64,000 nucleotides of DNA from Fodinibius halophilus. GTDB lineage: Bacteria; Bacteroidota; Rhodothermia; Balneolales; Balneolaceae. The DNA is taken from contig NZ_JAALLS010000013.1 of the NCBI RefSeq assembly GCF_011059105.1, forward strand, positions 36,893-100,892, given 5' to 3'. The notes under the pieces were generated by a model, which did not search any database, had not been told where the DNA came from, and saw only the letters and a program-made list of their open reading frames with translations. This document shows positions 1 through 64,000 of this stretch, one piece after another (positions within the stretch are counted from its first letter, which is position 1; every line of letters starts with the position of its first letter). A program made the translations under genes and the position numbers.

Positions 1-430
1 TGACAAGCAAGTTGTAATATGATTTTTAAACTCGGAGAGCTGAACTTCCCATTACCCATCATTAGGATTGTGAGGGCTTGGGGGAATACTGTCTGAGGCT
101 CCGCAGAGAAGACTTTTCCCTGTCCCTCCAATGTAGTGGGCATGGCTTTTAACAAAAGACGTCTGTCATCTGGATCCATCGGCCGGCGAACAGGGTGACA
201 TGGCTTTTGCTGAGTAAAGAAGGTTCTCTTTATTGATAAGAGAGTTAAACAGCTTTAAGTGACTAATCGAAATGTGAGTATCGTATGGTCGCACTGAAGT
301 ACGGCCTACCTATTTTTCCAGCTTGAGCGTAAATAATCCGTCATCAGTCACCAATCTTACTTCTTTGCCGTTTTGTCACTTAGTTCTCTAACCTATAGCC
401 TTATCCCCACCCATTTAGAAAAACAAAGTA
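1..430. other. gene-free stretch at window edge
   Basis: No convincing coding sequence, tRNA or known RNA is visible on either strand. The region follows the terminator of the minus-strand operon and may belong to the intergenic space or the 3' end of a gene outside the window. Confidence 0.5.
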
Positions 431-479
431 TATAAAAAAGAAAAGGTTGCCCTTCCCTATATCAGGGAGAACAACCTTC
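431..479 (-). terminator. Rho-independent terminator of the GMC/DUF1080 operon
   Basis: Read on the minus strand, AAGGTTG and CAACCTT (472-478 and 443-449) form the outer stem, with an inner CTCCCT/AGGGAAG stem. A T-rich run follows towards 431. It sits 26 nt after the stop codon of the gluconate-2-dehydrogenase subunit-3-like gene and would end that operon. Confidence 0.75.
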
Positions 480-504
480 CAAAATATAATCCGACGAAGA
501 AGAA

Positions 505-1113
505 TTAACTCTTCTTATCGGTTAGACCAATATGCTCCAGAGCTTCATGCGAACATCCTTGCCAATCGTTCGGCTGGTTGCCCTGGTAACCGATATCTTC
601 GATCCCCATTTTGCTGGACCAAAAGCCCGAGGCCACTAAGTCTCTGAACTGATTAAAGAAGTTAACCCCCTGCTGCATCTCCGGTTTAGCTTCGTCGGGA
701 TAGGCAATTTCATCCAGCATCTCTTTCTTTTGAGAATCTGAACAATCAATAAATTTGGCATTAAACCGCTTTTGGCACTGCACATCCAGCCATTTTAACC
801 CGCCCCGGATTGGCGTCTGGTAATAAGGGCGATCCAGCATCGTAAAATCGATAAACTGGGGCACACCCGCATCTTCGGCATTGCCCGAGCGTTCATCGGC
901 CGGGATAATCATATTACCCAGCTGACGAACCGTCTCGAACTCGTGATCTGTAAAGAATTGAGAATTCCACTTCTCCAGATCCTCTTCAGTTACATGCTTC
1001 CAGAATTCATGCTGCTCGGCAGCCTTTTGGGGAGCTGTCTGGCATCCTGTCATCGCAAATCCGGCAGCTAATGTACCAAGTGAAAGTGTTTTTAAAGCTT
1101 CTCTTCTATCCAT
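505..1113 (-). CDS. gluconate 2-dehydrogenase subunit 3 family protein, exported
   Basis: A 202-residue protein. Its N-terminus reads DRREALKTL followed by a hydrophobic stretch and TGC (Cys24), so it looks like a Tat-type signal that is also a lipobox. The rest (about residues 35-195) resembles the gluconate_2-dh3 family (PF13618), small subunits that chaperone or export a GMC flavoprotein partner; that partner lies immediately upstream with a 39-nt gap. From family knowledge, such pairs make up membrane-linked dehydrogenases of gluconate, fructose, glucose or glucosides. The substrate here is not readable from sequence. It is the last gene of the operon and is followed by a strong hairpin terminator. 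Confidence 0.85.
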   Translation of the reverse strand: MDRREALKTLSLGTLAAGFAMTGCQTAPQKAAEQHEFWKHVTEEDLEKWNSQFFTDHEFETVRQLGNMIIPADERSGNAEDAGVPQFIDFTMLDRPYYQTPIRGGLKWLDVQCQKRFNAKFIDCSDSQKKEMLDEIAYPDEAKPEMQQGVNFFNQFRDLVASGFWSSKMGIEDIGYQGNQPNDWQGCSHEALEHIGLTDKKS

Positions 1114-1152
1114 ATTATTTTTGCAGTCAATAGTTAAAAAGAACAGGCCCGG

Positions 1153-2865
1153 TTAAATATTTCTTTTTTTCATTTGATCGGTGATATACTCCGATGCTCT
1201 CATCGAGAGGGCCAAAATAGTCCATGTCGGGTTTTTGTGAGGCTGCGATACAAAAGAACCTCCATCTACCACAAACAGATTGTCGACGTCATGAGCCTGG
1301 CAATATTTATTGAGTACTGAGCTCTTCGGATCATCTCCCATGCGGGTAGTACCAACTTCATGGATAATCTGTCCCGGCTCGGTGATACCATAGCCATCCT
1401 CTTTTCCGGGCATATCACCCAGCGTTTCTCCACCCATTTCGTCAATAATCTCGCGAAATGTTTCCTGCATATGTTTTACCTGCTTATATTCCTGGTCGCT
1501 CCACTCATAATTGAATCGAAGTACCGGAATACCCCACTCATCAACCATATTGGGATCAATTTCACAGTAATTATCTTCGTAAGCAATACTTTCGCCACGT
1601 CCCGATAAACCAACCACCGAACCGTAATAACGGCGGTAATCTTCTTTAAGACTCTTTCCATAGCCTCCTCTTCCATTGGGCTTATCCTGGAAGATATCAT
1701 TATAATTTTGGATACCGCCCATAAAACCATAACTGGGCATTCCGCGGCCGCCCCACAGTTCTACGTGATATCCACGTGCAAAGTCCAGTTTACTATTATC
1801 TTTCCACCACGGAATGTACAAGTGGCCTCCGCCGACCCCATCTTCATTATGAGTGGGCATATTCATCAATTCCGGGATCAAGCCGGCAACGGAAGTTCCC
1901 GTAGAATCCATCAGGTATTTGCCCACGACGCCACTTGAATTTGCAAGTCCGTTAGGAAAATCCTTTGATTTAGAATTAAGCAGCAAACGTGCCGACTCAC
2001 AGGCACTGGCAGCGAGCACCACAACTCTCGACTTCACTTTATACTCCTTGCCATCCTTTTTATCTACATACGAAACTCCGGTAGCCTTACCATCACTATA
2101 GGTAACTTCCCGAACCATCGCATTATTGATGATTTTTAGATTCCCGGTCTTTCGTGCCGGTGGCAATAGCACCGAGGGAGAAGAAAAGTTAGAATGTGTA
2201 GCACAACTTCTATTGCACTGCCCACAATAGTGACAGGGAGCACGATCGTTAATAGATTCCGTGATTATTGATAGGCGTGAGGGTATCATGGGGATTCCCA
2301 TATCATCACAAGCATTTTTTATAAGATGCTCATAACAACGCGGCTCCGGGGGATCCATAAAGATACCGCCCGGCTCATTAGGAATTCCTTCGTTAGTGCC
2401 AAAAACTCCAACAAGACGATCTACTTTATCATAATAGGGAGAAATCTCTTCGTAGCTAATAGGCCAGTCATCCCCGCGCCCATCAACACTTTTAGCCCTA
2501 AAATCATCCGGACCGAAGCGCAGAGAAATACGCCCCCAGTGGTTGGTACGTCCCCCAAGCATACGACCCCGAAACCAGCTGAAATTGGTACCGTCAGTAG
2601 TTGTGTAGGGTTCCCCCTCTATATCCCAACCACCAAAGCAAGCATCAAACTCACCAAAAGGTTGCTTATCTGTTGGGCCACCGCGCCTGGGAGTCTCATA
2701 GGGCCAGGTAAACATGGCGAATTCCTCAGAATCAAACCACCCACCTGCTTCAAGAATTAATACATTAAGACCGGCCTTAGTAAGTTCATGGGCGGCCATT
2801 CCCCCGCCAGCACCGGAGCCGACGATACAAACATCATACTTTTCTGAACTTTCAATAATCTGCAT
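1153..2865 (-). CDS. GMC family FAD-dependent oxidoreductase, candidate glycoside 3-dehydrogenase large subunit
   Basis: A 570-residue protein with the FAD-binding GSGAGG at residues 16-21, the GMC block around RMLGGRTNHWG (101-111), HEVGTTRMG (502-510) and the C-terminal active-site pair His543/Asn545. It has no signal peptide of its own, which fits export as a hitch-hiker with the Tat-type small subunit encoded next. Four cysteines (211, 214, 217, 221) in a CxxCxxCxxxC pattern could ligate an iron-sulfur cluster, as related FAD glucose dehydrogenases carry a 3Fe-4S cluster with different spacing. With DUF1080 and isomerase neighbours the best guess is oxidation of a sugar or glycoside to its 3-keto form (inference). 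The electron acceptor, usually a cytochrome c, is not in the window. Confidence 0.85.
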   Translation of the reverse strand: MQIIESSEKYDVCIVGSGAGGGMAAHELTKAGLNVLILEAGGWFDSEEFAMFTWPYETPRRGGPTDKQPFGEFDACFGGWDIEGEPYTTTDGTNFSWFRGRMLGGRTNHWGRISLRFGPDDFRAKSVDGRGDDWPISYEEISPYYDKVDRLVGVFGTNEGIPNEPGGIFMDPPEPRCYEHLIKNACDDMGIPMIPSRLSIITESINDRAPCHYCGQCNRSCATHSNFSSPSVLLPPARKTGNLKIINNAMVREVTYSDGKATGVSYVDKKDGKEYKVKSRVVVLAASACESARLLLNSKSKDFPNGLANSSGVVGKYLMDSTGTSVAGLIPELMNMPTHNEDGVGGGHLYIPWWKDNSKLDFARGYHVELWGGRGMPSYGFMGGIQNYNDIFQDKPNGRGGYGKSLKEDYRRYYGSVVGLSGRGESIAYEDNYCEIDPNMVDEWGIPVLRFNYEWSDQEYKQVKHMQETFREIIDEMGGETLGDMPGKEDGYGITEPGQIIHEVGTTRMGDDPKSSVLNKYCQAHDVDNLFVVDGGSFVSQPHKNPTWTILALSMRASEYITDQMKKRNI

Positions 2866-2918
2866 ATGCGAAATACCTGTTTAATGATTTTAGACTATAG
2901 GATATTGAGGTTGAACAA

Positions 2919-3722
2919 TCAGTTCGTCATATCTTTAACTTTAATATTTCGGAACCATACATCATTACCGTGATCCTGCAGGCCAATATGTCCTTCTTTG
3001 GCAACATCCACGAAACCTTCAAAATCATCGAACTTGCTATTAGCTACCATCTCCTTCCAGTCATCAGTCCACAGGTGATACTCAAGAACCTTTTCCCCAT
3101 TCTGGAAATGAACAACGGTGCCTTGGTATACCAAAATGCGCACTTCATTCCATTCGCCATGCGGATTAGCATTTTGAGGCTCAGCAGGTATCATATCATA
3201 TAGTGCTCCGGCTTGGCGATTCCCATTTTCACCTAAGCGGGCATCAGGATGATTTTCATTATCCAGGATCTGCATCTCCGGAGCTGATTTCCAGATTGGC
3301 TCGCCGTTTTCTCCACACTGTTCTTCAGCTAAGTAGAAAATGCCACTATTACCACCTTTGGTCACTTTCCATTCCAGCTTTAGCTCAAAATCACTGTATT
3401 TTTTCTTACTGATAATATCTCCACCGCCCCCAGCTTCACCGGCACCAGAGCCAATAACTTTAATAGCACCGTTTTCTACCGTCCATCCTTTTTCAGGAAA
3501 TCCATCTTTACAATATCCACGCCAGTGTTCCCCTGGATTTTCGCCATCGAACAGTAACGTCCAGCCATCATCTTTTTCCGCATCACTTAACGTATTAGGC
3601 GGGATATCAGCTTCTACAGTTTCATTCTCTTTATCGTTATCCTTTTTTTCTGATGACTGACATCCTACGATGAGTAAGCCCATCCCAATAATGGCCAGTA
3701 ATATTACTCTGCTTGTATTCAT
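2919..3722 (-). CDS. DUF1080 (3-keto-disaccharide hydrolase-like) lipoprotein
   Basis: A 267-residue lipoprotein. The signal peptide ends in LIVGC, with lipidated Cys21, followed by an acidic linker. From about residue 45 to the end it matches the DUF1080/PF06439 jelly-roll family (GWTLLFDGE start, WKVTKGGNSGIFY, MQILDNE, the ALYDMIP block and IGLQDHG near the end). Members characterised in Bacteroides and elsewhere cleave 3-keto-glycosides or 3-keto-disaccharides. The GMC dehydrogenase lies 53 nt downstream and the isomerase 189 nt upstream, so the predicted role is hydrolysis of the oxidised glycoside at the cell surface or in the periplasm. Specificity cannot be read from sequence. Confidence 0.85.
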   Translation of the reverse strand: MNTSRVILLAIIGMGLLIVGCQSSEKKDNDKENETVEADIPPNTLSDAEKDDGWTLLFDGENPGEHWRGYCKDGFPEKGWTVENGAIKVIGSGAGEAGGGGDIISKKKYSDFELKLEWKVTKGGNSGIFYLAEEQCGENGEPIWKSAPEMQILDNENHPDARLGENGNRQAGALYDMIPAEPQNANPHGEWNEVRILVYQGTVVHFQNGEKVLEYHLWTDDWKEMVANSKFDDFEGFVDVAKEGHIGLQDHGNDVWFRNIKVKDMTN

Positions 3723-3911
3723 AATAATTAGTATTTAAAGTTATTAACTGTCTGTTTTTAAAATTCTATTCATTTGAACGGGTGAAGTTGTGTTATCCTG
3801 TCAAAACCGTTCTGCCACCAATAAAAAACAATACTCCGAAAGAAATGAAGTTTTAAATCACTTGCAACCTCTGCATTGAAATAACAACATTATCTTTGCA
3901 GTCGCAACATG

Positions 3912-4865
3912 TTAGCCGGCATCCAGTTGCGCCCGGATATCAAGTAGTAGTTTTTTAGTTGCTTTAATACCTTCAAATTCGCTGAGTGCATCCCCTTCGT
4001 ATTCTATTCCAATGTAACCGTTATACCCTGCCTCGTGGATGATCTGGATCATCTTTTTAAAATCGATCGTTGTTTCCTGTCCCCGCTTATCAAAGGCATA
4101 GCTTTTTGCGCTAACTCCTTTTGCAAAAGGCATCATTTCTTTAACTCCCTGGTAGCGGTCATATTCCTCGACACATTCCCCCTCCCACCGGGCTCCGCCT
4201 TCTCTTTTGATGCAGAAATTACCAAAGTCTGGCAGGGTACCGCAATTGTCCATTGCCACTTGTCTCATCACTTCACCAAGCCATTGTGCGTCAGAAGAGT
4301 AACCTCCGTGGTTTTCGACAATTATATTTATTCCATAATCTTTAGCAAACTCTGCAAGCCGGCCTAACCCATCTACTGCCGCCTGTTTCTGCTCATGAGG
4401 GCTACCGTCACCATAAGTATTTACCCGGATAGAATGACATCCCAGGTATTCTGCGGCTTCCACCCATTTATAATGGTTTTCAACGGCCTCTATTCGTTTT
4501 TGCTGATCGGTTACTGCTAAGTCTCCTTCACCATCGACCATGATGAGCAGCTGCTCAACTCCCAGATCATCGCATCGGCTATTCATCTCATCCAGATAAG
4601 AGGGGTCATTTACTTTATCTGTAAAAAACTGATTCACATACTCTACTGCAGTAATCCCAAACTCATTTTTAGTCGTTTCAGCAAACTCAAGGTGATCAAT
4701 CTTACCGTCAAAGATATGTCGGTGTAAACTCCATTCTGCCAATGAAATATCAAACAATGACTTAGCACGAGGTTCGGATTGTAAAAGCATTGCTTTTACC
4801 AACCCCGGTGTACTTACAGATACAGATGCAAGCCCGGCAATTTTAAGAAAGTTCTTCCTTTCCAT
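3912..4865 (-). CDS. exported sugar phosphate isomerase/epimerase (xylose-isomerase-like TIM barrel)
   Basis: A 317-residue protein. The N-terminus (ERKNFLKIAGLASVSV) is a signal sequence resembling Tat signals but with RK instead of RR. The body fits the AP-endonuclease-2/xylose-isomerase-like TIM barrel: IIVENHGG (Glu184), TLPDFGNF (Asp213) and GIEYEGD (Glu288) are the expected metal ligands. It is the first gene of the minus-strand operon and starts 112 nt from a LacI-type operator. Known exported relatives act on keto-sugars rather than phosphates, so a role in epimerising or isomerising a 3-keto-sugar is plausible (inference). Confidence 0.82.
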   Translation of the reverse strand: MERKNFLKIAGLASVSVSTPGLVKAMLLQSEPRAKSLFDISLAEWSLHRHIFDGKIDHLEFAETTKNEFGITAVEYVNQFFTDKVNDPSYLDEMNSRCDDLGVEQLLIMVDGEGDLAVTDQQKRIEAVENHYKWVEAAEYLGCHSIRVNTYGDGSPHEQKQAAVDGLGRLAEFAKDYGINIIVENHGGYSSDAQWLGEVMRQVAMDNCGTLPDFGNFCIKREGGARWEGECVEEYDRYQGVKEMMPFAKGVSAKSYAFDKRGQETTIDFKKMIQIIHEAGYNGYIGIEYEGDALSEFEGIKATKKLLLDIRAQLDAG

Positions 4866-4977
4866 TAGCAGTCAACCTTATTTATTAAAAGTAACCCAAC
4901 AAAATTTTTAAATAACAACCTTTTTTTTCTTGAATTAGTCAAGATATATAAGGCATTTTTAGTTTTTTTCACATTTA

Positions 4978-4991
4978 TGGAAGCGGTTCCA
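4978..4991. promoter_or_regulatory. LacI/GalR-family operator
   Basis: TGGAAGCGGTTCCA is a 14-nt near-perfect palindrome with TGGAA/TTCCA arms and the central CG typical of LacI/GalR-family sites. It lies 113 nt upstream of the isomerase start and 320 nt upstream of the LacI-type gene, so it most likely controls the minus-strand operon, and possibly the regulator itself through looping. Confidence 0.7.
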
Positions 4992-5191
4992 ATTTTTAAA
5001 AAATGGGATTGTTATTTGTCCCTTGACATCATTTACGATAAAATCATAGTGGATATAAATTGCTCAATTTAGTCTGATAAATATTATAACTTATCGTAAT
5101 TTCATGGTAGCATATAAACAGACTATCTGGGCATAAATAAAATAGTAGTGCTTAGTACTAATATGTATAATCCTTTTTTTCTCTTTTAAAA

Positions 5192-5213
5192 AGGACCAAA
5201 GGTCCTATTTTTG
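5192..5213 (+). promoter_or_regulatory. candidate promoter (-7 element) with overlapping palindrome for the LacI-type gene
   Basis: TATTTTTG at 5206-5213 matches the Bacteroidota -7 consensus TAnnTTTG. The perfect palindrome AGGACC-AAA-GGTCCT (5192-5206) abuts it and shares one base. A clear -33 TTG is absent at the usual spacing. The palindrome could be an autoregulatory site or a factor-binding site replacing the -33 element. The predicted leader to the GTG start is about 90 nt. Confidence 0.5.
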
Positions 5214-5309
5214 TAGAACCTTCATTTCCCCAGGCTAATAACCGATGACTAACACAACAAAATGTAAAGTGTTAGAGTAAACTTAATTATTAACGAAAAC
5301 GACGTAGCA

Positions 5310-6308
5310 GTGAAAGTTACACTCAAAGATATTGCTGAAGATACCGGCTATTCTATTTCTACTATATCTCGTGCCTTAAATGGTCTTGATAAAACCAGTA
5401 CCAAAGCTAAACGCGAAATCTTAAAAAGTGCCCGAAAACTCAACTATCCTCTGCACAACAAAATTGATAGTGCAACGGCCACGGGAGATTTAAATGTAAT
5501 GCTTATTACCGGGGTTGAAATAGGAGAATTTTACGCTTCGTTTTTTAACGGTATCAATAATGCTGCTTCTCGTGAAAAGGTGCGCTTGAGCTTAACAAGC
5601 CTGGAAAATGAGATCCCGGACCTGCAGGAAATTGCTAATAATATTGAAGAGCAATCCTACAATGGCCTCATTATCAATACCCCTCGTTTTAGCACGGCCC
5701 AATATCGTAAGCTCAAAGAAGCTCTGCCCGATGACTTCCCTGTTATCTCTAACGAGGTGCTTGATAACCAGATTTTTGACACCGTTGGTTTCGATAATTA
5801 CAGTGCCGGCAATTTAGTTGCCAAACATTTTGAAGATCGGGGCTATACAACATGCGGTATTATTCGGGGCCCTTCTGAAAAGACGGCTGCACGCCTTCGA
5901 GGACATGGATTTACGGATTATATTAACGGTGTAGAAGACATGGAAATTTTACTGGAAGCCGAAGGGAACTACTCTTTTGATTCAGGAGTTCAGGCATTCC
6001 AGGCTTTCGAGCAGCTAGAAGAAAAACCCAGTGCTATCTTTTCTGCTAATGACAATATGTGCAAAGCTTTTATGAAAGAAGCGATGTTAGAGGGGTACAC
6101 TTTCCCGGATGATATTGCTATTGTTGGTTTTGATGACCTGCCGATGTGCCGAAATCACCGCCCTACCATTTCATCTGTTCATACAGACTATGAACTGCTG
6201 GGGAAAGTATCCATCCAGAAGATGAAAGAGATGCTTGCTAATCCTGAAGATCCTAAGACACTGCTAAGCTTGGTGCCGGTGGAACTTAATGTTCGGGAAT
6301 CTTCATAA
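5310..6308 (+). CDS. LacI family transcriptional regulator
   Basis: A 332-residue protein with a GTG start; the helix-turn-helix begins at residue 3 (TLKDIAEDTGYSISTISRAL), so no earlier start is needed. Residues 60-330 form the periplasmic-binding-protein-like sensor domain, including SANDNMCKAFMKEA and IAIVGFDDLPMCR, typical of the family. It lies opposite the sugar oxidation operon and next to a LacI-type operator, so it is the likely repressor or activator of that operon. The effector is probably a sugar or sugar derivative but cannot be named. Confidence 0.93.
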   Translation: MKVTLKDIAEDTGYSISTISRALNGLDKTSTKAKREILKSARKLNYPLHNKIDSATATGDLNVMLITGVEIGEFYASFFNGINNAASREKVRLSLTSLENEIPDLQEIANNIEEQSYNGLIINTPRFSTAQYRKLKEALPDDFPVISNEVLDNQIFDTVGFDNYSAGNLVAKHFEDRGYTTCGIIRGPSEKTAARLRGHGFTDYINGVEDMEILLEAEGNYSFDSGVQAFQAFEQLEEKPSAIFSANDNMCKAFMKEAMLEGYTFPDDIAIVGFDDLPMCRNHRPTISSVHTDYELLGKVSIQKMKEMLANPEDPKTLLSLVPVELNVRESS

Positions 6309-6344
6309 TCAAAGATCTTTAATATCAGAAGATAGTAACCAACT

Positions 6345-7136
6345 TTACTCCTCAGGAGCCAACTCTTTACTAAACATCCACTCATATAAATGAGGATTAC
6401 GATAAGCCTGTACCCAGGCTCCAACGTGTCCTTCATCAGGGTACTCAGTAAAGCCGGGCGAACCACCTGCAAGCTGAATAGCATCTACCATAGTACGAGA
6501 GTACTCCGGTTTTACTGTTTTATCTTTGCTTCCGTGAAAGACCCACAAAGGTATATCCGTTAGTATAAATGCACGGCTCACATCCCCTCCCCCGCATACC
6601 GGTGCAGCGGCAGCAAATTTTCGGGGATAGCGCTGGATAATATCAAACGTTCCAAATCCTCCCATTGAGATACCTGTCACATAGAGCCGGTTTTTGTCCA
6701 CGGTGTACTTCTTCTGTAGCTTTTCAAGTAGCTCAATCGTAAGCCTCATCGGCTCACTAGGATGCTCCAGCATGGGTTGTGTAAAAGTAGTCGTATCACG
6801 CAATGCCTTGAGTGAAGACCAATACTCTCCTTTGGGAACCTGTGGAGCCAACACAAAAGCAGGGTACTTCTTACGCATCGTGGGATCTGCAAAATGGGAA
6901 ACGCCCCATTTTAACTGGCTGTAGTTATCACTGCCTCGTTCCCCTGCTCCATGCAAAAAGAGCACAAGAGGGTAACTTTTGGAACTATCATAATCCGCTG
7001 GTTTGAGCAGGCGGTATTGCAGTTCATTACCCAAGCTATCGCTATAGCTATGGGCTTTAAAATCTGTAATCTGGGCTGTTGCAAGCTGGCACATTACCAG
7101 CACCAAAAGCGGGGTAATAATTTCTTTTTTTAGCAT
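6345..7136 (-). CDS. secreted alpha/beta hydrolase (esterase/phospholipase-carboxylesterase type)
   Basis: A 263-residue protein from the ATG at 7136. A longer reading frame from 7169 exists, but the Met at 7136 is preceded by AAGGTGAT and begins a proper signal peptide (LKKEIITPLLVLVMCQLATAQ). The catalytic triad is visible: Ser in GISMGGFG, Asp in HGSKDKTV and His in PDEGHVGAW. HGAGERGSDN supplies the oxyanion region. Such proteins are usually annotated as prolyl-oligopeptidase-like or putative esterases. It converges on the LacI-type gene with 36 nt between stops. Substrate unknown; a role with the sugar operon is possible but unsupported. Confidence 0.85.
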   Translation of the reverse strand: MLKKEIITPLLVLVMCQLATAQITDFKAHSYSDSLGNELQYRLLKPADYDSSKSYPLVLFLHGAGERGSDNYSQLKWGVSHFADPTMRKKYPAFVLAPQVPKGEYWSSLKALRDTTTFTQPMLEHPSEPMRLTIELLEKLQKKYTVDKNRLYVTGISMGGFGTFDIIQRYPRKFAAAAPVCGGGDVSRAFILTDIPLWVFHGSKDKTVKPEYSRTMVDAIQLAGGSPGFTEYPDEGHVGAWVQAYRNPHLYEWMFSKELAPEE

Positions 7137-7383
7137 GATCACCTTTTCTAAAAAGTTCAGAGATAACAATTATTTCATAAAACATAAATATATCAACCTT
7201 CTCGATCTACCTTCATTGGAGGCAAATTCTTTTCCTGACACATTAAAAAAGAGTTCCATAATGAGATCTCATGCACTTACCTCCCCCTCTTGAATTCGTA
7301 ACCACTGGTGGTAAGAGAGATTTAGGGAGATTGATTCTTCGGTCTTACAGTACAAACCAATGGGGATCTGAAATCCCGTCATA

Positions 7384-7408
7384 TCATCCTGAATTCAGTT
7401 TAGGATGA
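7384..7408. repeat. TCATCCT hairpin, member of the TGTCATTCTGA-type repeat family
   Basis: TCATCCT (7384-7390) and AGGATGA (7402-7408) flank an 11-nt loop. The arms resemble the ends of the repeat at 29802-29882 and the single arm at 56783. Confidence 0.5.
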
Positions 7409-7803
7409 CAAGGTAAGCGAATAGCATAGAGAGCAAGTGCTGTTATAGAGGATTTACGGTTTCCTTATAGGGGGTTTGGGGGAATTGCGGGAACGTCTAT
7501 CATAAAAGCAATAAGAGCCACAAAGCAATATATTTCTTTACGGTTATAAAAAGTTCAAAATCTACAATTCCCACAATACTTTTTTGGTTCGTTTTTTGGT
7601 AACAAAAAATGAACAGCACACCCCAGTCATATCGACTATCATCGCAGTGAGATAAAAAAAAGATCTCGATCCCCCGACCGATTGACACGATAACATGGCT
7701 GCTTTTAATGTGGTTTTTCAATCAGGAATCTGTATTTCAATAAATAGATGAGCAGTATCATCCCCTCCTTCAGATAGCATCCCGTGTTTTTTCAGCAGAA
7801 AAC

Positions 7804-7822
7804 TGCCCAAAGGGGGACTTTT
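7804..7822 (+). repeat. 19-nt direct repeat, copy 1
   Basis: TGCCCAAAGGGGGACTTTT is identical to the sequence at 29989-30007, in the same orientation. Both are followed closely by CTTGCTC. Confidence 0.7.
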
Positions 7823-7871
7823 CCTTGCTCCTTCAACGGTTGCATATGGGTTGTTTCGGATAGGGGTATTG

Positions 7872-7915
7872 CTTTATATAATTCGCCAGACGGCAACCCC
7901 AGCCGCCCGACGAGG
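7872..7915 (+). repeat. 44-nt dispersed repeat, copy 1
   Basis: Starts CTTTATATAATTCGCC and ends GACGAGG. It is 41/44 identical to the reverse complement of 57754-57797. The central potential stem (CAGACGGC/GCCGCCCG) has two mismatches in this copy. Confidence 0.75.
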
Positions 7916-8017
7916 GGTGGGAAATTCTCCAAGATGACGAGGCAGGGTTTTGTTCTGAAACCTGCATAAGCGAAGCTGCCATTGACGACAAACCGTTATT
8001 ACAGCACATTATTCAGA

Positions 8018-8043
8018 TGTCACTCCGAACATAGTGAGGAGTC
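8018..8043 (+). repeat. degenerate TGTCATTCTGA-type repeat
   Basis: TGTCACTCCGAACATAGTGA and the following GAGTC resemble the repeat arms at 29802 and 56783 with scattered substitutions. Confidence 0.4.
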
Positions 8044-8119
8044 CCAAGTTGTATAGCAGCATAGTATCCTTTCAGTAGCTGACTGCTGGTAATCTGAGTT
8101 GATACTACTCATCGTCGGG

Positions 8120-8165
8120 CTCCTCGGAGTGAAGAGGCCGTGGCATACCGCTCTTCTCCGAGGAG
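8120..8165. repeat. long imperfect hairpin
   Basis: CTCCTCGGAG (8120-8129) pairs with CTCCGAGGAG (8156-8165). AAGAG (8132-8136) pairs with CTCTT (8151-8155), with a 2-nt bulge TG and a 14-nt loop. No T-tract follows, so it is not an ordinary terminator. Confidence 0.6.
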
Positions 8166-8336
8166 GAACTTATAACCATATTTTGAGCAATATATAAGTC
8201 TCTTGGAGCTATAACAGACTACCCATAGTACTGCGCGATCGGCTACTATCGGTAGAGAACTTTAATGTAAGATTCCGCTATTTAATACCTATTACAGTCC
8301 ACCTAGCCGCCTTTATTGCGGCAGTTGACAACTCAT

Positions 8337-11300
8337 TTACATATTGCGTCGATATTGCCCGCCTACTTCGTAAAGCGCCTGAGAAATCTGTCCCAATGAA
8401 GCAACTTTCACCGTCTCCATCAGCTCCTCAAACGTATTACCGTTATTTCGGGCAACCTCTTTCAGGCGTTCGATAGCTTCCTCGGCCTCAGGTTCATTAC
8501 GCTTCCAAAACGCTTCCAGGCTCTCAATCTGCTGCTCTTTCTCCTGTTTGGTAGAACGGATAAGATCAACTTCTTTCTCCTCTTCCTCGCTGTCAACATC
8601 CTCATTCTGGAAGGTATTAACCCCAATAATCGGTTTCTCTCCACTATGCTTCTTGGATTCATAATGCAGACTTTCATCCTGTATTTTTCCACGTTGATAC
8701 ATGTTTTCCATAGCACCAAGTACGCCACCTCGTTCTGTGAGACGGTCAAATTCAGACAAGATTGCCTCCTCAACAAGGTCCGTCATCTCTTCGATGAAAT
8801 ACGAACCCTGATTGATATTTTCATTTTTGGCAGTCCCCATCTCTTTGTTGATAATCAGCTGTATCGCCAACGCGCGCCGTACCGACTCTTCGGTAGGCGT
8901 AGTAATGGCCTCATCATAAGCATTGGTATGCAAAGAGTTGCAGTTATCATAGATCGCCAACAGTGCCTGCAGGGTGGTTCGGATATCATTAAACTGGATT
9001 TCCTGGGCGTGCAATGATCGTCCACTGGTCTGGATATGATACTTAAGCTTTTGGGAGCGCTTGTTTGCCCCATACTTTTCACGCATAGCCACGGCCCAAA
9101 TACGTCGGGCTACTCGTCCGATAACAGCATACTCCGGATCAAGCCCATTACTGAAAAAGAATGAGAGGTTATGAGCAAACTTGTCGATATCCATCCCTCG
9201 CGAGAGATAGTACTCTACATAGGTAAAACCATTAGCCAGCGTAAAAGCAGCTTGCGTAATAGGATTGGCCCCGGCCTCAGCAATATGATAACCTGAAATA
9301 GAAACCGAGTAATAGTTTCTTACTTCATGATTCGTAAAATACTGCTGGATATCCCCCATCATCTTAAGCGCAAACTCTGTTGAAAAGATACAGGTGTTTT
9401 GGGCCTGATCTTCTTTCAGGATATCGGCCTGTACGGTACCGCGTACCACGGAAAGTGTCTTCTCTTTAATCTCTTCATAGACGTCATCGTCAACCAGTTT
9501 ATCGCCTGTTATACCTAACAGTCCCAATCCAAACTCATCATTAGTATCGGGCAGCTCACCGTTATATTGTGGCTCTTCTACATCTCGCTCATCAAAATAA
9601 GCTTTAATCTTCTTTTGAGCTTCTTCCCACTTACCATTCTCTTTGAGGTATCGCTCAATCTCCTGGTCAATAGCCGTATTCATAAACATCGCCAATATCA
9701 TAGGCGCAGGACCGTTGATCGTCATCGATACCGATGTTTTTCGGGAAGTAAGCTCAAACCCCGAATACAGCTTCTTCATATCATCCAGCGTACAAATGCT
9801 GACTCCCGAATTCCCGACTTTCCCATAAATATCGGGACGATGATCCGGGTCCTCGCCATAGAGCGTCACCGAATCAAAAGCAGTAGACAATCGGGCCGCC
9901 GGCATACCTTCGCTGAGATAGTGGAACCGTTTATTTGTACGCTCGGGCGTCCCCTCTCCGGCAAACATACGAGTGGGATCTTCGCCTTCGCGTTTAAACT
10001 CAAAGACTCCTGCCGTAAATGGATAGTAGCCCGGCAGATTTTCTTTGAGTGCAAACTTCAGTTGTTCTCCTTTGTGATCAGTCTTTGGCAGGGCTACCCG
10101 CGGTATTTCAAGTCCGCTGAGCGATTCTCTAAACATCTTATTTTTGAATGTACGGTCGCGAACCTGTACCTCTACATAATCTTGTCGGTACTCTTCATAG
10201 AGCTTGTCCCAGCCTTCCAGGATCTTCTTACAGCGCAAATCCAGCTTACTCAACCAGTGCTCACGCATTGTCTCGAGGCGATCCTCGAAATCATTGGTTC
10301 CATCGGGATCCCAACGTTCGAGTTGTCCGAGCGTACCCTCCACTTCATCCAGTTTGCTGGCAATTTCGGACTGATTTTCTGCCCAGCTGTGATAGTCACG
10401 GATACTTTCGGAAATCTCTGATAAATATCGCTGCCGTTTACCGGGGATAATCGCTTGCGCCTGAATGTCTTCAGCAGGTTCAGGATTATTGTAGAGCTCG
10501 GTTTCCCAGTTCAGACTATAATGTGCATTAACCTTGTTTACTAGTGCCTTAAAAAGTCGATTTACGCCCTCATCATTAAATTGAGCCGCAATTGTTGGAT
10601 ATACCGGCATATCATCGGCATCCATATTCCAAGCACCGCGATTACGCTTGATCTGCTTACGAACATCGCGAAGGGCATCCAGTGATCCTTTCTTTTCAAA
10701 TTTATTAAGTACAACCAGTTCGGCCAGATCAAGCATATTAATCTTCTCGAGTTGGGTAGCCGCACCGTACTCACTGGTCATTACATACATGGGGATATCA
10801 GAAATATTCACTATCTCTGTATCGCTCTGTCCAATACCGCTTGTTTCTACAATAACCAGATCAAAACCGGCGGTTTTGCACACTTCTATCGCTCCTTTTA
10901 CCGAGAGGCTTGTTGCACGGTTGCTGGCCCGGGTCGCCAAACTGCGCATAAATACCCGGTCGGGCTCAATACTGTTCATGCGGATACGATCACCCAGCAA
11001 GGCACCGCCCGTACGCACCTTAGACGGATCAATAGAGATAACAGCCAAATTAATATCTTCAAACTCTGTTAAGAATCGTCGCACCAGCTCATCCGTCAGA
11101 GAACTTTTCCCGGCCCCACCGGTCCCTGTGATTCCGATTAATGGAATGGGGTGACCATTTTTCTGATCAGGGATGGGATTACCTTTGCCATCAAATAGTT
11201 TGTCATCTTCGAATTTTATAATCTCTTCATGGTCATTTTCCAAGGCAGAAATGCATCGCGCCAACGTTTTGGTATCACGGTCAGCAATTTTCTGAACATT

Positions 11301-11831
11301 CACCGGCTCCACTTCAGCGGTATCGTAATCACATTTTTCGAGCATGAAGTTAATCATCCCCTGCAGTCCCATCTCACTACCGTCTTCGACCGAAAAGATG
11401 CGGCAAACTCCGGCATCGTGCAGCTCCTCAATCTCATCTCCCACAATAACACCGCCGCCACCGCCAAATACGTGGATATGCCCGGCACCTCGTTCTTCCA
11501 ACAGATCAACCATATATTTAAAATACTCCATATGGCCGCCCTGGTACGAACTGATGGCAATACCCTGCACATCTTCTTGTATAGCACAGTCAACAATTTC
11601 TTGCACCGAGCGGTTATGTCCCAAGTGAATGACTTCGGCACCGCTGCTCTGTAAAATACGACGCATAATATTTATGCTGGCGTCGTGGCCGTCAAACAAA
11701 CTGGCAGCTGTTACAAAGCGTATCTTATGATCTGCATCATACACTTTCGGGCGTTCATCTGCAGTAGCAGAGGATTCCGCGGGAACAGCTGATTTATTCG
11801 TCTGTGAGGATGTTGCTGTATCTTTGGACAT
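8337..11831 (-). CDS. icmF: fused isobutyryl-CoA mutase (B12-binding, GTPase and mutase domains)
   Basis: A 1164-residue protein from the ATG at 11831. The same frame stays open to 12065, but that extension runs into the end of the mprF-like gene and lacks resemblance. Domain order: B12-binding domain with DGHDAS (Asp47, His49) at about 35-165; MeaB/ArgK-type G-protein chaperone domain with P-loop GTGGAGKS (236-243); linker; then the TIM-barrel mutase domain (about 600-1120, including [10 protein letters not shown] and [10 protein letters not shown]). This arrangement is IcmF, an adenosylcobalamin enzyme interconverting isobutyryl-CoA and n-butyryl-CoA, sometimes also pivalyl-CoA/isovaleryl-CoA. 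Ordinary methylmalonyl-CoA mutase is excluded by the fused GTPase. It is the last gene of a minus-strand cluster, 107 nt after the mprF-like gene. No cobalamin riboswitch was seen. Confidence 0.93.
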
Positions 11832-11938
11832 AGCAAAAGTTTCTTTAGAAGTGTCGGTTCTTAACCCTAGAATGTAATAAATTTGTGGGATTTTTTGCAG
11901 CTTTCTACAATCTTTAACGATTTGCGGCCACTGATCAT

Positions 11939-14506
11939 TTATTTTGAATCTGGAGGGGTATTGCGTATAAAATGTGCATAACCGCTGGAAACAACATTGG
12001 TCAGGTGAGAAATAATACGTGGCAGCGCCCATCCACCGGGACAAACCAGGAACCGAGCCTCCCACTCGGGATTAAATTTACTCTTGTAGGTTCGTGCCCT
12101 TTTAAAACCGTAAAAATTCTCTCCGTAGGTATATACAAATTTGGCCAGTTTACTCCATCCGGGAGAATAATCGTGTTCATCCATCCCCGATAATGGAGCC
12201 ATCCCTAAATTAAAATACTGATACCCATTTTCTTTTCCCCAAAACATAGTGCGGACTAAAATAAAGTCAATAATGCTAATCGGTATCCCCGGCTGATAGC
12301 GAAGTAGATCTACGGCCAGTTCTTCATTATTTGCACCGGAAAGTATATTTGCAAACCCCACTAATTCATCATCTTTTTTAACGATAGCAATGGGAAATTG
12401 CTGTATATATTTCTTACTGAACTGTCCCACAGAAAAACCGCGCTCTTCTCGGTCTTTATCATTCAAATATGCCTTTGATATGGTGCAAAAGTCATCATAG
12501 TTATTTTCCAGGTATCTTTTTCCTACCACCTCAAATTTATAACCGGCATATTCCATGCTTTCAACATTCTTTTGTACCGGTGGCTCAAGACGTTTATCCA
12601 GATCGAAATCAGCCAGGGGTATAAGCGCTTCTTCCCCGATTTTGAATAATGTGAGTCCCAGGTCAACATAATATTCCAGATAGTTACTACTTACCTTATA
12701 AAAGACCGGCCACTTATCATCATTGGTACAATCTTCGTGGAATTCCCAGATCATCTCTTCAATCTCTTGCTGTGGCCCTATGGGGTCTCCCAGGGCGATA
12801 ATACTTCGCGATTCTCGGGTAAACATAATAAATCCGTTTTCCGGCTCATTAATCACCAACTCTTTATCACCGGACAGGGCTAAGTTTGCTATTGCATTGC
12901 CATGATTTTGAAGAACCTGCTGTGCAATTTCTAACTCTTCGAGGTCGGGCTTGCCAAAAGCTTGTCGTCGGGGGCGCAACAATTTAACCAGCCCCACTAT
13001 AATGGCAAAGCCCAAGGCTGCAACAGTTGCCCGTAAATATCGGGGGGCATCGCCCATCAATGTAAACTCCCACCAAAGCTCTTTTTGATACTCTACATGG
13101 CGGTAAGAAAATACGCCCAACCACACCGCACTTGCCAGCACCATCAAAATGAGGGTAAACCAACGTCCCGAAAATGACTGGCTAAACAGGGGAGCTTTAC
13201 GATGAAATTCCGTCTTACATGGAACCAGGGCCACCAGCATAATGGCTAATATGATGGCCTCCTCATAATCTGCCCCTTTTAGTATAGAGAATATTATGCC
13301 AAATGTGAGCAACCCGATGGTTGCATGATAGGCACCGTCAATGCGACGCTGCAACGCGCCTGCCAGTACCAGCAAGGCTGCTCCTACCAAAGAAGCAAAG
13401 AAATGCGACATCTCAATAACAGGAAGTGGAATAAAGTGTTGCAGCCACTGCATGCGGGGGACCTCCGACGGTAATGCCCCTGAAAACAGCAGTATAGCCC
13501 CACCAATAAAAATTGAGAAACTCATTACCTGCGGAACTACACGCGGTACCCAATCCAGGGCCTTGTCTTTAAGTGCGTGAACTTTTTTACGATTCACAAC
13601 ATACTCTTGGTATCCCAGTACAATCAAAGCCCCCAGCAGAGGAAGAATGTAATAGATGATACGATAGACTACCAGGATCCCCAGCACTTGTGAACCTTCC
13701 ATAAAATTAGACAGGTAAAGCAACATCACCGACTCAAAAACCCCAAGTCCCCCGGGTACCTGGCTAAAAAGCCCTATAATCTGGGCTAATAAAAAGACCC
13801 CTACAAAGCTGAAAAAACTGACACCTACCTCCGGTAACAATACATACAATACTGAAGCCGCTAACAGCCAATCTACCGAAGCAATAATAACCTGCTTGAG
13901 TGCTAACGTAAGACTCGGAAATTTGAAAGACCATTTTTTAAAAGAGAGCTCTTTTTTTACTACCGCACTGCCCCATACGTAGGCCACGACCATCACCAAT
14001 AAAATAAGACCCAACACCCGAAGAGATACAAAAGGCACTACCACATCAGCAGGCAAGTTGGGAGTTGCAAGAAGCAGCGCAAGCCCTGCCACAGCACAAA
14101 ACCCTATCCAAAGCGTAAATGCACTAAAAGCCACAATCTGGGTTACCTGCATACCCGAAAATCCCCATGCCGAATAAATACGATACCGTATAGATCCCCC
14201 GGTAATAAGGGCCAGCCCAATATTATGGCTAAAAGCATATCCCACATAACCGGCACGTACAATCTTACCCGGGGCTAACTCTTCCCCTATATAATCTACC
14301 CCCAACGCATCATAACCGGTAAGCAGTAAATAGCTTAAAAATGATAATACTAAGGAAAGCCCCACATACAGGTTGGGGATTTCACTAAGTTGAGCGGTTA
14401 TCTCAGAAAGCTGGTATTGTTGCAGCTTTTGATCTAAAAACCACAGAGCAACCCCAAAAAAGACAATGCTTATAAAAGGCGTTAATTTTTTAAGAACCTT
14501 CTTCAT
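11939..14506 (-). CDS. mprF: MprF-like phosphatidylglycerol lysyltransferase/flippase
   Basis: An 855-residue membrane protein. The N-terminal part (to about residue 500) has about 12-14 hydrophobic segments and the UPF0104-like flippase domain (e.g. [32 protein letters not shown]). The C-terminal 300 residues form the DUF2156 aminoacyl-transferase domain ([49 protein letters not shown]). Known members add lysine or alanine from charged tRNA to phosphatidylglycerol and flip the lipid outward, giving resistance to cationic peptides. Amino-acid specificity cannot be told here. It starts 31 nt after the upstream lipoprotein stop codon, so co-transcription is likely. Confidence 0.9.
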
Positions 14507-14537
14507 TAAGTAAAAAAACTATCAGTATGTGCTAAAA

Positions 14538-16154
14538 TTAAAATATGATCATAAGTTCGCCCGTCATCGCTTTCTCAACGGGTACATCGCGCTGTATAAA
14601 GTAGGGCTCTGGTGCTTTAAAAGGATCAACGCGACCGAAATCCCAACTCTTGTTGCCATTTAAATCCTGGTATGCGATAACTGTATATGTTAACGGGGGT
14701 AACCGTTTTACCTCCACAGAATCAGAAAATACCGTATCACGGGAGATCTCGGATTCTTCATTTCTAATTTCCAGCCGTACGTCGCTTATTGTTGAGTCTT
14801 CTACCAAAGCATTTACGGCCCCCAACTGCGATGCGTGCCAAATCTCAGGACTGAACTTTCGGTAATCTTCTATAAGAGGATCCCATACCCGTACTTCGTA
14901 CTTGAGCCCATCCTTCCACCGGTTGTTGGGCAATAGAGATAACTTATTGCTCTCGACCTTTATGTTGGGCCAATTCTCTAAAAGGGTATCTCCTTCAACA
15001 ACTTTTAACGAATCGCTGAGTAAAGAACCTTCAATCGGTTTGGCATAGATAACGGTAATAGGGTCTTCCGGGTAATATCCCGACAGGTTATTTCGCTCAA
15101 TGATACGCTGCCGGGTCGTATCTTCCTGGGCCGAGCCTGTGAATTTTTGTGTTATCTCAGCAAGCAAGTTACCAGCTTCATCAGTAACACCGTTTATATC
15201 AAGGCTATAGCTTTCTGCTTCACCTAATTCGTCTTCACTATCTGCAAACAAAACAAATCGCTCACCCGGTTGTATGTATAACGGATACGCATCCGACAAA
15301 TAATTTCCGGTAGTATCGGTTATTGCGATACTTGCACTGTCAGAAAGCTCAATATTTTCGCTAAACCGCATTCGTAAGCGTTGAGAAGAAAAAAGACCTA
15401 TCCCCTGCAGCGATGGCTTTGTGGTATCAACGGGAGTTTTGAAAATGGTGCCCAGGGTATCGGTACCGCCATCTTCAAGCTCTATAAATTCTTTGCCAAA
15501 CGGCTGGGTACGTTCATTCTGGCGATCCCATTTTTTATTGCGGTTTCTGTCATCCACCCAAAAAGCTTTGTAAGTGCCCTCGCGGAGATACGAAAAGGTA
15601 AAGGCCCCTCCGGTATCCGTTTCGGCGATGTAATTTGCCTTTTGAGTAAGATCTACCGGTTCACGATATAACAGGATACGATCGCCCTCGTTACCTTCTC
15701 CCGTCTGGGCATTGCGGATATTCCCAATTAGCTTACCCTCATCAATTTCATCACCTGTGGAAACTGCTATTTTTTCCGGCGAAGCAAGCTTGTTGTTATT
15801 GGTATCTTTAAAATCAGTACCCACTGTAAGAATCAGCGTTGTAGAATCAGGTATAGGTTGGTCAAACTCAACTGCTACCGATTTACGTCCCCAATCCAGA
15901 TTAACAGATAAGCCGATATCGGGTTCTACTACAATAGCTTGTTCAAGGGAAGCCCGATCTACAAATTCGGAAAAGTGTAGAATTATTTCCTGTTTACTAA
16001 AGTTAGTTGTCCCTGTCCGGGGTTCAGTTTTAACAATCTTGGGTCCCTCCTTGTCCGGCGGTCCCCCCGTAGGTGAAGATGGGGTAGCACAAGATACAAA
16101 AACATATAAAACCCCGATCACTGCTGCTGCATTTAACCAGCTAAAATACTTCAC
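14538..16154 (-). CDS. Ig-like domain lipoprotein
   Basis: A 538-residue lipoprotein with a GTG start and signal peptide ending VFVSC (Cys22), followed by TPSSPTGGPPDKEGP, a linker common in Bacteroidota envelope lipoproteins of this type. Residues 35-130 look like a bacterial Ig-like (SbsA/Big_5) domain (IVKTEPRTGTTNFSKQEIILHFSE). The middle carries a carboxypeptidase-regulatory-like segment (GAFTFSYLREGTYKAFWVDDRNRNKKWD) and a similar motif recurs at the C-terminus (YQDLNGNKSWDFG). Function unknown; predicted outer-membrane-anchored. First gene of the cluster with mprF-like and icmF. Confidence 0.75.
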   Translation of the reverse strand: MKYFSWLNAAAVIGVLYVFVSCATPSSPTGGPPDKEGPKIVKTEPRTGTTNFSKQEIILHFSEFVDRASLEQAIVVEPDIGLSVNLDWGRKSVAVEFDQPIPDSTTLILTVGTDFKDTNNNKLASPEKIAVSTGDEIDEGKLIGNIRNAQTGEGNEGDRILLYREPVDLTQKANYIAETDTGGAFTFSYLREGTYKAFWVDDRNRNKKWDRQNERTQPFGKEFIELEDGGTDTLGTIFKTPVDTTKPSLQGIGLFSSQRLRMRFSENIELSDSASIAITDTTGNYLSDAYPLYIQPGERFVLFADSEDELGEAESYSLDINGVTDEAGNLLAEITQKFTGSAQEDTTRQRIIERNNLSGYYPEDPITVIYAKPIEGSLLSDSLKVVEGDTLLENWPNIKVESNKLSLLPNNRWKDGLKYEVRVWDPLIEDYRKFSPEIWHASQLGAVNALVEDSTISDVRLEIRNEESEISRDTVFSDSVEVKRLPPLTYTVIAYQDLNGNKSWDFGRVDPFKAPEPYFIQRDVPVEKAMTGELMIIF

Positions 16155-16188
16155 GAAATCTGTTTAACTGCGATTAATTTTTTACGCA

Positions 16189-16196
16189 CAAAGATA
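16189..16196 (-). promoter_or_regulatory. candidate -7 promoter element for the Ig lipoprotein-mprF-icmF cluster
   Basis: On the minus strand TATCTTTG matches the Bacteroidota -7 consensus TAnnTTTG exactly, 35 nt before the GTG start. No TTG is present at the expected -33 distance, which lowers confidence. Confidence 0.45.
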
Positions 16197-16341
16197 CTAA
16201 AATATCCTTGCCCATTATAGTAATCTAAGACACAATAATCGAACGGGTTATTCACACGCTGTGCCACTAAGAACCAAGGCAGCCTGCATTATAGCTTATG
16301 CCTTGTATTATGTATCTTATCCCTGCTTGGAATTCAAAACC

Positions 16342-17790
16342 ATGAGCGAATTTTATTCTATGAACAGAGTGCAATCAACAAATCAATCTACCCTGCTAGC
16401 CCGGCCCGCCCTATATACCGACTATTACGAATTGACAATGGCACAGGGGTATTATTTAGCCGGACGTAAAGATGAACAAGCCTGTTTTGATTACTTTTTC
16501 CGCGATATCCCTTTTGAGGGCGGCTACGTTATATTTGCCGGACTCTCGAACCTGCTCAATACACTAGAACATTTTGAGTATCACGAAGATGAACTGGCAT
16601 ACCTTTCCAAAGAAGGATTCAGAGACGATTTTTTGGAGTATCTGCGAAACTTCAAGCTAGACGTAGATATCCATGCCGCCAAAGAAGGCGAAGTCATATT
16701 TCCGCGAACACCCATTCTTCGGGTTGAAGGATCTATTATTGAAACCCAGATTCTGGAAACCCTGTTGCTGAATATCCTTAACTTTGAATCGCTTATTGCC
16801 ACAAAGGCTGCCCGCATGAAATATGCAGCGGGTGATCACAAAGTACTGGATTTTGGGCTTCGCCGTGCACAGGGGCTTGGCGGCATCCAGGCCAGTAAAG
16901 CAGCCATCATTGGCGGTGTAGAAGCCACTTCCAATGTCTACTCTTCTTTTGTTCACAACACCCCGGCCAGCGGAACGATGGCTCACTCATGGATACAATC
17001 ATTTGATGATGAGCTCACAGCCTTTCGCAAATATGCTGAATATTATCCCGAAAACTGCATTCTCCTTGTCGATACCTATGATACCCTGGCCAGCGGCGTG
17101 CCCAATGCCATAACGGTTGCCAAAGAGCTTGAAGAGCAAGGTTATAAGATGAAAGGAATCAGGCTGGACAGCGGTGACCTCGCCTATTTCTCACGAAAAG
17201 CGCGCCGCCAGCTCGATGAAGCCGGCCTGGAATACGTAAAAATCGCAGTTTCCAATCAGCTGGATGAACGCCTAATTAAAAGTTTACTCAGTCAGAAAGC
17301 CCCTATTGATCTATTTGGAGTTGGCACACGACTGGTTACCGGGCACGAAAGCCCCGCTTTAGACGGCGTCTATAAACTTTCTGCCATTGAAGATGAACCC
17401 AAACTAAAAATCTCTGAAAACATCGAGAAAAACACCTTGCCCGGCCGTAAAAAGGTGCTGCGTTACTCTAGCAACGATGGTACTTTTTATGGGGATGGGA
17501 TACTGCTCAAAAATGAACAGGATGCCGACACAATCTTTCATCCCTTTTATCCGGCCAAGCATGCCGATGTAACCACCTATAATGCAGAACCCCTGCTGCA
17601 GCCGGTAATGGAAAATGGGGATATCCAAATAGAACTCCCCTCCCCTTCTCAAAGTGCCGCATATGCTCAAAAACGTCTGGCAAAATTAAACCCTGAACAC
17701 AAACGATTTGAGAATCCTCATATCTACAAAGTTGGTATCAGCCAAAAATTGATGGATCTGCGTGATGAATTAACTAAAAATATTAAATAA
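16342..17790 (+). CDS. pncB: nicotinate phosphoribosyltransferase
   Basis: A 482-residue enzyme that makes nicotinate mononucleotide from nicotinate and PRPP. The open frame begins at a GTG at 16261, but the ATG at 16342 (or 16360) fits the family better. The hallmark start of the catalytic fold is ALYTDYYELTMAQGYY; other signature blocks are DFGLRRAQG, GTMAHSWIQSF (catalytic His) and IRLDSGDLAYFS. It is followed after 17 nt by pncA, so the two salvage steps from nicotinamide to NaMN are adjacent. Confidence 0.95.
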   Translation: MSEFYSMNRVQSTNQSTLLARPALYTDYYELTMAQGYYLAGRKDEQACFDYFFRDIPFEGGYVIFAGLSNLLNTLEHFEYHEDELAYLSKEGFRDDFLEYLRNFKLDVDIHAAKEGEVIFPRTPILRVEGSIIETQILETLLLNILNFESLIATKAARMKYAAGDHKVLDFGLRRAQGLGGIQASKAAIIGGVEATSNVYSSFVHNTPASGTMAHSWIQSFDDELTAFRKYAEYYPENCILLVDTYDTLASGVPNAITVAKELEEQGYKMKGIRLDSGDLAYFSRKARRQLDEAGLEYVKIAVSNQLDERLIKSLLSQKAPIDLFGVGTRLVTGHESPALDGVYKLSAIEDEPKLKISENIEKNTLPGRKKVLRYSSNDGTFYGDGILLKNEQDADTIFHPFYPAKHADVTTYNAEPLLQPVMENGDIQIELPSPSQSAAYAQKRLAKLNPEHKRFENPHIYKVGISQKLMDLRDELTKNIK

Positions 17791-17807
17791 AAGCTGATTT
17801 CATTGTC

Positions 17808-18422
17808 ATGAAAGCACTTTTAATTGTTGATGTACAAAATGACTTTTGCCCCGGCGGTGCTCTTGAAGTACCCAACGGAGATACTATTGTGCCTGTGATC
17901 AACAAACTTTCTAAACAGTTTGATGTAGTAATACAAACCCAGGATTGGCATCCTCAAGGCCACTCCTCTTTTGCCTCATCACATGAGGAGAAACAACCTT
18001 TTGAAACCACGAAAATGCCCTATGGAGAGCAGGTTTTATGGCCCGATCATTGCGTACAGGGCAGCAACGGGGCCAACTTCCACCCTGATCTTGACACCGA
18101 CCGCAGCCAGCTCATCATTCGTAAAGGATTCCGCAAAGATATAGACTCCTATTCGGCTTTTTTCGAAAATGATGACGCTACAACAACCGGCTTAACCGGC
18201 TACCTTCGCGAACGTAATATTGATACCCTTTATACGGTAGGCTTGGCTACCGATTTCTGTGTAAAATGGTCGGTCATTGACGGACTCAAAGAAGGGTTCA
18301 ACCTGTATGTGGTAGAAGATGCTGTTAAAGGAATCGACATCGAAGGATCGGTAGGGCAAGCTTGGTCCGAAATGACTGAAGCAGGCGCACAAAAGATTAC
18401 ATCCCAAGAACTACTAACCTAA
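17808..18422 (+). CDS. pncA: nicotinamidase (bifunctional nicotinamidase/pyrazinamidase)
   Basis: A 204-residue cysteine hydrolase of the isochorismatase fold that deaminates nicotinamide to nicotinate. Asp8 (LIVDVQNDF) and the nucleophilic cysteine in VGLATDFCVKWSV are visible, along with the metal-binding DWHPQGHSSF block. It sits between pncB (17 nt) and the FAD oxidoreductase (3 nt), indicating one transcript for NAD salvage. Confidence 0.95.
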   Translation: MKALLIVDVQNDFCPGGALEVPNGDTIVPVINKLSKQFDVVIQTQDWHPQGHSSFASSHEEKQPFETTKMPYGEQVLWPDHCVQGSNGANFHPDLDTDRSQLIIRKGFRKDIDSYSAFFENDDATTTGLTGYLRERNIDTLYTVGLATDFCVKWSVIDGLKEGFNLYVVEDAVKGIDIEGSVGQAWSEMTEAGAQKITSQELLT

Positions 18423-18425
18423 TCA

Positions 18426-19532
18426 ATGAGCCAACAATTCGATTTCTGCATCCTCGGGGCGGGGCTGGCCGGACTTTCCATAGCCGACAGCCTGGCTGAA
18501 CATGATTTTTCTACCGCTGTTATCGATAGAGAAGATATTGCCGCTGGTGCTTCCGGCACGCCCGGTGGATTGGTGAATCCCGCCACCGGCCGACGTGCTA
18601 AAAAAGTATGGAAAGCGGAACAGTGCTATACAACCACCTTACAGTGCCTTCAGAAAGTCCAGGAGACCACCGAAGATCATTTCTTTGCAAAAAATGGGGT
18701 ACTGCGTCCGGCCCTGATGGAAAAGATGGCTCGCAAAATGAGGAATGAATACGAGCAAACAAGCTGGCCCAAGGATTGGTGCCAGTGGAAAAGTGAAGGT
18801 CAGATAAAAGAGATGCACCCCGGCATCACTTGTGTTAACGGGGGGCTTTGGCTGCCCGTTGGACTTACGGTTGACGTCGGACAGTACCTGCATGCTTATG
18901 CCGCCTATCTGGAACAAGAGGCAGGCACTACGTTCTTTCTGAATCAGGATCCCATAGAAAGATATGATGATGGCTACTGGCGGATAAAGCTTGAAAAAAC
19001 AATGATCAGGGCTAAACATATCGTTTTTGCCACCGGCCGGGCTACGGCTACCTCTTACCATTGGGATTGGCTGCCTTTTAACCTCATCAAAGGACAAGTT
19101 GCCGAATTTAAAACAGCAAATAATGCACTCGGCTTTGATCATTCCATCTCCAGCCTGGGCTATATGGCACGCTTAGGCTACGATGGTACTTTTATTCAGG
19201 GTAGCACGTATGAGCACGACTATACGCACCTTGATCCCGATGACCAAGGCGAAGAATACCTGCGAAAACGTCTGCGCCGCACCCTGCCCCGGCTTGAAAA
19301 GGACGTTACCACCGTCAACCAGTGGGCAGGAGTTCGCACCTCTACCCCCGACTATATGCCTATATTAGGACAACACCCTACCGATAAAAACCTCCATCTT
19401 TTTTCAGGATTGGGTTCAAAGGGCTTACTTCACAGCAAATTCCTGGCCGATCATTATGTCGATCACCTTGTAAATGGCTCTGAACTTTATCCCGAAATTG
19501 ACATTCGGCGATATTGCCTTACGAATACCTAA
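18426..19532 (+). CDS. NAD(P)/FAD-dependent oxidoreductase (DAO family)
   Basis: A 368-residue protein with the dinucleotide-binding GAGLAGLS at residues 11-18 and the general D-amino-acid/glycine oxidase fold. GLVNPATGRRAKKVW recalls the FAD domain of MnmC, and GVRTSTPDYMPILG and GLGSKGLL are typical C-terminal FAD contacts. It begins 3 nt after pncA and so is almost certainly co-transcribed with NAD salvage genes. The real substrate is unknown; the MnmC likeness is limited to this domain, as no methyltransferase domain is present. Confidence 0.8.
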   Translation: MSQQFDFCILGAGLAGLSIADSLAEHDFSTAVIDREDIAAGASGTPGGLVNPATGRRAKKVWKAEQCYTTTLQCLQKVQETTEDHFFAKNGVLRPALMEKMARKMRNEYEQTSWPKDWCQWKSEGQIKEMHPGITCVNGGLWLPVGLTVDVGQYLHAYAAYLEQEAGTTFFLNQDPIERYDDGYWRIKLEKTMIRAKHIVFATGRATATSYHWDWLPFNLIKGQVAEFKTANNALGFDHSISSLGYMARLGYDGTFIQGSTYEHDYTHLDPDDQGEEYLRKRLRRTLPRLEKDVTTVNQWAGVRTSTPDYMPILGQHPTDKNLHLFSGLGSKGLLHSKFLADHYVDHLVNGSELYPEIDIRRYCLTNT

Positions 19533-19591
19533 TAAAAAATATTTTTAAATTAGGTATAACATTCCATTTCCTATAAAATAAGCATGCATGC

Positions 19592-19623
19592 AAAAGCCCA
19601 GACATTGAAGTGCCCGGGCCTTT
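19592..19623 (-). terminator. hairpin terminator of the 21.4-19.7 kb lipoprotein gene
   Basis: On the minus strand GCCCGGGCA and TGTCTGGGC pair (two G-U pairs) around CTTCAA, followed by TTTTGC. It lies 53 nt after the minus-strand lipoprotein stop codon. Read on the plus strand the same stem has A-C mismatches, so it serves mainly the minus strand. Confidence 0.6.
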
Positions 19624-19675
19624 AATATTATCAATAAAAGAGCTTTAACATTATCGGTCTGCTAAATCTGCGTGA

Positions 19676-21325
19676 TTATTGGCAAATACCGTCGGTTATC
19701 GTTTTGCTGTACTCAACCGTAGATCCAGAAATGGTTATTGCTTTTTCATAGTCGTTATCTTTATACGTTGTTTTAAAAACATATCTTTTCCCTTGTTCGA
19801 CACCCGAAATATCGAAGCTACCCCCGGTTAGCCGCTGCGTACTTTTATTATAATCCCATTGTAAGTTCGATGCCTGGCTCCAGTTTGTTCCCGGAGCTGC
19901 ATTTTCTTTGCGATACAGTACCGAAGCCCCGGGGATATCGGTAATGCGAACAGCCTCGTTAGAATTCTTGCACTTTAGAGAAACATCTACCGTAGCATCT
20001 ATCAAAGATGCAGGGGGATTGAGCGTAATATCGAGATCGCCACCTGAACAGAAGTTGTGTGAGCCCATAAGTTCCCCATAAGTAGTAGTAAGTACATAAT
20101 TAAAATCCTGATCAGGAATAGTCGGAATGGTATAACTTGAGCTGCCATTACCCGATCCCAAATTAACAGCTGCACTTAAACCGGTTGTATAAACTCGACC
20201 GGTAATACTCCCATTATATCCATTTCTATTAAATGAAATATTTCCAGAGCAAGTCGTGCCGCCGATTAAGGGTGTGCCAACCACAAATGCTTGTGCATTA
20301 TCAGCAAAGGCAGGTACCTTGATTGCCAACTCTCCTGCATTATTCGTGATAACCTGCTTTTGTGCGAGCGTAGTGAAGTTCCCATTTACGCCAAGGACAA
20401 ATATTGTGAGTGTATCACCATCTTTTATTACCCTCCCGGTCATCGGATCAATATATCCGGATGGTAAGGTAAGAGTAACTGTGGCACCACTGCTGATAGC
20501 ACTATTACCAGAAACAGATTTGGCGTTGGATGATGTTGAAGTTGCAATATTTCCGGATTCATCTCGCAATTGCAACGAAAAGATACCGGCAGAGCTAATG
20601 GGCTCATCATTTTTTGTTATTAAATCTCCCGGAAAAGTATCCAGGGCATCCGCTTCGTCGGGATCATAGTAAGAAATATCAGTCGTAAGTTGCCCCGATA
20701 AATTGTTCCCGCCTTTATCTTTTAAAACCGTACCGCTTGAGACCTGAAAAGACACTCCTGAACCTGGATTCTCATCAGAATTTACCGAAACCTCAAAATC
20801 ACCTTGTACAGTACCATCGCTGCTGGCCTGCCCTTTGGCAGCGGTCTTCACTTTAACACCTTTAGGCTGATTACTCGGATCCAGCATGTTAAGACTGAAC
20901 TTGCTATCCCCTTCGCTATTGATTGATACCGTTCTGGTGGTCGTTTCGTAGTCCTCCGCTTCAAGTTTCAACTTTACCTTCACTGGAGAACTCTCAGACG
21001 GGGAAACGGAATTAGCAATACCAAAATTGAGAACACCACTATTTACTTTTTTTTCTGATATCGGATCGCTGTACATATCAATAACATCTTCCCCATTATC
21101 GCCTCCGAAAGTAGCCGTAACCTCCTTCGTTATTAGCTCACCAGTTTGGGCATCCGTCAAAAGTACGGTTGAGTTTGTGTTTATAGATTCCAGTTCAACC
21201 ACTACAGCAAAATCGTCCACTGCTTTATTAAATCCTGAAAAATCACATCCCGTTATACTCAAGACAAAAAAGAGGGAAAAGAGAGATAGCCCCACTCTGA
21301 TGCGTTCTGTTTGCTCTTTATTCAT
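19676..21325 (-). CDS. large surface lipoprotein of unknown function
   Basis: A 549-residue protein with a lipoprotein signal (SLFSLFFVLSITGC, Cys27). The rest is rich in Ser, Gly, Asn and Thr and looks like repeated beta-sandwich domains. A stretch such as SSGTVLKDKGGNNLSGQLTTDISYYDPDEA followed by ATVTLTLPSGYIDPMTGRVIKDGD resembles the carboxypeptidase-like/Ig-like segments of other Bacteroidota lipoproteins, but I recognise no named family. It follows a small beta-barrel-type gene by 49 nt, so the two probably form an operon. Confidence 0.65.
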   Translation of the reverse strand: MNKEQTERIRVGLSLFSLFFVLSITGCDFSGFNKAVDDFAVVVELESINTNSTVLLTDAQTGELITKEVTATFGGDNGEDVIDMYSDPISEKKVNSGVLNFGIANSVSPSESSPVKVKLKLEAEDYETTTRTVSINSEGDSKFSLNMLDPSNQPKGVKVKTAAKGQASSDGTVQGDFEVSVNSDENPGSGVSFQVSSGTVLKDKGGNNLSGQLTTDISYYDPDEADALDTFPGDLITKNDEPISSAGIFSLQLRDESGNIATSTSSNAKSVSGNSAISSGATVTLTLPSGYIDPMTGRVIKDGDTLTIFVLGVNGNFTTLAQKQVITNNAGELAIKVPAFADNAQAFVVGTPLIGGTTCSGNISFNRNGYNGSITGRVYTTGLSAAVNLGSGNGSSSYTIPTIPDQDFNYVLTTTYGELMGSHNFCSGGDLDITLNPPASLIDATVDVSLKCKNSNEAVRITDIPGASVLYRKENAAPGTNWSQASNLQWDYNKSTQRLTGGSFDISGVEQGKRYVFKTTYKDNDYEKAITISGSTVEYSKTITDGICQ

Positions 21326-21374
21326 AGTATCTGAAAATTTAAGTATTACTTTTAGTATTAATAGCCTATTAAAA

Positions 21375-22037
21375 TCACAATTTGTACGACAGCCCGATAT
21401 TTAAAACCGGGTGAAATTTGAAATCCTTTAATCCATCTTGAAAACGTTGATCTTGCTGAGCTGTCGGAGCAATCATTCCTTTTCCTTGTATGGTAACTTG
21501 AGGGGAATTGGTATATACCGTTCCAATCTCAACATTAAATTTTAATTTGCTGCCTTTAGCCAGTGGATTTCCTATACCGATGCCCGCATAGGGTACAATT
21601 TTAGATTTGTAATCCAGATTAGCTGAAAGTGTGCCTAATTCCTCAGGCTGAAAGGTTTTACCATCCAGCGTATAAGATTCATTGGGCGTAGCATCGCCGG
21701 TGACCGTAAAACTATGATAAAAGAGTCCGCCAGATAACTTGACACTGTTTTGGAAAGGAAAGTAATCTACGATACCTCCAACAGAAGTGGTATTAAGATC
21801 TGATTCATGCTTAATATCAGGGTTGTCGTCTGTATATACCCCACTGTGTGTATAGGAAAAAAACATTCCAGACAGGCGGGCATTGAAATTCTTATTTATT
21901 GAAGTAGTAATTTCTCCTCCTACTCCCATTGTTCCTGCCTTGACCCCAACCGAAAATTGCGGTTGTGAAACCCCTGTCATGACTAACACAGCAATAAAAA
22001 CTCCTGTGGTTAAAAGTATTTTAATAGATTTAAACAT
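21375..22037 (-). CDS. outer membrane beta-barrel-type protein
   Basis: A 220-residue protein from the Met at 22037, where a proper signal peptide begins (FKSIKILLTTGVFIAVLVMTGVSQ). The mature part alternates hydrophobic and polar residues and ends with GLSYKL, a typical barrel C-terminus, consistent with an 8-stranded OmpA-like/OMP_b-brl barrel. The longer frame to 22121 lacks a signal peptide at its start. It lies upstream of the 549-residue lipoprotein and may be co-expressed. Function unknown. Confidence 0.75.
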   Translation of the reverse strand: MFKSIKILLTTGVFIAVLVMTGVSQPQFSVGVKAGTMGVGGEITTSINKNFNARLSGMFFSYTHSGVYTDDNPDIKHESDLNTTSVGGIVDYFPFQNSVKLSGGLFYHSFTVTGDATPNESYTLDGKTFQPEELGTLSANLDYKSKIVPYAGIGIGNPLAKGSKLKFNVEIGTVYTNSPQVTIQGKGMIAPTAQQDQRFQDGLKDFKFHPVLNIGLSYKL

Positions 22038-22369
22038 AGACCTTTGTTTGATAATTAAAATTATGAGATAATAGTATTTGATATAACCTATCACTACCCT
22101 ATCCCATATGGGCATAGTCATGGATAACGCTAACTTTCAAGTGCCATAAGAAAGTGTAATTCCAAGATAAACCGTAGTAAAAACACGAACGGTTTTAGAA
22201 TTGCCGTGAAATTTTGACGCTAAGAGTAAGTGTTTTCCCTCCGATTACGCTACTGTATGACTTCAAAATATTATGAGCTCGAAAAATTGGTCATCATTTT
22301 TTCTATTTTAAAATCGCTTTTATATAAGCGCATACAATTGCTTAAAAACAGAGATGAATAGGGATACCA

Positions 22370-23167
22370 ATGCTCAACAGCACCAGTAAACCGCCGTCAG
22401 AATCGCACTTCCGAAAGCAGGTCCTTTTTCTGGCCGTTCTGCTTTCCGGCAGCTTTCTATTTACCACTACTATTTTCTGGACCTATGAATTTGGGCAGGC
22501 CAATGTTCAACATTTTGGTGATGTCGTTTGGTGGTGGTTTGTTACATCGGCTACGGTTGGTTATGGAGATATTGTACCCTACACCACGGCGGGACGTGCA
22601 GCCGGCGTTGTTGCTATAATCATTGGATTATTTGGATATACACACATCATAGGACTGATACTCCAGGTTATCCAACACAAGTTTGAAGAGGAAGAACGAG
22701 GCCGTGGTTCTGTTAGCTGTAAAAACCATGTCGTTATTTGTGAATACACCGCCTTTGCCGATGAACTGATCCAGGAGATAGAAGAAAAGCAGTTATTTGA
22801 TGACCGGCAGGTAGTTATTGCAGGTGCCCTGGTCAACAGAACCCCTTACAGGCAACACTCTTTTATATATGGGGAGCCTATCAGTCCACAGGTATTAAAA
22901 AGAGCTAATGTTAGTGAAGCCTCTACAGTGTTCGTCTTTTCGAACCACCGTTTTAGTGATCCCGATATTAAAACACTACATATTGTGAGCCGAATCCAAA
23001 AGCTTAACAGCAAAGCCTCAATATATGTAGAGCTCCACGACGAAAGCCATCCATTGCTTAAAGAATTGGCCGGAAACATTACAGTCATAAACAGTTCCGA
23101 TATGCTCCATAATGCAATCCGGCACAACTATATTGAAGTAACTAAGTACTTAGAAGCGAAAGAGTAA
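22370..23167 (+). CDS. two-transmembrane potassium channel with cytoplasmic TrkA-N/RCK domain
   Basis: A 265-residue channel of MthK-like architecture: TM1 about 17-37, pore helix and selectivity filter TVGYGD (62-67), TM2 about 78-100, then one RCK (TrkA-N-like) domain from about 117. The usual nucleotide-binding glycine pattern is altered (VVICEYTAFADE), and no RCK_C ligand domain follows. It would conduct K+ as a tetramer, with gating ligand unknown. Its stop overlaps the convergent DUF5723 gene by 18 nt. Confidence 0.9.
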   Translation: MLNSTSKPPSESHFRKQVLFLAVLLSGSFLFTTTIFWTYEFGQANVQHFGDVVWWWFVTSATVGYGDIVPYTTAGRAAGVVAIIIGLFGYTHIIGLILQVIQHKFEEEERGRGSVSCKNHVVICEYTAFADELIQEIEEKQLFDDRQVVIAGALVNRTPYRQHSFIYGEPISPQVLKRANVSEASTVFVFSNHRFSDPDIKTLHIVSRIQKLNSKASIYVELHDESHPLLKELAGNITVINSSDMLHNAIRHNYIEVTKYLEAKE

Positions 23168-24640
23168 TCCACTCCAGGCGGCTCCGTAGCCAGCTCCCCT
23201 GTTTTCAGAATTAGGTACCATCAAAGCCCCTACCGAAAATTCAAAATTTCTAAACTCTAAACCGGTACCGGCTGTTATACTTGAGGAAGTAGCTCCCCCG
23301 GTACGATACCCGGCTCGCAAAGGCAAGAAGTTGAAGAAATCATACTCAACGCCAAAGCCCATCGCAAGACGTTTGCTATTCATTCCCACCTTGTTCATAC
23401 CCTTTGTAAAGTCAAGGGCTACGGCCAGCTTACCTAACTGCAGGTGAGAGCCAAGATGCACCTTGGTAGGTAATTTTTTAACGATCTCTTCTTTATTACC
23501 TGCTTTATAGTTTAGATAAATATCGTTTGCCACACTATCTTGGTAAGCATCGCTAAATCCGTCATCAAGATCGATACCATCCCACACAAACTCTGAATCA
23601 TTTGAAAAGGTCCCGGCATTATTTGTGTAGGTCACAGATCCGATATCTGTAACTGATAATCCCACACGAAGTTTCTTTTTTCCTTTAATCCAGGAGAAAA
23701 ATGCTTCGAGCGGACCCGCCAGGTCCATTTCAACAGTTCCCCCTAAGTCGAAACCAAAACCGCTACCTTCTACTTCTGTAAAATCACTTTCGTCCGGCTC
23801 AATGAAATCACCTAGCTTACCATCAAAATTTTCCTGTTCTTTCGCTTTGCTGAACTCTTTGAACTGATCAGTGACACTTCCTATAGTTTCAAAGGTATAG
23901 TTAAAGTCTTGCACTATCTTATCCTGGGTAACCTCAATTGTGGATTCAAAGTCGATACTCGACGTTGCATGAGGTATTATATATTTGGGAGCAATCCCGG
24001 CATATAGCTTAATATTCTTGGCAAACCCTAACGAAGGCAGCTGTAATAGTTTCATTGAATAACCGGCAGATATTTCACTAAATGCAACCACCTCACTACT
24101 AAAGTTAACCGGTTTAGCACTCCCGAATCGATCTCGATTTACTCCGGCCAGCGCTACCTCTGCAAATCCACGATTAATGGAGATATTAGAAAGGTTTCTG
24201 TTGCGTACTGCTAAGCTAAAGCTGCTTTTCTTACCACGCCAGTAAGCCCCAAAGGGAATGAGGTCAAACTCTATGCCAACCCCTCGTACGGCATCGGCCC
24301 CTGAGCCAAAGAAATCTTGAAGAACCGCATCGGCATTTACTACATTGCCACCTGTGAAATGTTTGTTATACGCTGCAATATTGACGAGCCCTCCCCCGGC
24401 TGTGGTGGATAATCCTCCGATTAATCCAAAACCAAAATTGGGTTTGCTTTCCCCATACAGCATCAGGTTTGCAGGATTTATAAAGTTAGCGTGATAGGTA
24501 TCGATATATGCAGCTCCGGTTCCACCCATGCCTAAACTGGCTGAAGAAAAATGTCCTGATTGAGCCCATGTTATGTTACTCCAGCTGCCAATAATTACAA
24601 CAGCGATAAAAAGACTTAACGATCGTTTAAGAAAATTCAT
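23150..24640 (-). CDS. DUF5723-like outer membrane protein
   Basis: A 496-residue protein with a Sec signal peptide (LFIAVVIIGSWSNITWAQ). It is glycine- and aromatic-rich, begins with SASLGMGGTGAAYIDTYHANFINPANL (a start shared by the DUF5723/PorV-like outer-membrane barrels) and ends WSGLLFRF, a typical barrel terminus. It follows the 744-residue lipoprotein by 18 nt. Function unknown. Confidence 0.75.
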   Translation of the reverse strand: MNFLKRSLSLFIAVVIIGSWSNITWAQSGHFSSASLGMGGTGAAYIDTYHANFINPANLMLYGESKPNFGFGLIGGLSTTAGGGLVNIAAYNKHFTGGNVVNADAVLQDFFGSGADAVRGVGIEFDLIPFGAYWRGKKSSFSLAVRNRNLSNISINRGFAEVALAGVNRDRFGSAKPVNFSSEVVAFSEISAGYSMKLLQLPSLGFAKNIKLYAGIAPKYIIPHATSSIDFESTIEVTQDKIVQDFNYTFETIGSVTDQFKEFSKAKEQENFDGKLGDFIEPDESDFTEVEGSGFGFDLGGTVEMDLAGPLEAFFSWIKGKKKLRVGLSVTDIGSVTYTNNAGTFSNDSEFVWDGIDLDDGFSDAYQDSVANDIYLNYKAGNKEEIVKKLPTKVHLGSHLQLGKLAVALDFTKGMNKVGMNSKRLAMGFGVEYDFFNFLPLRAGYRTGGATSSSITAGTGLEFRNFEFSVGALMVPNSENRGAGYGAAWSGLLFRF

Positions 24641-24658
24641 AATAGTATAAGCTTCCTT

Positions 24659-26893
24659 TTAATTTACTGTTGATGTTATTGACGCTTCCATATCAATCTG
24701 GATGCTTATAGCATCACTCTCGCGGAGTTTTACCACATTTTGCTGCGGCGTATTAACCGTGATATTGACTTGTAGATCTCGGGCTTTATTGAGCTTTTTT
24801 AGCTCACTTTCCGTAAAGCTGATCTCTGTGCTGTTTTCAGCAGCATCACCGTCCCCCACGAACCCTTCAGTGTTGGTACTGGCAGCATCTACAGCAATAT
24901 TGCCTTTTGTCATAATTGGGACACCATTTTCATCAACAAATACCAACGACATCTCTAGTTTCAACGGCAGTCCATTGGTATAATTTAGCGTTAGGGTAGC
25001 CTCTTTAAGTTGTTGGTCATCATCCTCACCAGGCAGGTCACTTAAATCTGCATCCAGCGTATCATCAAAGGTGGCGTTATTGGCCGAAAAGCTGAAAGGT
25101 AACTCTACGCCCAACTTGGGATCGAAAATCACCGGGTTAACAATAGTACCCGACTGTTTCTTTTCATTAACTATTGCTACCCCGACAAATCGTATAGAGG
25201 TAGGCAGATTGCTGAAAAATTCAGAGGAGTTGGTATTCGTCGAATTAAAAACATTACTGCCTGTTTCGCCCTGTATGGGATCGGGATCTGATGCCAGATC
25301 CACAGAAAACTTTATCAGTTCACTTTCATCAAGTGATACCCCGTCTGCGACCAATTCGGGCGGCGCTTCACCTGGCTGTACTTCATTCACAGATCCACTT
25401 TCCCCATTCAGATAAATAGTATCGCCATCGGCATCGGTCCCGGCAATAGCGGCATAGATTGTGGTATTCACACCCAGATTCGTGCTGTAAATAGCACTCA
25501 GTATCGGGTTATCAAACGTAATATCTGATACTCGTTCCGAGAGATCACTTATTCCGTCGATCTGTGTCAATTCTGCTTCATTATCATCAAAAACGTCAAG
25601 GTCCCCATCACTGTTGGCATCGGTATTGAGCAACACCTGCCGCGGAGATACATAGCCCTGGGCCTCTTTTATCGTGAGGTTATTCAAGCCAATGCTCGCA
25701 TCCAGTTGGTCCGTGGCATTTATGGTCCGAAACGGATCTCCGTCTTGAAACCCATCCTGTACGTTCTCGGTAGTTGCATCTACGGTATAGGTGATGGTAC
25801 TGCTCGTTACACGATAATCTGCCAGCGACAATGAGGTAGAAAACTGCCCGCCATTGGTACTGCTTCGCGGTATGGCACCCGAACTTGTCACATCCAGCTG
25901 CAGAGCATTGCCGTTTGCATCTTCCAGCCCGGTAAAGTTGATCGTCAGCGTGGGAACACTTACATCAATACCGTTGGTGATATCGATGCTAAGATCTCCA
26001 CTTTTAAGCTCTACGAAATCACCCGTGTTTCTAAACTCAAAATCACTTTCATCAATCGTTGATGTGCCGTTACTGCTAAAGCTCTGTGCCTCCGGGGCTG
26101 CCGTCAGTGAAGAGGCCGCCAGGTTCTGTCCCTGCACATCATTAACAATGAGATCTTGGGGATCGGCCTGCATGGTTTGGTTATCCCAATTACCCGTTAC
26201 GGTCACACTTAAGTTAGAGAGAGTTTCGCCCGAAGCAATAGAAATGGAAGTGGTTTCCGTAGTCCCATGATTAAAGTTATCGGGGTCATTATCGGTACCA
26301 ATAATGGCCGTACCTATAGAATTACCATTGACGTTTAAATCAATATTAATAACATCAAAATTAAAGCCGAGATTATTTGTTACGGTAAGTTCCAGCGAAC
26401 CATTACTGCTTATGGTAGCACTATCAAAGAACTCGGTATCAATAGGAATATCAACAGGATTGGGCGTAGATCCAGCCGGTAAATGATCTTCCTTTTGTAA
26501 ACCCGACTGGCCAGTAATTTCGGTGAATGAAGCCGTACCTACGTTACCCGCCGAACTAAAGTTGGCGATCTCAATTTCACCAACCTGAGAATTCACTGTA
26601 GTTGCGGGGGCTTCTACGGTGGGAATAGCATCATCCAGATCTCCAAAATTGAACTCTTCTTCTTTGGTAATTCGTACCAACCCATCCGGATCAGAGGTAA
26701 AAATATCTTCAAAATCCTCTTTTGTCGTATCTATTAATGCATCCTCTCCCCCTAAAAAGACATAAGTTTTTTCCACCGAAAGCGGGGCTTCTACATTATG
26801 ATTCAATTTAAAATCGGGGGATTCGGGGCGTTCGCAGGCCCAAAAAGAGACCGCCACTAATAAACAAATACCTATAGAAAAGCTCCTTTTCAT
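24659..26893 (-). CDS. large lipoprotein of unknown function
   Basis: A 744-residue protein with a lipoprotein signal (GICLLVAVSFWAC, Cys20). The mature sequence is acidic and Ser/Thr/Asn-rich, with recurrent segments of the type NSxGTAIIGTDNDP and GLNNLTIKEAQGYVSP. It looks like a long beta-rich surface protein. No characterised domain recognised. It is the first gene of a two-gene unit with the DUF5723-type barrel, suggesting a cell-surface pair; this link is inferred from spacing only. Confidence 0.65.
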   Translation of the reverse strand: MKRSFSIGICLLVAVSFWACERPESPDFKLNHNVEAPLSVEKTYVFLGGEDALIDTTKEDFEDIFTSDPDGLVRITKEEEFNFGDLDDAIPTVEAPATTVNSQVGEIEIANFSSAGNVGTASFTEITGQSGLQKEDHLPAGSTPNPVDIPIDTEFFDSATISSNGSLELTVTNNLGFNFDVINIDLNVNGNSIGTAIIGTDNDPDNFNHGTTETTSISIASGETLSNLSVTVTGNWDNQTMQADPQDLIVNDVQGQNLAASSLTAAPEAQSFSSNGTSTIDESDFEFRNTGDFVELKSGDLSIDITNGIDVSVPTLTINFTGLEDANGNALQLDVTSSGAIPRSSTNGGQFSTSLSLADYRVTSSTITYTVDATTENVQDGFQDGDPFRTINATDQLDASIGLNNLTIKEAQGYVSPRQVLLNTDANSDGDLDVFDDNEAELTQIDGISDLSERVSDITFDNPILSAIYSTNLGVNTTIYAAIAGTDADGDTIYLNGESGSVNEVQPGEAPPELVADGVSLDESELIKFSVDLASDPDPIQGETGSNVFNSTNTNSSEFFSNLPTSIRFVGVAIVNEKKQSGTIVNPVIFDPKLGVELPFSFSANNATFDDTLDADLSDLPGEDDDQQLKEATLTLNYTNGLPLKLEMSLVFVDENGVPIMTKGNIAVDAASTNTEGFVGDGDAAENSTEISFTESELKKLNKARDLQVNITVNTPQQNVVKLRESDAISIQIDMEASITSTVN

Positions 26894-27281
26894 CTTCTTC
26901 TACCCTTATTTTATGGTGTTCACGTTTAATAGATGATACGTTATATCAATTATAATATAATTTATACCATTAATTTGTTGCAGAATACAACGTTAGTATC
27001 GACGATATCTGAAAAATATTAACACTTATAGATCAGCAATCTTTAAAAAATGGATTTTCCTCTATAAACTCTCAGACTCTCCGAAACCTTATGCTATATC
27101 ATACTCATTATAAGCTCTTGAATTACTGTAAAAAAATATCTATTCATATAAATCCAAACATCAATATTAATACCACTTATCCGCAAGCTATAATAACCGG
27201 AGATGCCTCAAGTACTATAATAGAACCGGCAATCCCTGCTAAGGGTAAAAGAGCTGGCATTACTTCCAGAGACAGCTAATA
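26894..27281. other. gene-free stretch
   Basis: 388 nt, AT-rich, upstream of the 744-residue lipoprotein gene and downstream of the histidine kinase. One short plus-strand frame (27091-27279) has low-complexity composition and no supporting context. The promoter of the lipoprotein operon is expected here, but no exact consensus was found. Confidence 0.5.
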
Positions 27282-29060
27282 CTAGTTTTCAAACTTCATT
27301 TGTTGGTATTCCAACAGCGAACTGCCCGTGCCTTTTATATCTTCTTTTTTTAATGACAGTTCAACTAAAGAGCCCTCGCCTTCTTGTTGTAAAAAATTTA
27401 TGCTTCCATTTATTTGTTTTTTAAGGGTTGCTATTAATTGGCGTCCAATACAGTCTAAACTCTCAGTACTAATTACGTCAGATATTGTATTTCCGCGATC
27501 ATTAATATTTAAATAGACCGTACCATCTTTTTCGCAAATTCCAACTTCCAAAAAGATCTTTTCGTTTATACTGTAGGTATACTCAACAACATTCATCAGT
27601 ACTTCATTGATAATCAGGGAACATGGGAGAGCTTGGTTAATATTCATTTTGACCTCTTCGATATCATACTCAATTTCAATATCCTCCTTGTTCACTGCCA
27701 AAATAGTTTCGACGAGGCCGTCAATATTGATCCCGAATTCGATCTTGGAAAAATCCTGCTCCTGATACAATATTTCATGGATAAATGCTATCGTTTTAAT
27801 CCGGGATAAGTTTCTATTAAGCTTTTTCTGCAGTTTATCATTGTCACTATCCAGCACCTCCAGCTCCATAAGCGCAGATATAACAGCCAGGTTATTTTTT
27901 ACCCGGTGATGCACTTCGGAGAGCAGCACTTCCTTTTGTCGAAGAGATTTTTTCAAGATCTTTTCCATATTTTTTTGTCGGGTGATATCCGTTGACATCC
28001 CAAAGAGATAGTTTTCATATCCTTCAATTCCACTAAGCTGTAATTTGGAAGAAAGGTAGGTTCGTTTTTCGCCATTAACACGTACTTCTTCTTGTCTATT
28101 ATACATCTCTCCTGTTCGACAAACTCGCCGATCTGTTTTACGCATCAACTTAATATCATACTCGGTAAGCACCTCTGCATCTTTCTTGCCAATAATTTCA
28201 TCTCGGTCTAAACCATGTAGGTTAAGAAAAGCCTGGTTAGCAAATCTGAATCGGTTTTCTTCATCTTTGATATACATTAATGAAGGAGATTGGTCAATTA
28301 CAGCTTCCAATATGCGACGATGGTGTTCCGCTTCCTTCTCGGCTTCAACAACATTGGTTAAATTAAGACCGATGCCCATCCCCAAAACCTGGCCTTCGTA
28401 CTTTACTTTTACCGCTCTAAACAGAATCGGTGCTTTTTCCCCGCCTTTGGAAGATAATTTTGTTTTTAATTCAGATTCCCCATGCTTGAACATCTCATTT
28501 ATAGCTCTGATAACTTCCCCTTCTTCCTCTCTTGCAAAGAAATCAGTGGTTTTCATGTTAGATATTTCTGCATAGGAATAGCCTGAAGTATCCTCAACAT
28601 AGCTATTCCACTGTTTTAAATTCCCTTCTGCATCGAATAGGTAAAACAGGGCCGGTAGATTTTCTTGTAGACAGGTTAATATCTTTTGAAACACCTGATC
28701 CCTAAACTCTTTTTCGCCGAGTGTTGTCACATCTTGTACAATGGCCAACACCTGACTTTCCCCTTCATAAGAGACCGGTTGTGTTAAAATATCAACCATT
28801 ATTGACTCTCCCGCCTTGGTTTCGTGCTCCCAAAAATCTGCCCGGTATTTAGCTTGTTGACGTTCAAAATTTTCAAGCCGTTCGGGTACTTGTTCCCCTG
28901 TTTCCAGATCAACAAGGTTCATAGAGAGTAATTTCTCGCGATCAAATCCATATAGCTCACATGCTTCTTTATTAACCTCTACAATAGATTGGCTCTCATC
29001 GTAGATGATCATAGGGATGGAATTCTCTTCAAAGTCTAGAGGAATCTTAGATAACGTCAT
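27282..29060 (-). CDS. PAS domain sensor histidine kinase (HisKA_2 type)
   Basis: A 592-residue soluble kinase with no transmembrane segment. Three PAS domains (about residues 8-125, 130-250 and 255-370) precede a HisKA_2-type dimerisation/phosphoacceptor region (LLSEVHHRVKNNLAVISALMELE, about 381-403) and a HATPase domain (INEVLMNVVEY N-box, NINDRGN). This family often works in light or stress responses with a separate receiver protein. No response regulator is encoded in the window, so it is an orphan here. Confidence 0.88.
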   Translation of the reverse strand: MTLSKIPLDFEENSIPMIIYDESQSIVEVNKEACELYGFDREKLLSMNLVDLETGEQVPERLENFERQQAKYRADFWEHETKAGESIMVDILTQPVSYEGESQVLAIVQDVTTLGEKEFRDQVFQKILTCLQENLPALFYLFDAEGNLKQWNSYVEDTSGYSYAEISNMKTTDFFAREEEGEVIRAINEMFKHGESELKTKLSSKGGEKAPILFRAVKVKYEGQVLGMGIGLNLTNVVEAEKEAEHHRRILEAVIDQSPSLMYIKDEENRFRFANQAFLNLHGLDRDEIIGKKDAEVLTEYDIKLMRKTDRRVCRTGEMYNRQEEVRVNGEKRTYLSSKLQLSGIEGYENYLFGMSTDITRQKNMEKILKKSLRQKEVLLSEVHHRVKNNLAVISALMELEVLDSDNDKLQKKLNRNLSRIKTIAFIHEILYQEQDFSKIEFGINIDGLVETILAVNKEDIEIEYDIEEVKMNINQALPCSLIINEVLMNVVEYTYSINEKIFLEVGICEKDGTVYLNINDRGNTISDVISTESLDCIGRQLIATLKKQINGSINFLQQEGEGSLVELSLKKEDIKGTGSSLLEYQQMKFEN

Positions 29061-29563
29061 GCTACACTTACCTATATTATATATAGCTCAATTGAATAGA
29101 ATAATCCCCACTGCAAATTGTTTTATATAACTACCAATACCTTTACAGCGAGTTTATAAAAGCTTCTTCATCTTTGTTATATCGTACTCAAAAAAGTGAT
29201 AATGTTCCGCATTGGGTGAAACAGATTCCCCTCTAATTTAATTCATGCTCACTGTTTTCAATCTCCTGTATATGAAATCCAGCTCACAAAATGCCTGCCT
29301 GTATTATAACATTGAAGTGAGATACAGCCTACCGGCAGAGCACTTAAAGAGCCTCTTTAAGTGCTTCAAGATCAGCCCCCATCTTTAGTTGCGGCAGGTC
29401 AATTTCGTCCTCAAATGGTTCTGTGGTGGGAATACCGATGTGATGAAACTGCATTACAATCTTGTTTTATTACTGCTCCAAGCCAAGTGGCCTGATCATT
29501 TTAAATGCCCTTTCAATGAGCAAAATTTGGGCTGTAAAAGCAAGGAGAAATTATCCCAAAAAC

Positions 29564-29587
29564 TTTTACTCCAGCTCTGCTGGTCCC
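29564..29587 (+). repeat. module element, copy A
   Basis: Ends CTCTGCTGGTCCC. 22 of 24 bases match copy B at 30224-30247; TTATCCC lies upstream of both. Confidence 0.55.
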
Positions 29588-29679
29588 CTGACGACGGATA
29601 GGTATTAAAAAACGTACATAAAAGTATAATGCCCCAAATCATACATGTGCACCAATGTGGGAAAATAAGCAGCACCTGT

Positions 29680-29702
29680 GTTCCAACGCAGAGCATTGGA
29701 AT
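29680..29702. repeat. GTTCCAA/TTGGAAT stem-loop, copy A
   Basis: A 9-nt loop CGCAGAGCA is enclosed by GTTCCAA and TTGGAAT. The other two copies have GTTTCAA and TTGAAAC. The C-G pair here replaces a T-A pair elsewhere, so the stem is kept by compensating changes. Confidence 0.7.
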
Positions 29703-29801
29703 GAGATGCAAATGGTCAGCCGTTGTCGGTCGTCATCTGACTTACTTTGCAACGTTGCTGCGCTAATGATTGACAGAGGGCTTTGCAAAGCCTTTGATAT
29801 C

Positions 29802-29882
29802 GTCATTCTGAGCTTGTCGAAGAATCTCCAGTATCCATCTGCTGCCGTTGAAAGGGAGATCCTTCATTACATTCAGGATGAC
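29802..29882. repeat. inverted pair of TGTCATTCTGA-type repeat
   Basis: GTCATTCTGA (29802-29811) and TCAGGATGAC (29873-29882) are imperfect inverted ends of an 81-nt segment that also contains GAATCTCC and GGAGATCC. This resembles widespread bacterial intergenic palindromic repeats, from memory only. Confidence 0.55.
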
Positions 29883-29988
29883 TGCCTGGTTTTGCAAAGG
29901 TCCCTGACACTTAAAACTTAATCAACTGTTGAATTGCACCATCCCCTTGCCCCCTTCTGATTACACTCAACGCTTTTTAGGCAAATAA

Positions 29989-30007
29989 TGCCCAAAGGGG
30001 GACTTTT
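29989..30007 (+). repeat. 19-nt direct repeat, copy 2
   Basis: TGCCCAAAGGGGGACTTTT is identical to 7804-7822, followed after a T-run by CTTGCTC as in copy 1. Confidence 0.7.
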
Positions 30008-30223
30008 TTTTTCTTGCTCGTTTCACACTCCCAAACTCCACCTTAACGAATTCTGAGTACAGAACAGATAGCGGCATAAGGTTTTTAGTGTAACTCGAAC
30101 CTTCTGAGAGTTTAAAACCCAACAGGAGAAATTTCTGCCTGATGAGGTACTGCCCTAACTCATTATCAACGTTGATGGATGAAGTCAGTACCGAGGAGTT
30201 ATCCCGAGAGCTTTAGGGAAAGT

Positions 30224-30247
30224 TTTTTCTCCACCTCTGCTGGTCCC
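30224..30247 (+). repeat. module element, copy B
   Basis: 22/24 identical to 29564-29587. The stem-loop at 30355 follows after 107 nt, compared with 92 nt in module A. Confidence 0.55.
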
Positions 30248-30354
30248 GATCCCTAATGCCAAAGATAAATTGAACAGAAAAGGATAACACCAGATGATCT
30301 TTTTAACAAACTATCCAGTGCCAAACTACTATAAATAACGCGGGGCAAGATTAC

Positions 30355-30377
30355 GTTTCAACACGGAGCATTGAAAC
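30355..30377. repeat. GTTTCAA/TTGAAAC stem-loop, copy B
   Basis: A 9-nt loop CACGGAGCA with a 7-bp stem, followed by GAGATAA as in the copy at 57531. Confidence 0.7.
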
Positions 30378-30672
30378 GAGATAAATACACCCATTTTGCA
30401 AGGCAACGCTGGTTCGCTATTCTTAGTCTTTATTTTTTTGTTCCTTTTGTATCAAGGTAAAAGGGACGATAGCCTATTGAGACACCCTTACAGTATTTAC
30501 TAAATCAACAAAGGCTTTGCTCAACAAACACTTACGTGCCTTTTCAACAAAGCCTTTATGTAAAATGAGCGGAGAGGATCGACTATGCCTAAAGCTTCGT
30601 CGACCGTATTTCTAATATATTGACAAGACTTCACTTTATCTATTTGCTCTACGAAACCTAAGTGAAGTAGTG

Positions 30673-30760
30673 CGGAGAGGGAGGGATTCGAACCCTCGGT
30701 ACGCGCTAGACGCACACACGCTTTCCAAGCGTGCGCCTTCGACCGCTCGGCCACCTCTCC
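30673..30760 (-). tRNA. tRNA-Ser (anticodon GGA)
   Basis: Read on the minus strand, an acceptor stem GGAGAGG/CCTCTCC (7 bp) with discriminator G, a D arm, an anticodon loop with GGA flanked by CTT and AA, a long variable arm typical of serine tRNA, and the T-loop GGTTCGAATCC. Length is 88 nt. CCA is not encoded in full (the next bases are CAC). It lies 46 nt downstream of tonB. Confidence 0.96.
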
Positions 30761-30806
30761 AAAGAAAGAACGCAAATATAGGCTATTTCTGACGCGATAG
30801 CAATTC

Positions 30807-31493
30807 TTAAAATCCAAACGTAAACACTTGCTTACTGTATGCTCTTACCGGTTTCCCATTATTTTTAGCAGGCCTGAACTTCCACTGTTGGGCGGCCCTG
30901 AGCGTCGCCTCCGCAATTCCGTACCCAATACTGTCCAGGAATCGCGGCTCATCACTGCCTTCCGGATAAACTTTAACTAGTTCAATACGAGCATCTTCCA
31001 CTCTTCCTTTTTTATCTACCAAAAAGCGAACTGTCACTTCAGCTTTAATGCCGGCCTCTTTGGCCGCATCAGGCATTACTGCTTCTACAATTCGTATTAC
31101 GGTAGGCGGTTGTTGTGGGCTGCTGGCAACTTGATCAGAATTACCCGCTCCTTTTAATTTCGAAATCGACAGCGAATCCGTAAAGTCTGAACTGTTGATG
31201 TCCTCAAAAACAATGATTTTTTCTTCTATGATTTCATCTTTGGGTACAGGCACCGGAGCACGCGGTTTGGGTGGCGGAGGCGGTGTACTTGCTTGTGTAG
31301 TGATAACAGCCTCATCCATCACAATGGTATCATCATTAAAGGTCGCTTTCTTCTTATTCTCCGATTTCGAGCCGGGGGCGGGCCACAAGGTAAAAAAGGC
31401 AAGGGCAATAAGTTCAGCAGCAATAATGCATGACATTAGCCGTAGTCGATAGGTCGAACGCTGAGACCGGTTATATTTGCTAATTCCTGTCAA
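30807..31493 (-). CDS. tonB: energy transducer TonB
   Basis: A 228-residue protein. A basic N-terminus (NRSQRSTYRLRL) is followed by one transmembrane segment (about 21-37), a proline-rich linker (TPPPPPKPRAPVPVPK) and the C-terminal TonB domain (about 140-228; EAGIKAEVTVRFLVDKKGRV, AAQQWKFRPAKNNGKPV). It transmits proton-motive force to TonB-dependent outer-membrane receptors. Translation begins at a TTG at 31493, since the ATG at 31436 would lose the basic leader; this is not certain. It follows plsC by 28 nt. No ExbB/ExbD or receptor is in the window. Confidence 0.85.
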   Translation of the reverse strand: MTGISKYNRSQRSTYRLRLMSCIIAAELIALAFFTLWPAPGSKSENKKKATFNDDTIVMDEAVITTQASTPPPPPKPRAPVPVPKDEIIEEKIIVFEDINSSDFTDSLSISKLKGAGNSDQVASSPQQPPTVIRIVEAVMPDAAKEAGIKAEVTVRFLVDKKGRVEDARIELVKVYPEGSDEPRFLDSIGYGIAEATLRAAQQWKFRPAKNNGKPVRAYSKQVFTFGF

Positions 31494-31521
31494 TTATTGC
31501 TGTTTAATATTAGGCTAACGA

Positions 31522-32247
31522 CTATTTCGACTCCAGCTTTTCGAGCTCTTGCTCTATGAACATGTAAGCTGCTTCCTTTAATTCAGTTTCAGTTTCAAAC
31601 TTATCAGCTGATATTGGATCCAATACAGATATCTTGAACTCTTGTGTGGGCGAAGCCGTCCAATCGCCCCGGGGCATCGCTTCATATCCCCCCGTTAAAA
31701 CGATAGGAAGTATGTTAAAATTGTACCGCTTGGCCAATTTGAAGGCCCCATTCTTAAACGGTTTCAAATCTCCATCTTCAGTCCGTGTACCCTCAGGAAA
31801 AATCATGCCCGGAATACCATCCTGTATAGGTTCTACTAATTTATCCAGCTTTTTGAATGAACGCATGCTTTGCCGGTTAATACCGATTTGACCGGTCATA
31901 TAGATGATCCAACCGAGAATAGGAATTTTAAACAGATCCTTTTTGGCCACCCACTTCATGCTCCATGGCAACAGGTATAGCAACGGCAGATCTAAAAAAC
32001 TTTGGTGGTTGGCTACCACAATGGTCGGCTCAGAAACTTTGCCCGGATCTGCTCCCCTGATATCAAATGACCAGCCCGGATTTACCTTCATCATCAACCA
32101 ACCCAGCCCCCGAAGCACCTGATTGGGGATTCTGTTATAGCGATCAAAAGGGGCTGTTAACACATACAGAACCAATACAATAAAAAAGAATGAGATAATA
32201 CAAACAGCCCAGTAGATCCATCCGATAATACTAAAAACAGCTCTCAT
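31522..32247 (-). CDS. plsC: 1-acyl-sn-glycerol-3-phosphate acyltransferase
   Basis: A 241-residue membrane enzyme that acylates lysophosphatidate to phosphatidate. An N-terminal transmembrane segment (about 12-32) precedes the acyltransferase motifs NHQSFLD (block I), GQIGINR (II), FPEGTRTEDG (III) and LPIVLTGG (IV). It lies 8 nt after murQ in the same direction. Confidence 0.92.
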   Translation of the reverse strand: MRAVFSIIGWIYWAVCIISFFFIVLVLYVLTAPFDRYNRIPNQVLRGLGWLMMKVNPGWSFDIRGADPGKVSEPTIVVANHQSFLDLPLLYLLPWSMKWVAKKDLFKIPILGWIIYMTGQIGINRQSMRSFKKLDKLVEPIQDGIPGMIFPEGTRTEDGDLKPFKNGAFKLAKRYNFNILPIVLTGGYEAMPRGDWTASPTQEFKISVLDPISADKFETETELKEAAYMFIEQELEKLESK

Positions 32248-32255
32248 GATTTCTA

Positions 32256-33185
32256 CTATGAGTTAATCTTCTGCAGTGCTTTTCGGATAAATCCGTTACT
32301 CTCCTCCAGCTTTTTTTGCGCCTCTTTTTTATCAATATCTCCCAAAACCATGAGTAAGGCTGTTTTAACATGACCATCAGCTGCCTTGAGGTACTTTTCA
32401 GCTTCCTGATAATCAATATCAGCAAATGTCATTAAAATTCGCTTCGAACGCTCATGCAGCTTCTGATTTGACAGCTGTAGATCTACCATCACATTCTCGT
32501 AGACTTTACCGCGACGAATATTGGCGCCGGTGGTAATCATATTCAATACCATTTTCTGGGCGGTAGCACTTTTCATGCGCGTACTGCCCATAATTACTTC
32601 GGGACCTACGGGAATATCGATCAATACATCCACCCCGATGGTTATCTGGTTGCCGGGTACCGTTGTCACAAAAATGGTATAACATCCCATGTCATCGGCC
32701 TCCTTGAGAGCGCCATGTACATAAGGCGTGCGTCCACTGGCCGCCAGACCACAAACCACATCATTGGGAGACAACTCCGCTTCTTGTAATGCCTGTCGCC
32801 CGTTTTCTTCAAAATCTTCGGCGTTTTCCTGGGCCTCAAATACCGCTTCTTTGCCACCGGCGATAAGCCCTATTACCTGGCTGGGATCAGAGCCAAACGT
32901 AGGCGGGCATTCGGCCGCATCCAGAATACCCAGTCGGCCGCTCGTACCGGCACCGGCATAGATAAGACGTCCCCCCGCATCAAAAGCTTCTTTGACCAAA
33001 TCAATCGCTTTTGCAATTTCTTCAAGCTTTTTTTCGACCTCTTTTGCCACTTTTTGATCCTCGGCATTGATCAGGCGGGCAATCTCCAGGGAGTCGGCCA
33101 AATCGATTTCTCGGGTTGATTTATTACGCTGCTCTGTATCTAATTTCTTAAGCTGGGTAAAAAGCTGCTGGTCGTTTTTTTCCAC
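32256..33185 (-). CDS. murQ: N-acetylmuramic acid 6-phosphate etherase
   Basis: A 309-residue SIS-domain lyase that cleaves the lactyl ether of MurNAc-6-phosphate to give GlcNAc-6-phosphate and lactate in cell wall recycling. GAGTSGRLGILDAAECPPTFG (about residues 78-98) and IMGSTRMKSATAQKMVLNMI are strong family signatures. It starts with GTG and is followed after 8 nt by plsC. The PTS or kinase partner that makes the substrate is not in the window. Confidence 0.95.
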   Translation of the reverse strand: MEKNDQQLFTQLKKLDTEQRNKSTREIDLADSLEIARLINAEDQKVAKEVEKKLEEIAKAIDLVKEAFDAGGRLIYAGAGTSGRLGILDAAECPPTFGSDPSQVIGLIAGGKEAVFEAQENAEDFEENGRQALQEAELSPNDVVCGLAASGRTPYVHGALKEADDMGCYTIFVTTVPGNQITIGVDVLIDIPVGPEVIMGSTRMKSATAQKMVLNMITTGANIRRGKVYENVMVDLQLSNQKLHERSKRILMTFADIDYQEAEKYLKAADGHVKTALLMVLGDIDKKEAQKKLEESNGFIRKALQKINS

Positions 33186-33240
33186 GGGCAGAATGTTGTC
33201 CTAATTATTTAATGATGTGATAATGTAAAAAAATACGGAT

Positions 33241-33594
33241 TTAATTTTTACCGATTGTCCCCAAGTGGGTGTTTTGAAAAGAGTTGGTAAATTTAAGTCC
33301 ATATCCAAAAATACGGTCCATTGAGGCATGTCCAAATAGTATGATACCTGTAAGTTCGAGGTATGGCATCTTCAGAAAAAAGCCTGATCCAAAAAATAAA
33401 ACTGCAATTCCTTTATGATGAAACAGGTTGTAGCAGTACGCTCCATAACGGTTATTAATGGCATAGCCTACCATCCCGATATCAGGCAAGAGTATTAAAG
33501 CAGGAAACCACCACCAGCTAAATTCCGTTTGGGTGAACAATATTATGGAGAGCAGGAACATACCCAGCTCTTCCAGCTTAAGATTATATTTCAT
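33241..33594 (-). CDS. DUF4260 family membrane protein
   Basis: A 117-residue small membrane protein with about three or four hydrophobic segments (LEELGMFLLSIILF, FSWWWFPALILLPDIGMVGYAI, KGIAVLFFGSGFFL, LELTGIILFGHASMDR). The HxSMDRxxGYGLK block marks DUF4260. Function unknown. It lies 13 nt after accC and 55 nt before murQ. Confidence 0.85.
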   Translation of the reverse strand: MKYNLKLEELGMFLLSIILFTQTEFSWWWFPALILLPDIGMVGYAINNRYGAYCYNLFHHKGIAVLFFGSGFFLKMPYLELTGIILFGHASMDRIFGYGLKFTNSFQNTHLGTIGKN

Positions 33595-33607
33595 AAAAAG
33601 AGATTAG

Positions 33608-35113
33608 TTATGATGAGCGCCTATCCCACCATGGAGAAGTTTGACCATTAGTGGAAGGATGCCCCGTCTTTTGAGTTGTTTCTTCCCCTTGGTCTTCCAT
33701 CTTAAGTAATGCTGCCGCTAATGCCTTTACCTTGTCGTCATCGGTAATGGTTTCGTTGAGCTTCTCCTCACTAAAGTGGTCCGGTACAAAGTGGGTATCA
33801 TACTCACCGGAAGTAAAAGAATTATGATTCAATACAAACTTACAAAACGGAATAGTAGTGCGGCAGCCGGCAATCTCATATTCATCCAGTGCCCGCAACA
33901 TTCTCTTAATAGCGTGTTTACGATCGTTGCCATAGGTACAGAGCTTCGATATCATCGGATCATAATTAATCGTAACAGCCTGCCCTTCTTCAACGCCCGA
34001 ATCAACCCGGATACCGTTACCCGATGGAATGCGATGCTTGTGCAGTGTGCCTGTGCTTGGCAAGAAGTTATCACGCGGATCTTCGGCATAAATACGGCAT
34101 TCCACCGCATGCCCGTTCATTGTGATTTCATCTTGGGTCATCGGCAGTTCTTTGCCTTCGGCTACTAATATTTGCAGTGCCACAAGATCCAGACCGGTAA
34201 TAAGTTCTGTTACCGGGTGTTCTACCTGCAGGCGGGTATTCATCTCCAGGAAGTAGAAATTACGGTCGGCATCAACCAGGAACTCAATCGTTCCGGCTCC
34301 TACATAATCTACTGCTTCGGCAGCCGCAATAGCGGCATCGGCCATCTCAGCGCGAAGCTCATCGGTCAAAATAGAACAAGGAGCCTCCTCTATCACTTTC
34401 TGATGTCGCCGCTGTATAGAGCATTCTCGATCAAAAACGTGTAACACATTCCCGTGTTCATCAGCAATAATTTGAAACTCAACGTGACGTGGTTCTACCA
34501 GGTATTTTTCGATGTAGACCCGATCATCACCAAAAGCGTTACGGGCTTCTGACTTGGCTGCTTTTATACCCGATTTAAACTCATCTTTGGTTTCAACGAT
34601 GCGCATCCCTTTACCGCCACCGCCCGCAGCAGCTTTAACCAATACGGGATAGCCGATATCATTGGCAATCTTTTCGGCCTCTTCAATATCTTCAAGCTCT
34701 TTTTTAGTGCCCGGAGGAAACGGCACGTTGGCCTTGCTCATAATCTCCCTGGCCGCTGTTTTATCCCCCATCGATTTAATAGCATGAGCATCGGGACCGA
34801 TAAAGATGATTCCTTCTTCCTTACAGCGCTCCGAGAAGTCAGCATTTTCACTCAAGAAACCGTATCCCGGGTGGATAGCATCGGCACCGGTATCTTTTGC
34901 CGCTTGTATAATTTTGTCGATTACCAAGTAACTCTCCGACGAGGATGCCGGACCGATATGTACCGATTCATCGGCTTGCAACACATGCGGAGCATCGGCA
35001 TCGGGTGTAGAATAGACCGCAACTGTTTGTTTGCCTAGTTCTTTACAACTTCGGATAACACGTAGTGCAATTTCGCCTCTGTTGGCAACTAAAATCTTAG
35101 AAATATCGGGCAT
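33608..35113 (-). CDS. accC: biotin carboxylase subunit of an acyl-CoA carboxylase
   Basis: A 501-residue enzyme from the ATG at 35113; the upstream frame to 35164 runs into the esterase gene and is not conserved-looking. The classical N-terminus KILVANRGEIALRVIRS, the ATP-grasp loop AAGGGGKGMR, EKYLVEPRHVEFQI and EMNTRLQVEHPVTE are all present. It carboxylates biotin on a carrier protein for acetyl-CoA or propionyl-CoA carboxylase. The C-terminal 50 residues (EEKLNETITDD... SPWWDRRSS) exceed the ~450-residue norm; such tails occur in Bacteroidota AccC/PccA-like proteins. No biotin carrier or carboxyltransferase gene is nearby. Confidence 0.92.
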   Translation of the reverse strand: MPDISKILVANRGEIALRVIRSCKELGKQTVAVYSTPDADAPHVLQADESVHIGPASSSESYLVIDKIIQAAKDTGADAIHPGYGFLSENADFSERCKEEGIIFIGPDAHAIKSMGDKTAAREIMSKANVPFPPGTKKELEDIEEAEKIANDIGYPVLVKAAAGGGGKGMRIVETKDEFKSGIKAAKSEARNAFGDDRVYIEKYLVEPRHVEFQIIADEHGNVLHVFDRECSIQRRHQKVIEEAPCSILTDELRAEMADAAIAAAEAVDYVGAGTIEFLVDADRNFYFLEMNTRLQVEHPVTELITGLDLVALQILVAEGKELPMTQDEITMNGHAVECRIYAEDPRDNFLPSTGTLHKHRIPSGNGIRVDSGVEEGQAVTINYDPMISKLCTYGNDRKHAIKRMLRALDEYEIAGCRTTIPFCKFVLNHNSFTSGEYDTHFVPDHFSEEKLNETITDDDKVKALAAALLKMEDQGEETTQKTGHPSTNGQTSPWWDRRSS

Positions 35114-35121
35114 AAGAGTTC

Positions 35122-35832
35122 TTAAATAACGTGAGTTTTTAACATTTGTGGCCACAGATCCCATTCATCACCTGATTCTCCCCAGATATCGAGATCATGT
35201 TCAATAAATTTCATACGCATAACATTACTCATCCGCAAGCTGTCCTCTTTGCGTTCATCCCCCTCGTAACTGACAAGTCGAAAGTCGATATCCCGCACCC
35301 GTTCAAGCAGCGACTGCCTGCTCATATTTGGCACAAAATCCATTGGATTACTGTAGTACACATCATCATTGTAGAAACCGTCCATAAACGGTTTAATATC
35401 ATAAATGCCGCTCATTCCAATAACTTTACCAAAAGCAGCCGGATGTTTGAGGGCCGTTGTAAGGGCATGGCATCCCCCAAGATCGATACCGGCAATAATA
35501 ATAAAATTGATATTATTCTGCTCCTGAATATAGGGAACTACCTCTTCTACGATATAGGATTCATACTGCTGCTGACGAACAATGCGTTGCGATGGGGCTG
35601 CATTTTCATTCAAAAAACCTTCTGTATCGATAGAGGAAAGGCAAAAAAGCTGATTGAATTCATTATCGAGCTGATAAGAGATGGCATCAACCATTCCGAA
35701 CTCTTCCCATTGTCCGCAAGAAGCCCCTCTCGTCGGTAAGCCGATGATAGGAGTTCCTGACTTACCATATACAGTCAGCTCCATCTCTTTTCCAAGACTA
35801 GGGCTTCTCCAGTTCTCCGTTTTCTTCTCCAT
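35122..35832 (-). CDS. esterase-fold protein lacking the catalytic serine and histidine
   Basis: A 236-residue protein of the putative-esterase (PF00756-like) alpha/beta-hydrolase fold. The conserved opening WRSPSLGKEMELTVYGKSGTP and the YDIKPFMDGFYNDDVYYSNPMDFVPN block match cytoplasmic esterase-like proteins. At the nucleophile elbow it has GIDLGG (115-120), with Asp117 where Ser is expected. The C-terminal block reads GDEWDLWPQML where relatives have GHDWxLW, so His is missing too. It could be a binding or regulatory protein, or a use of Asp like dehalogenases. It lies 8 nt upstream of accC in one operon. Confidence 0.75.
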   Translation of the reverse strand: MEKKTENWRSPSLGKEMELTVYGKSGTPIIGLPTRGASCGQWEEFGMVDAISYQLDNEFNQLFCLSSIDTEGFLNENAAPSQRIVRQQQYESYIVEEVVPYIQEQNNINFIIIAGIDLGGCHALTTALKHPAAFGKVIGMSGIYDIKPFMDGFYNDDVYYSNPMDFVPNMSRQSLLERVRDIDFRLVSYEGDERKEDSLRMSNVMRMKFIEHDLDIWGESGDEWDLWPQMLKTHVI

Positions 35833-35927
35833 TCTGCTCCTGTTATTGGATTATCACTGTCAGTAATTTCGAATGGAATATAACAGTTCAGATCGTATTG
35901 TGTAAACGCAGAATTGGAACTGTAAAA

Positions 35928-36905
35928 TCAGGATTTTCCAACCTTCATCTGGTAATACGCCCGGGGTAAAATTGATAATTTTTCGGTTGTATTAAGATAG
36001 GCCCGAGTATCAAAAACGTTATAATCGTTTTCCTCAATTTTATTGAGGATGCGACTGTAATTTTGACGAGCTAAATAGACAGGTAACTGGCTGTCATTTG
36101 AGAGTAAAGCTATTCCTTTATCTGATCGATTATAATAACGTCGGGTTCTCTCAATTTGAAACTGTAACAGCTTTATTACGGGTTCTTCAAGGGCATGATT
36201 AAACAGATCCTGCTCGGTAACTCCAAAACGCTGCAAATCTTCTTGTGGCAGATAGATACGATTACGCTCAAGGTCTTCTCCCACATCCCGCAAAATGTTA
36301 GTAAGCTGCATTGCGATACCCAAATCTACGGCATAGCTGAGTGCTTCCTGGTTTTTATAGCCAAAAACCTGGCTTGTCATTAATCCCACAATAGAAGCCA
36401 CTTTAAAGGAGTAATCGTAAAGCTCATTAAACGTCTCATAACGATCTTTGAACAGGTCCATGCAAACCCCTTCCATCAGCTCAAAAGGCATCTCAATGGG
36501 AATATGGTATCGTTTTAATACATCAGAAAAAGCAATTAATATGGCGTTATCATGGCTGCGTCCCTCGTAGGTATCTTTTAGCTTCTGCTTCCAGCTCTGC
36601 AGTTTAAGGCGGATATCCTGTTCCGTGAGTTCTTTCTGTTCTAACAGATCTTCTGCCTCATCTACCAGGTCATCTATATACCGGCATAAACTGTAGATAG
36701 CGAAAATCCCGCGTTGCTTATGGTTGGGCAAAAAACGCGTGGCCATATAGAAAGTTTTCGCATGATGCCGTGTTATGGCTCTGCACTCCGAATAAGCATT
36801 TTTAAGGCGCTCGTCATCAATCTCATCTATCACAGAACGATGGAAGGAGGTCCAGCGATAGATCGGCTTAATAAGCTCATAGGGAATACGGAATAGATCA
36901 GTCAT
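35928..36905 (-). CDS. squalene/phytoene synthase family protein
   Basis: A 325-residue head-to-head prenyl synthase from the ATG at 36905 (a TTG sits one codon earlier). The first aspartate motif YIDDLVDEAED (Asp79-Asp83) and second LTNILRDVGEDLERNRIYLP (Asp208-Asp212) bind the Mg-diphosphate. It condenses two GGPP to phytoene or two FPP to squalene/dehydrosqualene. Which of these cannot be told without phylogeny; crtI, crtY and squalene cyclase are absent from the window. It diverges from purC with a 186-nt gap. Confidence 0.85.
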   Translation of the reverse strand: MTDLFRIPYELIKPIYRWTSFHRSVIDEIDDERLKNAYSECRAITRHHAKTFYMATRFLPNHKQRGIFAIYSLCRYIDDLVDEAEDLLEQKELTEQDIRLKLQSWKQKLKDTYEGRSHDNAILIAFSDVLKRYHIPIEMPFELMEGVCMDLFKDRYETFNELYDYSFKVASIVGLMTSQVFGYKNQEALSYAVDLGIAMQLTNILRDVGEDLERNRIYLPQEDLQRFGVTEQDLFNHALEEPVIKLLQFQIERTRRYYNRSDKGIALLSNDSQLPVYLARQNYSRILNKIEENDYNVFDTRAYLNTTEKLSILPRAYYQMKVGKS

Positions 36906-37091
36906 CAACTACATGTTTCGTTACTTCTTGTTGTAGTCTACCTAATGTAAATTGATAATCAAATAGTTCCCTGAAATTATAAAACTTTCTCCGTTTTTAT
37001 TTTTTTAAATGAATTTCTATTCAGATTTCACTTCTTCTAAACTTTTTCTGATTTTCCATCGACTTCTTTAATTCAACTAATCACCACTGTT

Positions 37092-38057
37092 GTGCATACT
37101 AATATTGACTCAAAAGCTCTGGATAACTGTATAACAAGAACCGATGTTCCCGGCCACTCCGAGCCCTATCGTGGCAAAGTACGCGATGTGTATACCCTAA
37201 CCGATGATACCCTTGGGATTGTAGCCAGTGATCGTATTTCTGCCTTTGATCATATCATGAAGCAGGCAATACCGTATAAGGGACAGATTTTAAACTCCCT
37301 GGCAGCCTTTGCATTCGACAAGGTTGATGATATTGTTGCTACTCATATCATTGATGTGCCTCACCCTAATGTTACCATAGCCAAAAAATGTGAACCCATT
37401 CCTATTGAGGTGGTAATTCGGGCGTGTCTTACCGGACATGCTGCACGGGTTTATAATTCGGGCAAGCGAACGCTATGTGGGGTCGAACTTCCGGATGGGA
37501 TGGTTGAAAACCAGAAGTTTGAAGAACCAATCCTGACTCCCGCTACCAAAGCCGAAGAGGGACATGATGAGGATATCTCAGAGAAAGAGATCCTGGAGCA
37601 AGGTATTGTTGATGAAGATATCTGGGCAGAAGTGCGTGAAAAGGCCTTTAACGTATTTGAGCGCGGCCAACAGATCGCCAATAAGCAGGGACTGATTTTA
37701 GTAGATACTAAGTATGAGTTCGGCTTATACAACGGTGAAGTCACCCTTATTGATGAGGTGCATACCGCCGACTCTTCGCGCTATTTTTATGCGGATGGGT
37801 ACGAAGAACGACTCGAAAAGGGAGAACCTCAAAAGCAGCTATCCAAAGAGTTTTTGCGCGAGTGGCTGATGGATCATGATTTCCAGGGTAAAGAAGGCCA
37901 GGTACTCCCCGACTTGCCGGATGAGTTCCGCATCAAAGTATATAAGCGGTATACCGAACTCTTCGAGAAACTCACCGGTAATACCTTTGAGCCTACCCCT
38001 CTGAATATGGATACCTTCAACGGGGAGCTAGAAGAGATCTTCGATAATTACAGCTGA
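37092..38057 (+). CDS. purC: phosphoribosylaminoimidazolesuccinocarboxamide synthase (SAICAR synthase)
   Basis: A 321-residue enzyme of purine synthesis, longer than the ~237 residues of E. coli and like the Bacteroidota/eukaryote-type form. GKVRDVYTLTDDTLGIVASDRISAFD, GQILNSLAAFAFDK, EVVIRACLTGHAARVYN, ILTPATKAEEGHDEDIS and LVDTKYEFGLYNGEVTLIDEVHTADSSRYF are diagnostic. The start is GTG; the next Met lies beyond the active-site block. It is a single gene bounded by a structured 3' region (38071-38156). Confidence 0.95.
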   Translation: MHTNIDSKALDNCITRTDVPGHSEPYRGKVRDVYTLTDDTLGIVASDRISAFDHIMKQAIPYKGQILNSLAAFAFDKVDDIVATHIIDVPHPNVTIAKKCEPIPIEVVIRACLTGHAARVYNSGKRTLCGVELPDGMVENQKFEEPILTPATKAEEGHDEDISEKEILEQGIVDEDIWAEVREKAFNVFERGQQIANKQGLILVDTKYEFGLYNGEVTLIDEVHTADSSRYFYADGYEERLEKGEPQKQLSKEFLREWLMDHDFQGKEGQVLPDLPDEFRIKVYKRYTELFEKLTGNTFEPTPLNMDTFNGELEEIFDNYS

Positions 38058-38070
38058 GCAAGATATTTAA

Positions 38071-38156
38071 GATTCCATGTGTCTCAATTAGACAGCGGGA
38101 GTACAACTCCCTTGGAGCTAAAGTTAGAGACACTCCAACTTTCAAAACATGGAATA
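38071..38156 (+). other. structured region after purC
   Basis: Nested complementary segments: ATTCCATG with CATGGAAT (ends near 38072 and 38156), GTGTCTC (38079-38085) with GAGACAC (38127-38133), and GGGAGT-ACA-ACTCCC (38097-38111). The short GGGAGT...ACTCCC hairpin also occurs at 43161-43175. It may be a terminator-like or processing element of the purC transcript. Confidence 0.5.
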
Positions 38157-38164
38157 CCTATCAA

Positions 38165-38211
38165 TAAAAACAGCCTAATAACAGCTAAGGTTGGGCTGTT
38201 ATTAAGCTGTT
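38165..38211 (-). terminator. terminator of sigma factor/small protein operon
   Basis: On the minus strand AACAGC-TT-AATAACAGC and GCTGTTATT-AG-GCTGTT pair around a 9-nt loop, followed by TTTTTATT. The stop codon TAA of the 70-residue gene (38202-38204) lies inside the stem. Confidence 0.75.
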
Positions 38212-38414
38212 ACTGAGGGGACATCAATATGTTTAGCCAGCCGGGCTAACGCCTTTTTCCCTTTCATCGCTTTACGCACAAAGATTTTCTCTTTCTTGTT
38301 CTGGGCCAAATATGCTTCGAACGATTTCCGCTCCGGTGCACTCAAGTTACCATCCAGGTAATCAGTTAAGAAATCGGTTAAAATATCGTCGCTGTCAAAT
38401 GCCGTTGGTTCCAT
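38202..38414 (-). CDS. small hypothetical protein, candidate anti-sigma-like partner of the ECF sigma factor
   Basis: A 70-residue acidic N-terminus (DSDDILTDFLTDYLDGNLSAPERKSFEAYLAQN) resembles the zf-HC2/anti-sigma N-terminal helices, though no His-Cys zinc motif is present. A basic C-terminus (FVRKAMKGKKALARLAKHID) follows. It is 62 nt after the ECF sigma gene and shares its terminator. Anti-sigma function is inferred from position and helix likeness only. Confidence 0.6.
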   Translation of the reverse strand: MEPTAFDSDDILTDFLTDYLDGNLSAPERKSFEAYLAQNKKEKIFVRKAMKGKKALARLAKHIDVPSVTA

Positions 38415-38476
38415 ATGTAAGAGGGTAATAGATTAGTGTACAAGTTCAAAAACCTTATCTATTACCTCTTACCGGC

Positions 38477-39091
38477 TTATGCCGAAATTGTTTCCAACTG
38501 AACGTAATTTTCTAATAATTCTTGTAATTGTGCCCTGCCCCGGTTAATACGAGACTTTACCGTACCCATTGGCAGGTCGGCAATTTCAGAGATCTCTTCA
38601 TATGAAAGCTGCTGAATATCACGCAGTACTACGACCTCGCGGAAGTTCTCATTGAGCTCCATAAGTGCATCTTCGAGCTCATTAATGCACATTTTTTCAT
38701 GCAGCGCATCGTCTGCCAATATCTTGCTGTCTTCCAGCTTCATTGGTCGATCTTCAGAATCATCCGGGTCTTTGTGGATGGTTACCTTGGTCATCCGCTT
38801 CTTTTTCTTATAAAGGCTTTTGGCAAGGTTTATGGCGATGGTATACATCCAGGTCGAAAATTTCGCAATCCGCTCATAAGAATGACGGCTTCGAAAAACC
38901 CGGAAAAATGTTTCCTGTACCAAGTCTTCGCAGTCTTGATGATTATGAGTATAGCGATATAAAAAGTTATGCAGACGATCTTGATAGCGATTTACCAACA
39001 GGTTAAAAGCTTCTTCATATCCTGATTGAAATTTTTCCATTAAATCTTCGTCCGACATCTTGTGTAGTTCGGCCTTGGAAACAGCTTGCAT
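38477..39091 (-). CDS. ECF-type RNA polymerase sigma factor
   Basis: A 204-residue sigma-70 family protein from the ATG at 39091 (the frame also reads back to a TTG at 39103). Region 2 (YRYTHNHQDCEDLVQETFFRVFRS... STWMYTIAINLAKSLYKKKKR) and region 4 (LNENFREVVVLRDIQQLSYEEISEIADLPMGTVKSRINRGR) are intact. It belongs to the SigW/RpoE-like ECF group. A -7-like TATTTTTG at 39163-39156 lies just upstream. Confidence 0.93.
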   Translation of the reverse strand: MQAVSKAELHKMSDEDLMEKFQSGYEEAFNLLVNRYQDRLHNFLYRYTHNHQDCEDLVQETFFRVFRSRHSYERIAKFSTWMYTIAINLAKSLYKKKKRMTKVTIHKDPDDSEDRPMKLEDSKILADDALHEKMCINELEDALMELNENFREVVVLRDIQQLSYEEISEIADLPMGTVKSRINRGRAQLQELLENYVQLETISA

Positions 39092-39163
39092 AAATGACCC
39101 CAATCTTTGTTGCAGTTTGCGATTATGGGAGTCATTACCGTTCCAACACCTAAAACAAAAATA

Positions 39164-40228
39164 CTAGCTGATGATACGCTTGATCATCAAAAACAGTATT
39201 GTTGAGGGGTTCATCTTAGTAAAGCCTTTCGACGCTCGATCGGCATCTAAGAGTGCTTCAAAGATTCTGGGCATTTCGGCCAGTTTAAAAGCAGAAGCAT
39301 CCTTCCAAAGCTTGTTGAAGTACCAATTATTATTAATACCTAAGGTCTTTTGAACTTGCTTCTTGGAATTACCCTGTCCTGCTAAACGGCGAATTTGCCA
39401 GATGTTTGAAAACACATTGTAAAAGAACCCCACGGAACGAATAATTTCTCCCGTGTTCGCTTTAGAGTGTTGCAACATCTGTTCCGCAATGAACAGGGCC
39501 TGCTCCAGGTTTCGCGAAATGATGGCGTCTTTGAGCTCAAACACCGAATATTCGCGATAAAGGCCGATTATTTTTTTTACTTGGCTCTCGTTGATGGTTT
39601 TAGAAGTGTCCACAAAAGTACACACTTTATCTATTTCTGTGGACAGTAGCTGCAGGCTATTACCTACATATTGGGCCAGCATCTGTGCAGCCGGCGGTTC
39701 AACCGTTTTATTATGATGGTTTTTTGCCCACGCTATAATCCAATCAGGCAAGCGGTAGTCGGGCACTTCTTCAAACTCATGAAATCCAACATGGTTGCTC
39801 TTTTTCAATGCTTTCCCAAGTTTTGATCGTCCCGATGGTTTCTTGGTATCGATACAGACGAAAAGAGTGGTTGGATTGGGCTGCTCAAGGTATGGTATTA
39901 AATCGTTGACCTCTCCCTGGTAACCCTCAGCATTGGCCCCATAACCGCTTAATTCTTTGAAGTCCCGAAGAATAACCACGCGCTGCTCGGCCATCATCGG
40001 GTAACTGCGGATAATAGATAACACCTTTTCGGGAGTTACATCACGACCGTAGAGCAGATCGAAGTTAAAATCCTTTTGATCTTCCGGGATAAGCTTCTCC
40101 ACGGCTTCCTGCAATTTGTCCAGAAAGAACTCTTCTTCCCCATATAAAAAATATACCGGTTTCCTGTCCTCTGAACGCAGTTCGCTCAGAATCTCGGAGT
40201 AGAGTTCTATACTGGTCTTCTTGGCCAT
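39164..40228 (-). CDS. holA: DNA polymerase III subunit delta
   Basis: A 354-residue clamp-loader delta subunit. PVYFLYGEEEFFLDKL at residues 19-34, AEQRVVILRDFKEL, FVCIDTKKPSGRSKLGKAL and YVGNSLQLLSTEIDKV mark the family. The C-terminal helices bind the clamp-loader ring. It follows asnS by 64 nt that hold a long hairpin. Confidence 0.93.
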   Translation of the reverse strand: MAKKTSIELYSEILSELRSEDRKPVYFLYGEEEFFLDKLQEAVEKLIPEDQKDFNFDLLYGRDVTPEKVLSIIRSYPMMAEQRVVILRDFKELSGYGANAEGYQGEVNDLIPYLEQPNPTTLFVCIDTKKPSGRSKLGKALKKSNHVGFHEFEEVPDYRLPDWIIAWAKNHHNKTVEPPAAQMLAQYVGNSLQLLSTEIDKVCTFVDTSKTINESQVKKIIGLYREYSVFELKDAIISRNLEQALFIAEQMLQHSKANTGEIIRSVGFFYNVFSNIWQIRRLAGQGNSKKQVQKTLGINNNWYFNKLWKDASAFKLAEMPRIFEALLDADRASKGFTKMNPSTILFLMIKRIIS

Positions 40229-40245
40229 TTTGTTATGGGGTATTA

Positions 40246-40279
40246 GTTATTGGTTACTGGTTTCCCAATAACCAATAAC
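40246..40279 (-). other. 15-bp hairpin with GAAA tetraloop between asnS and holA
   Basis: On the minus strand GTTATTGGTTATTGG pairs with CCAGTAACCAATAAC (one G-U) around GAAA. No T-tract follows, so it is not a standard terminator. It may modulate holA translation or mRNA stability, or be a remnant repeat. Confidence 0.6.
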
Positions 40280-40292
40280 AGTTAACGATACA

Positions 40293-41789
40293 CTACGGAG
40301 TGAGTCGTCCCATCATACGTGGGAAAGGGATAGTTTCGCGGACATGGTCGAGTCCACATAACCAAGCCACGGTTCGTTCTAATCCCAAGCCAAAGCCGGA
40401 GTGCGGTACCGAACCATACTGGCGCAGATCGATATACCACTGGAATACATCTTCCGGCAGGTCGTGTTCATCAATACGTTTCTTGAGCGTATCCAGATCT
40501 TCTTCTCGCTCACTTCCGCCGATGATCTCACCATATCCTTCGGGGGCAAGCATATCTACGGCCAGAGCTAGTTTTTCGTCCTCTGGATCTCGCTTCATAT
40601 AGAAGGCCTTAATTTCGGCCGGGAATCGATGAACCAGGATGGGCGTATCATATTTCATGGTCAGCAGGGTTTCGTCACTGCCGCCAAAATCCTCACCCCA
40701 CTCAAAGTTAAGTGCTGATTCTCTCCAAGTTGGGATATTGCGCAGATCTTCTTCGATTTCATCCAGGCGCATACCGATCTCTTTCACCCGCTGGTCGATC
40801 TGAGCTTTTCGCCACTTCTTGGCCTGTCCGTGCTCTTTTTTGATCTCTTCGCGTTCTTCTTTCAGCTCCTCTGCTTCCTGCTTGCGATCTTCGACCATCT
40901 GGTCCAGCATCTCTGCCATCTCATCGCTGCGCAGCTGCTCTACGGCTTCGCTATAGGAGATACGGGGAAAGCCTCCTTCAGCCGTTTTGCATAGCTTAGA
41001 AGTATCTCTGTCAAGGATATCAAGTTCTTTGGGACATCGATCCAGCACCCGATTCACAATAAAGGTGATAAAGTCTTCGGCAAGATCCATATCCATATCA
41101 AGGTCATAGAATGCCATCTCGGGCTCAATCATCCAAAACTCAGTAAGGTGGCGACGTGTTTTACTTTTTTCGGCCCGGAAAGTTGGTCCGAAAGTATATA
41201 TCAACCCGTGCGCCATCGCCATTGCTTCACCATACAGCTGTCCCGATTGGGTAAGGTAGGCTTCTTCCTCAAAATATTCGGTTTCAAAGAGATTGGTTGT
41301 GCCCTCAGCAGCATTACCGGTAAAGATGGGAGCATCCATCTGCACAAAGCCACGCTCCTGGAAGAAAGTGTGGATAGCATAAATTATTTCATTTCGTACC
41401 CTCATGGCTGCCCACTGTCGTCGGCTTCGCAACCACAGGTGGCGATTTTCCATCAAAAATTCGACCCCGTGATCTTTGGGAGTAATAGGATAATCTTCGG
41501 CTACCTGAAAAATATTGAGATCAGTGACCTGCAGTTCGTGCCCCCCAATACTTCGTTCATCTTCAACAACCTTACCGGTAATCTCAACAGAACTTTCCTG
41601 GCGCAGTGCTTCTGCCGCTTCCCAGGCATCATCACTGACGGCATCTTTTGCAACCACACACTGGCAGATGCCGGAACCGTCGCGAAGCTCCACAAAATAT
41701 AGATTTTTACTACTCCTGTAATTATATACCCAACCCTTTAGTGTTACTTCTTCATCAACGTGGTCGGATAAATTGGTGATATAAACCAT
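40293..41789 (-). CDS. asnS: asparagine--tRNA ligase
   Basis: A 498-residue class II aminoacyl-tRNA synthetase. The N-terminal OB domain ([24 protein letters not shown]), motif 2 [21 protein letters not shown] and motif 3 [13 protein letters not shown] are all present. A charged, coiled-coil-like segment (about 288-352, [18 protein letters not shown]...) interrupts the catalytic domain. Such an insertion is long relative to the E. coli enzyme (466 aa). It lies 90 nt after an M16 protease gene. Confidence 0.95.
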
Positions 41790-41879
41790 GCTTCTACTAA
41801 TAATTTATGTTACAACTGCGGTGAAAATGTAAGAGCTCGAATCTAACCATTTCTGGTCAAACTCGAAATACTCAAACTA

Positions 41880-43136
41880 CTACTCTTCGGGCAGTAACAG
41901 GGCTTCCGAAAATACTTCATTGTCGTAAAAGTCTTGTGCAAAATCCTGTACCTCGGAAGACTGTACTGCTTCAATTTTTTCTTGAAGCTCATCCATCGTC
42001 ACAAAACGATCATAGTAAATCTGATTCTTCGCCAATCGTCTCATCCTATTGCTCATGCTTTCGAGTGATAGCATCAGTTTACCTTTCAGCTGAGCCTTTG
42101 CCTCAGAAAGTTCTTTTTCGGGAATGGGCTCCTGTTTCAACTTATCGAGCTCTTTTCCGATCAGTTCCCGTACGTGCCCGACATAATCTTTATCGGTACC
42201 AACGTAGATTCCGTAGAGTCCGGTGTCTTTATAGGATTGATTAAATGAAGTGATAGTATAACAGTAACCATATTTCTCGCGCACGTTTTGATGCAGACGG
42301 GAACTCATTCCCCCTCCTAATACCGTATTGGCGAGCAACAGGCTATATTTATCATCATGGTTATAATCTAAGCCCCGCCGACCGGTAATAAGATGGGTCT
42401 GTTCAATAGGTTTTGTAAGCTCCACATTATCAGCCTCATATTCAGGCAGTGCTGCACTTTTATCAATAGGATCTTTGGCTTCTACCTCACTAAAGAATTC
42501 ACAAACCAATGCTACAACTTTGTCGTGATCCATATTCCCGGCTACAGATATCAATAAGTTAGAGGGCTGATAGCGTTCCTCCATATATTGATACAGATCA
42601 TCACGCTCAAAAGCAGAAACCGTTTCTTCCACTCCCAGCGTAGACATGCCCAGCGGATGACCGCTGAATATATTGGCACTAAACTTTTCAAAAAGGTAGT
42701 CTTTGGGACTATCGCGATACATCTTCATCTCCTCGATAACCACGTTCTTCTCTTTCTCAATCTCTTCCTCAGGAAATGATGGATGCAACACCATATCGGA
42801 TAACACATCAAGAGCACGCTCCAATTGACTATTCAGGCAGCGAGAGAAATAGCAGGTGTACTCTGAGGAGGTGAAAGCGTTAAGATAGCCCCCTACCGAT
42901 TCCATACTCATTGCAATATCAAGAGAAGAGCGGCTTTCGGTACCCTTAAAAAGCATATGCTCTAAAAAGTGGGTTACACCCGCCTGTTTTTCTGTTTCGT
43001 TGCGGCTGCCGGTTTCGGCCCAGATACCAACCGATACACTTTTTACGCTCTCAACTTCTTCTGTAATAATTGTTAAGCCGCTTTCAAGAACGGTCTTATT
43101 AACAAAATCGATCTCTTTTTTTCGTTCTGTGCTCAT
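41880..43136 (-). CDS. M16 family metallopeptidase (pitrilysin/MPP-like)
   Basis: A 418-residue insulinase-fold protease with the inverted zinc motif HFLEH (His56, Glu59, His60) and the downstream Glu-containing block NVVIEEMKMYRD. The second half carries the inactive-domain fold. No signal peptide, so it acts inside the cell or in the mitochondrial-processing-peptidase-like manner seen in bacterial M16 proteins next to pnp. It is separated from pnp by a terminator. Confidence 0.92.
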   Translation of the reverse strand: MSTERKKEIDFVNKTVLESGLTIITEEVESVKSVSVGIWAETGSRNETEKQAGVTHFLEHMLFKGTESRSSLDIAMSMESVGGYLNAFTSSEYTCYFSRCLNSQLERALDVLSDMVLHPSFPEEEIEKEKNVVIEEMKMYRDSPKDYLFEKFSANIFSGHPLGMSTLGVEETVSAFERDDLYQYMEERYQPSNLLISVAGNMDHDKVVALVCEFFSEVEAKDPIDKSAALPEYEADNVELTKPIEQTHLITGRRGLDYNHDDKYSLLLANTVLGGGMSSRLHQNVREKYGYCYTITSFNQSYKDTGLYGIYVGTDKDYVGHVRELIGKELDKLKQEPIPEKELSEAKAQLKGKLMLSLESMSNRMRRLAKNQIYYDRFVTMDELQEKIEAVQSSEVQDFAQDFYDNEVFSEALLLPEE

Positions 43137-43160
43137 AAAGTATATTCTTTTTTTAGATAC

Positions 43161-43175
43161 GGGAGTTCAACTCCC
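43161..43175. repeat. GGGAGT-TCA-ACTCCC hairpin
   Basis: Shares CGGGAGTNCAACTCCCTT with 38096-38113. It lies between the pnp terminator and the M16 gene. Confidence 0.5.
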
Positions 43176-43201
43176 TTATAGCTAGCTCATTAAATGGGGA
43201 T

Positions 43202-43238
43202 AAAAACAAAACGCCATCCCGACTATTCGAGATGGCGC
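43202..43238 (-). terminator. Rho-independent terminator of pnp
   Basis: On the minus strand CGCCATCTCG and CGGGATGGCG (one G-U pair) enclose AATAGT, followed by TTTTGTTTTTA. It starts 33 nt after the pnp stop codon. Confidence 0.85.
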
Positions 43239-43270
43239 TAATATTATCATAAGTCAGGTAAAAATAAACG

Positions 43271-45391
43271 TTATCCCTGATCTCCGTCTTTATCAATCAA
43301 AGCTTTACGTGAGAGACGAAGCTTTCCGCCGTGCTCAACTTTGAGCAGCTTCACTTCAAGCTCATCTCCTACTTCAAGTACATCGCTTACGTTGCTTACA
43401 TGTGTATGATTGATTTCAGAAACGTGAAGTAATCCATCCTTACCGGGAACGATCTCCACAAAAGCACCGTAATCTTTAATCGCTTTTACAGTACCTTGGT
43501 AGGTAGCTCCTTCTTCAAGATGTCCGACAATACCTTCAATGCGTTTCTTTGCTTCTTTAGCATTAGCAAGGTCATCAGCCGTGATTGTGATTTTACCCAC
43601 TTCACGTTCTTCATCTTCTTCAACCCAGATTTCGGTATCGGTTTCTTTTTGGAGTGTTTGAATCACTTTACCGCCGGGCCCAATAACAGATCCGATTTCA
43701 TCCGCATCAATTTCCATGTTCAGGAATTGCGGAGCAAATTCTGAGATCTGATCTTGTGGTTCAGAAATGGTTTCAGCCATTTTATCGAGGATATGCAGAC
43801 GTCCTTGTCGAGCTTGCTCAAGTGCTTCTTCAAGCTTCTCGAAAGAGATGCCGCTTACCTTCATATCCATCTGGCAAGCAGTAATTCCGTCACGACTTCC
43901 AGCTGTTTTAAAGTCCATGTCGCCCATGAAATCTTCTTCACCGCGGATATCGGAAAGCACAACCTCTTTGTCGTCGCCTACGATCATTCCCATCGCAATA
44001 CCGGCAACAGGCTTCTTAAGAGGAACGCCGGCATCCATAAGTGCCATTGATCCACCACAAACAGAAGCCATAGAAGAAGATCCGTTAGATTCTGTAATAT
44101 CAGAAATTACTCGAATCACATAACCGAATTCTTCAAAAGATGGCATCAGCTTACTGATTGCAGTTTCAGCCAAATGTCCGTGTCCCTTTTCTCTACGGCC
44201 GGGTCCTCGCATAAATCCAGCTTCGCCAACACTAAAGTTCGGGAAGTTGTAATGGAGGTAAAATTTCTTGTCTTCTTCAGTAAGAAGCGTATCTACCGCC
44301 TGTGCATCTTTTTGAGTACCGAGCGTTACAGACACCAGCGCCTGTGTTTCGCCACGGGTAAAGATGGCTGATCCGTGCGTACGAGCCAAGTAATCTACCT
44401 GGGTCCAGATGTCGCGAATATCTTCAGGAGAACGTCCGTCAATTCGCTGCTCTTTCTCAAGGATCAGGTTGCGGAGTTCTTCTTTCTCAATCTTACTGAG
44501 GACGTCTTTGATATCTCCGCCCGCATCTTCGTACTCTTCGGTTTTGGTAAGCTCTTCAACAACATTTTCTTTAATATCTTTGAGGCGGGAGCTGTACTCT
44601 TCTTTACCAAGGCCTACACTTACAAGCTCACGAATCCGTTCATCAGCAAGCTCGTGAACTTTCTCTTTTAAATCTTCATCAACAGGCTCAGGTTCAAATT
44701 CACGCTTTTCCTTTCCAAACTCATCGCGAAGTTCTTCCTGAAATCTACACAGTTTTTGGATGGATTTGTGTGCTTCTTTTATAGCCTCGAGCATCGCTTT
44801 TTCTGAGATCTCTTCCATCTCACCTTCCATCATGATGACGCTCTCTTCAGTACCACCGATGATCATATCGATGTCACTGTCTTCCATCTCACTGATGGTA
44901 GGATTAATAACGAACTCACCATCTACGCGTCCTACACGAACTTCAGCAATAGGTCCGGCAAAAGGAACATCCGAAATGTGCAATGCCGCAGAAGCTCCTA
45001 CTCCACCAAGGACATCACCGTCATGCTCGCCATCAGAGGAAAGCACTTTACAAACAATCTGTGTATCAAAACGGTATCCATCAGGGAAAAGTGGACGGAG
45101 ACTTCGGTCAATCAAACGACTGGAAAGGACTTCTTTGTCGTTGGGACGCCCTTCTCGCTTGATAAATCCACCCGGAAACTTACCACCTGCAGAAAAACTT
45201 TCGCGCAGGTCTACCGTTAGTGGAAAAAAGGGTTTATCAGTAGGTTCTTTTGAACTTACTGCAGTACACAGTACCATGGTATCGCCCATGCGTACTACTA
45301 CTGCACCATCGGCTTGCTTTGCAATACGGCCGGTCTCAATTGACAATTCTTTACCCGGTGCAAATTCTACACTTTTAAAATCTTCTTTCAT
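43271..45391 (-). CDS. pnp: polyribonucleotide nucleotidyltransferase (PNPase)
   Basis: A 706-residue phosphorolytic exoribonuclease. Two RNase PH domains (about 1-215, 310-540; FFPLTVDLRE, GKFPGGFIKREGRPNDKE, SDITESNGSSSMASVCGGSMALMDAG), a helical linker, then KH (about 550-610; IGSVIGPGGKVIQ) and S1 (about 615-690; GTVKAIKDYGAFVEIVPGKDGLLHVSE) domains. It degrades RNA with phosphate as part of the RNA turnover machinery. Downstream of rpsO as in many bacteria. A -7-like TATTTTTG lies at 45435-45428 without a -33 TTG. Confidence 0.97.
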   Translation of the reverse strand: MKEDFKSVEFAPGKELSIETGRIAKQADGAVVVRMGDTMVLCTAVSSKEPTDKPFFPLTVDLRESFSAGGKFPGGFIKREGRPNDKEVLSSRLIDRSLRPLFPDGYRFDTQIVCKVLSSDGEHDGDVLGGVGASAALHISDVPFAGPIAEVRVGRVDGEFVINPTISEMEDSDIDMIIGGTEESVIMMEGEMEEISEKAMLEAIKEAHKSIQKLCRFQEELRDEFGKEKREFEPEPVDEDLKEKVHELADERIRELVSVGLGKEEYSSRLKDIKENVVEELTKTEEYEDAGGDIKDVLSKIEKEELRNLILEKEQRIDGRSPEDIRDIWTQVDYLARTHGSAIFTRGETQALVSVTLGTQKDAQAVDTLLTEEDKKFYLHYNFPNFSVGEAGFMRGPGRREKGHGHLAETAISKLMPSFEEFGYVIRVISDITESNGSSSMASVCGGSMALMDAGVPLKKPVAGIAMGMIVGDDKEVVLSDIRGEEDFMGDMDFKTAGSRDGITACQMDMKVSGISFEKLEEALEQARQGRLHILDKMAETISEPQDQISEFAPQFLNMEIDADEIGSVIGPGGKVIQTLQKETDTEIWVEEDEEREVGKITITADDLANAKEAKKRIEGIVGHLEEGATYQGTVKAIKDYGAFVEIVPGKDGLLHVSEINHTHVSNVSDVLEVGDELEVKLLKVEHGGKLRLSRKALIDKDGDQG

Positions 45392-45524
45392 CGTAATACT
45401 ATATTCTATTTAAATTTCATTTACTTGCAAAAATATCAAACTGCATACGCTCCCGTTTTTTATCTATTGCTCAACTACAGGAGGGTATACTGCCTACAAG
45501 ATTAAAAACGGATATAATACAGAT

Positions 45525-45551
45525 AAAAAAGGCACGCTGATAATGCGTGCC
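45525..45551 (-). terminator. Rho-independent terminator of rpsO
   Basis: On the minus strand GGCACGC pairs with GCGTGCC around ATTATCA, followed by TTTTTT. It starts 9 nt after the rpsO stop codon. Confidence 0.9.
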
Positions 45552-45560
45552 TGATTTAAC

Positions 45561-45830
45561 TTACTTTCGAATCCCTAAATCATCGATAAGCTCACGATAT
45601 TTTTCAATATCATTGTCTTTGAGGTAGTTCAATAATTTTCTTCTCTTCCCTACCAGCTTCAACAACCCTCTTCGAGAGGCATGATCCTGACCATTCTCTT
45701 TCAGATGCTCAGTTAAATCGTTAATGCGCTCAGTAAATATTGCGATCTGAGCTTCTGTGGACCCCGTATTCTCTTTTGATCCACCGTATTCTGCGACAAG
45801 TTCTTCTTTGCGTTCTTTTGTTATTGCCAT
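45561..45830 (-). CDS. rpsO: 30S ribosomal protein S15
   Basis: An 89-residue ribosomal protein that binds 16S rRNA early in 30S assembly. [21 protein letters not shown] and [23 protein letters not shown] are the conserved core. It has its own promoter (45894-45924) and terminator, with pnp following as in E. coli. Confidence 0.98.
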
Positions 45831-45893
45831 GTGTTAAATAAATTCTTATTTGCTTTACGAAAAACTAAATTATAGACAAATCTTAGTAGCGGT

Positions 45894-45924
45894 CAAAGAT
45901 AAGCTTTTATGTTTTCGTTTGCAA
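45894..45924 (-). promoter_or_regulatory. rpsO promoter
   Basis: On the minus strand TTG (45924-45922), 20 nt, then TATCTTTG (45901-45894): an exact Bacteroidota-type promoter with the same spacing as the rimP promoter. The predicted transcript starts around 45887, giving a leader of about 55 nt. Confidence 0.8.
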
Positions 45925-45927
45925 TAT

Positions 45928-46863
45928 TTAATGCTCAACTAAGATCTGTTTTGCCTTCTTTTGGTCATTTTCCAGCTGATTCACCAGCTCATCCCTGCCA
46001 TTAAACTTCTTTTCGTCCCGTATTCTTCCCAAAAATCGCACCTGTACTTCTTTGCCATAGATATCGGCATCGAAATCGAATAAATGCACTTCAAGAGTCT
46101 GTTTTTGGCCATCAAAAGTAGGACGAACGCCAATATTCATCATGCCCTCATACCAATCTCCGTTTATTCGCACTTTTACGGCATAAACCCCGTTTTTCGG
46201 AATGATCTTTTTAGGATGCTCCGGCTTAATGTTTGCCGTAGGAAATCCGATTTTCTTCCCTCTTTTGTCGCCGTGTACCACCATCCCATTTAACCGATAT
46301 GGTCGCTGTAAAAACCGGGCAGCCTGCTCCATATCGCCTTCTTCACTAATAGCATTGCGGATAGCGGTACTGCTTACGGTTTTGGCGCCCACTTCACGTT
46401 TAGAAACTACGTAGGTATCAAAGTCTAACTCTTCGCCTATTCGTTCAATAGTCTCTATTGTCCCTTCGCGATTGCGCCCGAACTGGTGATCATAACCAAT
46501 TACGAACTCACTGACCCCAATCTTCTCATAAATAATATCACGGACAAACTCTTCGGAACTAAGGAGCGAAAAATCCCTGTCAAAGGGGATTACTACCATT
46601 GTGTCAATACCGAGCTCATCCAAAATTTCTGCCCGCTCTTGCAGTGTAGTTAACAGTTTAATACCGGCTTCGCCTGGATTTATAATATCCCTCGGATGCG
46701 GGTCAAAGGTAACGATAGCGCTTCGAGCACCCCGAGCTTCGGCTTTTTCTGCCACCGTATCCATAATTGCCCGGTGGCCTGCATGTACACCGTCAAAAGT
46801 GCCCACAGTAACTACAGTATTAGAAATATGTTCTACCTCTTCTAAAAAAACTAACTCGGCCAT
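45928..46863 (-). CDS. ribF: bifunctional riboflavin kinase/FAD synthetase
   Basis: A 311-residue enzyme that makes FMN and then FAD. N-terminal nucleotidyltransferase domain: VTVGTFDGVHAGHRAI, VTFDPHPRDII, FVIGYDHQFGRNREG, VSSTAIR. C-terminal riboflavin kinase domain (about 185-305): RPYRLNGMVVHGDKRGKKIGFPTANI. It is the last gene of the rimP-nusA-infB-rbfA-truB-ribF group, 39 nt after truB. Confidence 0.96.
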   Translation of the reverse strand: MAELVFLEEVEHISNTVVTVGTFDGVHAGHRAIMDTVAEKAEARGARSAIVTFDPHPRDIINPGEAGIKLLTTLQERAEILDELGIDTMVVIPFDRDFSLLSSEEFVRDIIYEKIGVSEFVIGYDHQFGRNREGTIETIERIGEELDFDTYVVSKREVGAKTVSSTAIRNAISEEGDMEQAARFLQRPYRLNGMVVHGDKRGKKIGFPTANIKPEHPKKIIPKNGVYAVKVRINGDWYEGMMNIGVRPTFDGQKQTLEVHLFDFDADIYGKEVQVRFLGRIRDEKKFNGRDELVNQLENDQKKAKQILVEH

Positions 46864-46902
46864 TATTACTGCATTTTGTTAAAAATTAAAATGCGCTGAT
46901 AA

Positions 46903-47664
46903 TCAGCGGTACTTTACCTTCTGTTCGTAATTATCCACATCAAAGATATCTTCCAGCTGTTCGACCGAAAGAGCATCTTCATTTTGATAAGATCCGATAG
47001 CAGTCCTTTTTAAACCTATAAGATGACCCAGCGAATCTAGCTCCCGAGCCAGGTCATCGGCTAGCGTACGAATATAGGTCCCTTTGCTGCATTTAATATA
47101 CAACTCCAATCGCGGCAGATTACATTCCAATATTTTAGTCTCTTCAATAATTACCTGTCGGGGCTTTCGCTTGACCTCTTTGCCCTTTCTGGCAAGTTTG
47201 TACAGAGGGTCTCCCTTATACTTAAGAGCAGAATACATGGGCGGAATCTGAACAATTAGCCCTGATAGTTTATCATTCAGTGCTTCTTCTATGGCTTCTT
47301 TTGTGATGTGATTAAAAGGAGCCCGAGCATCAGGAATTGTTTCAGCATCAAGGCTGGGCGTTGATGCCCCAAAGGTCATTGTTGCAACATACTCTTTATC
47401 GGCTTCCTGGAATGCTGATACGGTACGCGTACCATTACCACAACAGAGTATTAACAATCCTGTTGCCATTGGATCCAGGGTACCGGCATGGCCTATTTTT
47501 CGGATATCGAGACACTTTCGAAGAAATTTAACAACATCAAAACTACTCCATCCCTTGGGCTTATTCACCAGGAATGCAGCGCCGTCGGAATAATCAAAAA
47601 AAGTATTCGGCCAATCTGTTCTTGAAAAGATAGGAAGTTCTTCAAGAGGTATCGCTTTGGGCAT
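46903..47664 (-). CDS. truB: tRNA pseudouridine(55) synthase
   Basis: A 253-residue enzyme that makes pseudouridine 55 in the T-loop of tRNAs. LVNKPKGWSSFDVV, KIGHAGTLDPMATGLLILCCG (catalytic Asp), QIPPMYSALKYKGDPLY and KCSKGTYIRTLADDLA are the family signatures. The extra C-terminal PUA-like part is short. Translation starts 7 nt after rbfA ends. Confidence 0.96.
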   Translation of the reverse strand: MPKAIPLEELPIFSRTDWPNTFFDYSDGAAFLVNKPKGWSSFDVVKFLRKCLDIRKIGHAGTLDPMATGLLILCCGNGTRTVSAFQEADKEYVATMTFGASTPSLDAETIPDARAPFNHITKEAIEEALNDKLSGLIVQIPPMYSALKYKGDPLYKLARKGKEVKRKPRQVIIEETKILECNLPRLELYIKCSKGTYIRTLADDLARELDSLGHLIGLKRTAIGSYQNEDALSVEQLEDIFDVDNYEQKVKYR

Positions 47665-47671
47665 TTAGATA

Positions 47672-48052
47672 CTAGTCCTCTCCCTCAGAGTTGTTTTCCC
47701 GTTCCTGTCGCTCTTTTCGAATCTTTTGGAAGAGGTTCTCCATCTTCTCAACGTGCTCAGCCGTCTTATCATTAATAAAATGAAGTTCAGGAATGCGGCG
47801 AACCTGGTGGCGAATTTTCTGTGCTAGCTCCTTTCGAATCTCCGCATTTTTCTCTTCTATATGGGCAAAAAGAGCATCCTCATCCTTACCGGGTGCATAG
47901 ACACTCAGTAACACCTTGGCCATTAACAGGTCAGGTGTTACATCTACTTTTGTTACCGTAACAAATGAACCGCTACGCTGGTATCCTTTTTGGATAATCT
48001 TACCCAAATCCCGTTTTATAACGGCTCCTAACCGTTCTGTACGAATACTCAT
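47672..48052 (-). CDS. rbfA: ribosome-binding factor A
   Basis: A 126-residue late 30S maturation factor with the KH-like core (RLGAVIKRDLGKIIQKGYQ, TKVDVTPDLLMAKVLLSVY, RIPELHFINDKTAEHVEKMENLF). An acidic tail ends the protein. Lies between infB (32 nt) and truB. Confidence 0.94.
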   Translation of the reverse strand: MSIRTERLGAVIKRDLGKIIQKGYQRSGSFVTVTKVDVTPDLLMAKVLLSVYAPGKDEDALFAHIEEKNAEIRKELAQKIRHQVRRIPELHFINDKTAEHVEKMENLFQKIRKERQERENNSEGED

Positions 48053-48084
48053 ATTTCTAAAACCTTAAACGTTATTGAGACCTG

Positions 48085-51000
48085 TTACGAGTCTTCTTTC
48101 TTAACATCTTCGAGTCGACGTTTCTCCTCTACTACTTCATAGTTCTCTATAACGTCACCCACTTTGATATCGTTGTAGTTGACGATACTAAGACCACATT
48201 CGTAGCCGGTTTGTACTTCTTTAACATCGTCTTTGAAACGCTTAAGAGCATCAATTTCGCCATCATAGATAACCACACCGTCACGCACAACCCGTACCGG
48301 ATTATTGCGTTTGATCTTACCGTCCGTCACATAACAACCGGCAATGGTTCCTACGCTGGAAACTTTAAAGATCTCTCGCACTTCGGCATTTCCGGATAGT
48401 TTCTCACTAATTTCGGGTGAGAGCATACCTTCCATGGCATCTTTGACTTCATCTACGGCGTCATAAATAACGCTGAAGAGTCGTATATCGATCTCCTCTT
48501 CTTCGGCAACTTGTCGTGCATTGGATGTCGGACGAACCTGGAACCCAATAATAATCGCCTCAGAGGCAGAAGCCAGCAGTACATCCGATTCGGTAATAGC
48601 ACCGGCACCGGTATGGATTACATTAACAGAAACCTCTTCGTTACTCAATTTCTGCAGTGCACCGGAAAGTGCCTCAATAGAGCCGTCAACATCAGCCTTA
48701 ATAATAAGGTTAAGATCATCCACCTCACCAAGGGCAAGACGCCTGGACAAGTCATCAAGACTCATGTGCTTAGATTGACGCAGTTCATGTTCACGTCGAA
48801 TCTGCTGTCGCTGGTTAGCAATCTCTTTGGCCTTCTTCTCATCTTCGAGAACAACCAGCTTGTCACCGGCCTGTGGAATATCATCAAAACCGGTAAGCTG
48901 TACAGGTTCTGACGGTCCGGCCGATTCTACACGATTACCAAGTTCATTTTCCATGGCCCGGACACGACCAAAGCATGGTCCGGCAACAAATGGGTCGCCA
49001 ACTTCAAGCGTACCATTCTGTACAAGAATATTTGATACAATACCTTTTCCTTTATCAACGCGGGCTTCAAGAACAACTCCGTCTGCTTGTCGGTCAGGAT
49101 TTGCTTTGAGTTCCATCAGTTCTGCTTCAATAAGAACTTTTTCGAGCAGATCGGGAATACCTTCACCGGTTTTAGCAGAGACTTCTGCTGCCTGGTTCGT
49201 TCCGCCGTACTCCTCAACAATAACATCGTGCTCAGCAAGCTGCTGCTTAATCTTATCAGGATTGGCACCGGGCTTATCCATCTTGTTAATCGCAACAATA
49301 ATGGAAACACCGGCTGCTTTAGAGTGATTGATAGCCTCAATAGTCTGGGGCATCACTGCATCATCAGCAGCAACAACAAGAATTACAATATCTGTAGCCT
49401 GGGCACCACGCGAACGCATAGCGGTAAAGGCTTCGTGACCCGGCGTATCCAGGAATGTAATAGGACGCCCGTCATCCGTTTCAACCTCATAAGCACCTAC
49501 GTGCTGTGTAATACCACCGGCCTCGCCTTCGGCAACCTGTGATTTACGAATGTAATCAAGCAATGATGTTTTACCGTGATCTACGTGACCCATTACTGTA
49601 ATAATAGGAGCACGTGGTTCCAGATCTTCCGGATCGTCTTCTTCAAGTTCAATTTCTTCAAGGCCTTCATCGGCATCAACAAATTCAACCTCATAGTTAT
49701 ACTCTTCTGCTACCAGTTCAATAGTGCTGGCATCCAGACGCTGGTTTATTGACACCATCATACCCAAGTTCATGCAGGTTGTAATCACATCATTGGGTTG
49801 AACATCCATCAGATCTGCAAGATCACTAACCGTAATAAACTCGGTTGCTTCAATTATCTGATCTTCTAACTCTTCGAGCTCTGCCTGCAGCTGCTCTTCT
49901 TCTTTACGCTCTTCTTTACGTTTACGACGACGTTTTTGTCGTTTACTACCGACAGTCTCGGAGGACTTCATTTTCTGAAGCGTTTCCTTCAGTTTCTTTT
50001 CAACATGGTCCTCGTCAACACCGCCTCCGCGTCGTTTTCGTTTTTTCTTCTTTTTCTTTTTGCTCTTTTTCTTCTTACCAGAATCTTTTTTCTTCTTATT
50101 CTTTTTGCGGTCTTTTTTACGCTTACGCTTTTTACGTCGTTTAGGCTTGCTGTCATCTACCTTAACCTTTCCAACGACTTTTGTACCCTTCAGCCTACCG
50201 GCTCTACCACGAATGACGCCTTGCTCTTTCTCTTCGTCATCCTCTTCATCTTTTGTTTCTTCAGACTCTTCTTTCTGTTCATCAGAGTCTTCAGACTTTG
50301 CTTCTTTTTCTTCAGCTTCTTCGGGCTCTTTATCTTTGTCTGAATCTTCCTCAGAATCAGACTCTTTTGCTGTAGTTTCTTCTTTTTCTTCTTCAGACTC
50401 AGTTTCCTTTGCCTCAACAACCTCTTCTTTTTCCTCTTCAGGTTCAGCTTTTGCTTCGGCCTCTTTCTCAGTCTTTTCCTCAGCCTCGACCTTCTCTTCG
50501 GCTTTTTCTTCAGTATCGGTTACTTCTTCCGTTGCTTTCTCCTCTTCCTCAGTATCATCAACCTGGGCTTCGACTTCTTCTTTCTCTTCGGTCGGCTCTT
50601 CCTCTTCAGTTGCCTCTTGCGCAGGTTTTTCTTGAGGTTCTTCGTCCTCCTCACCTTCAGCTGTTTCCACTTCTTGTGGAGTATCATCTTCCTCTTCTTC
50701 ATCAGCCGATTCGGGCTCTTGTTCTTCAGCCTCTTCTTCATCGGCTTTATCTTCCTGTGGCTCTAGCTGGGGCTCAACAGATTTTTCCTCTTCCTGCTCC
50801 TCCTCATCTTGAGGTTTTAGCCCTTCAACCTCTTCCTCATCCTGAGGCTCAAGCGGCATATCTTCTTCGAGGGGCTCGAGGTAATCTTCTACCGAAACAC
50901 TTTCGTTGCGGCTCGACCGAATTTGACTTCGGCGGTTTTCGTACTCCTCCTTTGCCTTTTCATGCTCTTGACTCTTGGCTTTATCAACGCCGTACACCTC

Positions 51001-51156
51001 TTCCAGCGCCTCATACATTTCGGGCGTTATTTTGGAATTGGGCTTATTAGCAATTTCAAAGCCTTCATCCGACAGTGAATCTACAATAGATGTAGTAGAG
51101 ACATTAAATTCGGATGCAACTTTAAATAAACGTTTTGGCTTGGCCTTTCGGGACAT
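48085..51156 (-). CDS. infB: translation initiation factor IF-2 with a large acidic/basic N-terminal extension
   Basis: A 1023-residue IF2. The GTPase core begins at about 515 (G1 GHVDHGKT, 523-530; [12 protein letters not shown]) and the domains II, III and IV follow to the end. An N-terminal IF2N domain is at about 10-55, and a second IF2-N-like segment is at about 436-490. Between them lies a glutamate-rich stretch (88-311) followed by a nearly pure Lys/Arg block (337-376). Such low-complexity regions are variable in IF2, but the sharp acidic-then-basic split is marked. It follows nusA by 95 nt. Confidence 0.96.
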
Positions 51157-51251
51157 AAATTTTATTTCTGAAAGTACGTTCTAAAGTTTTCTGTTAAGCA
51201 GTTCGCTTATATGTACAAGGTAAAACAGGATTATCGGAAATGTAAGTTCAA

Positions 51252-52508
51252 TTACAACTCCTCATCATCAAATTCATAAGCAATAATATCGATGATACGC
51301 TCTGCCTGATCCTCAGTAATTTCACCTTCTGTTCGGCGAACAATTTCTTCTTCGTCTAAATCGAGCACCTGGCGAGCCGTATCACAACCGATCTCGTGCA
51401 GCAGTTCAATTACTTCAGGACCGAAGTCAATTTCAAACTCTTGCAGATCGATATCATCTTCTTCCTCTACCTCTCGGTAAACATCGATCTCACAACCTGT
51501 CAGGTTCGAAGCCAGGCGGATATTCACCCCACCTTTACCAATGGCCTTAGAAACCTCATCAGCCGGTACAAGCACTTTTGCATGCTTGCCGTCATCACTC
51601 AAGTCTACACTTAATACCTTAGCTGGCTGCAGCGCTCGTTTAATAAATTCGTGTTTATCATCAGTATAGTTGATGACGTCAATATTTTCATTTTGCAGTT
51701 CCCTGACAATAGCGTGGATACGAATTCCCTTCATCCCCACACATGCACCAACGGGATCAACACGTTCGTCGTGCGAACGAACGGCAACCTTCGAACGATC
51801 GCCGGGATCACGTGCGATACGAACAAGATCAATAATACCATCAAAAACTTCCGGAATCTCGTTCTCAAAAAGTCGTTCGAGAAATATCGGTGATGTTCGA
51901 GAAATAATTACTGAAGGGTTTCCGTGATATCGCTTCACTTCTTTTACAACGGCACGGATCGTATCTCCTTTTCGGTACTTATCTTTATAAATCTGTTCAT
52001 CTTTAGGAAGCACCAGCTCAACACCGTTGTGATTAACAAGCATTTCGCGGTTACGAATCTGATAGACATCACCGAGCACAATCTCGCCCACCCGGTCAGA
52101 GTATTCCTCAAAAATATTATCTTTCTCAATTTCACGAATCCGCTGAGCCAGCTGCTGCCGAGCCATCATCACCGCACGGCGTCCGAAGTCTTGAATCGAA
52201 AGCTCTTGTGCATATTCATCATACAACTCCAGGTCCGGATCATTCTTTTGAGCTTCTTCCAACGTAATTTCCTGAACCTCATCAGTAAGTTCCTCTTCGG
52301 GAACCACTTCGCGAATGTGCAAAATCTGAATCTCACCTCGATCCGCATTCAGGATAACCTCAAAAGCATCATCGGAACCATACTTCTTTCGAATCATTGT
52401 GCGAAAGACATCTTCCAAAATCGACAACAAAAGATCCTTGCCCATATCTTTGTCTTTCGCAATTTCAGCAAAAGATTGAATAATTTGTTTTGAAACGTCG
52501 TTTGACAT
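51252..52508 (-). CDS. nusA: transcription termination/antitermination factor NusA
   Basis: A 418-residue factor with the N-terminal RNA polymerase-binding domain (to about 130), S1 domain (about 135-200; GDVYQIRNREMLVNHNG), KH1 (about 205-280; DPGDRSKVAVRSHDERVDPVGACVGMKGIRIHAIVREL) and KH2 (about 285-345; EVSKAIGKGGVNIRLAS). A C-terminal helical domain ends in an acidic tail (IAYEFDDEEL). It starts 24 nt after rimP. Confidence 0.97.
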   Translation of the reverse strand: MSNDVSKQIIQSFAEIAKDKDMGKDLLLSILEDVFRTMIRKKYGSDDAFEVILNADRGEIQILHIREVVPEEELTDEVQEITLEEAQKNDPDLELYDEYAQELSIQDFGRRAVMMARQQLAQRIREIEKDNIFEEYSDRVGEIVLGDVYQIRNREMLVNHNGVELVLPKDEQIYKDKYRKGDTIRAVVKEVKRYHGNPSVIISRTSPIFLERLFENEIPEVFDGIIDLVRIARDPGDRSKVAVRSHDERVDPVGACVGMKGIRIHAIVRELQNENIDVINYTDDKHEFIKRALQPAKVLSVDLSDDGKHAKVLVPADEVSKAIGKGGVNIRLASNLTGCEIDVYREVEEEDDIDLQEFEIDFGPEVIELLHEIGCDTARQVLDLDEEEIVRRTEGEITEDQAERIIDIIAYEFDDEEL

Positions 52509-52532
52509 CAGTGTACTCCAGTATTCTTAAAA

Positions 52533-52994
52533 TTATTTGAATGAAGGGATTATTTTCGTTTCTACCAGATCATCAAAAGGTACGGCAAGAGTCGACTCAT
52601 CCTCCAACTCGATTATAATTTCATCTTTCAGAATTTCGCGCAAGACACCTTCAACCTTGCGATACTCACCATTTTCTTTGTACTTCACTTTTGCCTGGCG
52701 CCCTTTATTTTTGGGATATTGGCGTCGATCCACAAGGGGACGACTCAATCCCGGCGACGATACATTCATACGATATTTTCCGGAGAAAATATCATGCGCA
52801 TCCATCAAAAAGCTTATCTCATTGCTAATATCGGCACATTCATCCATATTAACACCCCGGTCTTCGGCATCTATTGAGATCCATACCTCGGGTGTATCAC
52901 CACCTTTAATTTCCACATCAATGAGGAAAAAGTCGGTGGTTGAAAGAACCGATTCAGCAACTTCTGCGATCTTATCTGTAACTTTGTTTGACAC
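52533..52994 (-). CDS. rimP: ribosome maturation factor RimP
   Basis: A 153-residue protein acting in 30S maturation (family length about 150). I place the start at the GTG at 52994. The frame stays open to another GTG at 53045, but the promoter at 53056-53086 would put transcription start only a few nt from 53045, and the extra 17 residues have no family resemblance. The core includes FFLIDVEIKGGDTPEVWISIDAEDRGVNMDECADISNEIS and YRMNVSSPGLSRPLVDRRQY. First gene of the nusA-infB operon. Confidence 0.85.
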   Translation of the reverse strand: MSNKVTDKIAEVAESVLSTTDFFLIDVEIKGGDTPEVWISIDAEDRGVNMDECADISNEISFLMDAHDIFSGKYRMNVSSPGLSRPLVDRRQYPKNKGRQAKVKYKENGEYRKVEGVLREILKDEIIIELEDESTLAVPFDDLVETKIIPSFK

Positions 52995-53055
52995 GATTTT
53001 GGCAATTATAGGTACAAAAAAAAGTGAGGACCTCTCGGCGCTCACTCAAAGCAAT

Positions 53056-53086
53056 CAAAGATATTGTTAATCCGCCTAAAAAACAA
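53056..53086 (-). promoter_or_regulatory. rimP-nusA-infB operon promoter
   Basis: On the minus strand TTG (53086-53084), 20 nt, then TATCTTTG (53063-53056), an exact Bacteroidota-type promoter. The expected start near 53049 gives a leader of about 55 nt to the GTG at 52994. Confidence 0.8.
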
Positions 53087-53267
53087 CTGTTTAAAATGGG
53101 ATTATCATGCTCCCTATCTTCGTTAAACTACTTTAGTTGTTTTCATAAGATAATAAACGTATATAAACCGTGCAGTTTTTTAATTTTTTAATAAAAATTT
53201 TATGTCAGCTTTTGCTATAATTGAGGTTCGAATCTTTTTGTATAATACAATCCAAAACATATTTCCT

Positions 53268-56153
53268 ATGCGAACACTCCTGCTAATCCTATTCAGCTTT
53301 TTTATAAGCACCCCGGCCCTTATTGCCCAGAGTGTTGATATAACCCCTACTACTTCAACCGAACGTATCCAATCGATTGAACAGCGCCAACAAATGCGTA
53401 GCAGTTCTGTATTTAAAGAATATCCTCTTCGTAATATCGGCCCCGTAGTAATGGGGGGACGCATTACAGACTTTGCGGTAGAAGAAGGAAAAGCACGAAA
53501 ATTCTATGTCGCTTTTGCTTCGGGCGGAGTTTTTGAAACCGATAACAGTGCCAACACCCTTGAACCGATCTTTGATCACCAGGGAACACTTACCATAGGT
53601 GATATTGCCATCTCCAACGCCGACAAAGATATATTATGGGTGGGAACCGGCGAAAATAACAGTAGTCGATCAAGCTATGCAGGAACAGGCGTTTATAAAA
53701 GTGAGGATGGAGGAGATAGCTGGAAATTTGCAGGACTTCCCGGTTCTCAACATATCGGAAGAATTGTCACGCATCCCAGTAATCCGGATATCGCATGGGT
53801 TGCAAGCCTCGGTCCCCTCTACTCTACCAACGATGTACGGGGCGTCTATAAAACAACTGATGGCGGCAAAACATGGAATCGCACTCTTACTCCCGCCGAC
53901 AGTACCGGTGTTATCGATCTTGTGATCCATCCCGATAACCCCAACAAGTTGTGGGCTACCACCTGGGAACGACATCGACAGGCTTGGAACTTTGATGAAG
54001 CGGGAGAAGGTTCGGCCATTTACCTGTCTGAAGATGGTGGAGAGAGCTGGGAAAAATCGATGAAAGGATTCCCTAAGGGAGAGTTCGTTGGACGCATAGG
54101 TATTGATGTAAGTGAAAGTAACCCTGACATCATGTATGCATTCCTGGATAACCAAAAGGAATCGAAGACAAAAAAGGAGGTTGATGAAGATCAGCTTACC
54201 CAACAAGATTTTGTTGAAATGAGTAAAGAGGAATTCCTTGAACTTGATAATAAAAAACTGAACAAATTTTTACGCAGTAATGGATTCCAAAAGAAGTATA
54301 CTGCTGAATCTGTTAAAGAAGACGTCCGAAACGGTGAGTATACCCCCAAGGCTTTAGCGGACTACCTGGGCGGGGATGCCAACGATGCTCTTTTTAACAC
54401 CAGTATCGAAGGTGCGCAGGTATATCGGTCTGAGGACGGCGGTAAAAGCTGGAAAATGGTGAACAGTTATGATCTGGATAACCTGATTTTTACCTACGGA
54501 TACTATTTCGGCGAAGTTCGTATTGCGCCCGACGATCCCGATGAACTATATATTATGGGTGTTCCGATGCTAAAATCAGAAGATGGAGGTAAAACCTGGG
54601 CACCGGTAGCCGAAAACCAGGATGTACATGTCGACCACCAGGCCTTGTGGATTGATCCCAATGATTCTGAGCATCTGCTGCTCGGTAATGACGGAGGGCT
54701 GTACGAAAGTCATGATGGAGGTGAGAACTTCATCCATCATAATAACGCCCCGGTGGGACAGTTTTATACCGTAGCTGTGGATATGGAAAAGCCCTATAAT
54801 GTCTATGGAGGCCTACAAGATAATGGCGTTTATACCGGCTCCTCGCAGGGCTCACCCAACGACGGCAACCATTGGGAACGTCTCTTTGGCGGTGATGGCA
54901 TGCATGTAGCAGTACATCCCGAAAACAGTGATATTGTTTATACTGGTTTCCAGTTCGGTAACTATTTCAAAATAAACAGGTCTAAAAGTAAGTATAACCG
55001 CATAACACCACGCCACGAAATTGGAGAAGCCCCCTACCGCTTTAATTGGAACACCCCGGTAGAGATGAGCAATCACAATCCGGATATTCTCTATTTTGGA
55101 TCGCAGAAAATTAATCGCACCATGGACGGCGGCAAGAGCTGGACGACCATCAGTCCCGATTTAACCAAGGATCTGCCCAGCGGCAACGTGCCCTATTCTA
55201 CACTTACAACCATTTCAGAGTCCCCCAAAGACTTTAGCGTTATCTGGGCGGGTACTGATGATGGCAACATCCAGGTAACAAAAGACGGCGGCAAGAGCTG
55301 GGAGCTCGTTTCTGAAGATCTACCTCAACGACGATGGGTCAGCGAAGTACAGGCTTCTCCCCACGACCCTGCCACAGCTTATGCTTCTCTAAACGGCTAC
55401 CGTTTCGATGAATTTAAAACCTACGTCTACAAAACAACTGATTACGGACAAAGCTGGAAATCGATCAAAGGGAATTTGCCTGAAGATGTTGCTAACGTGA
55501 TTGTCCAAGACCAAGAAAATCCGGACCTTTTATTCGCGGGCCTCGACCATGGAACCTATACCAGTTTTGATGACGGTGAGAACTGGCATCTGATTAATAA
55601 AATCCCCAATGTGGCTTCTTATGATATGGTTGTTCATCCACGAGACAATGAACTGGTTGTTGGCACGCATGGGCGCAGCATCTATGTAATGGACCTAGAA
55701 CCTGTACGTACCGTCGCCAAGCAAACTGACAAAGAAATAATAGCACTGGCAACCAATGAGGTTCGTCATTCTGGCAGCTGGGGCAACCAACGTGTTGCTT
55801 ATCGCCCTGTTAATGAACCCGAAGTAGAATGGTTATACTGGGTTGATGATCAAAAAGCTGAAAATGAAACTGTTACCATTACCATAAAAGATAAAGACGG
55901 TGAGACAAAGAAAGAGCTTACTGACAAAGCACAGTACGGTTTCAACACCTTTAACTGGAACTTGTTAGTAAAAGAAGCAGAAAAAGAAAGTGAAACTAAC
56001 TCTTATCTCAATCCGGGAACGTATACAATCACTTATGAACTCAATGGATTTACTGATGAAACCACATTTAAAGTTGTTGGCCGTAATAATGGCCGTAATG
56101 CTTCTGAGCGCATGTTCTCAAGCCCAGAAGAAATCGAATTCGAAGAGCACTAA
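53268..56153 (+). CDS. secreted BNR/Asp-box repeat protein (sortilin/glycosyl hydrolase-like)
   Basis: A 961-residue exported protein from the ATG at 53268, where a signal peptide begins (RTLLLILFSFFISTPALIAQ). The frame starts at 53202 but that leader is not a signal. At least ten Asp-box motifs are readable (YKSEDGGDSW, YKTTDGGKTW, YLSEDGGESW, YRSEDGGKSW, LKSEDGGKTW, YESHDGGENF, NRTMDGGKSW, QVTKDGGKSW, YKTTDYGQSW, YTSFDDGENW). These form beta-propeller blades as in sortilin-type or exo-sialidase-like proteins. A helical segment (about 305-390) interrupts the propeller. No catalytic residues were identified. The C-terminal 32 residues overlap the next gene in another frame. Confidence 0.88.
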   Translation: MRTLLLILFSFFISTPALIAQSVDITPTTSTERIQSIEQRQQMRSSSVFKEYPLRNIGPVVMGGRITDFAVEEGKARKFYVAFASGGVFETDNSANTLEPIFDHQGTLTIGDIAISNADKDILWVGTGENNSSRSSYAGTGVYKSEDGGDSWKFAGLPGSQHIGRIVTHPSNPDIAWVASLGPLYSTNDVRGVYKTTDGGKTWNRTLTPADSTGVIDLVIHPDNPNKLWATTWERHRQAWNFDEAGEGSAIYLSEDGGESWEKSMKGFPKGEFVGRIGIDVSESNPDIMYAFLDNQKESKTKKEVDEDQLTQQDFVEMSKEEFLELDNKKLNKFLRSNGFQKKYTAESVKEDVRNGEYTPKALADYLGGDANDALFNTSIEGAQVYRSEDGGKSWKMVNSYDLDNLIFTYGYYFGEVRIAPDDPDELYIMGVPMLKSEDGGKTWAPVAENQDVHVDHQALWIDPNDSEHLLLGNDGGLYESHDGGENFIHHNNAPVGQFYTVAVDMEKPYNVYGGLQDNGVYTGSSQGSPNDGNHWERLFGGDGMHVAVHPENSDIVYTGFQFGNYFKINRSKSKYNRITPRHEIGEAPYRFNWNTPVEMSNHNPDILYFGSQKINRTMDGGKSWTTISPDLTKDLPSGNVPYSTLTTISESPKDFSVIWAGTDDGNIQVTKDGGKSWELVSEDLPQRRWVSEVQASPHDPATAYASLNGYRFDEFKTYVYKTTDYGQSWKSIKGNLPEDVANVIVQDQENPDLLFAGLDHGTYTSFDDGENWHLINKIPNVASYDMVVHPRDNELVVGTHGRSIYVMDLEPVRTVAKQTDKEIIALATNEVRHSGSWGNQRVAYRPVNEPEVEWLYWVDDQKAENETVTITIKDKDGETKKELTDKAQYGFNTFNWNLLVKEAEKESETNSYLNPGTYTITYELNGFTDETTFKVVGRNNGRNASERMFSSPEEIEFEEH

Positions 56154-56550
56154 AAAGGAAGGGCGAACGATCACTTATGAGCGTTCGGTCTCTTTTCTGT
56201 CTACCCAGAACGATACGCTCTCTACTGTAGATGTTGCCGTGGCAGATGAAGATGCTGAACGCAATCAGGGCCTGATGGATGTACGAGATCTTCCAGAATC
56301 CAAGGGGATGCTGTTTATCTTCGAAAATAACCAGCCCCGCAGCTTCTGGATGGCCAATACCCCCTTACCTCTGGACATTATTTTTGTGAATAAGGATTAC
56401 GAAATTGTTCGCATCCATCACAGCACCCAACCCTTTTCGGAAAAGAGTTTTGCTTCAGAACAGCCGGCAAAGTATGTAATCGAAACGAACGCCGGGTACT
56501 GTATATCTCATGATCTACAAGAAGGGATGAAAGTGAGCTTTGACGAATAG
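56056..56550 (+). CDS. DUF192 family lipoprotein
   Basis: A 164-residue lipoprotein from the ATG at 56056, where a complete signal peptide begins (KPHLKLLAVIMAVMLLSAC, Cys20). The DUF192 domain (about 65-160) shows RNQGLMDVRDLPESKGMLFIF, RSFWMANTPLPLDIIFV and IETNAGYC. DUF192 proteins are small beta-barrel-like proteins, often secreted. The first 98 nt lie within the 3' end of the BNR gene in another frame. The open frame extends to 55990, but without a signal. Confidence 0.88.
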   Translation: MKPHLKLLAVIMAVMLLSACSQAQKKSNSKSTKKEGRTITYERSVSFLSTQNDTLSTVDVAVADEDAERNQGLMDVRDLPESKGMLFIFENNQPRSFWMANTPLPLDIIFVNKDYEIVRIHHSTQPFSEKSFASEQPAKYVIETNAGYCISHDLQEGMKVSFDE

Positions 56551-56565
56551 CAATGCATTGCAATG

Positions 56566-56582
56566 GAGCTTAGGCTCTTTTT
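56566..56582 (+). terminator. weak hairpin terminator after the DUF192 gene
   Basis: GAGC-TTAG-GCTC then TTTTT. A short 4-bp stem, so this is only a candidate. A GCAATGCATTGC palindrome just precedes it. Confidence 0.35.
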
Positions 56583-56782
56583 CTCATTTCGAGGGCCTTG
56601 CTAAATCTGAATTCAGTACTCAAAACTGAGGAGTCAGGAGTTTAGAAATCAGAATAGATCTTGCTTTGTAATGTTCCCAAACTAAGGAGTTTCTCCTCCC
56701 CGAGAGGGAAACACCTTAAAGCAATTTTGACTATTGACTGCTTGAAAGCTTTTCGAGGCTTCCAAGCTTTAATACCACCTCA

Positions 56783-56808
56783 TGTCATCCTGAACCATGT
56801 GCTGAGCT
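56783..56808 (+). repeat. TGTCATCCTGAA-type repeat
   Basis: TGTCATCCTGAACCATGTGC with a TTTCAGGAT end near 56823-56831. Related to the segments at 29802 and 8018. Confidence 0.5.
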
Positions 56809-57083
56809 CGGTGAAGTATCTCTTTCAGGATTTCTATAAAAAGGCGGAAAAAAAGTTTCAATACATTCGTCTTGCTCACTTTTTCAGTCAAGAAAAAAAC
56901 GAACCAATACTTGGAGTATTTATTGCGGGTTATTCATCTCCCTTTGAAGGGAGTGCCGCGAAGCTTGAGGGATGTTCAGCCCTTATGTTATCTTAAGCTG
57001 AATATAGAATAGAGCTACTATGTTTTAAGTCTTCATTTGTATAGGGACAAAATAAGATATTATTTCCCTTTGTAGGTCCTGCC

Positions 57084-57112
57084 CATAGCGCGAGCGTCTC
57101 GCTCGTGCTATG
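57084..57112. repeat. 13-bp hairpin with 3-nt loop
   Basis: CATAGCGCGAGCG (57084-57096) and CGCTCGTGCTATG (57100-57112) pair with one G-U around TCT. Confidence 0.65.
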
Positions 57113-57151
57113 TCGCCGTATAAATTACCGCCAGACCTTGCTCAACGGGTA

Positions 57152-57171
57152 CACGGTCAAGGATGACCGTG
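57152..57171. repeat. CACGGTC/GACCGTG hairpin
   Basis: A 7-bp stem (57152-57158 and 57165-57171) with a 6-nt loop AAGGAT, 39 nt after the CATAGC hairpin. Confidence 0.6.
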
Positions 57172-57530
57172 CTACATTATAGTGCCCGATAAGGCGTAAT
57201 CAATCTCCCATTACTACGCACAAGGCTTTGTAGAGCAAGCTAAACCCCTCTTCTCTACCCTGTGCACCGAGACTTCAGTGTAGGTGGAAGAGGTATTTTA
57301 TAGATGCTCATTATATGCATTAGAATTTACTTCTTGAACTCTTGCGTTCTTCCTTGTGGTTCTATCGGTGAAAGAGCTGTGAGTATGAACCGAAGGAGCT
57401 GCAGCTATGCGCCTCGAAGTTTTAACGTAGTGGCGGAGGATGACCGGGAGTTTTCTGCCCAGAAGTTTTATGGTTGCTGTGTTTCAGTGATTAATGCAGC
57501 ACAGCGGTGTTCCAGTGATTCATGTAATTC

Positions 57531-57553
57531 GTTTCAACGCAGAGCATTGAAAC
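57531..57553. repeat. GTTTCAA/TTGAAAC stem-loop, copy C
   Basis: Loop CGCAGAGCA identical to copy A, stem identical to copy B, followed by GAGATAA. Confidence 0.7.
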
Positions 57554-57753
57554 GAGATAAGGAGACTCCAATTGCTCAGCTGACAGACAGGATGACATCT
57601 CTTTAGTAGGATAAATAAGGGAAAAACTCTCCGGTCTATTTTTTAGCTATGTAGGTGGAGATCGTCGCGCTGCGATTTACTCCACTCACGATGAGAGGCG
57701 TTGAGGGACAAGCTACTATTCTTAACCAGCTAATTATTTCTTAGAATACCTGG

Positions 57754-57797
57754 CCTCGTCGGACGGCTGAGGTTGCCGTCCGGCGAATTATATAAAG
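57754..57797 (-). repeat. 44-nt dispersed repeat, copy 2 (inverted)
   Basis: Reverse complement of 7872-7915 with 41/44 matches. Its inner stem CGGACGGC/GCCGTCCG is perfect, with a 7-nt loop. It ends 18 nt from the fbp stop codon, on the downstream side of that gene. Confidence 0.75.
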
Positions 57798-57815
57798 GAA
57801 AATAAAAAGACAGGC

Positions 57816-58853
57816 TTACACTTCCATGCCCTCTTCCTGCTTTTTATACTCATCCAGAAACTCTTTTACTTTCAATACGTTCTTTTTAGAACCGATGAAG
57901 ATAGGTGTACGTTGATGAATTTTTTCGGGTTCAATTTCTAAAATACGTCCATTGCAATCAATAGCCATTCCCCCGGCCTGTTCGATCACAAAGCTCAACG
58001 GATTGCATTCATACATCAGCCGTAATTTACCATTGGGATATTGACTGCTGTTCGGGTAGATAAAAATGCCGCCGGTTATCAACGTACGGTGCACATCAGC
58101 TACCATAGAACCGATATAGCGTGCTTTATACGGACGATCGGTTTCCGGATCCTCAACCTGGCAGTATTTCACATACTTTTTTAGCCCTTCTTCCCACGAA
58201 TGGTAGCTGCCCTCATTAACGCTGTAGATCGTTCCGCGTTCTGGAATTTTCACATCATCATCTGAAAGAATAAACTCACCGATACTAGGGTCCAACGTAA
58301 AGACCGAAACCCCCAAACCAGTGGTATAGGCCATCAATGTACTAGAGCCATATAACACGTAGCCGGCTGCCACCTGCTTAACGCCCGGCTGCAGGGCGTC
58401 ATCTTCGGTCAACACATCGGTACTGGTATCTTCGCGCATGTAGATAGAAAAGATACTCCCAATCGATACATTGACATCAATATTTGAAGAACCGTCGAGC
58501 GGATCGAGGTACACAATATATTTGCCCCCTTCGTTATCCAGCTCCACAATGCCGTCGTTCTCCTCCGATATCACCATACAGGTAATTTCCGAGCGGTTGA
58601 GCGCAGAAATCAACTGCTTGTCGGCAAAAAGATCCAGCTTTTTCACCGTTTCCCCATGTACATTCGTTGACCCATCTTCGCCCAGAATGTTGGTAATACC
58701 CGCTTTGTTGACTTCTCTTGATATTATTTTTGCAGCAAGCCCAATATCTCTGACAAGCTGCGAAAGCTCCCCTGTAGCACCGGGAAACTTGTTCTGCGAC
58801 TGAATGATATATTCTTCGAGCGTTATAACCCGGTTCAATTTACGATCTACCAT
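57816..58853 (-). CDS. fbp: fructose-1,6-bisphosphatase class 1
   Basis: A 345-residue gluconeogenic phosphatase. The metal-binding signature YLDPLDGSSNIDVNVSIGSIFSIY (about residues 125-148), SEENDGIVELD and GKLRLMYECNPLSFVIEQAGG with the substrate phosphate site are all present. It follows coaE by 44 nt in the same direction. Confidence 0.96.
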   Translation of the reverse strand: MVDRKLNRVITLEEYIIQSQNKFPGATGELSQLVRDIGLAAKIISREVNKAGITNILGEDGSTNVHGETVKKLDLFADKQLISALNRSEITCMVISEENDGIVELDNEGGKYIVYLDPLDGSSNIDVNVSIGSIFSIYMREDTSTDVLTEDDALQPGVKQVAAGYVLYGSSTLMAYTTGLGVSVFTLDPSIGEFILSDDDVKIPERGTIYSVNEGSYHSWEEGLKKYVKYCQVEDPETDRPYKARYIGSMVADVHRTLITGGIFIYPNSSQYPNGKLRLMYECNPLSFVIEQAGGMAIDCNGRILEIEPEKIHQRTPIFIGSKKNVLKVKEFLDEYKKQEEGMEV

Positions 58854-58897
58854 GTCTACTCTTTGATTATGAGACTAATCCGTTTTTGATATTTTCA

Positions 58898-59521
58898 TTA
58901 TTTGTGGGAATTATTTTCATTTTTCCCACTCAAAGGTAAAAACTTTTCATACACAATTTCAGCTTTCTTTTTGAGCTCTTTTAACGTCCCATTATTCCGG
59001 ATTATAATATCCGCTTTATCAGTTGATTCTTCGAAATTACGCTGCTTAGCCATTCTCTGCCTAATATCTTCGGCCGAACTTTCGTCTCGTTCTTGCACGC
59101 GCTCCAGTCGCTGCTGTTCGTCGGCCAGTACCAATACGATAAAATCGAGTGCGCCCGGTTCCAGGTTTTCCAATAGTAGTGCCGCCTCATACACAAAAAC
59201 CTCGTACCCTTCTTGCTCAGCTATTGCCATCTTCTCTTGTGCTGCTCCGGGTATTTGGGGATGGACGATCGCATTAAGTTCATCTACCCTATCCCTTTCA
59301 AAAGCTTCTTTTGCAAGATATTTCCGGTTCAGGCTGCCGTCATCCGCAAAGGCCTCTGCTCCAAAGGTCTGCACAAGCTCATCTCTAATCTCAGGCTTAC
59401 TCACCATCAACTCCTTAGCCAGGTCGTCGGCATTGAGAATATAAGCCCCCATCTGCGACCATATCTCACACACGGTAGACTTACCACTCCCAATGCCACC
59501 AGTAACACCTACAGTAACCAT
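58898..59521 (-). CDS. coaE: dephospho-CoA kinase
   Basis: A 207-residue P-loop kinase (GVTGGIGSGKST at residues 4-15) that makes CoA. NADDLAKELM, IVHPQI and EAALLLE mark the family. Its ATG overlaps the prfB stop by 1 nt (TAATG), so translation is coupled. A Lys/Glu-rich tail ends the protein. Confidence 0.95.
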   Translation of the reverse strand: MVTVGVTGGIGSGKSTVCEIWSQMGAYILNADDLAKELMVSKPEIRDELVQTFGAEAFADDGSLNRKYLAKEAFERDRVDELNAIVHPQIPGAAQEKMAIAEQEGYEVFVYEAALLLENLEPGALDFIVLVLADEQQRLERVQERDESSAEDIRQRMAKQRNFEESTDKADIIIRNNGTLKELKKKAEIVYEKFLPLSGKNENNSHK

Positions 59522-60655
59522 TATTCTGTTTTTGAGGATGAGGAGATAGAAAGCAGGTAGGCATTGATAAACTCATCCAGTTCACCGTCCATCACTGCTT
59601 CTACATTTGAGGTCTCGTGATCGGTGCGGTGATCTTTGACCATATTATAGGGATGAAAAACATAGGATCGTATCTGGGATCCCCATTCGATCTTGCTCTT
59701 CGAATCTTCGAGCTTCTGTTTTTCACGTTCTTTAATCTGCTTTTCCAGCTCATAAATTTTAGAACGCAGCAGTACCCAGGCCTTATCACGATTTTGCTTC
59801 TGCGAGCGCTCCTGCTGACACTCGGCTACCACCTGCTCTTTGCTGCCGTCAGAAAGTTCTCCTTCCCAAACCAGGCGAACGGCTGTTTCCGTTTTATTTA
59901 CATGCTGCCCACCAGCACCGCTGGCGCGGAAGCGTTGCAGCTCTACATTACTTGAATCGATATCAATTTCAATGGTATCATCCACAATGGGCGAAACAAA
60001 AACGGAGCAGAATGAGGTATGGCGCCGCGAATTGCTGTCAAAAGGGGAAATACGCACCAACCGATGCACGCCACTTTCGGCTTTCAGAAACCCATAGGCG
60101 AACTCTCCTTCTACCTGGATGGTAGCACTTTTGAGCCCGGCAACATCTCCTTGTTGATATTCAATCACGGAGACCTCATAGTCATTATCTTTGGCCCATC
60201 GGGTATACATGCGATAGAGCATTTCGGCCCAATCCTGGCTTTCAGTCCCCCCCGCGCCGGGGTTAAACGTAAGCAAAGCATCGCGGTGATCATCTTCACC
60301 ACGTAGCATATTTTGCAATTCAAGGGCATCCAGCTTTTTCTCCAGCTGTTTCACTTCCCGTTTAATATCATCCTTTACATCTTCGCCCTCTTCTAAAAAC
60401 TCCTGGTACACGCGAATGCTGTCCCGAAGCTCATCCAGTTGATCCCAGCGCGCGACCATCTCCTTTTCATGGTCAATCTTCTTCATGATTTTTCGCGCCT
60501 CATCGGGATCATCCCAAAAATTGGGGTCCTGCGTCTGCTCTTGCAGTTCAATTATTTTTACTTTTCGTTGCTCATAGTCAAAGATACCCCCTGAGCGCAT
60601 CCACACGCTCGAATAACTCATTCAGGTGATCCGAATTGATTGTTGTAGTACTCAC
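59521..60655 (-). CDS. prfB: peptide chain release factor 2 (programmed frameshift)
   Basis: A 377-residue RF2. The first 25 codons (GTG at 60655 to the CTT at 60583-60581) read to an in-frame TGA at 60580-60578, after which the ribosome shifts +1 and continues at 60579. This is the RF2 autoregulation known from E. coli. The N-terminal part reads NELFERVDALRGYL, then DYEQRKVKII after the shift. The tripeptide SPF (RISPFDSNSRRHTSF) identifies RF2 and the GGQ loop is GAGGQHVNKTET. It reads TGA and TAA stop codons. A contiguous 366-codon frame starting at 60621 is a shadow of the second segment. Upstream is the small YtxH-like gene. Confidence 0.95.
60577..60592 (-). promoter_or_regulatory. prfB programmed +1 frameshift site
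   Basis: On the minus strand AGGGGG-TAT-CTT-TGA-C, identical to the well-known E. coli RF2 site: an SD-like AGGGGG three bases before CTT TGA. Low RF2 favours the shift and so restores RF2. Confidence 0.95.
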
Positions 60656-60720
60656 AATATTATCTTCTGTTTTATATTCTAATTACGTATCCTAAAATAG
60701 TATTGCTAAAAAAGCTCTTT

Positions 60721-60963
60721 CTACTTTTTGCCGAATTTACCCAATAGGTATCCAATGGCAATACCTCCTAATAGCGAAAACAAAACTCCCTCTTCGGGAT
60801 GGGACCGGACGTAACGTCGAGCTTCTCGGTAATCTCTGTCAAGCTCATCCGCAAGCTCTTTGCGTTCATCCTTTAGCTTGTTGATAAGTTTTTCATAACG
60901 CTTTAGCGCTTCTTTCTTCTTCTCTTCGATCTGTTCTTGTGTACTGTTCTTCTCTTCAGCCAT
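60721..60963 (-). CDS. small YtxH/ElaB-like protein
   Basis: An 80-residue protein with a charged coiled-coil N-terminus (EEKKKEALKRYEKLINKLKDERKELADELDRD) and a C-terminal glycine-rich membrane segment (GVLFSLLGGIAIGYLLGKFGKK). This resembles small ribosome/membrane-associated stress proteins such as the YqjD/ElaB/DUF883 type, with YtxH-like properties. Function unknown. It diverges from btaA. Confidence 0.75.
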   Translation of the reverse strand: MAEEKNSTQEQIEEKKKEALKRYEKLINKLKDERKELADELDRDYREARRYVRSHPEEGVLFSLLGGIAIGYLLGKFGKK

Positions 60964-61114
60964 AGCATTAAGTAATTGATTTTCTGTTTAGTGAAAGATA
61001 CAAATTTCAAAAGGAATCACAGCCTTAATTTGTAACAAACTTCTCTCTTCTTAACAGTAATTTTACCTTAGGTTCATATACAATACACATGCATATATTA
61101 TGTTATGATTCGTC

Positions 61115-62281
61115 ATGCAAAAATTATCAAACATAGTAACCCATCTACAAAATCGACTTTTTGAGTCGGTTATCTCCAGCAACCTTATCTACAATACCTG
61201 CTGGGAAGATCCCCGAGTAGATCGGCAGCTCCTTGATATCAGCCCGGAGAGTCGTATGGTAATGCTTACCAGTGCGGGCTGCAATGCTTTGGATTACCTG
61301 CTTGATGCTCCCTCCCAGATCCACTGCGTAGATATAAATCCGGCACAAAATGCACTGTTAGAACTAAAAAAAGCTTTTTTTAAAAACAATAACTACCCCC
61401 TGCTCTGGGATTTTTTCGGTACCGGTTCCAAAGACGGCGCCGAGCTAATCTATCATCAACAAATTCAAAAACTGTTACCGGCAAAGCACCGCAGATATTG
61501 GGATAAAAACATCAATTACTTTACCCCCACTTCTGCTTTTCCCAGCTTTTATTTTAGAGGCACCTCCGGCAATGTCGCACGCCTTATCCACAATCACATT
61601 CAGCGCAAGGGACTCTATCCCAAAGTACTGAAGATGCTGAATGCACAAAGCCTGGAAGAGCAAGCCTACTATTTTGAAGAAATTGAACCACAGCTCTGGT
61701 CAACTTTTTCTAAATGGCTGGTTCGTCGCAATGCTACTATGACGATGCTGGGCGTACCGGCAACGCAACGAGATATGATTGAAAGGGAATATCAAGGGGG
61801 CATACTTGACTTTATTCGGCAGTCACTACACCACATTTTTACGAAACTTCCACTGCAAGACAACTATTTTTGGCGGGTTTACTTAACAGGATCTTATAGC
61901 ACGGACTGCTGTCCGAACTATCTACTTGAACGCAACTTTGCCCAGTTGCGAACCCACATAAATAGTATTGAGACGCACACCACCTCCCTTTCTCAATTCT
62001 TAGAACAAAATCCGGGACCCTATTCCCATTTTATTCTGCTTGACCACCAAGACTGGATGGCCAACGCCCAGCCACAACTTCTGAAAGAAGAATGGAAACG
62101 GATTCTTGACAAGGCCCAAAGCGGTGCTAAAATACTATTTCGCTCAGCGGGTCCATCCCTACATTTTCTTCCCGACTTTGTTTACGAATCTGTTGAATTT
62201 TATCCCGAGCAAACCAAATCGTTACATTCCAGAGATCGCGTGGGCACTTATGAATCAACCCATCTGGGGGTTGTACAATAA
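61115..62281 (+). CDS. btaA: BtaA-like diacylglycerol 3-amino-3-carboxypropyltransferase (DUF3419)
   Basis: A 388-residue protein of the DUF3419 family. SNLIYNTCWEDPRVDRQLLDISPES and MLTSAGCNALDYLLDAP...CVDINPAQNALLELK contain the Rossmann-like SAM-binding part, and LLERNFAQLR plus LLDHQDWM recur in BtaA. BtaA transfers the aminocarboxypropyl group of SAM to diacylglycerol to give diacylglyceryl-homoserine. The next gene is a methyltransferase whose start overlaps its stop by 1 nt, exactly the btaA-btaB arrangement for betaine lipid DGTS. Confidence 0.88.
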   Translation: MQKLSNIVTHLQNRLFESVISSNLIYNTCWEDPRVDRQLLDISPESRMVMLTSAGCNALDYLLDAPSQIHCVDINPAQNALLELKKAFFKNNNYPLLWDFFGTGSKDGAELIYHQQIQKLLPAKHRRYWDKNINYFTPTSAFPSFYFRGTSGNVARLIHNHIQRKGLYPKVLKMLNAQSLEEQAYYFEEIEPQLWSTFSKWLVRRNATMTMLGVPATQRDMIEREYQGGILDFIRQSLHHIFTKLPLQDNYFWRVYLTGSYSTDCCPNYLLERNFAQLRTHINSIETHTTSLSQFLEQNPGPYSHFILLDHQDWMANAQPQLLKEEWKRILDKAQSGAKILFRSAGPSLHFLPDFVYESVEFYPEQTKSLHSRDRVGTYESTHLGVVQ

Positions 62282-62916
62282 TGGAAATACAAGGTACCTA
62301 TACTGACCATTCGCACGACACCAATGTAGAAAAGTACTACCGCTTCCACTCCCGTATCTATGACGCTACGCGCTGGAGCTTTCTGTTTGGCCGCGATCAG
62401 CTGCTCGATATGATTCCGGTCCTGCCCTCACAACCTCGCATCCTGGAAGTGGGCTGCGGTACCGGTAAAAACCTGGACCGCTTGCAATATCATTTTCCCG
62501 ATGCCCACCTTGTAGGTGTTGATCTCTCCCCTGCAATGCTTAATATTGCCAGAAACAAGTTGAGCGACACCAAACAAGTTGAACTTGTACAAGCGAAGTA
62601 TGGTTCTGAAGAACTGAATTTAGAACCTTTTGACCTTATTCTCTTCTCCTATTCTCTTACGATGTTTGCCGATGGCATTGAAGATATTATGGCACAAGTC
62701 TCAAAAGATCTTAATAAGCGTGGATATGTTGCTGTTGTTGATTTTAATACTTCCCCCTATAAATGGTTTCGACAGTGGATGGGCATGAACCATGTTGACC
62801 TTAACGGCCATATTTTACCGCTGCTCAATAAATATTACCGCCCAGTAGAAACACAAAAAGATGATGCCTACCTGGGGTTATGGTCTTATTTTAAATTTAT
62901 TGGCCAGTATACCTAA
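62281..62916 (+). CDS. btaB: BtaB-like SAM-dependent methyltransferase
   Basis: A 211-residue class I methyltransferase with SAM motif I ILEVGCGTGKNLDRL (about 55-69) and VGVDLSPAMLNIAR. It starts at the stop codon of btaA (overlap of one nt), so it is translationally coupled. BtaB trimethylates the amino group of diacylglyceryl-homoserine to make DGTS. The assignment rests mainly on coupling to btaA. Confidence 0.85.
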   Translation: MEIQGTYTDHSHDTNVEKYYRFHSRIYDATRWSFLFGRDQLLDMIPVLPSQPRILEVGCGTGKNLDRLQYHFPDAHLVGVDLSPAMLNIARNKLSDTKQVELVQAKYGSEELNLEPFDLILFSYSLTMFADGIEDIMAQVSKDLNKRGYVAVVDFNTSPYKWFRQWMGMNHVDLNGHILPLLNKYYRPVETQKDDAYLGLWSYFKFIGQYT

Positions 62917-62993
62917 TCCCCTATTCATATTTCACAATTTGATCTACTATTTAATGATGAGTTGAAGCTGATCTTTTCTTATTTTAGGGATCT

Positions 62994-63620
62994 ATGGAAC
63001 AGATCAAACAACAGATTTCTGAGATACAAGACGAACTTCAAGAATCCCCCAAAGATGCCCAGCTTTTAAACGAACTTGGCGTGGGGCATCATATGCTGGG
63101 AGAATACGACAAAGCCGTTGAAGCTTACCAGCAATCGCTGGCGCAAGACCCCGATAACTTCAAGGTGCACTTCAACCTGGGCAATACCTTTTATGAGCAG
63201 AAAAATATCGAGAAGGCCGTTAACCACTATCTCAATGCCCTCGATATCCAGCCCGATTATGTACCCGCCCTTAATAACCTGGCGGATGTATATGAGTTGG
63301 CAGAAGATGAAGAGCGAGCGCTGGAGCTTTTTGAATATATCACCAAGATTAAGCCCGAAGATCCTATGGGATACTTTAATCTTGGCAATTTTCATCTCCG
63401 TTGTAATAACACTGCAGAAGCGGGTCGATGCTATAAGCTGGCTATAGAACAGGATCCCGAATTTTACGAAGCGTATAATAACATCGGCTTTATCTTAAAG
63501 CATCTGCAGGAGTATGAAGAAGCGATCTCTTATTTTGAGCAGTGCCTGGAAATAGCCCCGGATTATGAACCGGCAAAAAGAGATTTGGCTGCCTGTAAAG
63601 AAGCGTTAGCTGATGCCTAA
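62994..63620 (+). CDS. tetratricopeptide repeat protein
   Basis: A 208-residue soluble protein made of about six TPR units (e.g. LLNELGVGHHMLGEYDKAVEAYQQSLAQDPDN, KVHFNLGNTFYEQKNIEKAVNHYLNALDIQPDY, EAYNNIGFILKHLQEYEEAISYFEQCLEIAPDY). No signal peptide. TPR proteins mediate protein contacts; a partner cannot be inferred. It lies 77 nt after btaB in the same direction. Confidence 0.88.
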   Translation: MEQIKQQISEIQDELQESPKDAQLLNELGVGHHMLGEYDKAVEAYQQSLAQDPDNFKVHFNLGNTFYEQKNIEKAVNHYLNALDIQPDYVPALNNLADVYELAEDEERALELFEYITKIKPEDPMGYFNLGNFHLRCNNTAEAGRCYKLAIEQDPEFYEAYNNIGFILKHLQEYEEAISYFEQCLEIAPDYEPAKRDLAACKEALADA

Positions 63621-64000
63621 TATCTTAGGCTGACGGGTCGGGATCTCCTTGGAAAAAGGGGACAGGAGGATTGACCGAACCTTTCATTTACTCATTACAA
63701 GTTTCAATTTTGCTATACTAGGTTTTCAGATCGAAGAATCAATCTCCCTCAATCCCTCTTCTCCAAGAGGGACTTCAGTTGTTTGCCACAAAAGCTTGAC
63801 AAAGCCCTCCAGGAGAAGAGCCTGTCCGCCCACCGGCGGAAGAACAGAAGGATTTACTATACAGGGTTGCTAAGGAGGATTGCCTAGCAGCTAAATGATA
63901 CGCTTTTGTAAATCATAAAATTATATCAGGGAGATTTTCAATGTAGGCCTTACTTCCAGTGCGGCCATGACATATCTTGTCAACATTCCCAAAAGCAAGA
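63621..64000. other. gene-free stretch at window edge
   Basis: No credible gene. A GCCTAA-TATC-TTAGGC hairpin (63615-63630) contains the TPR gene stop codon but has no T-tract. Segments such as CCTCTTCTCCAAGAGGGAC and CCGCCCACCGGCGG are short palindromes like those in the repeat islands. Confidence 0.45.

Follow-up and report, generated by a model that had tools for sequence, protein, structure and literature searches.

The window, by which we mean the whole stretch of 64,000 nucleotides of Fodinibius halophilus DNA that was analysed, contains a DUF3419 gene followed directly by a methyltransferase gene. This arrangement raises the question of which lipid the gene pair serves to make, and under what control. 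Our results indicate that btaA-btaB is very probably an operon for the synthesis of the phosphorus-free betaine lipid DGTS in Fodinibius-like Balneolaceae; both reactions and the DGTS product were inferred from homology. The pathway is a well-conserved, known betaine-lipid operon, and what is new is the lineage: our literature search, which covered few subscription texts and some sources only in part, found no report of betaine lipids or btaA in Balneolota, enzyme and lipid data included. The NCBI taxonomy places Fodinibius in the Balneolaceae of the Balneolota, and the earlier note on this DNA, which had called the genome Bacteroidota-like, was right in the wide sense.

Gene organization and predicted functions

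The btaA and btaB genes overlapped by one nucleotide within the sequence TAATG (Table 1), and the coordinates and the overlap described in the earlier note were correct. The pairing of the two genes was not a chance arrangement, since it recurred in 98 of 110 BtaA loci, in which btaB was adjacent and co-directed under the BLAST rule. Among the 12 loci failing this rule, btaB was located further off in L023 and L050, and the adjoining methyltransferase genes were divergent in L091 and L104.

The Pfam profile PF11899 (DUF3419) covered the full length of the btaA product (8.5e-110; 368 bits versus a cut-off of 28.2; profile positions 5-382 of 385), and no second DUF3419 protein was found in the 4.19-Mb genome (91 contigs). 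The btaB product matched Methyltransf_25 with 61.5 bits (Pfam cut-off of 27) and reached no named NCBIfam equivalog at its cut-off. It showed 33% identity to the btaA-adjacent methyltransferase of R. leguminosarum (5e-24) and 30% identity to that of S. meliloti (1e-23). BtaA is therefore a predicted SAM:diacylglycerol 3-amino-3-carboxypropyltransferase, and BtaB a predicted SAM:diacylglycerylhomoserine N-methyltransferase. We also considered a second BtaB copy acting as PmtA, which was rejected, as the other methyltransferases of the genome matched BtaB weakly (1.8e-5 at best).

The AlphaFold2 model of BtaA (pLDDT 93.3) revealed a core with the SAM-methyltransferase fold, and the best structural match showed a Z-score of 15.3 and an rmsd of 2.7 with 161 aligned residues. 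Because the listed structural matches were general methyltransferases, the fold is uninformative on the substrate. Foldseek alone returned nothing below an E-value of 0.001 for this model, and phmmer and profile searches against solved structures identified no clear relative (best profile E-value of 0.069).

Table 1. Positions of the features in the window.
Feature	Position	Strand	Description
mprF	11939-14506	-	NF033480 844 bits, cut-off 600; flippase and synthase domains
Candidate Pho box	61051-61089	+	TTAACA-N5-TTTACC-N5-TTCATA-N5-TACACA; four hexamers at an exact 11-bp step
Possible -7 element	61099-61106	+	TATGTTAT; 9 nt past the last repeat; weak in the window
btaA	61115-62281	+	388 aa; ATG start, stop TAA at 62279-62281; DUF3419
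btaB	62281-62916	+	211 aa; SAM-dependent methyltransferase; Methyltransf_25
TPR-repeat protein gene	62994-63620	+	Downstream neighbour; Pfam TPR

Comparison of BtaA with other DUF3419 proteins

For the alignment and the structure input, 49 of 80 BtaA loci were used together with the window, and two plasmid-borne DUF3419 proteins, from Shinella and Rhizobium, served as the contrast set; one of the two has an annotated neighbourhood, which is a different gene cluster. Among the 47 positions invariant in these 50 relatives, 33-35 were kept in three alphaproteobacterial BtaAs, while only 19-21 were kept in the two contrast proteins. The W30-E31-D32 motif of the window BtaA was absent from both contrast proteins. 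The subclass without this motif was observed at L113 (4001-4909, plus strand) and L116 (3986-5059, plus strand), and on its plasmid the L116 gene clustered with genes for ketoacyl-ACP synthase III and CoF synthetase.

The tree comprised 64 rows, of which 58 came from the 110 BtaA loci, five from plasmid loci and one from the window; it was a quick tree from a short search rooted on the distant contrast pair as a two-row outgroup, and its reading is limited by this rooting and search. The long branches of L028 and L030 are unsure, and the S. meliloti locus L111, in which the btaA match was in two pieces, was omitted. A clustering of BtaA with other DUF3419 enzymes, named in the earlier note as the outcome that would speak against its reading, was not seen: a BtaA group of 61 rows (SH-aLRT 95) took in the alphaproteobacterial BtaAs and left out the contrast pair. 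The Balneolaceae BtaAs, including that of the window, formed one group (20 rows, SH-aLRT 90) adjoining Bacteroidota and a mixed group with Verrucomicrobiota and Thermodesulfobacteriota. The alphaproteobacterial BtaAs (Shinella, Rhizobium and Sinorhizobium sp.), to which the window BtaA showed 28-31% identity, grouped with two relatives of the same class as Fodinibius, L011 and L013 (SH-aLRT 99). On the best reading of these data, Balneolaceae btaA would have been inherited within the family and would not be a recent alphaproteobacterial import.

The alphaproteobacterial-type BtaA of the two same-class relatives (L011, 1486-2727; L013, about 1348-2637) suggests a transfer separate from the Balneolaceae gene. 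In Sinorhizobium meliloti Ak57 (L111, 4001-5139, plus strand), no CDS was annotated over the split match, and for these two reasons the record may contain a broken or misassembled gene.

Distribution and gene neighbourhood

DUF3419 was found in 45 of the 394 genomes of the phylum sample, including all eight of the genus (our own included) and 28 of the 45 listed family members. Among the matches listed, the nearest named BtaAs were from uncultured Aliifodinibius and Fodinibius sediminis (59-63% identity). The named collection held at least 589 BtaA relatives, and the 80 that were kept came from Saprospiraceae and other Bacteroidota, Verrucomicrobiota, Planctomycetota, Desulfobacteraceae, Competibacteraceae and others. 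The statement that the pair is best known from Alphaproteobacteria and algae holds for the literature consulted, but BtaA itself is also common in Saprospiraceae, Verrucomicrobiota, Planctomycetota and other groups. The TPR-repeat gene was located near btaB in all 12 Fodinibius-group loci (L001-L008, L010 and L031-L033, where L031 duplicates L005) and was not reported in the other 98 loci.

Several loci outside the window showed other arrangements. In Flexithrix and a relative (L046, 3992-6425; L062, 3992-6414; plus strand), a calcineurin-like phosphoesterase gene (identified by Pfam in L046) was located just downstream of btaA, and no btaB homologue was found within about 4 kb. At L193 (560-2625, plus strand), an unfused BtaA-like gene shared 4 nt with the end of a gene for phosphatidylserine decarboxylase, and no btaB was evident among the ORFs listed in the locus.

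The most unusual finding, more so than the window operon, is a PEMT-BtaA fusion outside the window. This protein of 620-627 aa, composed of an N-terminal PEMT-type phospholipid methyltransferase (Pfam match in two of three at 1e-5) and a DUF3419/BtaA part, was present in three of 80 genomes of family f42 (L028, 1432-3294; L191, 1501-3360; L192, 1495-3378; all minus strand) and was conserved over its full length at 56-84%. No BtaB was found in the 4-kb locus L028, and a diacylglycerol-kinase-like gene adjoined the fusion in L192. The fusion may be a betaine-lipid synthase in which an unrelated methyltransferase replaces BtaB; a literature search for BtaA with PEMT, in sources seen partly as excerpts, returned no report of such a fusion.

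Candidate Pho box upstream of btaA

The earlier note had recognised no Pho-box-like site upstream of btaA. A candidate is present there (Table 1), which we regard as likely but unproven. Hexamers at an 11-bp step, of a TTWACA-like class, were seen in upstream regions of btaA in the genus. Repeats of the TTAACA type are similar to Bacillus PhoP boxes. The pst operon of the genome was intact (pstS, two permease genes, an ATPase gene and phoU), and its pstS was preceded by TTAATA-N5-TTAACA. Fifteen pstS promoters, our own included, showed TTAAYA-N5-TTAACA-like pairs, which in two promoters extended into longer arrays, and the scoring matrix was trained solely on the 30 hexamers of these promoters (L147, where the locus ended within the upstream region, was dropped, and L156-L158 were unused). 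No clear box was visible by eye at the second PstS-like gene (L138). The sequence TATGTTAT is a possible -7 element of the TAnnTTTG consensus type. By eye, its 9-nt spacing from the repeats recurred in L004, L006, L008 and L032, and at pstS, TACCTTTG is located 9 nt past a TTCCAC hexamer.

Against 200 shuffles, the window box was significant with three repeats (p 0.015) and four repeats (p 0.005), and not with two (p 0.07). Of the 45 regions scored upstream of genes in the window, that of btaA ranked first, narrowly with three repeats (13.5 versus 13.1) and with a clear lead over the next region with four (13.9 versus 3.0). The matrix also yields false hits, and the best four-repeat score of the window (17.9) belonged to an intragenic site at 38981-39019 (plus strand). 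Genome-wide, a box pattern gave 30 matches versus 21 for a reversed control with btaA as the sole one-mismatch match, a weak result because the pattern was partly derived from btaA upstream regions.

Seven of 11 Fodinibius-group orthologues carried the box at -62 to -65 (four-repeat p of 0.010 or less; L031 was dropped as a duplicate of L005), and by the pstS matrix it was absent from the other four (L002, L005, L007 and L033). Fodinibius sediminis DSM 21194 carries both the gene pair and the box. As L002, L007 and L033 form one tree group (95), a single loss would suffice for them; L005 is outside the rows of the tree. In the 16 other Balneolaceae loci (L014-L030 without L028), only L021 scored below 0.05 (p 0.035, weak hexamers), and p was also below 0.05 in two Saprospiraceae-type loci (L036 and L041) and in Tenacibaculum L084. 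Tentatively, and with rather less than even confidence, we propose that the Fodinibius DGTS operon is under a TTWACA-type Pho box of 11-bp repeats, which the ancestor of the genus group already had and which disappeared in a single loss from the L002/L007/L033 subclade, probably with L005.

Membrane lipids and MprF

The mprF-like gene that the earlier note placed about 47 kb from btaA is genuine by its NF033480 score; the distance is 46.6 kb, and the gene is unlinked to the operon. MprF exceeded the cut-off in 14 of 394 genomes, namely the eight of the genus, one other genome of its family (G368) and five of family f28, all five of which were without DUF3419. Among the 28 listed BtaA-bearing genomes of the family, MprF reached the cut-off in nine (eight of one genus and one of a neighbour genus). 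The co-occurrence of btaA and mprF looks like shared ancestry, not linkage. Beside mprF, the window contained a 1242-aa frame at 8337-12065 (minus strand), the called start of which overlapped the mprF end; it joins B12-binding, MeaB GTPase and methylmalonyl-CoA mutase domains and is presumably an IcmF-like fusion.

The genome encoded PssA, which scored 127 bits (cut-off 107), and two PgsA-like proteins, which with 103 and 79 bits fell short of the cut-off of 109.1. It also encoded a Pcs-like protein, which matched five phosphatidylcholine synthase models with 118-165 bits, all below the cut-offs of 300-440. In the accessible part of a published description, which includes TLC for a new strain, the survey table gives DPG, PC and PE for Fodinibius species with data, and the TLC profile of Fodinibius alkaliphilus names no betaine lipid, with unidentified lipids and aminolipids remaining (PMC12260241). 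A misreading of DGTS as the PC spot was rejected because a Pcs-like gene is present and the paper, in that same part, counts PC as a phospholipid. PC in Fodinibius is thus likely real.

Proposed pathway and alternative explanations

In the proposed pathway, BtaA would move the 3-amino-3-carboxypropyl group of SAM onto diacylglycerol to give diacylglycerylhomoserine, and BtaB would trimethylate this intermediate with SAM as the methyl donor to give DGTS. The diacylglycerol would probably come from phospholipid turnover. In the planctomycete locus L091, the gene order is phosphoesterase, btaA and divergent btaB, which is the order reported for Phaeobacter plcP-btaA-btaB. A 35% relative of the L091 phosphoesterase (9.5e-43) was found in our genome at C17:45894; it matched Metallophos with 46 bits and LpxH-type equivalogs with 63.3 and 51.7 bits, below their cut-offs of 134 and 190. 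Matches to the L091 protein were found in 27 of 28 genomes searched, some of a weaker class only and several in families without a listed BtaA. No Pho box was found upstream of our own PlcP-like gene (p 0.16), and two of four relatives scored for the box (p 0.005 and 0.015).

A PhoB/PhoP-type regulator would induce btaAB at low phosphate, a step read solely from the promoter motif. We consider it somewhat probable that low phosphate induces btaAB and that DGTS would then replace the zwitterionic lipids PC and PE. The chief alternative is constitutive DGTS synthesis without phosphate control, in which the lipid would take the place of choline-dependent PC or serve salt tolerance. Pcs-type PC synthesis requires choline, and the PC route of this genome is Pcs-like; Fodinibius are halophiles, and four species are without the box. 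Nevertheless, the box recurs at the same position in seven of 11 orthologues and belongs to the repeat class of the pstS promoters, and we regard constitutive synthesis as unlikely, though deserving of weight. The earlier note had instead read btaAB and mprF together as two routes for changing headgroup charge. Both occur in all eight sampled congeners, but in 19 of the 28 BtaA-bearing genomes listed for the family no MprF exceeds the cut-off, and the consulted part of the literature describes DGTS as zwitterionic and as interchangeable with PC (PMC3972451). Being zwitterionic like the PC and PE it would replace, DGTS would save phosphorus and would not change charge, which leaves the two-route reading very improbable.

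The substrate itself could also differ. The low identity to the alphaproteobacterial enzymes and the separate tree branch make a changed acceptor conceivable, for example an ether or acyl-ether glycerol, in which case the pair would make a DGTS-like lipid other than DGTS. We judge this improbable, as the alphaproteobacterial BtaAs share 33-35 of the 47 core invariant residues and no pointer to ether lipids was noticed in the window. A transfer of the aminocarboxypropyl group in a non-lipid pathway is the least probable of the readings: a second DUF3419 subclass does occur on Shinella and Rhizobium plasmids, and the annotated Rhizobium case adjoins ketoacyl-ACP synthase, oxidoreductase, MBL-fold and CoF-synthetase genes, but this subclass is outside the BtaA group and has no WED motif, whereas the window gene retains its btaB partner.

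If the box history proposed above is true, DGTS would be confined to phosphate scarcity in some Fodinibius species and constitutive in others, and box-bearing and boxless species would form a natural pair for testing the role of DGTS in halophiles. DGTS may then already be among the unidentified TLC spots of described Fodinibius species. It is often taken as an algal or alphaproteobacterial marker, which would be unsafe in hypersaline soil or brine if a common lineage of these habitats makes it. With this operon, phosphate-controlled DGTS in halophilic Balneolota becomes directly testable.

Comparison with known systems

The BtaA/BtaB systems of S. meliloti and Rhodobacter sphaeroides likewise consist of two adjacent genes, DUF3419 and SAM methyltransferase, and the consulted part of the literature describes S. 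meliloti DGTS as made by BtaA/BtaB and regulated by PhoB (PMC3972451). The window BtaA differs from this type in its identity of 28-31% to the Shinella, Rhizobium and Sinorhizobium sp. enzymes, in its separate branch and in its neighbours, with a TPR gene in Fodinibius. Closer relatives were found in Saprospiraceae, Verrucomicrobiota and Desulfobacteraceae (43-49% identity over nearly the full length), where btaB is mostly adjacent; these belong to other phyla and are without the TPR neighbour. For Desulfatibacillum alkenivorans, betaine lipids under phosphorus limitation are on record, as cited in the portion available of PMC12927429. In Phaeobacter sp. MED193, DGTS appears on phosphorus starvation in a lipid remodelling that involves plcP-btaA-btaB, according to the part seen of PMC4796936. 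The two synthesis genes are common to this system and the window, while the PlcP/LpxH-like phosphoesterase gene of our genome lies elsewhere, on contig C17. Bta1 of algae and fungi has the two domains and the product in common with BtaA/BtaB (PMC10685587, in part), but it is one fused protein, whereas the window encodes the two activities in two genes.
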